Part shown: positions 1-38,046 of the stretch, one piece after another | Position numbering within the stretch: the stretch's first letter is position 1 | Layout of the letters: the number at the start of each line of letters is the position of its first letter | Assembly: GCA_902783035.1 (NCBI GenBank) | Contig: CACZPK010000136.1 | Location: 1 to 38,046 of the forward strand | Source of the DNA: Oscillospiraceae bacterium | GTDB lineage: Bacteria > Bacillota > Clostridia > Oscillospirales > Oscillospiraceae | DNA length: 38,046 nucleotides | Direction of reading: 5' to 3' | Made by a program: the position numbers and the translations under genes | Notes under the pieces: model-generated | What the model saw: the letters and a program-made list of their open reading frames with translations, nothing else | Databases searched by the model: none | Told to the model about the DNA's origin: nothing

Positions 1-43
1 CGTTTTATAACTTTCACAGTTGGCGCAGTGTTTTTCTTTATGT

Positions 44-433
44 TCACTTATGATAATGGCGCCTCCTTTTCCGCTTCCCTCCCCTGCCGGCGATCAGGCA
101 TGATGCCGCCCCGCCTGTAAGTGCCGCCACCCCCAGCAGTGCGGCGCGCGACACTTCCAGCATATCATTTGTAAGAAAGCCCAGCAGGACGACCACACAC
201 CAGAACATCATCGCGCACAACACCGCCGGAATCTTCCCTTCCTCCCCTGCTCCTCTCGCGGCGAGTTTTGCCCCCGTATATGCCGCCACGCAGGCAGACG
301 TCCACGCATACAGTCCAACGCCCGACTCCGCCACCGTGCCGCGCACCAGCAGCAGCGACAGCAGCGCCAGCATCGCCAGGTATACGGCGAGTGCGGCAAT
401 CGTACCGCACGCGATCTGTTTTGCCAGTTTCAT
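44..433 (-). CDS. TIGR04086 family small membrane protein
   Basis: A 129-residue protein that is almost entirely hydrophobic, with four likely membrane segments near residues 8-30, 38-58, 67-87 and 94-115, and a very basic tail (GKRKRRRHYHK). It resembles the TIGR04086 membrane family of Clostridia, whose members usually sit beside yajC and the SCIFF peptide and its radical SAM maturase. Its function is unknown. An upstream in-frame codon would give a longer protein, but the ATG at 433 has AAGGAGGGG just before it and starts the hydrophobic part directly, so I chose it. A terminator separates it from yajC upstream. The family call rests on topology and neighbours rather than on a catalytic motif. 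Confidence 0.7.
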   Translation of the reverse strand: MKLAKQIACGTIAALAVYLAMLALLSLLLVRGTVAESGVGLYAWTSACVAAYTGAKLAARGAGEEGKIPAVLCAMMFWCVVVLLGFLTNDMLEVSRAALLGVAALTGGAASCLIAGRGGKRKRRRHYHK

Positions 434-492
434 CAAAACCCCTCCTTGCCTGTTCGGATGATGCCGATATGGGAGGATATGCCGCAATGCAT

Positions 493-523
493 AAAAAAAG
501 AACAGCCGCCTTCGCAGCTGTTC
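493..523 (-). terminator. Rho-independent terminator after yajC
   Basis: On the minus strand, GAACAGC and GCTGTTC form a 7-bp stem (500-506 with 517-523) followed by seven T residues (499-493). It lies 17 bases past the yajC stop codon and should end the yajC transcript before the TIGR04086 gene. Confidence 0.8.
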
Positions 524-540
524 CGGTTCAATGCGTTATT

Positions 541-942
541 TTACTTGATCTCTGGGTCAAAATCCGTCTTTTCTTCTTTCTTGGCGGGTTCTGCCGGCTC
601 CTGCTTTTCCGTCGTCTTAGTCTCGGCATCCTCGCTCTTCTTCCCGAAGAGGCCGCCGCTCTTCTGCTGCGCCGCCGCCTGTTCCATCGACTCGGTGGAC
701 TGGATGCCCCACTTGGCAATCTCGATGCGCACGCGGTCTTCGCTGGTTTCAAAGACAATGGTGCTGTCGTTCACCTGCACGACCTTGCCGACCAGTCCTC
801 CGATGGTAGTGATGCGCTCGCCCTTCCGGATGCTGTTGCGCATTTCCTCCGCTTTCTTCTTGCGCTGGTTCTCCGGACGGATCATCAGGAAGTAGAAGAT
901 CGCGATCATCATCACGATCATCAATAAGCTGCTGTAATCCAT
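541..942 (-). CDS. yajC: Preprotein translocase subunit YajC
   Basis: YajC is a small single-pass membrane protein that associates with SecDF and the SecYEG translocon. The 133-residue product has an N-terminal membrane segment (about residues 4-22), then the family hallmark of RPENQRKKK followed by RKGERITTIGGLVGKV. The charged tail, rich in Lys, Glu and Pro, is longer than in the short family members. The ATG at 942 is preceded by AAAGGA. A TTG eight codons earlier would add a basic stretch ahead of the membrane helix and has no obvious ribosome site. A near-consensus promoter lies just upstream, so it can be transcribed apart from tgt, although tgt-yajC order is common in bacteria. Confidence 0.93.
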   Translation of the reverse strand: MDYSSLLMIVMMIAIFYFLMIRPENQRKKKAEEMRNSIRKGERITTIGGLVGKVVQVNDSTIVFETSEDRVRIEIAKWGIQSTESMEQAAAQQKSGGLFGKKSEDAETKTTEKQEPAEPAKKEEKTDFDPEIK

Positions 943-978
943 TTGTTTCGTTCCTTTCCGTTTCAAAAGTCAAGGCAT

Positions 979-1007
979 ATTATAACGAAAGCATTCTCAT
1001 TTCGCAA
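979..1007 (-). promoter_or_regulatory. SigA-type promoter for yajC
   Basis: On the minus strand, TTGCGA (1007-1002) is separated by 17 bases from TATAAT (984-979). It lies between the tgt stop and the yajC start. Confidence 0.7.
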
Positions 1008-1021
1008 GCCTTTTTTTCGCT

Positions 1022-2155
1022 TTATATCCGCTCGTCCAGTCGTCCGCTGTAGCGTGCGCGGAATGCAGCAAAATCTCCCGCATCCAGCGCATCGCGAATG
1101 CGCTGCGCAAGTTTATTGTAAAAGTACAGATTGTGCATCACCGCGAGACGCAGCGCCAGGATCTCGTCCGCCTTAAACAGATGGCGCAGGTAAGCGCGTG
1201 AGAAGTTGCGGCACACCGGGCAGTCGCACTCTGCGTCAACGGGCGATTCATCCAGCTTATAGCGTTCGTTTTTGATGTTCAGCGCGCCAGACCACGTAAA
1301 AAGCTTACCGTGACGTGCGTTGCGCGCAGGCATGACACAATCGAAAAAGTCCACGCCGCGCGCCACGCCCTCAATGATGTTCGACGGCGTGCCGACGCCC
1401 ATCAGGTAGCGGGGCTTATCCTGCGGCAGATACGGTTCAACCGCATCAATGACGTCGTACATTACCTGTGTCGGCTCCCCCACCGCCAGACCGCCGATGG
1501 CGTATCCGTCGCAGTCCAGCTTGGCAATTTCCTGCGCGTGCCAGATACGCAAGTCCGTATATGTCGCGCCTTGATTGATGCCGAAGAGCAGTTGCCCCGG
1601 ATTTACCGTATCCGGCAGGGCGTTGAGGCGGTCATGTTCCGCCTTGCAGCGCACCAGCCATCGCAATGTCCGTTCACAGGACGCTTTTGCATAGTCATAG
1701 GGCGCAGGATTCTCCACGCACTCATCGAACGCCATGGCAATGTCGCTGCCGAGGTTGGACTGGATGCGCATGCTCTCCTCAGGCCCCATGAAGATGCGAT
1801 GCCCGTCGAGATGGGAGGCAAACGTGACGCCTTCCTCACGGATCTTGCGCAGGCTTGCAAGTGAAAAGACCTGAAACCCGCCGCTGTCGGTAAGAATTGG
1901 GCCATCCCATCGCATAAAGCGATGCAGTCCGCCGAGCCTGCGCACCACATCGTCACCGGGCCGCAAATGAAGGTGGTAAGTGTTAGACAGCTCGATCTGG
2001 CAGCCAAGCTCTTTGAGGTCAAATGCGCTCACGCCGCCCTTGATCGCCGCCTGCGTGCCGACGTTCATGAATACCGGGGTCTGCACTTCGCCGCCGTGGG
2101 CACAGGTAAAGCGGCCGCGTCGTGCTTTTCCCTCGTATTTAATCACTTGAAACAT
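1022..2155 (-). CDS. tgt: Queuine/preQ1 tRNA-guanine transglycosylase
   Basis: Tgt swaps the wobble guanine of GUN-anticodon tRNAs for preQ1, the first tRNA-level step of queuosine synthesis. The 377-residue product has the active-site loop DSGGFQVFSL, the nucleophile region GVDFFDCVMPARNARHG, and the zinc site CDCPVC followed about 25 residues on by a histidine. The ATG at 2155 is preceded by GGAG at a good distance; a TTG four codons earlier would put that site inside the gene. It follows queA, which acts next on the same tRNA, with a 71-base gap. Length and motifs are normal for bacterial Tgt. Confidence 0.97.
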   Translation of the reverse strand: MFQVIKYEGKARRGRFTCAHGGEVQTPVFMNVGTQAAIKGGVSAFDLKELGCQIELSNTYHLHLRPGDDVVRRLGGLHRFMRWDGPILTDSGGFQVFSLASLRKIREEGVTFASHLDGHRIFMGPEESMRIQSNLGSDIAMAFDECVENPAPYDYAKASCERTLRWLVRCKAEHDRLNALPDTVNPGQLLFGINQGATYTDLRIWHAQEIAKLDCDGYAIGGLAVGEPTQVMYDVIDAVEPYLPQDKPRYLMGVGTPSNIIEGVARGVDFFDCVMPARNARHGKLFTWSGALNIKNERYKLDESPVDAECDCPVCRNFSRAYLRHLFKADEILALRLAVMHNLYFYNKLAQRIRDALDAGDFAAFRARYSGRLDERI

Positions 2156-2226
2156 ACTTTTCTCCAACTTATCGCAACAATTTTACACCGATTACGTCTT
2201 GATTGCGTTTTGTATACAGTTCGTAA

Positions 2227-3252
2227 TCAAGCCAGAAACATGGCGTCACCAAAGCTGAAAAAGCGATAACGCTCGCGCACCGCTTCCTCATAGGCGGCAA
2301 GCACATGCTCCCGTCCCGCAAATGCAGAGACCAGCATCAACAGCGTGGACTGCGGCAGATGAAAGTTTGTCACCAACGCGTCCATCACCTTGAAACGGTA
2401 TCCGGGATAAATGTAGATACTTGTCCAACCGGAGGCGGCCTTCATCGTGCCATCCTCCCCCGCCCAGCTTTCAATCGTACGGCAGGATGTGGTTCCGACG
2501 CAAATGACGCGCCCCCTGTTCGTCTTCGTCTCATTGATCAACGCCGCCGTCTCCTCCGGAACAGTACAGAACTCGCTGTGCATCTCATGTTCTTCCAGCT
2601 CGTCCTCTTTCACCGGGCGAAACGTACCGAGCCCGACGTGCAGCGTGACATAGCCGAGCCGCACGCCCATTTTCTCGATCCGCTCCAGCAACTCCGGCGT
2701 AAAGTGCAGCCCCGCCGTCGGGGCAGCCGCACTGCCGTTGACCTTGGAGTACACCGTCTGATAGCGCTCACGATCCTGCAATTCCGCCTTGATATACGGC
2801 GGCAGCGGCATCTTGCCGAGGCGTTCGAGCACCTCCAGGAAAATGCCGTCATAGGAAAAACGCACAAGACGATTGCCGTCGGGCAGCACCTCAGCCACCT
2901 CAGCAGTCAGCTCCCCTTCCCCGAAGCGCATCTTCGCACCCGCGCGCAAATGCTTGCCGGGACGTACGATGCACTCCCAAACATTGTCACCACGGTCGAC
3001 GAGCAGCAAAACCTCGCACGCGCCGCCTCCCGGCAGGCGCTGTCCCAGCAAACGCGCCGGAAGGACGCGGCTGTTATTGAGGATCATGCAATCGCCGGGG
3101 CACAGAAAGTCCGGCAGATCATAAAAATGATGGTGCGAAAACGCGCCGGTCTTCCGGTCGAGGCAAAGCAGGCGCGATGCGTCTCGTTGTTGCGTCGGAG
3201 TCTGTGCAATCAGTTCCGGCGGCAGTTCATAGTCAAAATCACTTGTTTTCAT
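2227..3252 (-). CDS. queA: S-adenosylmethionine:tRNA ribosyltransferase-isomerase
   Basis: QueA transfers and rearranges the ribosyl part of S-adenosylmethionine onto preQ1 in tRNA, making epoxyqueuosine. The 341-residue product begins with the typical [15 protein letters not shown] and has the conserved blocks [27 protein letters not shown] and [13 protein letters not shown], with TTSCRTIE near the C-terminus. Its ATG overlaps the stop codon of the upstream spoIID-like gene by four bases (ATGA), so the two are probably translationally coupled, and tgt follows. Nothing unusual is seen in the protein. Confidence 0.97.
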
Positions 3253-4907
3253 CGAATCTCAATACCTGTATAGTAAAATTCCAAAATATCGCGGTAGCCG
3301 AAGCCCAGTTCCGCCATGGCCGTCGCACCCCATTGGCTCATACCGACGTTGTGCCCCCAGCCGCTGCCCGACACGGTAAAGGTATCGGACGCAGCAGGAA
3401 CGGCGTTTCTCTCCCGTTCCAGCTTTGAAACGCCCTCCGAAGTAATAACGTACGCTTCCGATGCGTCCGCTGCGTATGGCGACCGCACACCGTTCCCGGA
3501 GATCGTATAGGCACCGTGCAAAGTACCGAGCGTGTTGCCTGCGTCGTTGACGCAGAACGTCTCCGATGCCGTCACATCTCCAATGTGGAACCGCATACTG
3601 CGCAGCCCCAGCACCAAGCGGCAGTTCTCGCGATAGAACGTCTTACTGCCGGACGTGCCGACAAAGGTCAGCGCGCATACGTTTCCCGTGGGCGTAAACT
3701 CGGACACATACAGATTTTTCACCGTGCCAATGTCAACTCCGCGCGCCGCAAGGCGCGTTTTCAGTTCCGCCGCCGTGAAAGTCGTTGACCATTCGTACTT
3801 GCTGATGCGCGAGGCAACGTACGCCTCATAGGGGTCGATCTTGCCCTTGCAGTAGCCGACTTCGTCGTTCCAGACGTTGGCAGCATCTTCGCTCGCGCCG
3901 CCGTTGCTGGAATAATAGAACGCCTCCGCCAGTGTGCCGTCGTAATACATGTAGATGCCCGCAGTTTCCTCCACCGCGCGGTCAGTGACAGCGTTGCTCG
4001 CTGCAACGCCCTGATAGACCTGACAGTCCACGGTTGTGCACACATCAAAGCCCTGCGAGCGGTGGCGCGTTTGCCGCGCGGCATAGGTACGGGCACAGAC
4101 CGCCTGCGCCTTGATTGCCTCCAGCGGCTTGTCGTTACCGATTTCCCACGGCACGCTGCCCTTGGTATAATCTTCAATGTTCACGACGTTGACAACACCG
4201 AGGTTACCACCCGTCACACGCTGGTATTCAAAGCTGCCGTAGTAGCGATAGCCGCGAAACCATGTCACCGGCTTTTCCCCATTCACGCTCTGCGGCTGGA
4301 TCGCCAGCGAGCGCAATCCACCGCAGTCAAAGTAGAACAGTACACGATCTGTACCCGTCACGGTCACGACAACGCCTGTACTGCTGGGCGCAACAACCTG
4401 TGCGGCGTCTGCACCGCCCCACGCAGCAAGCGCCGCGTCTGCCTCCGCCTGAGAGGCATATTGCCCCACGCGCACGGCGTAGGCATTCATCAGGTAGGCA
4501 ATGTGCGCGCCATCATAGCGCGCCGCAGCATCCATCGCTTCTTCATAAGTCGCATATACGTCCAGCAGTTGCAAATGCCAGCCGCCAACCGTCGCGCCCG
4601 CACTTCCCGTACCGGGATAGCAGGCGCTGCCCGTCGTGTAAAAGTTGCCGTCAACGGTAACGGTGACCTTATACTCCTGCGTGGCCGGGCCCAGCGGCAC
4701 ATAGACGCGTCCGCTGTCAAAATAGCCGAAGGTATAGCCCAATCCGGCAACGCTGTCATTATAATTTTGCAAATTGGCAGAGAACATGGCTTCATCGCCG
4801 TATTTTATCCCGACCTTGAGCATATCATTGTCCAGTGCCGACGCGCCGGCGGCGCATACGCACGACAACAGCAAGCCGAGGATCAGTGTTTTCAACAGAT
4901 ATTTCAT
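3249..4907 (-). CDS. SpoIID/LytB-domain secreted protein with SPOR-like region
   Basis: The 552-residue product has an N-terminal signal peptide (about residues 1-25, ending ASA-LDN). Residues about 115-165 read like a SPOR repeat ([19 protein letters not shown], then [18 protein letters not shown]). The SpoIID domain follows, with [16 protein letters not shown] around Glu255, the usual catalytic acid, then [13 protein letters not shown], paired cysteines (CTTVDC) and the ending [13 protein letters not shown]. SpoIID enzymes are lytic transglycosylases that cut glycan strands lacking stem peptides during engulfment. This protein is much longer than classical SpoIID and has a SigA-type promoter, so it may be a vegetative SpoIID/LytB paralogue. 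GAGGGAG nine bases before ATG 4907 favours that start over a GTG two codons earlier. Confidence 0.85.
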
Positions 4908-4930
4908 TGGCACGCACTCCCTCGGTTGGC

Positions 4931-4959
4931 ATTATAAATGAAAAAACGTATTGTTTCAA
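4931..4959 (-). promoter_or_regulatory. SigA-type promoter for the spoIID-like/queA/tgt operon
   Basis: On the minus strand, TTGAAA (4959-4954) is separated by 17 bases from TATAAT (4936-4931), 24 bases before the ATG. The same 104-base gap must hold the divergent dapA promoter, for which only a weaker match is visible (TTGGCA at 4907-4912 with CATTAT at 4930-4935). Confidence 0.72.
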
Positions 4960-5011
4960 GAAAAAACGACCAGTTGTTCCATGTCAGTTTCTGGAAAGGT
5001 GGGATCTTACC

Positions 5012-5911
5012 TTGCAAGCAGCTATCAAAGCACCCTTGTTCACCGGTTGCGGTACCGCGCTGGTGACCCCGTTTCGTGACGGAGCGGTCGATCTGTCAGC
5101 GTTCCGCGCGCTCGTTGCGCGTCAGCTCGATGCGCATGTTGATGCGCTGATCGTCTGTGCCACCACAGGCGAGGCTCCGACATTACGGAGGGATGAACGC
5201 GCAGCACTTATCCGGCTGTGTGTCGACATGTCAGCGCACAGCATCCCCGTCATAGCCGGCACCGGCTCCAACAGCACCGCAACCGCCATCGAACTCACAC
5301 AGGAGGCTGAAACGCTCGGCGCGGATGCCGCGCTGGTGGTAACGCCCTACTACAACAAAGCAACCCAGCCCGGCCTCGTCGCACATTATCGTGCGATTGC
5401 CGATGCCGCACGCATCCCGGTCATCATTTACAACGTTCCTTCCCGCACAGGAGTTTCCTGCACGGCAGAGACTTACGCCGCACTCGCACGCCACCCGAAC
5501 ATATGCGGAGTCAAAGAGGCCAGCGGCAGCCTTGCGCTCGTGCAGGACACGCGTAACCTCTGCAGCGAAGGCTTTTGTGTCTGGTCAGGCAACGATGAGG
5601 ACACCACAGCCATTCTTGCTCTGGGCGGCACAGGCGTTATCTCCACTGCCGCGAACCTGATTCCCGCCGACATGCGCGAACTGGCGCATCTCGGCATGTC
5701 CGGCAGCCTCCACAAAGCAGGCGTTTTGCAGCTTCGCATGACCGGCCTGTTGCGTGCACTGTTTTGTGAGGTGAACCCGATCCCGGTCAAGACAGCGCTC
5801 GCACGTCTGGGGCTGTGTACCGGCGAGCTGCGGCTTCCTCTTTGTGCCATATCGCCGGCACACGAAAAGCTGTTATTCGACGCGATGGACGCTTACGGCG
5901 TCCTAGCTTAG
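5012..5911 (+). CDS. dapA: 4-hydroxy-tetrahydrodipicolinate synthase
   Basis: DapA condenses pyruvate with aspartate semialdehyde, the committed step to lysine, diaminopimelate and spore dipicolinate. The 299-residue product has the substrate-binding ATTGEAPTL (Thr51-Thr52), the YNVPSRTG block with catalytic Tyr140, and the Schiff-base lysine in GVKEASG (Lys168). I chose the TTG at 5012 because AAGGTGG lies nine bases upstream and translation from there begins close to the usual GCGTALVTPF; no ATG fits. It stands alone, divergent from the spoIID-like gene and convergent with the Nim-like gene. The position next to a SpoIID-type gene may be coincidental. Confidence 0.96.
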   Translation: MQAAIKAPLFTGCGTALVTPFRDGAVDLSAFRALVARQLDAHVDALIVCATTGEAPTLRRDERAALIRLCVDMSAHSIPVIAGTGSNSTATAIELTQEAETLGADAALVVTPYYNKATQPGLVAHYRAIADAARIPVIIYNVPSRTGVSCTAETYAALARHPNICGVKEASGSLALVQDTRNLCSEGFCVWSGNDEDTTAILALGGTGVISTAANLIPADMRELAHLGMSGSLHKAGVLQLRMTGLLRALFCEVNPIPVKTALARLGLCTGELRLPLCAISPAHEKLLFDAMDAYGVLA

Positions 5912-5920
5912 GTATGCAAA

Positions 5921-5954
5921 GGACAGGCGCGCGGCGTAAAACCGCGTGCCTGCC
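5921..5954. other. GC-rich hairpin between convergent genes
   Basis: GGACAGGCGCGCGG (5921-5934) can pair with CCGCGTGCCTGCCC (5942-5955), with one mismatch and one possible wobble. It sits between the convergent dapA and Nim-like genes. Neither side has a T run, so a classical intrinsic terminator is doubtful. Confidence 0.4.
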
Positions 5955-5964
5955 CTGCCGTACG

Positions 5965-6441
5965 TTACGCCTCGCGGACGATCTTGCCCCTCATGTGCTC
6001 AGGCGTCAGTGCAAAAAGCAGCGTGGCAGCGCCGGAGCGTGCGATCTCCGCGTCGATATAATTCTCATCGTCGGTAAACTTGTGGCTCAGACGACGTGCG
6101 ATCTCCAAAACGCGTGCCTGATCCTCCACAAACGAAACTCGGCCGAATACGATGACACTGCGCACGGTCAGCGCCCAGCCCCCGTCCTCGCGGGCTCCCT
6201 CATCATAAGCGCAGAACGACGCCTTGTCACAGCGGCGCAGCGCGTCGATCTTGTGCCCACCGCGGCCGCCATGGAAGTAAAGTTTACCATCTTCCTCACA
6301 ATAAAAGTGGTTAATGGGCAAGCCGTAGGGATAGCCATCATCGCCGAGCACCGAAAGGACACCGCGCTTTTCATTCTTGAGCAGTGAAATGCATTCGATC
6401 TCGGACAACTGCTGCTTGGGCCGGAGCATTTCCCGAAACAC
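5965..6441 (-). CDS. Pyridoxamine 5'-phosphate oxidase-like (NimA-type) flavoprotein
   Basis: The 158-residue product fits the PNPOx-like split-barrel family that includes NimA nitroimidazole reductases. Visible blocks are LKNEKRGVLSVLGDDGYPYG, PINHFYCEEDGKLYFHG (containing the histidine expected near FMN), GHKIDALRRCDKASFC and ALTPEHMRGKIV. The longer frame runs back into the aminotransferase gene. I chose GTG at 6441 because GGGGGAG lies six bases upstream, it begins 19 bases after the previous stop, and the resulting N-terminus (VFREMLRPKQ) matches how relatives start. It is the last gene of the lepB-to-aromatic operon. The natural substrate is unknown and nitroimidazole resistance should not be assumed. 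Confidence 0.85.
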   Translation of the reverse strand: MFREMLRPKQQLSEIECISLLKNEKRGVLSVLGDDGYPYGLPINHFYCEEDGKLYFHGGRGGHKIDALRRCDKASFCAYDEGAREDGGWALTVRSVIVFGRVSFVEDQARVLEIARRLSHKFTDDENYIDAEIARSGAATLLFALTPEHMRGKIVREA

Positions 6442-6460
6442 CGCATTCTCCCCCATTTTA

Positions 6461-7651
6461 TTACGAAAGTCCATATTCCCGGGCCAGCTTACGCCACGTC
6501 GGAAGCGAGCGCTCAATGGTGCCATGATCGACACAATACGCGGCGCGAACATATCCCGGCGTACCGAAGCTGTCTCCCGGAACGACAAGCAGGTTGTCCT
6601 GCATTGCGCGGCGGCAAAACGCCTCCGCGTCCGGTTCCGGCGTTTTTACGAACAGGTAGAACGCCCCGTCCGGATGGACGCAGGTGAATCCCATCTCCGT
6701 CAGCGAGCCATAGAGCAGGTCGCGGTTCTCCTTATACTTTGAAATATCGCTTGTCGCGCCCAGACAGTCCGCTGCCACCTGCTGCCACATCGACGAGACG
6801 CAGATGTAACCGTAGGCACGCATAACGCCGACGCAGGCGGCGAACAGGTCGTCACGGTCATCCATATCCTGTCGGAACGCCATGAAACCCACACGCTCAC
6901 CGGGAAGGGACATGCCCTTGCTGAACGAAAAGCAGTCGATTGTGTTGCGGTAAATCTCAGGCAGGAAAACAGACTCCTGATCATCGTAAACCAGCTCGCG
7001 ATACGGGCCGTCCGCAACGATATAGATCGGATGGCCGTATTCCTTCTGTTTGCGCTCCAGCAATGCAGCAAGCCCCTCCAGCCCCTCGCGACGGAACACG
7101 ACGCCAGAGGGATTGTTCGGCGTATTGACCACCAGCATCATCGTATCCGGCGTAATTGCCCGCTCCGCTGCGTTGAGGTCAAGCTGGAACGTTTCCGGCT
7201 CCGTCGGGCACTCGATGAGCGAGGAGCCGACGGACTCGGCATAATACTTGTAGTCCATAAAATACGGTGCGAACGTCATCGCCTTGCCACCGCAGGACAG
7301 CAGCACCCGTGTCAGCACCGCAAGACACGTGGACGTGCCGCAGGTGACTATCACATCTTGCGCGCGATAGGGTATGCCGTGCGTTTTACTCAGGTAATCC
7401 GCAATCTTCTGCCGTACCGTGGGATAGCCGACGGCAGGCGCATAGGTGAAGAGCTTTGCCGCGCTTACACTGTCCAGATACCGTTCCATTGTCTCGCGGA
7501 CAACGGGCGGCGGATCAATGCTCGGCGATCCGATCGTAAAGTTATAGACATTCTCCGCGCCTATTTTCTTCGCCTGCTCCGCGCCGTACTCCGCGATCTC
7601 GCGGATGATGTTGCCGCTGTTGCCTCCCGCGACCAGCTTTTTGTCGATCAT
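6461..7651 (-). CDS. Fold-type I PLP-dependent aminotransferase
   Basis: The 396-residue product has the class I/II aminotransferase motifs: NTPNNPSG (about 176-183), an ADGPYREL block where relatives often have DEIYREL, the PLP-binding lysine in SFSKGMSLPGERVGF (Lys245), and the C-terminal GYVRAAYCVD. It likely moves an amino group between an amino acid and a 2-oxo acid. Its ATG overlaps the stop of the chorismate mutase-shikimate kinase gene by four bases, so an aromatic 2-oxo acid (phenylpyruvate, hydroxyphenylpyruvate or prephenate) is a reasonable guess. Aspartate or alanine aminotransferase activity cannot be excluded from sequence alone. Confidence 0.88.
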   Translation of the reverse strand: MIDKKLVAGGNSGNIIREIAEYGAEQAKKIGAENVYNFTIGSPSIDPPPVVRETMERYLDSVSAAKLFTYAPAVGYPTVRQKIADYLSKTHGIPYRAQDVIVTCGTSTCLAVLTRVLLSCGGKAMTFAPYFMDYKYYAESVGSSLIECPTEPETFQLDLNAAERAITPDTMMLVVNTPNNPSGVVFRREGLEGLAALLERKQKEYGHPIYIVADGPYRELVYDDQESVFLPEIYRNTIDCFSFSKGMSLPGERVGFMAFRQDMDDRDDLFAACVGVMRAYGYICVSSMWQQVAADCLGATSDISKYKENRDLLYGSLTEMGFTCVHPDGAFYLFVKTPEPDAEAFCRRAMQDNLLVVPGDSFGTPGYVRAAYCVDHGTIERSLPTWRKLAREYGLS

Positions 7652-8418
7652 ATGGTTTCCCCTCTTTTTTCCCGGAGCACGTCGAGGATAGCGTCCACCG
7701 CTTCCTCCACCATTCCGTTATTTTCCACCGTTATATCTGCAAAGCGTTCATAGAGCGGCTCCCGCTCTTCGTACAGCTTTCGTACGCCCCGCTTCTGCAC
7801 AAAACGTCTGGGCGAGTCGAGCAGCGCTTCCATATCGCGCTTGACCCAGATCACCGTGCCGCCGCCATGCAAAATGGCGTAATTCTCCTCGCGTGTCACG
7901 CATCCGCCGCCTGTTGCAATCACGCGGCCGCCACGCTCGCACAATGCCGCCAGCGCCTCCGTTTCCATCTTGCGGAATGCATCCTCACCCCGCTGTGCAA
8001 CAATGTCAGACAGTGAAGTCCCCGCCATGGCGCAGATCAGCTCATCGCTGTCAAAGTCATCGCGCCCCAATCGCTGCGCCAGTGCCCGCGTCAGCGTGGA
8101 TTTGCCGCAGCCGGACATGCCGATGAGGATAATGTTATCCCTTGCAGGCACAGTCGCGGGCGTATGCTGCTCCATCCACGCGCGGCTGATGGCAAAAATC
8201 TGCTCAAAAAGCGCTCTGCCGCTTTCCGCCAGGCCGTCCGGCAGCAAGCGCTCGATCTCGCGCAGTTTCTCTTCCTCGCGCACTTCGTCGCGGATCGGCA
8301 GGCCGTGCGTCTGCTTATATGTCCCCACCTGCGTCACAACATCCATCCGCTCAGAAAACAGGCGCGCGATTTGTGCGTCGATCCGGTCGATCTCCGCGCG
8401 GCATTCCTGTAAATCCAT
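7648..8418 (-). CDS. Chorismate mutase (AroQ) - shikimate kinase fusion
   Basis: A 256-residue two-domain enzyme. Residues 1-87 are an AroQ-type helical chorismate mutase, with the arginine in CRAEIDRID (Arg7), Arg24, Lys35 and the GLPIRDEVREEEKL segment, which match the family's basic active-site pattern. Residues 94-256 are a shikimate kinase with Walker A GMSGCGKS (100-107), DSDELI, GEDAFRKMETEAL, ATGGGCV and the lid arginine region REPLYERFAD. The kinase makes shikimate 3-phosphate; the mutase converts chorismate to prephenate. The next upstream gene is aroC, which supplies chorismate, so the operon joins steps on both sides of it. The start at 8418 follows AAAGG six bases after the aroC stop. 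Confidence 0.92.
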   Translation of the reverse strand: MDLQECRAEIDRIDAQIARLFSERMDVVTQVGTYKQTHGLPIRDEVREEEKLREIERLLPDGLAESGRALFEQIFAISRAWMEQHTPATVPARDNIILIGMSGCGKSTLTRALAQRLGRDDFDSDELICAMAGTSLSDIVAQRGEDAFRKMETEALAALCERGGRVIATGGGCVTREENYAILHGGGTVIWVKRDMEALLDSPRRFVQKRGVRKLYEEREPLYERFADITVENNGMVEEAVDAILDVLREKRGETI

Positions 8419-8424
8419 ATCCCT

Positions 8425-9435
8425 TTACTCTCTTTCTTTTCTACGGCTCAGCAGTGCATCATATATGGCAATTGCCGCGGCTGCCTCCACCACCGGCAGG
8501 GCCCGTGGTACTATACAGGGGTCATGCCGTCCCCGCACGCGCAGTTGTACCGATTCCATAGTCCGCAGGTCAACGCTTTCCTGTTCCGTCTCGATGGAAG
8601 GCGTCGGTTTGAACGCCACCCGGAACACAACCGGCATGCCCGTCGAAATGCCACCGAGAATACCGCCGCAGCGGTTTGTCTTCGTCTCCACGGCACCATT
8701 CCGTACGATAAATGCGTCATTGTGCTCGCTTCCGTGCAGCCGCGCCGCAGCAAAGCCAACGCCAAATTCGACGCCTTTTACCGCCGGAATCCCAAACACG
8801 ATCCCCGCTATGCGGTTCTCCAGTCCGCCAAACATCGGGTCGCCCAGTCCGGGCGGTACACCGTCAATCACACATTCGACCACGCCGCCGACACTGTCGC
8901 CCGCGGTCTTGGCTGCCCGGATCGCCGCATCCATTGCTGCTTTCTCCGTCTCTCCTCCGATCTCCACAGCACGCGCGGAGACGCGGATACCATGGCGCTC
9001 CAGAATTTGCAGGCAAATACCGCCTGCAATACACAGCGGCGCGGTCAGCCGGCCCGAAAAGTGCCCGCCGCCTGCATAATCCCGTGCCTCGCCGTACTTT
9101 GCCCACGCGGTGAAATCTGCGTGTCCGGGACGCGGAACATATCTTGTTTCCGCATAGTCCTGTGTGCGCACGTCGCGGTTGTGCAAAATCGCCGTCAACG
9201 GAGCGCCGCAAGTCACACCATCATGCAAGCCGGAAAGGAACTCCGGTTCATCCGCCTCGTGCCGCGCGGTCGCGAACTCACTGTTGCCCGGCGCGCGCCG
9301 TGCCAGAAATGCACGCAGGCGCTCCATGTCTACCGCCTCACCGGCGGGAATGCCCTCCACTGTCACACCGACCGCCGGCGCATGTGACTGTCCGAAAACC
9401 ATCAGGCGGATATTCTCGCCGTAGCAGCTGCCCAT
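8425..9435 (-). CDS. aroC: Chorismate synthase
   Basis: AroC removes phosphate from EPSP to give chorismate, using reduced FMN. The 336-residue product starts MGSCYGENIRLMVFGQSHAP, with the conserved histidine of the FGQSHAP block, and contains ARPGHADF-like sequence (PRPGHADFTAWAKYG), GGHFSGRLTAPLCIAGG and the late motif NRCGGILGGISTGMPVVFRVAFKPTPS. A longer open frame overlaps yraN, but ATG 9435 is preceded by GGGGAGG at about eight bases and fits the family N-terminus. It lies 23 bases after yraN and six bases before the mutase-kinase fusion gene. It is slightly shorter than many chorismate synthases, but no central motif is missing. Confidence 0.96.
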   Translation of the reverse strand: MGSCYGENIRLMVFGQSHAPAVGVTVEGIPAGEAVDMERLRAFLARRAPGNSEFATARHEADEPEFLSGLHDGVTCGAPLTAILHNRDVRTQDYAETRYVPRPGHADFTAWAKYGEARDYAGGGHFSGRLTAPLCIAGGICLQILERHGIRVSARAVEIGGETEKAAMDAAIRAAKTAGDSVGGVVECVIDGVPPGLGDPMFGGLENRIAGIVFGIPAVKGVEFGVGFAAARLHGSEHNDAFIVRNGAVETKTNRCGGILGGISTGMPVVFRVAFKPTPSIETEQESVDLRTMESVQLRVRGRHDPCIVPRALPVVEAAAAIAIYDALLSRRKERE

Positions 9436-9458
9436 GCGTCCGCCCTCCCCAAAGCATG

Positions 9459-9806
9459 CTAAAAAGCGTTTTCGATGTATTCGATGCGCGTCTTTCCGGC
9501 TTCGTCGTAGACCTCCGCCACGTCGAAACGGCAAACCGCATCCGGATCATGCGTTGCAAGATAGTACTCCGCCGTCGTGCGCAAGCGGCGCTGTTTCGCC
9601 GCGGTCACAAATTCCCGCGGAAGGCCGTAGTCCGTGCGGCTTCGGAGTTTGACCTCTACGAAACACAATGTTTCGCCGTCGCGGGCGATGAGGTCGATCT
9701 CCCCGAAACGGCAGCGGTACTGAGACGCCACGATCCGCCGGCCACGATCACGCAGAAAAGCGGCGACCTGTGCCTCGCCCCGGTCCCCCCGTGCCTTCGT
9801 CGTCAT
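9459..9806 (-). CDS. YraN/UPF0102 family nuclease-fold protein
   Basis: The 115-residue product matches the UPF0102 family: GDRGEAQVAAFLRDRG, then RCRFGEIDLIARDGETLCFVEVKLRS, the D-(E/D)-x-K pattern of a restriction-endonuclease-like fold, and a C-terminal FDVAEVY. The family is widespread and poorly characterised, with a role in DNA processing suspected. ATG 9806 overlaps the rnhB stop by four bases and has GGGAGAAAGG upstream; a second ATG five codons earlier is possible but less well placed. The rnhB-yraN order is common in Firmicutes. Confidence 0.9.
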   Translation of the reverse strand: MTTKARGDRGEAQVAAFLRDRGRRIVASQYRCRFGEIDLIARDGETLCFVEVKLRSRTDYGLPREFVTAAKQRRLRTTAEYYLATHDPDAVCRFDVAEVYDEAGKTRIEYIENAF

Positions 9807-10423
9807 GTCCCTTTCTCCCATTTTTTGAGAAAGGTCATACGATGTGCCGGGCAGGGGCCATATTTCTCATACAGCGCCCGATGCAGCGCCGTACCGTAAC
9901 CCTTGTGTTTGGCAAATTGGTACTGTGGATATTGCTTGTCCAGCACCTCGACCACAAAACGGTCTCGGCTGACCTTCGCCAGCACAGACGCCGCCGCTAT
10001 GCTCGCAGAAATACCGTCACCCTTGATGAGGCAGCGATGCGGCGTCACAATGGCAGCGCTCCGCCCGTGGTCGCGGTTCCCGTCGATCAGTGCAAAATCC
10101 GCAGGGATGGCGAGACCGTCAATGGCAAGCTGCATTGCCTTCATACGTGCGCTCAAAATGTCGGTGGCATCGATCTCCTTCTCATCCACCCACGCGACTG
10201 ACCATGCCAGCGCTGCCGTTTGGATCACAGTAAACAATGCTTCCCGTTTCTTCTCGGTCAGTTTCTTGGAGTCGTTCAGGCCCTCGATCGCGCAGCCTTC
10301 CGGCAGCACGACCGCCGCCGCGTAGACAGGACCACACAACGGGCCGGCGCCCGCCTCGTCCACGCCGCACACCGTTGCATAGCCCGCGGCACGCATCTCA
10401 TTTTCATAGGAAAGATCTGGCAT
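9803..10423 (-). CDS. rnhB: Ribonuclease HII
   Basis: RNase HII cuts RNA in RNA-DNA hybrids and removes ribonucleotides misincorporated in DNA. The 206-residue product has CGVDEAGAGPLCGPVYAAAV, with the first two catalytic acids in DEAG, then NDSKKLTEKKRE, the third acid in LIDGNRD, the KGDGISASIAAASVLAKVSRD block, and the C-terminal KHKGYGTALHRALYEKYGPCPAHR. It lies nine bases after rbgA and overlaps yraN. The rbgA-rnhB order is known from Bacillus. Nothing unusual is visible. Confidence 0.97.
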   Translation of the reverse strand: MPDLSYENEMRAAGYATVCGVDEAGAGPLCGPVYAAAVVLPEGCAIEGLNDSKKLTEKKREALFTVIQTAALAWSVAWVDEKEIDATDILSARMKAMQLAIDGLAIPADFALIDGNRDHGRSAAIVTPHRCLIKGDGISASIAAASVLAKVSRDRFVVEVLDKQYPQYQFAKHKGYGTALHRALYEKYGPCPAHRMTFLKKWEKGT

Positions 10424-10432
10424 ATTGCTGCC

Positions 10433-11299
10433 TCAGCCCTCCTCCGGCGGCATTTCGAGTGTAAAGCGTCCTAACTTGCCAGCTCTGAATTCGTCAAGTA
10501 ATATCCGGCTCATACGTTCCGTATCAACTTCACCGCCGGAGATCAGAAAGCCACGCTTTCGCCCTGCCTTCTCCAACAGCGCCCAGCCATCCTCGTCTGG
10601 CGCAACGGAAATCTTATAACGTGCCTCCAATGCTGCGGGATAGTGCGTACCCAGATAGTCCATCAAACGCATTGCCAACTCTTCTACGTCAACGACTTCG
10701 TCACGGATGGCTCCTGTAAATGCCAGGCGTACGCCCACGGCAGGATCGTCGAATTTCGGCCAGAGGATACCGGGCGTGTCCAGCAGTTCCAGCGTCTTGT
10801 CCACAGGCACCCACTGTTTCGATCGGGTAACGCCGGGTCGATCCTCTGCCTTTGCCGTCTTGCGGCCGGAGACCTTGTTGATAAACGTGGACTTCCCCAC
10901 GTTCGGAATGCCCAGCACCATCACGCGCAGTACGCGCCCGACCTGCCCCTTCGCCTCATAAGCGGCGATCTTATCCCGCAGCAACATACGCACGGCGGGC
11001 GCAAACTGTTTTACGCCCGTACCGGACTTCGCATCGACCTCGATGGCCGCGCACCCCTGCGCACGAAACCAGGCCGCCCAGCGTTTTGTCAGCGTCTCGT
11101 CTGCCTGATCGATATGCCCCATCACAACAAGGCGCGGTTTCCCCGCCGTCAGTTCATCGAGATCGGGATTGCGGGACGAAAGCGGAATGCGCGCGTCCAC
11201 GATCTCACAGACGGCGTCCATACCGCCGATCTCCGCGGCAATCATGCGCCGCGTTTTGGTCATATGCCCCGGGAACCAGCTCAGTGAATCAATCTGCAT
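10433..11299 (-). CDS. rbgA: Ribosome biogenesis GTPase RbgA/YlqF with altered G4 motif
   Basis: RbgA is a circularly permuted GTPase needed for late 50S subunit assembly. The 288-residue product begins with the family's WFPGHMTKTRR. The permuted order is visible: G4 position around 60-64, G5 DAKSG (about 89-93), G1 GIPNVGKS (130-137), G2 threonine in RPGVTRSKQ (Thr158) and G3 DTPG (174-177). The G4 motif, normally NKxD and the guanine-specificity element, here reads MGHID, keeping the aspartate but losing the Asn and Lys. The rest of the protein is full length, so this does not look like decay. It starts four bases after lepB. Confidence 0.93.
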   Translation of the reverse strand: MQIDSLSWFPGHMTKTRRMIAAEIGGMDAVCEIVDARIPLSSRNPDLDELTAGKPRLVVMGHIDQADETLTKRWAAWFRAQGCAAIEVDAKSGTGVKQFAPAVRMLLRDKIAAYEAKGQVGRVLRVMVLGIPNVGKSTFINKVSGRKTAKAEDRPGVTRSKQWVPVDKTLELLDTPGILWPKFDDPAVGVRLAFTGAIRDEVVDVEELAMRLMDYLGTHYPAALEARYKISVAPDEDGWALLEKAGRKRGFLISGGEVDTERMSRILLDEFRAGKLGRFTLEMPPEEG

Positions 11300-11303
11300 G
11301 GCC

Positions 11304-11924
11304 TTACCCCTTGTTTAGTACGCCGATTCGGCTCATGTCACGTTGGCCGGTGATGGAATCATTTCCCGGGAAAAGCAGGAAAACTGCCTTGCCGACCAGA
11401 TAGCGCGTGTCTACGGTGCCGATGCGCGGGTCACGGCTGTCCGTGCTCATGTTGCGGTTATCTCCCATCAGGAATACCGAGCCATCCGGCACCGTCAGCG
11501 GAAATTCTGTTCCTTCAAAGGCATAGGTGCGGTCATTGATATAGGTCTCTTCCTGTGCCGTGCCATCCACATAAACTGTGCCGGAGTTGAAGTCCACATC
11601 CACGGTCTGCCCGCCGACGGCAATGACGCGCTTGACAATAGCGTCCTCGGAAAAAGACTTCTTGCGCGCAATAACGATGTCGCCGCGATGGTACTCCCCA
11701 GCCAGCAGGGAATTGAGAACCAGCAGCCGGTCGCCGTCTTGCAGCGTTGGGATCATCGACGGCCCCTTAACATTCATCATGCGCGCGACAAAGGTGAAGG
11801 TCAGTACGATGATGAGTATCGCCGTCACCAGTGCGCGCAGCCAATCATACAGCTCACGCCCGGGGATGCGCTCAATGGTCTTTTCTCCATCCCCCTGCGG
11901 AAGCTCCTGTTCCAAGTCATTCAT
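11304..11924 (-). CDS. lepB: Type I signal peptidase
   Basis: LepB removes signal peptides from exported proteins at the outer face of the membrane. The 206-residue product has a cytoplasmic N-terminus, one membrane helix (about residues 29-50), the nucleophile in GPSMIPTL (Ser56), the general-base lysine in IVKRVIAVGG (Lys98), and the box GDNRNMSTDSRD. I chose ATG 11924 because GGAG lies six bases before it; an ATG four codons earlier has a weaker site. It heads the eight-gene minus-strand operon running down to the Nim-like gene. Confidence 0.95.
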   Translation of the reverse strand: MNDLEQELPQGDGEKTIERIPGRELYDWLRALVTAILIIVLTFTFVARMMNVKGPSMIPTLQDGDRLLVLNSLLAGEYHRGDIVIARKKSFSEDAIVKRVIAVGGQTVDVDFNSGTVYVDGTAQEETYINDRTYAFEGTEFPLTVPDGSVFLMGDNRNMSTDSRDPRIGTVDTRYLVGKAVFLLFPGNDSITGQRDMSRIGVLNKG

Positions 11925-11970
11925 AATCTGCTCCATGTTCCCATTTAATAAAGTATTATATCTCAGTTAT

Positions 11971-11999
11971 TTTATCATAGAATTCCGAAAAGACAACAA
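11971..11999 (-). promoter_or_regulatory. Probable promoter of the lepB operon
   Basis: On the minus strand TTGTTG (11999-11994) is 17 bases from GATAAA (11976-11971). A consensus TATAAT also occurs at 11960-11955, but I see no good -35 box at the right distance for it. Which one is used is uncertain. Confidence 0.45.
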
Positions 12000-12020
12000 A
12001 AAACGGCTGGCATGACAAAC

Positions 12021-12050
12021 AAAAAAGCACGGCTCTACGCCGTGCTTTTT
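12021..12050 (-). terminator. Intrinsic terminator after rpmF
   Basis: GCACGGC (12027-12033) pairs with GCCGTGC (12039-12045) around a five-base loop. On the minus strand six T residues follow the stem, 17 bases past the rpmF stop. It separates DUF177-rpmF from the lepB operon. Confidence 0.88.
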
Positions 12051-12066
12051 ATTCGTATGGATGTGC

Positions 12067-12264
12067 TTACTCCGCGACGGTCTTAGCCTCGACGGTCTTG
12101 ACGGTGCGGCCGTTATAGGTACCACACTCCGGGCACATTCTGTGCGGCTGATGCAATGCACCGCACTTCGGGCACTTGATCAGCGCCGGAGCGCTCAGCT
12201 TCCAATGGGAGCTGCGGCGCTTGTCACGTCTTGCGCGGGAAACTTTCCCCTTGGGGACTGCCAT
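12067..12264 (-). CDS. rpmF: 50S ribosomal protein L32
   Basis: A 65-residue L32 with the typical start MAVPKGKVSRARRDKRRS and a four-cysteine zinc ribbon (CPKC near residues 31-34 and CPEC near 44-47), so it is the zinc-binding form. AAGGAGGTG lies at a good distance before the ATG. It follows the DUF177 gene by 42 bases, a very conserved pairing in bacteria. An intrinsic terminator follows. Confidence 0.97.
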   Translation of the reverse strand: MAVPKGKVSRARRDKRRSSHWKLSAPALIKCPKCGALHQPHRMCPECGTYNGRTVKTVEAKTVAE

Positions 12265-12306
12265 GTTGACACCTCCTTGATCGAGAACGGCAAAAAGCCG
12301 TGAAAT

Positions 12307-12795
12307 TTACAAAAGCTGTTGCAGCGCCGCCCAGCGCGGGTCGATCTCCTTCTTGCAGCGGCACGCCTCCACATTGAGGTTGGCGCCGCAGCCGGAACAG
12401 AGTCCCTTGCAGTCTGCACGGCAGAGCATCTTCGTGTCCATATCGAGGATAAATGCCTCCCGTGCCAGTTCGTCCAAATCGAACGCACCGTCATCCAGCA
12501 GCAGGATCTCGTCGTTTTCGTCGTCCTCCAGCTCCTCGGCGAGCATGCGCTCGACGGAAACGTGGAAGGCTTTCTCAAACGGCGCCCCGCAGCGGTCGCA
12601 CACGCAGGAAAGCATCGTGTCAACATTCATCTGCAAACGGAGCATCCCTGCAATGTTCCGCACCGTCCCTACCACTGAGACAGGCCGAACCGCCGGACAC
12701 ACGCCGCCGAAGTCCACATCGGAAAGGTCCAATTCCTCGTTGAACGCTATTCCGTCCCCGGGGGTGTGAATGATCCCTTTTACATCCAGAAGCAT
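12307..12795 (-). CDS. DUF177/YceD family protein
   Basis: The 162-residue product belongs to the DUF177 (YceD) family, which is nearly always encoded just before rpmF and has been linked to 23S rRNA metabolism. Two cysteine clusters are present: CVCDRCGAPF mid-protein and CKGLCSGCGANLN near the C-terminus, the second containing the family's D-C-x-G-L-C block. Between them is an acidic stretch (EELEDDENDE). I chose ATG 12795, which has GAGGTG directly upstream, over a GTG four codons earlier. The promoter upstream is a perfect consensus match. Confidence 0.9.
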   Translation of the reverse strand: MLLDVKGIIHTPGDGIAFNEELDLSDVDFGGVCPAVRPVSVVGTVRNIAGMLRLQMNVDTMLSCVCDRCGAPFEKAFHVSVERMLAEELEDDENDEILLLDDGAFDLDELAREAFILDMDTKMLCRADCKGLCSGCGANLNVEACRCKKEIDPRWAALQQLL

Positions 12796-12822
12796 GTTGC
12801 ACCTCACAATGACACGTGTGTT

Positions 12823-12851
12823 ATTATATTAAATGTCTCCCCACTTGTCAA
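12823..12851 (-). promoter_or_regulatory. Consensus SigA promoter for DUF177-rpmF
   Basis: On the minus strand, TTGACA (12851-12846) and TATAAT (12828-12823) match the consensus at all twelve positions with a 17-base spacer. This fits high expression of a ribosomal protein operon. Confidence 0.88.
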
Positions 12852-12869
12852 ACATTTTTTTGCTTTTTC

Positions 12870-12898
12870 TTGAAAAAATTTTCTTCATGCCGTACAAT
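12870..12898 (+). promoter_or_regulatory. SigA-type promoter for the RluA-family gene
   Basis: TTGAAA (12870-12875), a 17-base spacer and TACAAT (12893-12898). It is back to back with the DUF177-rpmF promoter, the two -35 boxes being only 18 bases apart. Confidence 0.75.
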
Positions 12899-12949
12899 GG
12901 CAAAAAATGCCGCTGTTTGCAGCGGTGCGCCAATGCGGGAGGACGGGTC

Positions 12950-13918
12950 ATGCGTACATTTACCATTGGAAAAAACGATGCCGGGCAGCGGCTCGACCGC
13001 TTTCTTGCCAAGGCCATTCCCCTGCTCCCCGCGTCATTGGCACAGAAGTATGTCCGTATCAAGCGCATCAAGGTCAACGGCGCGCGTGCCGCACGCGACC
13101 AGCGTCTGGCCGTGGGTGACACAGTGGATTGCTATGTCAACGACGAGTTTTTTGATGCGCCCGACGCAGACAACGTCTATCTCACCATCGTTTCTCCAAA
13201 ACTCAGCATCGTCTATGAAGACGAAAACATCCTGCTGCTCAATAAGCCCGGCGGTATGCTCTGCCACGCGGGTGATCACACAGACGGCAAGTCCGACGGT
13301 GCAACGCTGCGCGACCACATGCTTGCCTACCTCTATCAAAAGCGCATCTGGCGTCCACAAGAGGAAAATGCCTTTACGCCCGCGTTGTGCAATCGCATCG
13401 ACCGCAACACCAGCGGCATCGTCATTGCGGCAAAAAACGCCGAGGCACTGCGTATTCTCAACGAGAAGATCCAGGCCCGGGAGCTTTCCAAGTTTTACCT
13501 CTGCGTCTGCCTCGGCCGGCCCACCCCGCCCAAAGGACGTATCGAGTGCTTTTTGCGCAAGGATGAGCGCGAAAACAAGATGCGCGTCTATCACCATGCC
13601 GTTCCCGACGGGCGCAGTGCCGTCACGCTCTATGAAACGCTCTCTACCCGCGACGGCCTGTCGCTCATCGAAGTAGAATTGCTTACGGGGCGAACGCATC
13701 AAATTCGTGCCAGTTTTGCCGATATCGGCTGCCCGCTGTTGGGTGACGGCAAGTATGGCCGCGGCGCAGAAAATCGGAAGCACAACGAAACGTCGCAGCT
13801 GCTTTGCTCTTACCGTCTGCGCTTCGACTTTCCGACCGACGCGGGAGCGCTCAATTACTTGCGTGGAAAAGAGTTTGCGGTGGACACAGTCCCATTTCAG
13901 GACAAATATTTTGGCTGA
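12950..13918 (+). CDS. RluA-family 23S rRNA pseudouridine synthase
   Basis: The 322-residue product has an N-terminal S4-like RNA-binding domain (GQRLDRFLAKAIP, then YVRIKRIKVNG) and a pseudouridine synthase domain with the catalytic aspartate in NRIDRNTSGIVIAAK. Downstream are ALRILNEKI and the C-terminal LLTGRTHQIRASF and GCPLLGDGKYG blocks. It is most like RluC/RluD proteins that modify 23S rRNA, but the exact uridine cannot be told. GGGAGG seven bases before ATG 12950 sets the start; the open frame extends further upstream without good signals. It has its own promoter and terminator. Confidence 0.93.
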   Translation: MRTFTIGKNDAGQRLDRFLAKAIPLLPASLAQKYVRIKRIKVNGARAARDQRLAVGDTVDCYVNDEFFDAPDADNVYLTIVSPKLSIVYEDENILLLNKPGGMLCHAGDHTDGKSDGATLRDHMLAYLYQKRIWRPQEENAFTPALCNRIDRNTSGIVIAAKNAEALRILNEKIQARELSKFYLCVCLGRPTPPKGRIECFLRKDERENKMRVYHHAVPDGRSAVTLYETLSTRDGLSLIEVELLTGRTHQIRASFADIGCPLLGDGKYGRGAENRKHNETSQLLCSYRLRFDFPTDAGALNYLRGKEFAVDTVPFQDKYFG

Positions 13919-13924
13919 TCTTAC

Positions 13925-13954
13925 AAAACGGAGGTTCAATTGGGCTTCCGTTTT
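13925..13954 (+). terminator. Intrinsic terminator after the RluA-family gene
   Basis: AAAACGGA (13925-13932) pairs with TCCGTTTT (13947-13954), followed by further T residues. It begins six bases past the stop codon. Confidence 0.7.
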
Positions 13955-13980
13955 TCCTTTTTGCCGAAAGTTTGATTTAC

Positions 13981-14077
13981 TAAACAAACTGTTTAATAAA
14001 CTGTTGCTTTTTTCCCGGGCGTCGTGTATCATATCTTAGGTTTTATTATTAAAACTTTCTGTTTAGCGTTGGTAAAC
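13981..14077. promoter_or_regulatory. Cluster of GTTTA/TAAAC half-sites flanking the regulator promoter
   Basis: Half-sites are TAAAC 13981-13985, GTTTA 13991-13995, TAAAC 13997-14001, GTTTA 14061-14065 and TAAAC 14073-14077. The pairs form inverted repeats GTTTA-N1-TAAAC and GTTTA-N7-TAAAC, one just upstream of the -35 box and one between the -10 box and the ribosome site. The position suggests autoregulation by the XRE-cupin protein encoded directly downstream. The binding protein is inferred. Confidence 0.5.
14004..14032 (+). promoter_or_regulatory. Promoter of the polyamine transport operon
   Basis: TTGCTT (14004-14009), a 17-base spacer and TATCAT (14027-14032). The core is flanked on both sides by GTTTA/TAAAC repeats. 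Confidence 0.65.
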
Positions 14078-14091
14078 TCAAGGAGGTGCGT

Positions 14092-14625
14092 ATGGACATT
14101 GGCAACAAGATCAGGCAGTTGCGCATGCAAAAGGGGCTGACGCTGGAGGAACTGGCAAGCCGCAGCGAGTTGACAAAGGGCTTCCTCTCCCAACTTGAGC
14201 GCAACCTCACCTCCCCTTCCATTGACTCGCTGGACGACATTCTGGAGGCGCTCGGCACCAACCTTGCAGAATTCTTTCAGGAAGACAAGGTCGAGCAGAT
14301 CGTTTTCCGGGAGGCAGACTTTTTTGTCGACGAGCGCGATGACTGCACGGTGCATTGGATCGTTCCAAACACGCAAAAAAATCGCATGGAGCCGATATTG
14401 CTTACCTTGCCGGAAGGCGGACGTTCTTTTGAGGTCGCTCCGCACAGCGGCGAGGAATTCGGGTACGTCGTGGGCGGCGAGGCGGTACTCTCTTACGACG
14501 GCAAGCGGCAAACGCTGCAAAAGGGAGAAACCTTCTACCTCCACGGCCGAACGTTCCACACGCTGCAAAACGAATGCAAGGCCCCGGCACGCATTCTGTG
14601 GGTGTCTACGCCCCCGCTGTTTTGA
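14092..14625 (+). CDS. XRE-family HTH / cupin transcriptional regulator (PuuR-like)
   Basis: The 177-residue product has an N-terminal helix-turn-helix (about residues 3-60: IRQLRMQKGLTLEELASRS, TKGFLSQLERNLTSPS) and a C-terminal cupin barrel (about 105-175) with HSGEEFGYVVGGEA and GETFYLHGRTFHTLQN. Regulators of this shape often sense a small molecule and control polyamine or amino acid genes. It comes directly before potA with 42 bases between, so polyamine-responsive control of the pot operon is the best guess. AGGAGG five bases before ATG 14092 decides the start. GTTTA/TAAAC repeats around its promoter are candidate binding sites. Confidence 0.9.
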   Translation: MDIGNKIRQLRMQKGLTLEELASRSELTKGFLSQLERNLTSPSIDSLDDILEALGTNLAEFFQEDKVEQIVFREADFFVDERDDCTVHWIVPNTQKNRMEPILLTLPEGGRSFEVAPHSGEEFGYVVGGEAVLSYDGKRQTLQKGETFYLHGRTFHTLQNECKAPARILWVSTPPLF

Positions 14626-14667
14626 TACACATCATCGCAGGATTGTATTATATAAGGAGAGAAGAAC

Positions 14668-16257
14668 ATGGCAGAAGAAGCAAAGAAACTCATTCAGTTC
14701 AAAAACATCGTCAAGAGCTTTGAGGACGGTCAGGTTGTGCTCAAGGGCGTGTCGCTGGATATTTATGAAAACGAATTCGTCACGCTGTTGGGGCCGTCCG
14801 GCTGCGGCAAAACAACGCTGCTTCGTATTCTCGGCGGCTTTTTGCAGCCCACGGAGGGCAAGGTGCTCTTTGACGGCGAAGATATCGTAAACGTCCCTCC
14901 TTACAAACGCGAGATCAATACCGTGTTTCAGAAATACGCGCTGTTCCCGCACATGAACGTCTATGACAACATCGCATTCGGTCTGACGATCAAGAAGGAG
15001 CCGAAGGACGTCATCGAGCAGAAGGTCATGCGTATGCTGCGTCTTGTCAATCTGGAGGATTACGCACGGCGAAACGTCACAGAGATGTCCGGCGGCCAGC
15101 AGCAGCGCATCGCTATTGCCCGTGCGCTTGTGAATGAGCCGAGCGTACTGCTGCTCGACGAGCCGTTAGGCGCACTGGATCTCAAGCTGCGCAAGGAGAT
15201 GCAGCACGAGCTCAAATCCATCCAGCAAGAGGTCGGCATCACCTTTATTTTCGTCACGCACGATCAGGAAGAGGCACTGACCATGTCCGACAAGATCGTT
15301 GTCATGAATGCGGGCGAGATCCAGCAGATCGGCACGCCGACCGAGATCTACCGTCGTCCGGTAAACGAATTCGTGGCAAACTTTATCGGTGAGACCAACA
15401 TCATCGACGGCGTGATGGTGGAGGACGACCTTGTGGTGTTTGAAGACAAGCGTTTCCCCTGTTCCGCCCGCGGTTTCGACAAAAATGAGAAGGTGGACGT
15501 TGTCATCCGTCCGGAACATCTGGACATCGTGCCGCGTGGCCAGGGTATGCTCAAGGGCGTGGTCAAATCGCAGCTCTTCAAGGGCATGCATTACGACACG
15601 GTGGTCGAAACCCGTGCAGGCACGTCCATCACGGTTAAGATGCAGGTGGCGGCAGACAAGCCCGTAACCAACGACGAAGCAGGCGAAAAGATCAGTGCCA
15701 GTGGTTTTCTGCTGGACGTGGAGGACGCTGCGGAGCTGAGCGACGCGAAGGTCATCGCCCTCGCCTCGGCGGAGGCATGGGTATCCGAAACGGAGGAAAA
15801 CGTCTCTATCAACGTCGAGCACGACATCAAGCCGGAAACGGGTGAATACAGCGTTACCTTCTCTACGGCTGCCGGTACATCCATTACCGTACGCGCGCTC
15901 GTCGTAACGGAAAACCGCGTTGAGAGTACGGTATATCAGGAAGAAATCTACGCAATGAACTTCTTTAAGAAGGTCGAAGACATTCAGGAGAGCATCGCGC
16001 TGGACACCGACCTGAAAATGTGGGCAACCGCGTCGGCCTGGAGTCTGGAGGACGAGAACGAAAAGGTGGAGATCACCGACGTACGCTATGATTTTGACCC
16101 TGAGACCATTACGCCCGGCGTCTACGACGTGACCTTCTCCACCGAAGGTTATGAATACAAAGTCTCCACCACCCGTGCAGCCGAAGAGGGTTCCGAGGTC
16201 GGTTTGATCTTTCGCCCCGAGGACATCCATGTGATGAAGAAAGGAGCCAAACGGTGA
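14668..16257 (+). CDS. potA: Spermidine/putrescine ABC transporter ATPase PotA with inserted beta-rich repeats
   Basis: The 529-residue product is much longer than the usual 350-380. Residues 1-240 form a complete ATPase: Walker A GPSGCGKT (42-49), Q-loop Gln88, signature MSGGQ (140-144), Walker B LLLDEP (161-166) and switch His198. A TOBE domain begins with [11 protein letters not shown] (about 278-288) and resumes only at [12 protein letters not shown] (512-523). Between about 330 and 507 lies an extra segment with two similar copies (about 360-412 and 446-503), sharing an A-S-A-x-x-W block, an acidic stretch, a D(I/F)-x-P-E-T block and Y-(S/D)-V-T-F-S-T, which look like Ig-like beta repeats. 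AAGGAG precedes the ATG. Its stop overlaps potB. It powers polyamine uptake. Confidence 0.94.
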
Positions 16258-17090
16258 AACAGTTCCGCTCCATGACTTACCCATATGTTGCGTGGATCTC
16301 GGTGATGATCGTGGTGCCGATGCTGCTCATCGTGCTTTATGCCTTCACCGAGTCCGGCAACGACGTGCTGACGTTCCGCTTCACGCTGGACAACTTTGCC
16401 CGTTTTGTCACAGACCGCGTGTTCCTTGCAGTGCTTTGGCGCTCACTGTGCATTGCCCTCATCACGACCGTGATCTGCGTGCTGCTGGGTTACCCCATTG
16501 CCTATGTCATCGCACAGCTTCCCGGACGCGGCAATACGATCATGATCCTGCTCATCACAATGCCGACATGGGTAAACATGCTGGTGCGCACCTATGCGTG
16601 GATGGGCATTTTGCAGGACGAAGGCGTGCTCAACGGTCTGCTCAGTGTGTTTGGGATCGGTCCCGTACCGATGATCCACACCAGTTTTGCCGTCATCCTC
16701 GGCATGGTGTATAACTTCATTCCCTTCATGATCCTGCAGATTCACACCTCCCTCGACAAGATGGATAAGAATCTGCTCAATGCCGCCGCCGACCTCGGCG
16801 CAGACGGACTGCACACATTCCTGCGTGTCACGCTCCCGCTCTCCCTGCCCGGCGTCATCTCCGGCATTACGCTGGTATTCCTGCCTGCCGTGTCCAGCTT
16901 CTTCATTCCGAAGCTGCTCGGCGGCGGACAGTACGTTCTCGTCGGCAACGTGATCGAATCGCAGTTCCTCACCTCCGGCGACTGGAACTTTGGCAGCGCA
17001 ATCTCTCTGATCATGGCAGTCATCATCATGCTTTCAATGTACCTCACGCGAAAGGCAGATGTCTCCGTCGCCTCTGCAGGAAAGGAGTGA
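16254..17090 (+). CDS. potB: Spermidine/putrescine ABC transporter permease PotB
   Basis: The 278-residue product is an integral membrane permease with six likely membrane segments and the cytoplasmic EAA loop ([28 protein letters not shown] shortened here to its core AAADLGADG near residue 178), which docks on PotA. The [14 protein letters not shown] block is typical of PotB. The GTG start at 16254 overlaps the potA stop and has GAAAGGAG upstream; no alternative fits. It is paired with the PotC half of the following gene to make the heterodimeric channel. Confidence 0.95.
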
Positions 17091-17096
17091 TGCGCC

Positions 17097-19016
17097 GTGA
17101 ATGAAGCAAAAAGGAGCGGCGTCGGCTCCAAGATCATTCTGATCCTGACGCTGGCATTTTTCTACCTGCCCATTCTCTATATCGTCATATTCTCTTTTAA
17201 CGACTCGCGCTCACTGACAAAGTTCGGCGGGTTCTCCCTTCGCTGGTACGAAAAAATGTTCGCGGACTCGACCATGATGGAGGCGGTAGGTTACACCGTT
17301 GCCATTGCCCTGCTGGCAACCGTAATCTCCACCATCGTCGGCACGGTCACCGCCATCGGGCTTACCAAGTCCCGCCGCATACTCACGGCGTTCGTCGAGC
17401 GCGTAAACGATCTGCCTGTGATGAACCCGGACATCGTCACCGCCATCAGTCTGCTGATGTTCTTCAGCGTGCTGGCGGTACGCAAGGGCTTCCTCACGAT
17501 GCTTTTGGCGCACATCATGTTCTGCGTCCCCTATGTCATGCTCTCCGTGACGCCGAAGCTCCGTTCGCTCGATCCAAACCTCATTGAGGCGGCAATGGAT
17601 CTCGGGGCAACGCCCATGCAGGCGCTCACCCGCGTCATTGTACCGCAGATCCGTCCGGGCATTGTCTCCGGTGCGCTGATTGCGTTCACAATGAGTTTCG
17701 ACGACTTTGTGATCTCCTATTTTGCCACCGGCAACGGCGTGAACAACATTTCCATTCTCGTCTACACGATGTCAAAACGCGTTAATCCCTCGATCAACGC
17801 GTTGTCCACCATCGTTATCCTGCTCATCACGCTGGCGCTTGGCATCGTCAATCTGGTTCCCATCCTGCGTGAAAAGAGCGGCGCACCGTCCGGCGCGGAG
17901 CGCGGAGTTCTCAAGCGCCGCCGTCTTGTGTTGGCGTCGGTGGCCGGCATCCTGACACTCGCCATCGTCGTTGGCGTTGCCTCCGGCAGCGGCTCGGTAC
18001 GCCGCCGGCAGCAGGCCGCAATCGAAAAGTACGGCTCCGCGGTGCTGAAGCTCTATCTTCCTGGTGAATACCTGGGTGAAAACGTGATTTCAAACTTTGA
18101 AAAAGAGTTCGGTGTCAGCGTCATTGTCGAGAATTTTGACTCCAACGAAATGATGTATACAAAACTTCAGGCAGGCGACGCCTACGATGTGCTCGTTCCT
18201 TCGGACTACATGATCGAACGTCTGATTGCCGGCAACTATCTCCAGCCCATTGACCATTCGTTGGTGCCAAACCTCAACAATCTGGCGGATGCGGTCGTCG
18301 GTCTCGACTACGATGTGGACGGCAAGTGGTCTGTACCCTACTTCTGGGGCAGCGTCGGGTTGGTCTACAATCACGAAAACGTTGACCCCGCCGTCATCAA
18401 GGAAAAGGGCTGGGATATCCTGCACGACACCGACTATGCCGGACGCGTCTATGTCTACGATTCCGAGCGCGATTCGTTCATGATGGCGTTCAAGGCACTG
18501 GGCTACTCGATGAACACCGACGATCCGGCACAGATCGAAGCGGCGTACGAGTGGCTGCGGCAGATGAACAATACCATGTCGCCCATCTATGTCACCGACG
18601 AGGTCATCGACTCCATGATCAATGGATACCAGGACATCGCGGTGGTCTACAGCGGCGATGCGACGGTCATACTCGACGAAAATGAGGACATGAGCTTCCT
18701 CATGCCGGATGAGGGCACAAATATCTGGTGCGACGCGATGGTCATTCCCAAAAATGCAGAGAATCCAAAGCTCGCCCACGAGTTCATCAACTATATGCTC
18801 ACCTACGAGGCAGCGTTCGACAACTCCGAAACCGTGGGTTATGCCTCCCCCAACGCCGAGGTGCTGGAGGAGATGAGCACGCAGGAGGATCTGTATGCTG
18901 AGAATGAGGCATACCTCCCCCGCAGTGGTTATGAGCGCGATGAGATGTTCCATGACAACGTCACGCTTCAGCGTGAGCTGAGCAAATACTGGATCCGCGT
19001 CAAGGCGGAGAGCTGA
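17097..19016 (+). CDS. PotC permease - PotD substrate-binding protein fusion
   Basis: The 639-residue product joins two transporter parts. Residues 1-260 are a PotC permease (DLPVMNPDIVTAISLL, and the EAA loop LIEAAMDLGATPMQALTRV). A basic linker (KRRR) leads to an extra membrane segment at about 277-297, and residues about 305-639 form a PotD-like binding protein (LKLYLPGEYLGENVI, DVLVPSDYMIERL, VPYFWGSVGLVYN, GYASPNAEVLEEM). The binding protein therefore stays tethered outside instead of being a lipoprotein. The start is a GTG, six bases after the potB stop, preceded by GGAGTG. Similar fusions occur in other Firmicutes. A strong terminator follows, so this is the last gene of the operon. 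Confidence 0.93.
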   Translation: MNEAKRSGVGSKIILILTLAFFYLPILYIVIFSFNDSRSLTKFGGFSLRWYEKMFADSTMMEAVGYTVAIALLATVISTIVGTVTAIGLTKSRRILTAFVERVNDLPVMNPDIVTAISLLMFFSVLAVRKGFLTMLLAHIMFCVPYVMLSVTPKLRSLDPNLIEAAMDLGATPMQALTRVIVPQIRPGIVSGALIAFTMSFDDFVISYFATGNGVNNISILVYTMSKRVNPSINALSTIVILLITLALGIVNLVPILREKSGAPSGAERGVLKRRRLVLASVAGILTLAIVVGVASGSGSVRRRQQAAIEKYGSAVLKLYLPGEYLGENVISNFEKEFGVSVIVENFDSNEMMYTKLQAGDAYDVLVPSDYMIERLIAGNYLQPIDHSLVPNLNNLADAVVGLDYDVDGKWSVPYFWGSVGLVYNHENVDPAVIKEKGWDILHDTDYAGRVYVYDSERDSFMMAFKALGYSMNTDDPAQIEAAYEWLRQMNNTMSPIYVTDEVIDSMINGYQDIAVVYSGDATVILDENEDMSFLMPDEGTNIWCDAMVIPKNAENPKLAHEFINYMLTYEAAFDNSETVGYASPNAEVLEEMSTQEDLYAENEAYLPRSGYERDEMFHDNVTLQRELSKYWIRVKAES

Positions 19017-19021
19017 AAACC

Positions 19022-19063
19022 AAACGCCGCACGGCTCTTTTGAATGAGCCGTGCGGCGTTTTT
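19022..19063 (+). terminator. Strong intrinsic terminator of the pot operon
   Basis: A perfect 16-bp stem (19022-19037 with 19046-19061), eight-base loop and a run of five T (19059-19063), just after the potCD stop codon. Confidence 0.93.
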
Positions 19064-19105
19064 CTCCATGTTTCGCCGTGCACTGCCATGCGCACGGCAT
19101 CATTT

Positions 19106-20110
19106 TCAGAACATCACTTCGGGGGCAAGGAGCAGCTGGTTGATGTATTCCGCACGCATCAGCGTCTCTGACGAGAGCACCTGCTTGGTCGCCTCGATCT
19201 CCTTTTCGGTCTCCGCCAGCGTACGGCACGCCTTGAGATAATCCACCGTCAGCTTGCGCAGGCGGCTGGACAGATGCTGGAGCACCATCATTGCCATCGC
19301 CGGGTTTTTGAGAAACAGTTCGCCGAGATCCTTTTCATAGATCAGCTCCACAAAGGTATCGTCTTCCAGCGCGACCGCCGTGGCAGTACGTTGCCGCCCC
19401 TCAAAAATTCCCATCTCGCCGAAGAACATCTCCGGCGTCAGCTGGGTGAGCAGTTTCTGTTTTTCTGTGCCGTAGTTCGTAAAAATACCGACTCTGCCGT
19501 CATGGATGTAGTACATGCAGTCAGAACGGTCGCCCTCGCGGAAGACCACATCCAGCTCGTCATACGCCTCGCCATGCATCGCCAGTTCACGTTTGCAGTA
19601 TAGCGGCGCAGTATGCGGTTCCGCAAGCTCCTCCCGTGTAGGACGTCCCATGAGGTAGACGCGTGCGAACTTCCGGATGCGCGCCATCAATCCCTCGTTC
19701 ACGTGATCCTGCGTGGTATCCAGACGCCCCAGCTCGCGCAGCGTATCGCAAACCTCAGTGTAGTGGACCGTGAGGCTGCGCAGGCGGCGGCTCAGCTGGC
19801 GGACAATGCTGTTGATCTCACCCACATGTTCCGAAAGATAACCGCTGAGGTCGGAAGCGTCGATCTCGGCAATACGCGTGTCATCCTCCGCCGCAACGAT
19901 TGTCGCAGAACGGTAGGTGATCTCGATGACTGCCATCTCTCCGAAATAATCGCCCTCGCCCAATTCTGCCAGCAGGTTTTCCTCCTCCGTACCGTACTTC
20001 GCATAAACCGCGACGCGGCCGGCAAGCACCCGGTAAATGCTGTTTCCGTAGTCTCCCTCGCGGAAAACAATATCGCCGCGTTTGCAAATCATCTCACTGC
20101 TCGTACCCAT
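19106..20110 (-). CDS. Tandem cyclic-nucleotide-binding domain protein
   Basis: The 334-residue product has two CRP-type cyclic-nucleotide-binding domains, about residues 5-115 and 180-290. Each keeps the phosphate-binding cassette: YFGEMAVIEITYRSATIVA in the first and FFGEMGIFEGRQRTATAVA in the second, with the Gly-Glu pair and the Arg-Ser/Thr-Ala needed for nucleotide phosphate. Each domain is followed by a helical RLRSLTVHY- or RLRKLTVDY-type segment. There is no helix-turn-helix and no kinase, channel or nuclease domain, so it is not a CRP-type transcription factor. Function is unknown; a protein-protein regulatory role responding to a nucleotide is plausible. It has its own promoter, and AGGAGG precedes the ATG. 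Confidence 0.85.
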   Translation of the reverse strand: MGTSSEMICKRGDIVFREGDYGNSIYRVLAGRVAVYAKYGTEEENLLAELGEGDYFGEMAVIEITYRSATIVAAEDDTRIAEIDASDLSGYLSEHVGEINSIVRQLSRRLRSLTVHYTEVCDTLRELGRLDTTQDHVNEGLMARIRKFARVYLMGRPTREELAEPHTAPLYCKRELAMHGEAYDELDVVFREGDRSDCMYYIHDGRVGIFTNYGTEKQKLLTQLTPEMFFGEMGIFEGRQRTATAVALEDDTFVELIYEKDLGELFLKNPAMAMMVLQHLSSRLRKLTVDYLKACRTLAETEKEIEATKQVLSSETLMRAEYINQLLLAPEVMF

Positions 20111-20158
20111 ATCAGCGTTCCTCCTGCTTTACGGTCTGCGCAATTAACAACGGATATC

Positions 20159-20188
20159 ATTATACGCTTACCGTCTCCGCACAGTCAA
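20159..20188 (-). promoter_or_regulatory. Promoter for the tandem cNMP-binding gene
   Basis: On the minus strand, TTGACT (20188-20183), an 18-base spacer and TATAAT (20164-20159). Confidence 0.75.
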
Positions 20189-20236
20189 GAGGCACCGGTA
20201 TTTTCCCCGTCATTTTTCGCGCTCGCCATTTTTCTC

Positions 20237-20265
20237 TTGCCATTTGCAAAAGAACGCGCTACAAT
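20237..20265 (+). promoter_or_regulatory. Promoter for the DUF6465 gene
   Basis: TTGCCA (20237-20242), a 17-base spacer and TACAAT (20260-20265), 35 bases before the start codon. Confidence 0.65.
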
Positions 20266-20300
20266 TCCCATAAATCATTGAGCAACGGAGGGGAAAATCC

Positions 20301-20798
20301 ATGCCAAAGAAAAAGGGCATCAAACACCCGCGCGGCACGCGCCAGAACCGACGCGAGAGGATGCTGGCGCGCAAGAAATCCAACGCGCTTGCCGCTGCGG
20401 CGGAGCAGGCGATTTCCGCGGAGCCGAAAAAAGCCGGCCGCAAACCCGTGGTCGAAAAAAAGAAGTCAGAACCCAAACGCCTGCGTGAAGCGCAGAAGGC
20501 GATGCCGGTCCCGGAGCGCAGAAAGCCCGGTCGCAAGCCTAAGGCCGAGGAACAGAAGGCAGAGGCGAAACAGCTGCGCACGGCGCAAAAAACGGCGGAT
20601 AGTGGCAAGGCAACGGTTTACATCCAGTTCAAGGGACTTGAGGATCGCGTGGACGATCTCATTGAGGCTGTGCGTACTGACTTCAGGGCCGCGCATAAGC
20701 GCACGCCGATCACAGGCATCAAGCTCTATGTGAAACCGGAAGAATACACGGTGTACTATGTCGTCAACGACTCCTATTTCGGCAAAGTAAATATGTAA
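20301..20798 (+). CDS. DUF6465-like protein with basic repeated N-terminus
   Basis: The 165-residue product has two parts. Residues about 1-105 are very basic and low in complexity, with two GRKP motifs like AT-hooks and a roughly 29-residue tandem duplication (GRKPVVEKKKSEPKRLREAQKA against GRKPKAEEQKAEAKQLRTAQKT, compared in pieces). Residues about 105-165 (ATVYIQFKGLEDRVDDLIEA, then GIKLYVKPEEYTVYYVVND) resemble the small DUF6465 domain found in Clostridia. Function is unknown; the basic arm suggests nucleic acid binding. GGAGGGG lies ahead of the ATG. It is monocistronic and convergent with metK. Confidence 0.75.
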   Translation: MPKKKGIKHPRGTRQNRRERMLARKKSNALAAAAEQAISAEPKKAGRKPVVEKKKSEPKRLREAQKAMPVPERRKPGRKPKAEEQKAEAKQLRTAQKTADSGKATVYIQFKGLEDRVDDLIEAVRTDFRAAHKRTPITGIKLYVKPEEYTVYYVVNDSYFGKVNM

Positions 20799-20810
20799 CG
20801 AACAACGAAA

Positions 20811-20837
20811 AAGTGCCGCAGCAAAGCTGCGGCACTT
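20811..20837. terminator. Bidirectional terminator between DUF6465 gene and metK
   Basis: A perfect 12-bp stem (20811-20822 with 20826-20837) around AAA. T runs follow on both strands: TTTT on plus, and five T on minus (20812-20808). It serves the two convergent genes. Confidence 0.88.
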
Positions 20838-20851
20838 TTGTATTCCCTGTT

Positions 20852-22033
20852 TCAGCGAACGGCTGCCTTGAGCGCGTCCACGCGGTCGGTCTGCTCCCAC
20901 TTCACGCCTAAGTCCTCGCGGCCCATGTGGCCGTAGGCGGACAGCGGACGGTAAATGGGCTTGCGCAGATCGAGGTCACGAATGATCGCGGTCGGACGCA
21001 GGTCAAAGACCTGATTGACCGCTTCTTCCAGCTTCGCATCGGCAACCTTGCCCGTGCCGAAGGTCTCCACCAGCACGCTCACAGGCTTTGCCACGCCGAT
21101 CGCGTAGGCAAGCTCCACCTGGCACTTGTCCGCAAGACCCGCCGCGACAATATTCTTCGCCACATAGCGCGCGGCATAAGCGGCGCTGCGGTCCACCTTC
21201 GTCGGATCCTTGCCGGAAAACGCGCCGCCGCCGTGGGGCGCGCTGCCACCGTAAGTATCCACGATAATCTTGCGTCCGGTCAGTCCACTGTCGCCCTGCG
21301 GACCGCCAATCACAAAACGCCCGGTGGGGTTGACGAAAATTTTGGTGTCCTGATCGAGGAATGCCGCGGGTACGGTAGGCTTGATGACAAACTCGATCAT
21401 GTCCTTGCGGATCTGCTCCAGCGTAACGTCAGGGTCATGCTGCGTGGAAACGACGACCGCATCCACGCGCACAGGCTTCCAGTTCTCATCGTATTCGACT
21501 GTAACCTGCGTCTTGCCATCGGGGCGCAGGTACTTCAGCTGCCCGCTCTTGCGCACCTCGGTCAGTCTCTTCGCCATCTTGTGTGCCAGCGAGATAGCCA
21601 GCGGCATCAGCTCCGGCGTCTCGTTGCAGGCATAACCGAACATCATGCCCTGATCGCCCGCACCATTGTCGAGGTCGCTCGCACCGCTCTCCTTCGCCTC
21701 CAGAGACTTATTGACGCCCATCGCAATATCCCCGGACTGCTCATCGATACTGGTGATAACGCCGCATGTGTCGCAGTCAAATCCAATGGATGCATCGGTG
21801 TAACCGATGTCGCGGATGACATCGCGCGCAATCTTCGCGATATCAACGTAGCAAGTGGTCGTAATCTCGCCCATCACATGGACGAGGCCGGTGGTGACGG
21901 TGGTTTCACAAGCGACGCGACCCTGCGGGTCCTGCGCCAGGATGGCGTCAAGGACGCCGTCGGAAATAGCGTCGCATACCTTGTCGGGATGGCCCTCCGT
22001 AACGGACTCAGATGTAAACAAACGCTTTGCCAT
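20852..22033 (-). CDS. metK: S-adenosylmethionine synthetase
   Basis: MetK makes S-adenosylmethionine from methionine and ATP. The 393-residue product starts with [21 protein letters not shown] and shows [13 protein letters not shown], the phosphate-binding [19 protein letters not shown], and [18 protein letters not shown] near the end. Length is typical. AAAGGAG stands before the ATG. A SAM-I riboswitch with terminator lies in the 5' leader, so its product represses its own synthesis. The queA product in this window also uses SAM. Confidence 0.98.
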
Positions 22034-22068
22034 GTGTAGTTCTCCTTTCTCATTTGTCGGGAAACAAT

Positions 22069-22206
22069 AAAAAACTCACGGTCGAATCGACCATGAGCAC
22101 TCTCTTTTGCATCCCTCATCTTTCGATTCGTTCGCCGGATTTGGCACCTTGAAAAACAGGTTGCCGCGGTTTCACAGGGCCGGTCCCTCCGCCGCTCTTG
22201 ATGAAG
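22069..22206 (-). promoter_or_regulatory. SAM-I (S-box) riboswitch with terminator, metK leader
   Basis: Reading the minus strand, the aptamer runs from 22206 to 22114. P1 is CTTCATC (22206-22200) pairing with GATGAGG (22120-22114). The conserved S-box core is visible: AAGAGCGGCGGAGGGAC, CCCTGTGAAACC, GCGGCAACC, AAGGTGCCAAATCC and GAAAGATGAGG. A 10-bp terminator hairpin follows (22097-22088 with 22084-22075), then six T (22074-22069). The 5' arm of the terminator begins CTCAT and could instead pair with ATGAG of P1, which would be the antiterminator. Expected logic is termination when SAM is abundant. Confidence 0.96.
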
Positions 22207-22224
22207 TATTCGATTGTCGTTGTC

Positions 22225-22253
22225 AGTATAATCGAAATATTGCCGTTTGTCAA
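22225..22253 (-). promoter_or_regulatory. SigA promoter for metK
   Basis: On the minus strand, TTGACA (22253-22248), a 17-base spacer and TATACT (22230-22225), placing the transcript start a few bases before the riboswitch P1 stem. Between this promoter and the next gene on the plus strand (22254-22371) I see only an AT-rich stretch with a weak -10-like CATAAT near 22335. Confidence 0.85.
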
Positions 22254-22371
22254 CGGTCAAACCGTAAAAAATGAGTGCAAATCTTTATTCATTGAATTTT
22301 CAAATTGTTAATGACTTTCATCAGCGTTTGTGTCATAATGAACCGATACCATGAATCGGAGGTTATTGACC

Positions 22372-23244
22372 TTGAAGAATCTCAACCGCATGATCGACAG
22401 GTTCTGTGTCCTGCACCCCAATTTCGGGATTCCGAATCTGATGCTCTATATTGTTCTCGGCAATGTCGCGGTGTATCTGCTGGACATGTTTTCGCGCGGT
22501 TCCAGTCTTGCTGCGCTGCTGTACTTCTCCCCTGCGCTTGTCCTCAGCGGGCAGATCTGGCGCATCGCTACCTTTGTTTTTGTTCCCGGCGGCAGCGGTC
22601 TTCTGTTCCTGCTGTACTGTTACTTCACTTACTCGATGGGCCGCACGCTGGAGCAGCAATGGGGTACGGCCAAGTTTACCTGCTACTACCTTGGCGGCGC
22701 GCTGTTGACCGTACTCGGCTCGTTTGTCGTCAGCCTGCTCGCGGGCGTAAGCGTCGCCGTTTACAGCGCCAGCGAGGTCACATTCGCGATGTTCCTCGCT
22801 TTCGCGGTACTTTTCCCGGACGCGACCTTTGTTCTCTTCCCGCTGCCCATTCCCATCCGTGCAAAGTATATTGCCTATTTTGATCTCGCTTACTTTGCCT
22901 TTGCCATTGTCTCCCCCATTCTCAGCGGACAGTGGTACGGCTGTATTGTGCCGCTGATGGCACTGCTGAACGTCTGCATCATGATCTGGCCGGAGATGGC
23001 GTCGTTCCTCAAGCTGGAGCAGCGGCGCTCTCGTCAGGCAGCGCACTTCCATAATACCACCGCCAACGCCCGGCGCGAGGCGCAGCAAGCTAATGCCGGC
23101 GTGCGTAAGTGCGCGGTTTGCGGACGCACCAACCTCACCAATCCCGAATTGGATTTTCGTTATTGTTCCCGTTGCGCGGGTTATCATTGTTTCTGCTCTG
23201 ACCATATCTTTTCCCACGTCCATTTTACGGAGGACGCACCCTGA
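22372..23244 (+). CDS. Rhomboid-like membrane protein with C-terminal Cys/His cluster
   Basis: The 290-residue product has about six membrane segments (roughly residues 20-210) laid out like a rhomboid protease, including the QIWRIATFVF and GRTLEQQWG segments typical of the family. The catalytic GxSG is not evident: the expected place reads SASEVTFAMFLAFAVLFPD, so it may be an inactive pseudoprotease. The C-terminus is soluble, with CAVCGRTN (Cys247, Cys250), CSRC (265, 268) and a Cys/His-rich end, a likely zinc ribbon. An ATG at 22351 would place GGAGG inside the gene, so I chose TTG 22372, nine bases after GGAGG. Function is unknown. Confidence 0.75.
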   Translation: MKNLNRMIDRFCVLHPNFGIPNLMLYIVLGNVAVYLLDMFSRGSSLAALLYFSPALVLSGQIWRIATFVFVPGGSGLLFLLYCYFTYSMGRTLEQQWGTAKFTCYYLGGALLTVLGSFVVSLLAGVSVAVYSASEVTFAMFLAFAVLFPDATFVLFPLPIPIRAKYIAYFDLAYFAFAIVSPILSGQWYGCIVPLMALLNVCIMIWPEMASFLKLEQRRSRQAAHFHNTTANARREAQQANAGVRKCAVCGRTNLTNPELDFRYCSRCAGYHCFCSDHIFSHVHFTEDAP

Positions 23245-23265
23245 TTTGATTAAGGAGATGCATGC

Positions 23266-23835
23266 ATGATGACGTATGACGAGGCTTACGCCCTGTTGCG
23301 CGAGTACAATGAGGGCGCGTTTCACCTCAGCCACGGCCGCATTGTCGGCGACGTACTGCGCTGGTACGCAAACGAACTGGGCTATGGCGATGAGGCTGAT
23401 TTCTGGCAGCAGGTCGGTCTGCTGCACGATCTGGATTTTGAGCAGTATCCCGACGAGCACTGTGTCAAAGCGCAGGAGATCATGCGCTCTCGCGGACTCG
23501 ACGAGCGTCTCATCCGCGCCACCGCCAGCCACGGCTGGGAAGAAAACGGCGGGCGCCACGGTGAACTGCCCAAACCGGAGCATGAGATGGAAAAAGTGCT
23601 CTACGCTGCGGATGAATTGACGGGGTTGATCGGCGCTGTTGCGCTGATGCGTCCAAGCAAAAGTGTAGAGGACATGGAGGTTAAAAGCGTTAAAAAGAAG
23701 TTCAAGGACAAGCGATTTGCCGCGGGTTGCGACCGCGACGTGATCCAGCGCGGCGCGGAAATGCTGGGCTGGGATCTGGATACCCTGATCGAGCGTACTA
23801 TTCTTGCCATGCGTGCAAGTGAAAACGTAGATTGA
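23266..23835 (+). CDS. HD-domain metal-dependent hydrolase
   Basis: The 189-residue product is a stand-alone HD-domain protein. Metal ligands are suggested by SHGRIVGDVL (His23), the paired GLLHDLDF (His54-Asp55), SHGWE and the late Asp in YAADELTGLI. These resemble HDIG phosphohydrolases, which act on nucleotides or other phosphate esters; the substrate is not known. AAGGAG lies eight bases before ATG 23266. It is 21 bases after the rhomboid-like gene and 33 before the TIM-barrel gene, so the three are probably co-transcribed with nth. Confidence 0.85.
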   Translation: MMTYDEAYALLREYNEGAFHLSHGRIVGDVLRWYANELGYGDEADFWQQVGLLHDLDFEQYPDEHCVKAQEIMRSRGLDERLIRATASHGWEENGGRHGELPKPEHEMEKVLYAADELTGLIGAVALMRPSKSVEDMEVKSVKKKFKDKRFAAGCDRDVIQRGAEMLGWDLDTLIERTILAMRASENVD

Positions 23836-23868
23836 ACCCAAATCGTCGTTTCAGGAGGGATACCTGTC

Positions 23869-24549
23869 ATGGAATTCCGGACTTCCGCAAACTATACCGG
23901 CAAACTGCGCAACCATATGGTCGCCGTGCCTGAGTGTATCAGCGAGTGCGGCGGTATCCGCATCTTTGGCCGTCTGTTAAAATCCATCATGTTCTCCACA
24001 GATGTGGCAACCATCGCAAACACCAACGCCGACGCGGTGATCGCCGTCTATCCTTTCACCCCTCAGCCTCGCATCGTCAGCGCGGTGATGAGCGTCGCAG
24101 ACATGCCCGTGTTTTTTGGCGTGGGCGGCGGTTTTACCTCGGGTCTGCGTTCGGTCAATCAGGCTGTGGCGGCAGAAAACATGGGTGCCATCGGTGTCGT
24201 GCTCAACGCGCCGGTGCCGCCGGAGGTGTTGCGTGATATCAAGCGCCACGTCGATATCCCGGTCGTGGCTACCATTGTTTCCTCCGAACAGGACACCGAT
24301 GCACGCATTGAAGCAGGCATTGACATTTTGAACGTTGCGGCGTCTACAAGCACACCCGCGGTGGTCGCCAGGCTGCGCGAACGGCATCCCGACTTCCCGA
24401 TCATGGCAACGGGCGGACCGTCGGACGAATCGATCCGCGCAACCATCGCGGCGGGTGCAAACGCAATCACCTACACCCCGCCGGACAACGGCGTGCTGCT
24501 TGCTGAGATCATGCGCGGGCATCGCGAGCGCTATCTGCACGGAGATTGA
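23869..24549 (+). CDS. TIM-barrel protein of unknown function (often labelled 'hydrolase')
   Basis: The 226-residue product looks like a small beta/alpha barrel: alternating strands such as ADAVIAVYPF, VFFGVGGG, GAIGVVLNAP, DIPVVATIVSS, DILNVAAS and PIMATGGPSDESI, ending with NAITYTPP. The GG-P pattern near the end resembles the phosphate-binding loop of aldolase and PRAI-like barrels. It matches a conserved clostridial family that databases tend to call hydrolase without evidence. GGAGGGAT precedes ATG 23869. The chemistry is unknown, and the neighbours (HD hydrolase and endonuclease III) do not decide it. Confidence 0.75.
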   Translation: MEFRTSANYTGKLRNHMVAVPECISECGGIRIFGRLLKSIMFSTDVATIANTNADAVIAVYPFTPQPRIVSAVMSVADMPVFFGVGGGFTSGLRSVNQAVAAENMGAIGVVLNAPVPPEVLRDIKRHVDIPVVATIVSSEQDTDARIEAGIDILNVAASTSTPAVVARLRERHPDFPIMATGGPSDESIRATIAAGANAITYTPPDNGVLLAEIMRGHRERYLHGD

Positions 24550-24565
24550 GAGCGGAGGGCATGGC

Positions 24566-25207
24566 ATGAAATCCAAAGCCGCGGTCAAGCGGATCATTGA
24601 TGGGCTCAAAACTCTCTATCCCGACGCGCTTTGTTCCCTTCAATATAAAAAAGATTATGAATTGCTCTTTGCGGTGCGGCTCTCCGCCCAGTGTACCGAT
24701 GCACGCGTCAACCTTGTCACGCCGGAGCTGTTCCGCCGTTTCCCCACTCTGGAATCCTTCGCGGCAGCCAGCTACGAAGATGTCGGTGAGGCGATCCGCT
24801 CCTGCGGCTTTTACAACACCAAGGCAAAAGATCTCGTCGAATGCGCCAAATTGCTGCTGGAGCGACACGGCGGCCGCGTGCCGGACACGATGGAGGCGCT
24901 GACCGCGTTGCCGGGGGTGGGACGAAAGACAGCCAATTTGGTGCTGGGCGACATTTATCATCAAAGCGCCTATGTCTGCGACACGCACTGTATCCGCATC
25001 ACGGGACGGCTGGGCATCACGGACGGCAGCAAAGACCCGCTCAGCGTTGAACGGCAGCTGCGCGAAGCAATCCCCGGAGCGGAGAGCAGCGACTTCTGCC
25101 ACCGCATGGTGCTCCACGGACGGGCATTGTGTATGGCACGCAAGCCTGCATGCGCAAACTGCCCGCTGCAAAAGGATTGTGACTACGCCAAAGCTGCAAA
25201 ATCGTAA
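24566..25207 (+). CDS. nth: Endonuclease III (DNA glycosylase/AP lyase)
   Basis: Nth removes oxidised pyrimidines from DNA and cleaves the abasic strand. The 213-residue product has the helix-hairpin-helix LPGVGRKTANLV with the catalytic lysine, the catalytic aspartate in CDTHCIRITGRLG, and the 4Fe-4S site C-x6-C-x2-C-x5-C in the last 25 residues. GGAGGG six bases before ATG 24566 fixes the start, 16 bases after the TIM-barrel gene stop. Length and motifs are standard. An intrinsic terminator follows. Confidence 0.97.
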   Translation: MKSKAAVKRIIDGLKTLYPDALCSLQYKKDYELLFAVRLSAQCTDARVNLVTPELFRRFPTLESFAAASYEDVGEAIRSCGFYNTKAKDLVECAKLLLERHGGRVPDTMEALTALPGVGRKTANLVLGDIYHQSAYVCDTHCIRITGRLGITDGSKDPLSVERQLREAIPGAESSDFCHRMVLHGRALCMARKPACANCPLQKDCDYAKAAKS

Positions 25208-25257
25208 ATACCGGCTCAGCAACGCACATACAATCGCAAAATCTTCCGGAAATATCT

Positions 25258-25288
25258 GTGCCTGCCCCTTCGGGCAGGCACTTTTTTT
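25258..25288 (+). terminator. Intrinsic terminator after nth
   Basis: A 10-bp GC-rich stem (25258-25267 with 25272-25281), loop CTTC, followed by seven T (25282-25288). Confidence 0.92.
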
Positions 25289-25337
25289 ATCGCTCCCGCA
25301 TAAGATAGCATGAACCAAATCACACGGAGGGATTGCT

Positions 25338-25595
25338 ATGGACGAAATGACCGCTGCCGCCATTGAGAAGATCAAGCGCAGCAAGGGACTGGCCGAGCAA
25401 ATCATGCGCTCGGGCGATGGGCAGAAGCTGATGGAATACCTCACGCGCAGCGACGGCGGAGCGGCGCTGGATCGTGCGGCAAAGTCCGCTGTAAGCGGCG
25501 ACACAAAGGAGCTTTCGGCCATGCTGCGCGGACTGCTGCAAAACCAGGACGCCGCTGCGGTCATGGAGCGCATCAGCGACGCGGCAAAGCGCTAA
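25338..25595 (+). CDS. Small helical protein of unknown function (trio, gene 1)
   Basis: An 85-residue soluble protein predicted all-helical by eye, with no membrane segment or signal peptide. Two blocks look alike in style: GLAEQIMRSGDGQKLMEYLTR and LLQNQDAAAVMERIS, each a helix followed by Gly/Asp-Gln and a second amphipathic helix. GGAGGG precedes the ATG. It is first of three closely spaced genes after the nth terminator. It resembles hypothetical proteins I associate with Oscillospirales genomes, but I cannot assign a function. Confidence 0.75.
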   Translation: MDEMTAAAIEKIKRSKGLAEQIMRSGDGQKLMEYLTRSDGGAALDRAAKSAVSGDTKELSAMLRGLLQNQDAAAVMERISDAAKR

Positions 25596-25613
25596 GCAAA
25601 GGGGGCGTCCGGT

Positions 25614-26072
25614 GTGGCGGACTGGCAGGAGCAACTGAATACCATACTCTCCGACCCGGATGCCATGTCGCAGATTGCGGCGCTCGCCCAGAGCATTCAG
25701 GGCGGCGCATCACCACACACGGGCGCAGCGTCGGGAGATCGGACGATGCCGCACGTAGACGGCAAATCAGAAAAGGGGCAGGTGCCACGCGAAGATAGTC
25801 CGCCGCACGGTGAAAACGGGGACAGAGGCGAGACGATTCGCAACATGCTCGGCGGACTGGACCCCGAGCTGCTGCGCCGCCTCCTTCCGCTGCTGCGGCA
25901 GATGGAACGGCCCGAGAGCAGCGAGACGACGGCGTTCCTTTTGGCGCTGCGTCCGTTTTTGAGTGAGAAACGCCGCGGAAAGGTGGAACGTGCCGCACAG
26001 CTTGCGCGGCTTATTCATCTGGGCAAGACCTTTCTGACAACACAGGGGCCGGAGGAGGCAGAGCGTGTATAA
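25614..26072 (+). CDS. Protein of unknown function (trio, gene 2)
   Basis: A 152-residue protein with a short N-terminal helix pair (WQEQLNTILSDPDAMSQIAALAQ), a disordered polar middle (about residues 30-75), and a C-terminal helical block with LLRRLLPLLRQM, LLALRPFLSEKRRGKVERA and LIHLGKTFL. The 'LLxALRPFLSExRR' block gives the impression of a conserved core. The start is a GTG with a modest AAAGGGGG site. Its end overlaps the next gene by eight bases. Function unknown; the DPxAM helix pair resembles STI1/DP-type protein-binding helices only superficially. Confidence 0.7.
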   Translation: MADWQEQLNTILSDPDAMSQIAALAQSIQGGASPHTGAASGDRTMPHVDGKSEKGQVPREDSPPHGENGDRGETIRNMLGGLDPELLRRLLPLLRQMERPESSETTAFLLALRPFLSEKRRGKVERAAQLARLIHLGKTFLTTQGPEEAERV

Positions 26073-26466
26073 CCGTTACATCCGCAACGCCCACGGCGAG
26101 TACATCTGCGTTCCCGTCCCCGATCCGCCGCGTCCTCAGACGCCTCCGCCACCCATCGCTCCGCCATCCATACCGCCTCCGCCGCCGGCTCCTGCATATG
26201 AGCAGCCGCGTAAGCATGTGCGCGGACCTGCGCATGTGCCACCTCCGCACAGTGCAGAGCACAGGCCGCCGCCCTCACATGACCATCAGCCGCCTCCGTC
26301 GCCCCAACCGGACGCGTCACGGTTCCTCGCGCGGATGCTGGAACGGATGCGTTTGCAGGATGTGGACACAGGCGACCTGCTGCTGTTGCTGATTCTGTTT
26401 TTCCTCTTTGAAGAAAAAGCAGACGACGAGTTGCTGATTGCGCTCGGTCTGCTGCTGATCTTATAA
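26065..26466 (+). CDS. Proline-rich protein with hydrophobic C-terminus (trio, gene 3)
   Basis: A 133-residue protein in three parts: a short N-terminus (MYNRYIRNAHGEYICVPVP), a proline-rich region (about residues 18-83, PPRPQTPPPP and similar, with several histidines), and a C-terminal part with two leucine-rich hydrophobic stretches (DLLLLLILFFLFEEK and ELLIALGLLLIL) separated by an acidic turn. It has no signal peptide. The GTG start lies nine bases after GGAGG and overlaps gene 2 by eight bases, so the two are translationally coupled. Function is unknown; the tail could be a membrane hairpin or a self-associating helix pair. Confidence 0.72.
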   Translation: MYNRYIRNAHGEYICVPVPDPPRPQTPPPPIAPPSIPPPPPAPAYEQPRKHVRGPAHVPPPHSAEHRPPPSHDHQPPPSPQPDASRFLARMLERMRLQDVDTGDLLLLLILFFLFEEKADDELLIALGLLLIL

Positions 26467-26500
26467 GCTGATTTGTCTGCTATCCAATCATATAATATAT

Positions 26501-26526
26501 AAAAGGCCGGCAGCTGCCGGCCTTTT
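26501..26526. terminator. Bidirectional terminator (perfect palindrome)
   Basis: A perfect 26-base palindrome, AAAAGGCCGGCAG and its complement, with A/T runs at both ends. It ends the small-protein trio on plus and the trpS-tagO-wecB operon on minus. Confidence 0.88.
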
Positions 26527-26538
26527 CCTGATACGGTT

Positions 26539-27312
26539 TTACTGTGTGTCGCCCTCTGTCCCGTCCATTTGATAGAGCATCTCACCATCGGGCAACCGGA
26601 ACTGTTGTAGATCCGCTTCGTCTATGTTGACCTCAAAACCGCTCATACGGAAAACGAGCGTCTCTCCCTGGAAACGCTCGGCCGCAACAAGCAGACCGTT
26701 GTCCACACTGACCCAATAGCGCTCCGTATAGCCAAACTCGTCCGGCGCTGTCTCAACATAGATGCACTGCACGCCTTCGCGTGTGCGGTAATCCGCAGCA
26801 GCAATCGCATCCACCGGCAGGTCAAGCACCATTTCATAGGTCGGCACACCCTGCTCCTCGTCAGCAGAAAAAGCTGCCGTTCCTGTGAACACACGATTTT
26901 CTGTGCCGTACCAGACCCAGCTTCTGCCACCCCCAAGGATGGTATGACGCGCCTCGACGCCTTCTCCCGTCACATCCACACGCATCCAGCCATCCGCGGC
27001 GCAAACCGTCGCCGAAGCGCTACCGCTCCCATCCGTCCAGAAGCGTTCCAGCGTCATTGTGCGGGTATAGCGCGCAGGACGTGTCAAACGCGCGATCACA
27101 AGCTGCACCGTTTGCGGCGTAACCTCCACACGTCGAATCGACTCCTGGGAGACATCCCCCACCGTGGAGCCGTTGCCCGCGGTATTCTCGATCACGGGTA
27201 GTTCGACCGCCGGCGGCCGGTGCAGCATCAGGCGCACCAGAAATGACAGCACCAGCAGCAGCACCGCAAAGAAAGAGACGGCAATGAAAGAAACGGACCT
27301 TCTTTTCTTCAT
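26539..27312 (-). CDS. Membrane-anchored extracytoplasmic protein, LolA-like region
   Basis: The 257-residue product starts MKKRRSVSF and has one N-terminal membrane segment (about residues 9-31) with no lipobox, so it is probably a signal anchor. The outside part alternates short strands (YTRTMTLERFW, WMRVDVTGEG, SWVWYGTENRVFTG, CIYVETAPDEFG, YWVSVDNGLLVAAERF) in a pattern like LolA or RseB/GerS-type lipid-binding folds. The ATG overlaps the wecB stop by four bases, although the open frame runs further up. It is the last gene of the trpS-tagO-wecB operon, so a role in surface polymer handling is possible but unproven. Confidence 0.7.
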   Translation of the reverse strand: MKKRRSVSFIAVSFFAVLLLVLSFLVRLMLHRPPAVELPVIENTAGNGSTVGDVSQESIRRVEVTPQTVQLVIARLTRPARYTRTMTLERFWTDGSGSASATVCAADGWMRVDVTGEGVEARHTILGGGRSWVWYGTENRVFTGTAAFSADEEQGVPTYEMVLDLPVDAIAAADYRTREGVQCIYVETAPDEFGYTERYWVSVDNGLLVAAERFQGETLVFRMSGFEVNIDEADLQQFRLPDGEMLYQMDGTEGDTQ

Positions 27313-28457
27313 GGCAGATAGTCCGCGGGGCGGTCCGTGCGGCGGCCAAACCACCACTCAATGGCGTCGGCAATGCGCGCGCAGGCATTTCCGTCGCCAT
27401 ATGGATTGACCGCATGCGCCATCTTCGCGTATGCCGCGTCGTCACGCAACAGTTCATTGCCCATGCGCAGAATATCGTCATAGCGCACGCCCGCCATCGC
27501 AACCGTGCCTGCCTCGACCGCCTCGGGCCGCTCGGTTTCGCGCCGAAGCACCAGCACCGGCTTGCCCAGCGCGGGTGCCTCCTCCTGCAATCCGCCGGAG
27601 TCTGTCATCACCAGATAGACGCGCGCCATAAGATTGTGCATCTCATCGGCGGGCAGCGGATCAATCAGATGCACGCGCGGCGTTCCGGCAAGATACTTGG
27701 TCGCCGCCTCGCGCACAACGGGACTTAAATGTACCGGGTAAACCAGTTCCATGTCCTCGTTTTGCAACGCCAGATCGCGCAGGGCTGTCATGATCTGCTG
27801 CATCGGTTCGCCATAGTTTTCACGCCGGTGGCAGGTGACAAGCACGACCTTTTTACCGGAATAGTCCAGTTCATTGAGCGTTTTTGTTGTAAAGGTGTAA
27901 TCCTTGCATACTGTCGTTTTCAAAGCGTCAATCACCGTGTTGCCTGTCACAAACACATTTTCCGTCACGCCTTCACGGGCAAGGTTGTCCCGGTTTGAAC
28001 GCGTGGGGCAAAAATAGAGGTCGGCAATCTGCGTAACAAGCTTGCGGTTCATCTCTTCGGGAAACGGGGAGTACTTATCATAGGTACGCAGCCCTGCCTC
28101 AACATGGCCAACGCGCACCTGATGATAGAATGCCGAAAGCGCACCGGCAAATGTCGTGGACGTATCACCGTGAACGAGGATCATGTCCGGTTTGAGGCGT
28201 TCAATGGCATCGTCCATACCAATGAGGCACTTGCTTGTGATCGTGGAAAGCGTCTGACGCGGCGTCATGATGTCAAGATCACAGTCCGCACGCAGGTGAA
28301 ACACTTCCATAACGGAGTCCAGCATCTCACGGTGCTGCGCCGTAACGCAGCAGAGGCTTTCGATCCCCTCACGCTGATGCAGTTCCTGTACCAGCGGCGC
28401 CATTTTGATTGCCTCCGGCCGCGTGCCAAACACGCTCATAATCCGCAGCTTATCCAT
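27309..28457 (-). CDS. wecB: UDP-N-acetylglucosamine 2-epimerase (non-hydrolysing)
   Basis: WecB (MnaA in Bacillus) interconverts UDP-GlcNAc and UDP-ManNAc for teichoic acid or other surface polymers. The 382-residue product has the start MSVFGTRPEAIKMAPLV, VHGDTSTTFAGALSAF, VGHVEAGLRTYDKYSPFPEEMNR, CHRRENYGEP and the UDP-binding TDSGGLQEEAPALGKPVLVLR. All match the non-hydrolysing family. Its ATG overlaps tagO by eight bases and has AGGAAG ahead of it. With tagO it supplies the GlcNAc-ManNAc linkage that begins wall teichoic acid, though the ManNAc transferase gene is not in the window. Confidence 0.96.
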   Translation of the reverse strand: MDKLRIMSVFGTRPEAIKMAPLVQELHQREGIESLCCVTAQHREMLDSVMEVFHLRADCDLDIMTPRQTLSTITSKCLIGMDDAIERLKPDMILVHGDTSTTFAGALSAFYHQVRVGHVEAGLRTYDKYSPFPEEMNRKLVTQIADLYFCPTRSNRDNLAREGVTENVFVTGNTVIDALKTTVCKDYTFTTKTLNELDYSGKKVVLVTCHRRENYGEPMQQIMTALRDLALQNEDMELVYPVHLSPVVREAATKYLAGTPRVHLIDPLPADEMHNLMARVYLVMTDSGGLQEEAPALGKPVLVLRRETERPEAVEAGTVAMAGVRYDDILRMGNELLRDDAAYAKMAHAVNPYGDGNACARIADAIEWWFGRRTDRPADYLP

Positions 28458-29739
28458 TCTGTTCTTCCTTTTGCTTCATGCGCTCTTCCCCGGCATCCCG
28501 GTTGCGCTGTGATTTTACTTCCTGCGCAGCAATACGATCCGCGTCTACCGCCGGATGCAGGTCAATATCATGACCGTCCGCATCCACTGCCGGGTGCAGG
28601 TCGATATCACCCACCGGCTCCGGCGCGCCGTCCAGCGGTACGTCGATCACAGACGCTTGATGCGCCTGTCTTTCCTTTTCCCGTTTCGTCTCTGCAATCT
28701 CCCGCGGAAAGACCACACGCGAGGCAAGCAGCGCCGCCACCGCCACAGCGGCAAGGAAAATCATTGCACGCATCGCTCCGCTGGCGGTCAGCACCACGGC
28801 GGACAGGCCAAGAATACTGCTCACGACATAGAGTGCCGCCACCGCCTGTTTCTGGCTCAGCCCCATGTCAATGAGCCGATGGTGGATATGACCGCGGTCA
28901 GGTGACATGGGGTTTTGCCCATGGGCGACACGGCGCACAATGGCAAAGAGCGTATCGAACATCGGCAGGCCGAGGATCAAAAACGGCACAGCAAACGAAA
29001 TGATCGCGTAATACTTAAAGAGGCCCTGAATAGAGATGGTCGCCAGAATAAAGCCCAGAAACGTCGAGCCGGTATCCCCCATGAACATCTGCGCGGGGTT
29101 CTTGTTGTACGGCATAAAGCCGACGCACGCACCCACAAGCGACGCCATGACCAGCGCAGTCTGCCCTTCGGACACAAGCAGCGCAATAACGAGCATTGTC
29201 ACCGCGCTGATGGTGGACACGCCGTTGGCAAGGCCATCCAGCCCGTCGATCAGGTTCACGGAATTCGTAATGCCCACGATCCACAGCACCGTGATGGGAA
29301 CGGACGCCCATCCCAACGACCAGTAGGGATCGTCGCTGAACACGTTCGGATTCGACAGCACGTTCACCACAACCCCGTGATAAACCGCAACGAGCGCGGC
29401 AACAATCTGCACAACAAACTTAAAGTACGCACGCAGCGGCGTGATGTCGTCCACCACGCCGAGAACCGCAATGATTACCGCGCCAAGCAGGATGCCGCGC
29501 AGCTGGTGATCGATGGGAACAAAGATCAGGATGCTCATGAGAAAGCCAAGGAAAATCGCCAATCCGCCAAGGCGCGGCACCGGCTTTTTGTGCATGCGCC
29601 GGTTATCCTTCGGCACGTCGATCGCACCGATCTTGTACGCAAACGACTTTACAAGCGGGCACATGATGAAACTGACGACCATCGCGCACAGCAGCGCCTC
29701 GCCCACCCGCAGCAACAGCTCGCTGGGTATACTCGTCAT
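28450..29739 (-). CDS. TagO/WecA-type UDP-GlcNAc:undecaprenyl-phosphate GlcNAc-1-P transferase
   Basis: A 429-residue polytopic member of the MraY/WecA family with about eleven membrane segments. Motifs are GVVDDIT (Asp97-Asp98), NSVNLIDGLDGLANG (about 159-173), MFMGDTGSTFLG (Asp222) and the HIHHR site (284-288) that marks the WecA/TagO group rather than MraY. It starts surface polymer synthesis by loading GlcNAc-1-phosphate on undecaprenyl phosphate. After the last helix comes an unusual charged cytoplasmic tail of about 80 residues with two exact copies of DIDLHPAVDAD. Its ATG overlaps the trpS stop by four bases. Confidence 0.93.
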   Translation of the reverse strand: MTSIPSELLLRVGEALLCAMVVSFIMCPLVKSFAYKIGAIDVPKDNRRMHKKPVPRLGGLAIFLGFLMSILIFVPIDHQLRGILLGAVIIAVLGVVDDITPLRAYFKFVVQIVAALVAVYHGVVVNVLSNPNVFSDDPYWSLGWASVPITVLWIVGITNSVNLIDGLDGLANGVSTISAVTMLVIALLVSEGQTALVMASLVGACVGFMPYNKNPAQMFMGDTGSTFLGFILATISIQGLFKYYAIISFAVPFLILGLPMFDTLFAIVRRVAHGQNPMSPDRGHIHHRLIDMGLSQKQAVAALYVVSSILGLSAVVLTASGAMRAMIFLAAVAVAALLASRVVFPREIAETKREKERQAHQASVIDVPLDGAPEPVGDIDLHPAVDADGHDIDLHPAVDADRIAAQEVKSQRNRDAGEERMKQKEEQNG

Positions 29740-30746
29740 ACGATAAAGCCTACTTTCTTATACACCTTGCGCAATGTCTTGTCCGCGAGGCGCGAAGCGC
29801 GCTCCGCACCATCCCTGTAAATACCTTCCAGATAGGCCTTGTCGCCTTTCAGACGCTCCGCCTCCTCGCGGATGGGGCGGAACAGCTCGATCACGGCGTC
29901 CGCCACGGCAGGCTTGAACGCGCCATACCCTTGACCGGCAAACTCCGCCTCGATCTCTTCGCGCTCCTTGCCGAGCGCGGCGGCATAGATACCGATGAGG
30001 TTCGACACGCCCGGTTTCGCTGTGGGGTCAAAACGCACGCAGTTCTCGGTATCGCTGTCGGTAACGGCGCGCTTGAACTTGCGGCGGATGTCCTCAGGCT
30101 TGTCCATCAGGTTGATGCATCCGTCAGGGTCTGACTTGCTCATCTTGCTTGTCGGGTTGCCCAAGCTCATCACACGCGCGCCCAGCTTGGGAATAAACGC
30201 CTCGGGCAGACGGAACACGTCGCCGTACACGCCGTTGAAACGCTGGGCGATATCGCGGCACAGCTCGACATGCTGGCGCTGGTCCTCGCCCACAGGCACA
30301 AGATCGGTCTGATAAAGCAGGATATCCGCCGCCATCAGCACCGGATAGGTAAACAAACCCGCCGTGATGTTGTCGGCGTGTTTGGCGGACTTATCCTTGA
30401 ACTGCGTCATGCGGCCCAATTCGCCAAACTGCGTGTAGCAGCCCAGCACCCAGCCAAGCTCCGCATGCTGGGGAACATGGCTCTGGATAAAGAGGATGCT
30501 CTTTTGCGGGTCCAGACCGCAGGCAATGTACTGTGCCAGCTGGTCAAGCGCGCGGCGGCGCAGGTCGGCGGGGTTCTGGCGCACGGTGATGGCATGCATG
30601 TCCACGATGCAGTAGACACATTCGTACTCGTCCTGCAGCATGACCCAATTGCGGATCGCTCCCATATAGGAGCCTAGCGTCAGTTCACCGCTGGGCTGAA
30701 TACCGCTGAAAATCCGTTTTTTTGCCTGATTGGCCGTTTCTTCCAT
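29736..30746 (-). CDS. trpS: Tryptophanyl-tRNA synthetase
   Basis: The 336-residue class I synthetase charges tRNA-Trp. Motifs are the HIGH-type IQPSGELTLGSYMGAI, VPVGEDQRQHVELCRD, and the KMSKS loop SKMSKSDPDGCINLMD. The start at 30746 follows GAAGGA by eight bases; the open frame extends 67 codons upstream through the leader but lacks a better site. It is the first gene of an operon with surface polymer genes tagO and wecB, a join that is not functionally obvious. The leader upstream is long and structured but has no recognisable T-box core. Confidence 0.97.
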   Translation of the reverse strand: MEETANQAKKRIFSGIQPSGELTLGSYMGAIRNWVMLQDEYECVYCIVDMHAITVRQNPADLRRRALDQLAQYIACGLDPQKSILFIQSHVPQHAELGWVLGCYTQFGELGRMTQFKDKSAKHADNITAGLFTYPVLMAADILLYQTDLVPVGEDQRQHVELCRDIAQRFNGVYGDVFRLPEAFIPKLGARVMSLGNPTSKMSKSDPDGCINLMDKPEDIRRKFKRAVTDSDTENCVRFDPTAKPGVSNLIGIYAAALGKEREEIEAEFAGQGYGAFKPAVADAVIELFRPIREEAERLKGDKAYLEGIYRDGAERASRLADKTLRKVYKKVGFIV

Positions 30747-30900
30747 GATCGTTTCCTTCTTTCTCCGGGGCTTTGCCAAAAAAGCAGGCTCACATTTGGA
30801 GCAGCCCCCTGAATTCAATACGCGCCGATGCGCGGCTTTTGCCTTTGTTCGGTTGTATTCGCGCGGACCGGGGGGCTTTCCACGACCCCGGAAACGTCTG
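30747..30900 (-). promoter_or_regulatory. Long structured 5' leader of trpS
   Basis: About 150 bases between the mapped promoter and trpS. On the transcript strand, CCGGGG (30891-30886) can pair with CCCCGG in the nearby GAAAGCCCCCCGG segment (30880-30868) or with the near-copy GCAAAGCCCCGGAG (30776-30763), which abuts the ribosome site. A small CGCGC-ATCG-GCGCG hairpin lies between. The T-box hallmark GGGTGG-N-ACCGCG is absent. Regulation by alternative pairing is an inference. Confidence 0.35.
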
Positions 30901-30906
30901 TGTGTG

Positions 30907-30935
30907 AGCATATCACATTTTTTCCAAAAGCACAA
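30907..30935 (-). promoter_or_regulatory. Promoter of the trpS-tagO-wecB operon
   Basis: On the minus strand, TTGTGC (30935-30930), a 17-base spacer and TATGCT (30912-30907), divergent from the gltX promoter. Confidence 0.65.
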
Positions 30936-30951
30936 GAACCTTGGCAAAACC

Positions 30952-30980
30952 TTGACAATGATTCACCAAAACGGTAAAAT
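30952..30980 (+). promoter_or_regulatory. SigA promoter for gltX
   Basis: TTGACA (30952-30957), a 17-base spacer and TAAAAT (30975-30980), 30 bases before the gltX start. Confidence 0.85.
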
Positions 30981-31010
30981 ACCAGCGATATTTTTTAGGA
31001 GGTCTATCCT

Positions 31011-32498
31011 ATGGCATTGGATATGGCATACTTTGAGAGCATGGAAAGCAAAATCCCGCACGGCAAGGTGCGTACGCGTTTTGCACCCTCGCCCACGGGC
31101 TATATGCACGTTGGCAACCTGCGTACGGCGCTCTACACTTACCTCATTGCACGGCATGACAACGGCACGTTCATCCTGCGCATTGAGGATACCGACCAGG
31201 GGCGTCTGGTCGAGGGTGCAACCGACGTAATCTACCGCACAATGGAGGAGTGCGCCCTCACCCATGACGAAGGTCCCGACGTCGGCGGCCCTGTCGCCCC
31301 CTATATTCAGTCGGAGCGGCGCGATACCTACGGCAAGTACGCCGAACTGCTTGTTGAGCGCGGCCACGCCTATTACTGCTTCTGTGAAAAAACCGAGTCT
31401 GCCGAGGACAGCGGGGAGTTCGACCGTGCAGAGGACCCCTGCCGCAGCCTCTCGCTCGACGAGGCAAAGGCGCGTGTTGCCGCCGGTGAACCGTACGTCA
31501 TCCGCCAGCGCATCCCCCATGAAGGCACAACCACCTTCCATGACGCAAGTTTTGGCGATGTTACCGTGGAGAACAAGACGCTGGACGATCAGGTGCTCTT
31601 AAAGCGCGACGGCATGCCCACCTACAATTTCGCCAACGTCATCGACGATCACCTCATGGGCATTACCCATGTCGTGCGCGGCAGCGAGTACCTCTCCTCC
31701 GCACCGAAGTACAATCTGCTGTATGAGGCATTCGGCTGGGAAGTACCGACCTACGTCCACTGCTCCCCCGTCATGCGCGACGCACAGCATAAGATGAGCA
31801 AGCGCAATGGCGACCCCAGCTATGAGGATCTCAAGGCGCAGGGCTATCTGACCCCCGCCATTCTCAACTATGTGGCGCTTTTGGGCTGGTCGCCGCGCGG
31901 CGAACGTGCGGAGCAGGAGTTTTTTACGCTCGACGAGCTGGTGGAGTGTTTCGATCTCGCCGGCATCTCCAAGTCCCCTGCGATCTTCAATATCGAAAAG
32001 CTGCGCTACTTCAACGCGAATTATATCCGCTCCCTGCCGCCGGAGGAATTTGCCCGTCTCGCAGAGCCGTACATCCGTCAGGCCGTCAAAAACGAGGCGT
32101 ACTCTGCCGCGGAAATCGCAGCGCTGCTTCAGGCGCGCTGCGAGGTTCTGACCGACATTCCGGAAAAGGTCGATTTCTTCGATGCACTGCCCGATTATGA
32201 CCTCGCGTTCTACACAAATAAGAAGTCCAAAACCGACGCCGCCGTGTCGCTTGACATGCTGCAAAAAGTATTGCCGAAGCTCGATGGCATTGCGGGCTGG
32301 ACCACCGACGCCATCCATGACACGCTTGTCGCCTTTGCCGAGGCGCTGGGCGTTAAGAACGCAACGCTGATGTGGCCTTTGCGCATCGCCATAGCAGGCA
32401 AGCTGGTCACACCGGGCGGCGCGGTCGAAATTTGCCACATTCTCGGCAAGGATGAAACGCTGCGCCGTGTGAAGGCTGGCATTGCAAGGCTTTCATGA
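31011..32498 (+). CDS. gltX: Glutamyl-tRNA synthetase
   Basis: The 495-residue class I synthetase charges tRNA-Glu, and probably tRNA-Gln where GatCAB is used. Motifs are RFAPSPTGYMHVGNLRTAL (HIGH type), LRIEDTDQGR, and the KMSKR loop HKMSKRNGDPSYEDL. The C-terminal helical anticodon-binding part is complete. AGGAGG eight bases before ATG 31011 fits well. No cysteine zinc site is obvious in the CFCEKTESAEDSGEF region, which keeps two cysteines only. Its stop overlaps the next gene by four bases. Confidence 0.97.
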   Translation: MALDMAYFESMESKIPHGKVRTRFAPSPTGYMHVGNLRTALYTYLIARHDNGTFILRIEDTDQGRLVEGATDVIYRTMEECALTHDEGPDVGGPVAPYIQSERRDTYGKYAELLVERGHAYYCFCEKTESAEDSGEFDRAEDPCRSLSLDEAKARVAAGEPYVIRQRIPHEGTTTFHDASFGDVTVENKTLDDQVLLKRDGMPTYNFANVIDDHLMGITHVVRGSEYLSSAPKYNLLYEAFGWEVPTYVHCSPVMRDAQHKMSKRNGDPSYEDLKAQGYLTPAILNYVALLGWSPRGERAEQEFFTLDELVECFDLAGISKSPAIFNIEKLRYFNANYIRSLPPEEFARLAEPYIRQAVKNEAYSAAEIAALLQARCEVLTDIPEKVDFFDALPDYDLAFYTNKKSKTDAAVSLDMLQKVLPKLDGIAGWTTDAIHDTLVAFAEALGVKNATLMWPLRIAIAGKLVTPGGAVEICHILGKDETLRRVKAGIARLS

Positions 32499-33115
32499 AA
32501 ACGCGTGCTGCTGTCCGTGCCTTTTTCGCTCTGCCACGGGCGCTTTGGGAAGAGGCCCGGATCACCGCCGGTGCGTTTGCCGTGCTCATCGCGGTCGGGT
32601 TTACCGTCGCTACAATGCGTCCCGAGTCCCTTGACCCCCTGCTGCGTGTGTTGACCGACGCGACGGCAGAGGCCGGGGTCTATGCGGTGGACGGCACTGT
32701 ATTGATGACGACCATTCTTGCCAACAATCTGCTGGTGCTGCTTGCGGCAATTGCCGTTGGGTTGGTGCCACTGCTGCATCTCAGCGCTCTGTCTCTGGGT
32801 ATCAACGCCCTGTTTTACGGCGGTCTGGCTGCGTTTTATTACAGCCGTGAGGATCTGGGTCTTGCCGCTTTTCTCGCGGGTACGCTGCCCCACGGGCTTA
32901 TTGAGCTGAGCGCATTGGTGCTCTCCTGTGCCGCCGGTCTGTATCTTTGCCGCGCAACGACCTACGCCGTTCTCGGACATGTGGACGCGCGCATGGTGGG
33001 ACGCACTTTGGGCGAGTGTCTGCGGGTCTACACGCACTGGGTCGTGCCGCTGTTGATCCTGTCGGCGTTTCTGGAGGCATTTGTCACCCCGCTGATTTTT
33101 GGCGAATTTTTGTAA
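32495..33115 (+). CDS. SpoIIM family (DUF95) membrane protein
   Basis: The 206-residue product has about five membrane segments and the family signature: TTILANNLLVLLAAIAVG followed by a glycine-rich membrane stretch and LPHGLIELSALVLS. SpoIIM is part of the DMP complex with SpoIID and SpoIIP that drives engulfment, but the DUF95 family also has vegetative members. Its ATG overlaps the gltX stop by four bases, and with no separate promoter visible it is likely expressed vegetatively, which argues for caution in naming it spoIIM. A SpoIID-type gene is also present in this window, about 28 kb away. Confidence 0.82.
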   Translation: MKTRAAVRAFFALPRALWEEARITAGAFAVLIAVGFTVATMRPESLDPLLRVLTDATAEAGVYAVDGTVLMTTILANNLLVLLAAIAVGLVPLLHLSALSLGINALFYGGLAAFYYSREDLGLAAFLAGTLPHGLIELSALVLSCAAGLYLCRATTYAVLGHVDARMVGRTLGECLRVYTHWVVPLLILSAFLEAFVTPLIFGEFL

Positions 33116-34558
<1,443 letters not shown>

Positions 34559-34569
34559 ATCCAAACCGC

Positions 34570-34603
34570 AAAAAAGATGCCGACAAGTGTCGGCATCTTT
34601 TTT
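34570..34603. terminator. Bidirectional terminator between eno and sigK
   Basis: AAAAAAGATGCCGAC (34570-34584) pairs with its complement (34589-34603) around four bases, with six A/T pairs at the base giving a T run on both strands. It serves convergent eno and sigK. Confidence 0.9.
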
Positions 34604-35297
34604 ATTCTCTTTTGCCGCCCAGCGCCTCCTCCAGCTTTTCCAGTGCACGCTTTTCGATGCGCGATATATAACTGCGGCTGATGCCGAGTTTTGCCGCGAT
34701 CTCACGCTGCGTCCGCGGCAGATGCCCACCGAGTCCGTAGCGCAGCGAAATGATCTCCCGTTCGCGCGGCGTAAGCACCTCTCGCACAAGGGCACGTACG
34801 CGCACGCAATCCTCCTTGTCCTGCAGGTCGGCGTACATGGTGTCGTCCACTCCCACCACATCCAGCAGCGACAGGGCGTTTCCGTCCTTATCGGTCTCCA
34901 GCGTGTCGGAGAGCGAAACCTCGTTTTGTGCCTTTTTCCGGCTGCGGAAGTACATCAGTATCTCGTTTTCGATGCACTTTGCCGCATAGGTGGCAAGGCG
35001 GGTATTCTTTTCCGGTTTAAAACTGGATATGCCCTTGATCAGGCCAATCGTCCCAATGGAGATCAGGTCGTCCTGCTCACTCTCCTGCGCATAATACTTC
35101 TTCACGACGTGCGCCACGAGACGCAGATTATGCTCGATGAGCGTATTACGCGCCGCAATGTCACCGGAGGCAAAACGGGCAAGGCACTCGCGTTCCTCTG
35201 CCGCTGAAAGCGGTTTCGGGAAGGAGCCGGCGCCGCCTGACAGGTGCAGTGACAGCAGAATGCTGTGTGTCAGTAAGTAAATCGCCGCGGAAAGCAT
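34602..35297 (-). CDS. sigK: Sporulation sigma factor SigK
   Basis: The 231-residue product is a sporulation sigma factor: an N-terminal pro-like segment, FPKPLSAAEERECLARFASGD, then region 2 (NTLIEHNLRLVAHVVKKYY, DDLISIGTIGLIKGI, TRLATYAAKCIENEILMYFR) and region 4 (LTPREREIISLRYGLGG, QREIAAKLGISRSYISRIEKRAL). The N-terminal pattern is most like SigK, the late mother-cell factor, with SigE the main alternative. The coding sequence is continuous with no skin-type insertion. Length is close to SigK. GGGAG lies ten bases ahead of the ATG. The hydrophobic first 20 residues could be a removable pro-sequence. Confidence 0.88.
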   Translation of the reverse strand: MLSAAIYLLTHSILLSLHLSGGAGSFPKPLSAAEERECLARFASGDIAARNTLIEHNLRLVAHVVKKYYAQESEQDDLISIGTIGLIKGISSFKPEKNTRLATYAAKCIENEILMYFRSRKKAQNEVSLSDTLETDKDGNALSLLDVVGVDDTMYADLQDKEDCVRVRALVREVLTPREREIISLRYGLGGHLPRTQREIAAKLGISRSYISRIEKRALEKLEEALGGKRE

Positions 35298-35432
35298 ATT
35301 GCATCACTCCCTGCCCTACCCTATGCCCGGTCAGGAAGTCCCTATACCAGCCGCGCGTGAAAAGGCAGCTTTCCCGCACGAGCAAAAAGAGCTCCGTTTT
35401 TTATCCGCAGGGTAGCAATATGTACTACATTG

Positions 35433-35441
35433 TGCTATAAT
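35433..35441 (+). promoter_or_regulatory. Extended -10 promoter for the GGDEF-EAL gene
   Basis: TGCTATAAT (35433-35441) is an extended -10 element with no good -35 box. The last three bases overlap the first of two palindromic repeats, so a bound regulator could block it. Confidence 0.5.
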
Positions 35442-35472
35442 CATGATAGTATGGTAATTTGTTATCATGATT
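35439..35472. promoter_or_regulatory. Paired ATCATGAT palindromes at the GGDEF-EAL promoter
   Basis: AATCATGATA (35439-35448) and TATCATGATT (35463-35472) are perfect inverted copies 14 bases apart. Each contains the self-complementary ATCATGAT, with centres 24 bases apart. The first overlaps the -10 box, so the pair looks like a two-site repressor operator. The regulator is not identified. Confidence 0.55.
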
Positions 35473-35553
35473 GCACAGACGCACAGCAAGATACCCGATT
35501 GGATCAGACGGCGTTTGGAAGGAACGCTTTCCTCGAAAAAGGGGGCGACTGTT

Positions 35554-37824
35554 ATGATTAAATACCACTCTAACCGGAGCGAAGCACAAATCGCCAGGCG
35601 GTTTCTGGCGCTGCTTTTCTGCGGAGTTGTCGCGCTGTCCTTTGCCGTTGCACCGGTTTCGGCTGCTTCCGCTGCGCATGGCAGAGACACCCTGACGGTC
35701 GGTGTACCGGCAGACCGCTGCCCGGTATTTTATCGGGATGCAGACACAGATGAAATCGTAGGCATTGGCGTAGACCTGATGCGTGTTGCCGCAGAACATG
35801 CCGGCTATGACGTCACATTCCGTTTTGTAACGGAAGCAACCCTGAAGGATGCGCTGGACAGCGATGCGTATGACGTCATCATGCCCTTCGGCAGTGCCAT
35901 TTCCAGCACCTCCGGACGCTCAAGCGTCGTTTCGGACAATCTTACGCAGACACCATTTACCCTGGTCACCGAAGACAGTCGTGCCTTGCCACCGTTGAAC
36001 GAACTCCGGGTTGGTATGCTTCGCTCTCTGGGCGGCGGTGCCGAAACGGTTCTCCAGCTTTTCCCCGGTATTGAAATCAGCATGTATGAGACCATGGCGG
36101 ACAGTGTAAAGGCGCTTCGCGACGACGAAGTAGACGCCCTTCTGCACAACTCATTCGTATGGAGTTATGTGTTGCAGAAGCCCGCCTACAGTGATCTGCG
36201 TGTCCAGCCCTCCACTATGTTTTCCATGGATTTCCGTGCGGGTACTCTGGATACCCCTGCCGGACGGACAATTATTGAGCGCCTGAACGGCGGCATTGCC
36301 GCCACACCCGAAACGCATCGTCAGGCCATCATTCTGGATCACACCTCAAGGCGGCTGTATCGCTACGATTTTTCTGACTACCTGCATCAATACGGGTTAA
36401 TTCTGCTTTTGACAGCGCTGCTCTTCGCCTCTTTGACCGTCATCACCGTGCAGAAACGGCGCGCCCTGCGTCTGGAGCAGGAGGAAAAGATGCGCCATCT
36501 GATCGATCACGATCCGCTGACCGGCGTGCTCAGCCTGAATGGGTTCCGCAAGCGCGTGGAAACGTTGCTGCGCACACACCCGGACACGCCGTACTTTCTC
36601 TCCTATAACAACATCAAAAACTTCAAATTCATCAACGACAGCATGGGAATGCCGGCCGGAGACGAGTTGCTGCGTTTCTGGGGCGCGAAAAGCATGGAAG
36701 CCTTGAGTGATGAAGAGGCCATATGCCGCATTGAGGGCGATCACTTTGCTGTTCTGCGCCGATGCGGCGGAGATGAGCGAATGCTGCAGGATGAAACGGA
36801 TGTACTGGACCCCGTTCGCAACTTCTTCATCGATCAGGGCAAGGACAAGCGCGTCCAGATTTGCAGCGGCGTTTATGTGCTGACACCGGAGGACTATCAG
36901 CAGATTCATGTGGATCACATGCTGGATCTTGCCAGAGTGGCGGAAAAAAGGGTACGGGACACCCGTAAGGACGGCTACGAGATCTACAACCCTGGGCAGT
37001 GGGAAAAGGGAAAGCGTGTTGCAGATATCATCAGTCATTTGCCCGCCGCCCTTTCTGCGGGCGAGTTTCAGGTCTGCTATCAGCCCCAGATCAACTTCAA
37101 AACCGGAGAGATCACCGGTACAGAAGCTCTGTGCCGATGGAACCACGCCAAGCTGGGCTGGCTGCGCCCTTCCGAATTCATTCCAACGCTGGAAGAATAC
37201 GACCTCATATATGATTTGGACTGCTATGTTTGGGATACGGTCTGTCAGGACCTCCACCGGTGGAACGAACAAGGCAAACACCGGTCCGTCTCGGTAAACC
37301 TGTCGCGGCGCGATATCCGTGAGGAGCGGAATATCCCCGGCCACTTCTACAACTTGATTCACGTCTATGGTCTGAGTGCCGACCAGCTTCGCATCGAAAT
37401 CACAGAGAGCGCCTATGTGGAAGATCACGCTCTGCTGATCCGTACCACGGTAAAACTGCGTGAGTTTGGTTTTCAGGTGGAGATGGACGATTTTGGCAGC
37501 GGCTATTCCTCCCTGCACATGCTCAAGGACGTACCGGTGGACCGTATCAAGATGGATCTCCAGTTCATGAGTGAGACGGGAGACCCGGAAAAAGGGCGCA
37601 TCATTATCAGGCACATGATCCAGATGGTGCATTCCCTTGGGATGAGCCTGATTGCCGAGGGCGTGGAAAATGTTACCCAGGCGCAATTCCTCCAAAGCTG
37701 CGGCTGCTCCGAAATGCAAGGTTTTTACTTTTATAAGCCGATGCCGGTTCAGGAGTATGAAAGCATGGATGAAACCGTGCCTCTGCTCGCTGCGGAATCC
37801 CCCTCCACCGCAAAGCAGCCGTGA
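35554..37824 (+). CDS. Sensor protein with SBP-type domain, degenerate GGDEF and intact EAL
   Basis: The 756-residue product has a signal peptide (about 1-40), a family-3 solute-binding-type sensor domain (about 45-265), a membrane segment (about 280-300), a GGDEF domain (about 313-475) and an EAL domain (about 490-735). The GGDEF motif reads EGDHF (394-398), so cyclase activity is doubtful. The EAL side is intact: EAL (524-526), NLSRRDI, EITES, DDFGSGYSS (645-653), RIKMD and EGVEN (702-706), so it probably hydrolyses c-di-GMP in response to an outside ligand. I chose ATG 35554, which has AAGGGGG eight bases before it and begins the signal peptide; an ATG at 35467 has no such site. Confidence 0.92.
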   Translation: MIKYHSNRSEAQIARRFLALLFCGVVALSFAVAPVSAASAAHGRDTLTVGVPADRCPVFYRDADTDEIVGIGVDLMRVAAEHAGYDVTFRFVTEATLKDALDSDAYDVIMPFGSAISSTSGRSSVVSDNLTQTPFTLVTEDSRALPPLNELRVGMLRSLGGGAETVLQLFPGIEISMYETMADSVKALRDDEVDALLHNSFVWSYVLQKPAYSDLRVQPSTMFSMDFRAGTLDTPAGRTIIERLNGGIAATPETHRQAIILDHTSRRLYRYDFSDYLHQYGLILLLTALLFASLTVITVQKRRALRLEQEEKMRHLIDHDPLTGVLSLNGFRKRVETLLRTHPDTPYFLSYNNIKNFKFINDSMGMPAGDELLRFWGAKSMEALSDEEAICRIEGDHFAVLRRCGGDERMLQDETDVLDPVRNFFIDQGKDKRVQICSGVYVLTPEDYQQIHVDHMLDLARVAEKRVRDTRKDGYEIYNPGQWEKGKRVADIISHLPAALSAGEFQVCYQPQINFKTGEITGTEALCRWNHAKLGWLRPSEFIPTLEEYDLIYDLDCYVWDTVCQDLHRWNEQGKHRSVSVNLSRRDIREERNIPGHFYNLIHVYGLSADQLRIEITESAYVEDHALLIRTTVKLREFGFQVEMDDFGSGYSSLHMLKDVPVDRIKMDLQFMSETGDPEKGRIIIRHMIQMVHSLGMSLIAEGVENVTQAQFLQSCGCSEMQGFYFYKPMPVQEYESMDETVPLLAAESPSTAKQP

Positions 37825-37844
37825 AGAGCGCAAGCCAATGCATA

Positions 37845-37893
37845 AAACCCCCGTCGCCATCCCCGGTCTTTCGGGGCGGCGACGGGGTTTCTT
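37845..37893 (+). terminator. Intrinsic terminator after the GGDEF-EAL gene
   Basis: An AAACCCC-plus-CGTCGCC stem (37845-37858) pairs with GGCGACG-GGGTTT (37878-37890), enclosing a smaller CCCC/GGGG hairpin, followed by a T-rich tail. It starts 20 bases after the stop codon. Confidence 0.75.
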
Positions 37894-38017
37894 TCTACAT
37901 CCCGCTTTCCGCGCTTGCGCTTTCTATTTTGGCTTCGCCTGCGTGTCAACCGTTCGAAAGTAAGCGTCAAATAATCGGGCGGATTGCGCCGCTCCATGGA
38001 ATATGAGAGACTGTGTA

Positions 38018-38046
38018 GGGATTCTCGTGGAGTCTGCGAGAGTCTC
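38018..38046. other. Hairpin at the window edge
   Basis: GGGATTCTCG (38018-38027) can pair with CGAGAGTCTC (38037-38046), two pairs being wobbles in RNA. From 37894 to 38017 I see no gene, promoter or RNA gene. The hairpin may belong to a leader or terminator of a gene beyond the window. Confidence 0.3.

Follow-up and report, generated by a model that had tools for sequence, protein, structure and literature searches.

A predicted pair of Ig-like domains nested in the split TOBE domain of a clostridial polyamine importer ATPase, PotA

The pot operon and its ATPase

The window analyzed here is a 38,046-nucleotide stretch of an Oscillospiraceae genome (contig CACZPK010000136.1). Within it, potA lies between a gene for an HTH-cupin protein on one side and the permease and binding-protein genes on the other (Table 1), and the pot operon of the window holds no extra gene. 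The encoded protein scores 392.7 bits against the NCBIfam model TIGR01187 potA, above the cut-off of 355.6, which bears out the sequence-only reading of a complete ATPase. Against two equivalog models it falls slightly below the cut-off for NF043075 (540.5 versus 550) and below that for NF006987 (428 versus 482). The operon context by which PotA is recognized, two permeases and a solute-binding protein, is present in the window and also around some other carriers of the insert described below. On the family model and the operon together, we identify the protein as PotA, the putative ATPase of a polyamine importer.

Table 1. Genes and protein features at the pot locus, in window coordinates
Feature	Position	Strand	Residues	Basis or remark
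HTH-cupin protein, probable operon regulator	14086..14625	+		upstream of potA
potA, ABC ATPase of polyamine importer, insert-bearing	14668..16257	+	529 aa	open frame
Nucleotide-binding domain (NBD)	14740..15168	+	25-167	Pfam ABC_tran
TOBE, first part	15499..15615	+	278-316	last hairpin strand HYDTVVETR; Pfam, short-PotA alignment, model
Hybrid hairpin: TOBE strand, then strand matching Ig1 end	15592..15648	+	309-327	partial third repeat
Insert	15616..16146	+	317-493 (177 aa)	alignment with short PotAs; length constancy
Ig-like domain 1 (Ig1)	15685..15906	+	340-413	faster evolving
Ig-like domain 2 (Ig2)	15940..16146	+	425-493	strongly constrained; D448, W452 near-invariant
TOBE, second part	16147..16236	+	494-523	starts GYEYKVSTT; Pfam, NCBIfam, alignment
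PotB-type permease	16254..17090	+		BPD_transp_1; name from operon order
PotC-type permease fused to PotD-type solute-binding domain	17097..19016	+		BPD_transp_1 and SBP_bac_8; names from operon order

The second permease and the solute-binding protein of the window form a single polypeptide. According to crude motif labels applied to a few other loci, of which L048 was unreadable in this way, PotC and PotD are also fused in L051 and L061 and are separate in L083, L084, L094, L096, L115, and L118. We rejected a link between the insert and this fusion, as operons with insert-bearing (long) PotAs have both forms. Convergent with the pot operon, at 19109-20110 on the minus strand, lies a gene whose product has two cyclic-nucleotide-binding domains; at E ≤ 1e-5 Pfam gives nothing else for it.

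An insert splits the TOBE domain

The Pfam domain TOBE_2 (PF08402) is present in the window PotA in non-contiguous form, cut by the insert: its positions 1-60 match residues 278-338, and positions 56-76 match residues 503-523 when the C-terminal part is searched alone (E 0.032, below cut-off). We aligned the protein with ten insert-less (short) PotAs from the same family and order (351-389 aa), which are 54-59% identical to it and have the TOBE hairpin and closing strands as in the window PotA, without the Ig pair. The window PotA parallels them up to residue 316 (HYDTVVETR versus, e.g., HYEIIVDVK) and again from residue 494 (GYEYKVSTT...; short counterpart GFKWMIQSTDYQEEGKKIGLVLQPDDIHIM), and residues 317-493 have no counterpart in any of the ten. 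As MAFFT placed the closing strands of the short rows against the start of the insert, the return point was set by eye; it is upheld by the match of the last 41 positions of NF043075 (301-341) to residues 485-525 (E 3.4e-5) and by short-PotA matches that reach residues ~484-526.

The interruption of the TOBE domain was thus correctly seen in the sequence-only reading, with positions (about 330, resuming at about 508) that were each ~14 residues late; its insertion of roughly 180 residues measures 177 in the alignment with short PotAs. An assembly or frame fault was rejected because 79 distinct PotA sequences contain the insert. No foreign base composition was seen, the GC content being 0.56 in the insert, 0.54 in the NBD, and 0.57 in the window.

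Escherichia coli PotA, the ATPase of PotABCD (PDB 8y5f, 8zx1), shares the NBD and TOBE domain and, at 378 aa, lacks the insert. It is the best PDB match to the window protein both by sequence (8zx1, E 2.5e-92) and by fold of the whole-protein model (8y5f, E 3.8e-39).

The insert is a tandem duplication in register with the TOBE hairpin

The insert consists of two homologous domains of ~70 residues each. In the window PotA, 28 of 68 aligned columns of Ig1 and Ig2 are identical, their Smith-Waterman score is 88 compared with a maximum of 47 in 1000 shuffles, and their profile-profile alignment gives a probability of 98% (E 1.4e-13 for that single comparison). The duplication had been noticed from the letters alone, with copies (15745-15903 and 16003-16176) that were drawn too short (Table 1).

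The full-length AlphaFold2 model has strands at residues 309-316 and 320-328, and when Ig1 was compared with this TOBE hairpin by hhalign, residues 309-327 matched the last 19 residues of Ig1 with 53% identity (E 3.7e-7). The same hairpin gave no match to Ig2 in the profile comparison. Hairpins start at residues 309, 394, and 486. The steps between them, 85 and 92, add up to 177, which is also the insert length; the insert thus spans two periods of the repeat, placed where the TOBE domain resembles the repeat. These spacings stay within 84-86 and 90-92 across an alignment of 98 rows (79 distinct sequences, with L075 and L095, cut by contig ends, left aside), and the insert is 176, 177, or 178 residues long in all 98. 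The likeness of the TOBE hairpin to the final hairpin of the Ig repeat, together with the two-period length, leads us to infer that the insert probably entered at the TOBE hairpin through an in-register join; alternatively, the likeness may have arisen by convergence after insertion.

Predicted fold of the insert

AlphaFold2 models, both computed as monomers, were obtained for the full-length protein (25 sequences; mean pLDDT 87.4) and for residues 317-505 (54 sequences; pLDDT 92.2, pTM 0.81). The latter folds into two beta-rich domains, and in the model both repeats have identical strand order and two short helices. The final strand of Ig1 (89-97 of the isolated model) has no equivalent in Ig2 within the isolated insert model; strand 320-328 could complete Ig2, whose own last strand lies outside the insert.

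A Foldseek search of the PDB with the insert returned nothing at E ≤ 0.001. Among the 50 matches listed, all those with a probability above 0.5 are Gram-positive surface domains: Big_3 (2kpn, 0.95), the ZmpB INT domain (7jrl, 0.98), domain II of the S-layer protein SlpX (7qfj/7qfk, 0.44-0.84), and Rib (6s5x_A, 0.75). The match is loose, with best E values of 0.05-0.13 and TM-scores of 0.25-0.32 on the query; Big_3, for instance, combines its high probability with an E of 0.056 for a confident beta-rich model. No Pfam match of the window insert to Big_3 and its kin reached the gathering cut-off, and Big_3 was listed in 3 of 20 members (best E 0.005), the window's own protein not being among them. 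Altogether, the insert is predicted to form two Ig-like domains, a kind of domain seen more often on cell surfaces. The earlier proposal that such a pair folds between strands of the TOBE domain is accordingly favored by the structure prediction, by the weak surface-domain neighbors, and by one homologue of Ig1 (see below). The new sensing or docking role suggested along with it stays conjectural.

An ordinary second TOBE/OB domain, which the model could have revealed instead, was rejected: only the 19-residue Ig1 hairpin matches TOBE, and none of the 50 PDB matches listed has an OB or TOBE protein title. Profile searches found no Pfam or NCBIfam domain at cut-off inside the insert and recovered the insert in other PotAs; the best E in PDB profile searches was only 0.15. 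Weak Pfam matches such as Phage_tube_C (17 residues, below cut-off) were judged to be chance. A fold search of viral proteins gave nothing at E ≤ 0.001, and its matches with a probability above 0.5 include two BIG2-titled and several unrelated proteins.

Search for surface-protein relatives

The Ig1 profile matched 5 of 398 genomes of the phylum: the window's own, two more with long PotAs, one with a 491-residue frame (G119; L197:7666-7914:-; E 9.1e-7), and one with a 128-residue frame. In the 491-residue protein an Ig-like domain precedes an LPXTG-like end, read by eye as LPKTG, a hydrophobic stretch, and basic residues; in Pfam this protein has only an XLF match below cut-off (E 0.089), and the anchor was not found there. 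Its Ig-like domain, with a charge of -6 over 83 residues, aligns with Ig1 (hhalign E 9.5e-7; 33 bits versus at most 11.7 in 500 shuffles) and has no match to Ig2. A reverse search from this domain hit 3 of the 398 genomes, namely its own, a long PotA (1e-4), and a chance-looking frame (3.4e-4). The reverse link to PotA is soft, since the chance-looking match stands so near that of PotA. An Ig1-homologous domain thus exists, by these profile matches, on a surface-type protein, a single case in 398 genomes and too few to name a donor.

Within the window's own genome the Ig1 profile finds PotA alone, and in 20 genomes including it only two weak non-PotA frames appeared (G043, E 0.30; G007:C24, E 0.43). 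The surface-domain search in plasmids gave no match. A further match (G254, L200) resembles a membrane-fusion protein and was judged to be chance. The 128-residue frame (L142 in G350) is a partial match to the Ig1 profile (E 8e-4).

Distribution and history of long PotAs

Carriers of the insert are a group of Clostridia, many from animal guts. A search of 60 genomes, among them the window's own, found the complete insert in 16 of 18 members of the genus and in 4 of the 42 others, a total of 20; a further 12 genomes match the closing TOBE strands only, and 28 show no match. In the two insert-less members of the genus (68% and 93% complete), a search for the PotA TOBE domain found none either. 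This domain was found in 46 of the 60 genomes, 26 of them without the insert. We fetched 25 of these 26 insert-less PotAs: 20 are short (351-389 aa), and 5 carry an appended second TOBE-like domain (467-480 aa). A scan of named genomes, in part the same as those 60, confirmed 93 relatives of the insert, of which 80 were kept; the records are labeled, among others, as Anaerotignum, Chakrabartyella, Clostridium sp. MD294 (ASF356), Hydrogenoanaerobacterium, and Oscillospiraceae (Oscillibacter being one of the latter), with some doubtful bin labels, e.g. Proteobacteria. In a spread sample of the class the insert occurs in 3 of 391 genomes, the window's own included; it is a minority trait.

Two trees were built, each with near-duplicates entered once and with L097, L010-L027, and L173 omitted (the long loci L139, L140, L145, L147, L189, and L190 were unused). 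Both were computed from the ~300 N-terminal residues, without the insert. The first (36 long, 20 short, and 5 double-TOBE PotAs) recovered a long clade with 100/100 support; the second, to which another carrier's relatives contributed 11 more short PotAs (33 long among 69 rows), did so with 100/99. In the larger tree, none of the 36 insert-less PotAs falls within the long clade, in a sample not designed to find losses. Of the 19 genomes from other genera of the window's family, 3 have a long PotA, 14 a short one, and 2 neither, yet in the trees long PotAs from this family are placed with the Anaerotignum ones, apart from the short PotAs of the family. With the tree unrooted, a single gain followed by transfer and an old split with losses would both fit. 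Anaerotignum neopropionicum has two long-PotA operons of the same layout on one contig (L083, L084), perhaps a recent duplication.

Based on the alignments, models, and trees, we consider it very probable that a tandem pair of Ig-like domains entered the turn of the TOBE hairpin in an ancestral PotA, that the NBD and TOBE domain were kept, and that the variant was passed on as a unit.

Constraint differs between the two domains

We estimated dN/dS from 16 same-genus sequences, with 107 to 120 usable pairs per region; as dS is high (0.6-0.8), the figures are approximate. The medians are 0.044 for residues 1-240 (NBD), 0.115 for 241-316 (first TOBE part), 0.25 for 329-414 (Ig1), 0.063 for 415-492 (Ig2), and 0.079 for 493-525. 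The constraint on Ig2 comes close to that on the ATPase, and Ig1 is under less; within Ig2, D448, W452, W458, Y474, and F476 are among the positions conserved in 98% of rows or more. By this pattern, Ig2 looks like the working half of the insert.

Near-neutral retention, with the insert kept merely as harmless to PotA, might account for the approximately five-fold faster protein change in Ig1 than in the NBD (median dN 0.160 versus 0.030), and short PotAs do manage without it. We nevertheless regard such a passenger as improbable: the length is held at 176-178 residues in 79 distinct sequences, the constraint on Ig2 is close to that on the NBD, and the long clade of the larger tree holds no insert-less PotA, within the limits of its sampling.

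The near-invariant residues and low dN/dS of Ig2 would also suit a docking module: a partner protein in the cytosol would bind to Ig2 and link the import of polyamines with metabolism, much as regulators act on the ATPases of other ABC importers. The Ig fold is common among binding scaffolds, and the binding of EIIAGlc to MalK is a precedent for a regulator docking on an importer ATPase. Against this, the window's pot operon contains no candidate partner gene, and we consider docking unlikely, less so than a passenger.

Acidity of the regulatory region

Residues 330-492 of the insert have a net charge of -18 to -28 (mean -22.7 over 98 rows), compared with about -7 for the TOBE core. Averaged over the whole regulatory part, the charge is -18.3 for the short PotAs (20 rows), -25.8 for the double-TOBE ones (5), and -29.9 for the long ones (98). 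Acidity is not unique to the insert: a 162-residue stretch of the PotC-PotD frame is just as acidic (-27), and among 47 long window frames, drawn from both strands and covering a subset of the genes, two others reach -20.

An acidic C-terminal tail (-6 to -13) is present in 16 of 20 short PotAs from relatives of the window's genome, while 97 of 98 long rows stop 3-7 residues beyond the closing strand, the exception (L097) having a neutral tail of 55 residues. The idea that the insert replaces the acidic tail of short PotAs is weak: among 11 additional short PotAs, taken from another carrier's relatives, only 3 show a tail at or below -6 (19 of 31 in total). Short PotAs from L148-L160 often end in an acidic tail of 31-46 residues with a shared KKSxYSGxFGDYSSYSxE-like motif, which could be a binding tail.

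Proposed role of the Ig pair

According to the 2024 structure paper on E. coli PotABC, spermidine lowers the ATPase activity; its authors propose the negatively charged regulatory domain as the binding site at which cytosolic polyamines lock the transporter (PMC11414716). By analogy, we tentatively propose as the most likely function that the Ig pair extends the regulatory region and tunes the feedback inhibition exerted by polyamines in the cytosol. Attached to the regulatory domain on the cytosolic side, it would act as an acidic arm that collects polyamines and, when these are plentiful, would hold PotA inhibited through the shared TOBE hairpin, a reinforced version of the trans-inhibition suggested for E. 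coli PotA (PMC11414716). Ig2 would provide the active surface, and Ig1 would serve mainly as a spacer or as added charge.

The emergence of the Ig pair from the regulatory domain, which rotates by 15 degrees between states of E. coli PotD-PotABC (PMC11414716), would also suit a bracing or dimer module that enlarges the contact of the two PotA regulatory domains with each other or with the NBDs and sets the resting geometry without a ligand. The near-constant length of 176-178 residues fits a fixed geometry, and 5 of the 25 fetched insert-less PotAs enlarge the same region by an appended second TOBE-like domain. The comparative looseness of Ig1 (dN/dS 0.25) speaks against bracing, which we hold to be possible and somewhat doubtful. 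Bracing and docking are close rivals that explain the same facts almost as well as regulation by polyamines.

A fuller version of the polyamine proposal joins history and function: a surface-type Ig pair would have been moved into the cytosol by the in-register join at the TOBE hairpin, and Ig2, completed by the strand at the opposite end of the insert and bearing the near-invariant D448 and W452, would bind polyamine and stop the ATPase via the shared hairpin. As a complete chain we rate this as quite unlikely, between docking and the passenger.

While PotA itself is already known, a PotA with a nested Ig-like pair is new; searches of the literature, mostly outside subscription papers, found no report of such an insert. 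The Big_3, ZmpB INT, SlpX, and Rib domains come from exported proteins, whereas the Ig pair of the window, predicted to be of their type, is nested in a cytosolic ATPase with traces of a possible entry route. How intracellular polyamines shut off polyamine import in E. coli is described in the 2024 paper as needing further study (PMC11414716). The insert is a large, separable, acidic module on the very regulatory domain implicated there (PMC11414716), so its deletion would give a direct test of polyamine feedback.

The five double-TOBE PotAs (467-480 aa; L162, L163, L167, L170, and L172), from the same order, represent another route to enlarging the regulatory region of PotA. That region is likewise enlarged and acidic in them (-21 to -32); their extra domain is TOBE-like and C-terminal, whereas the Ig pair of the window PotA is nested. 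Two TOBE matches per frame were found in L170, L172, and, outside the fetched set, G047, and the other three of the five double-TOBE PotAs were assigned by eye.
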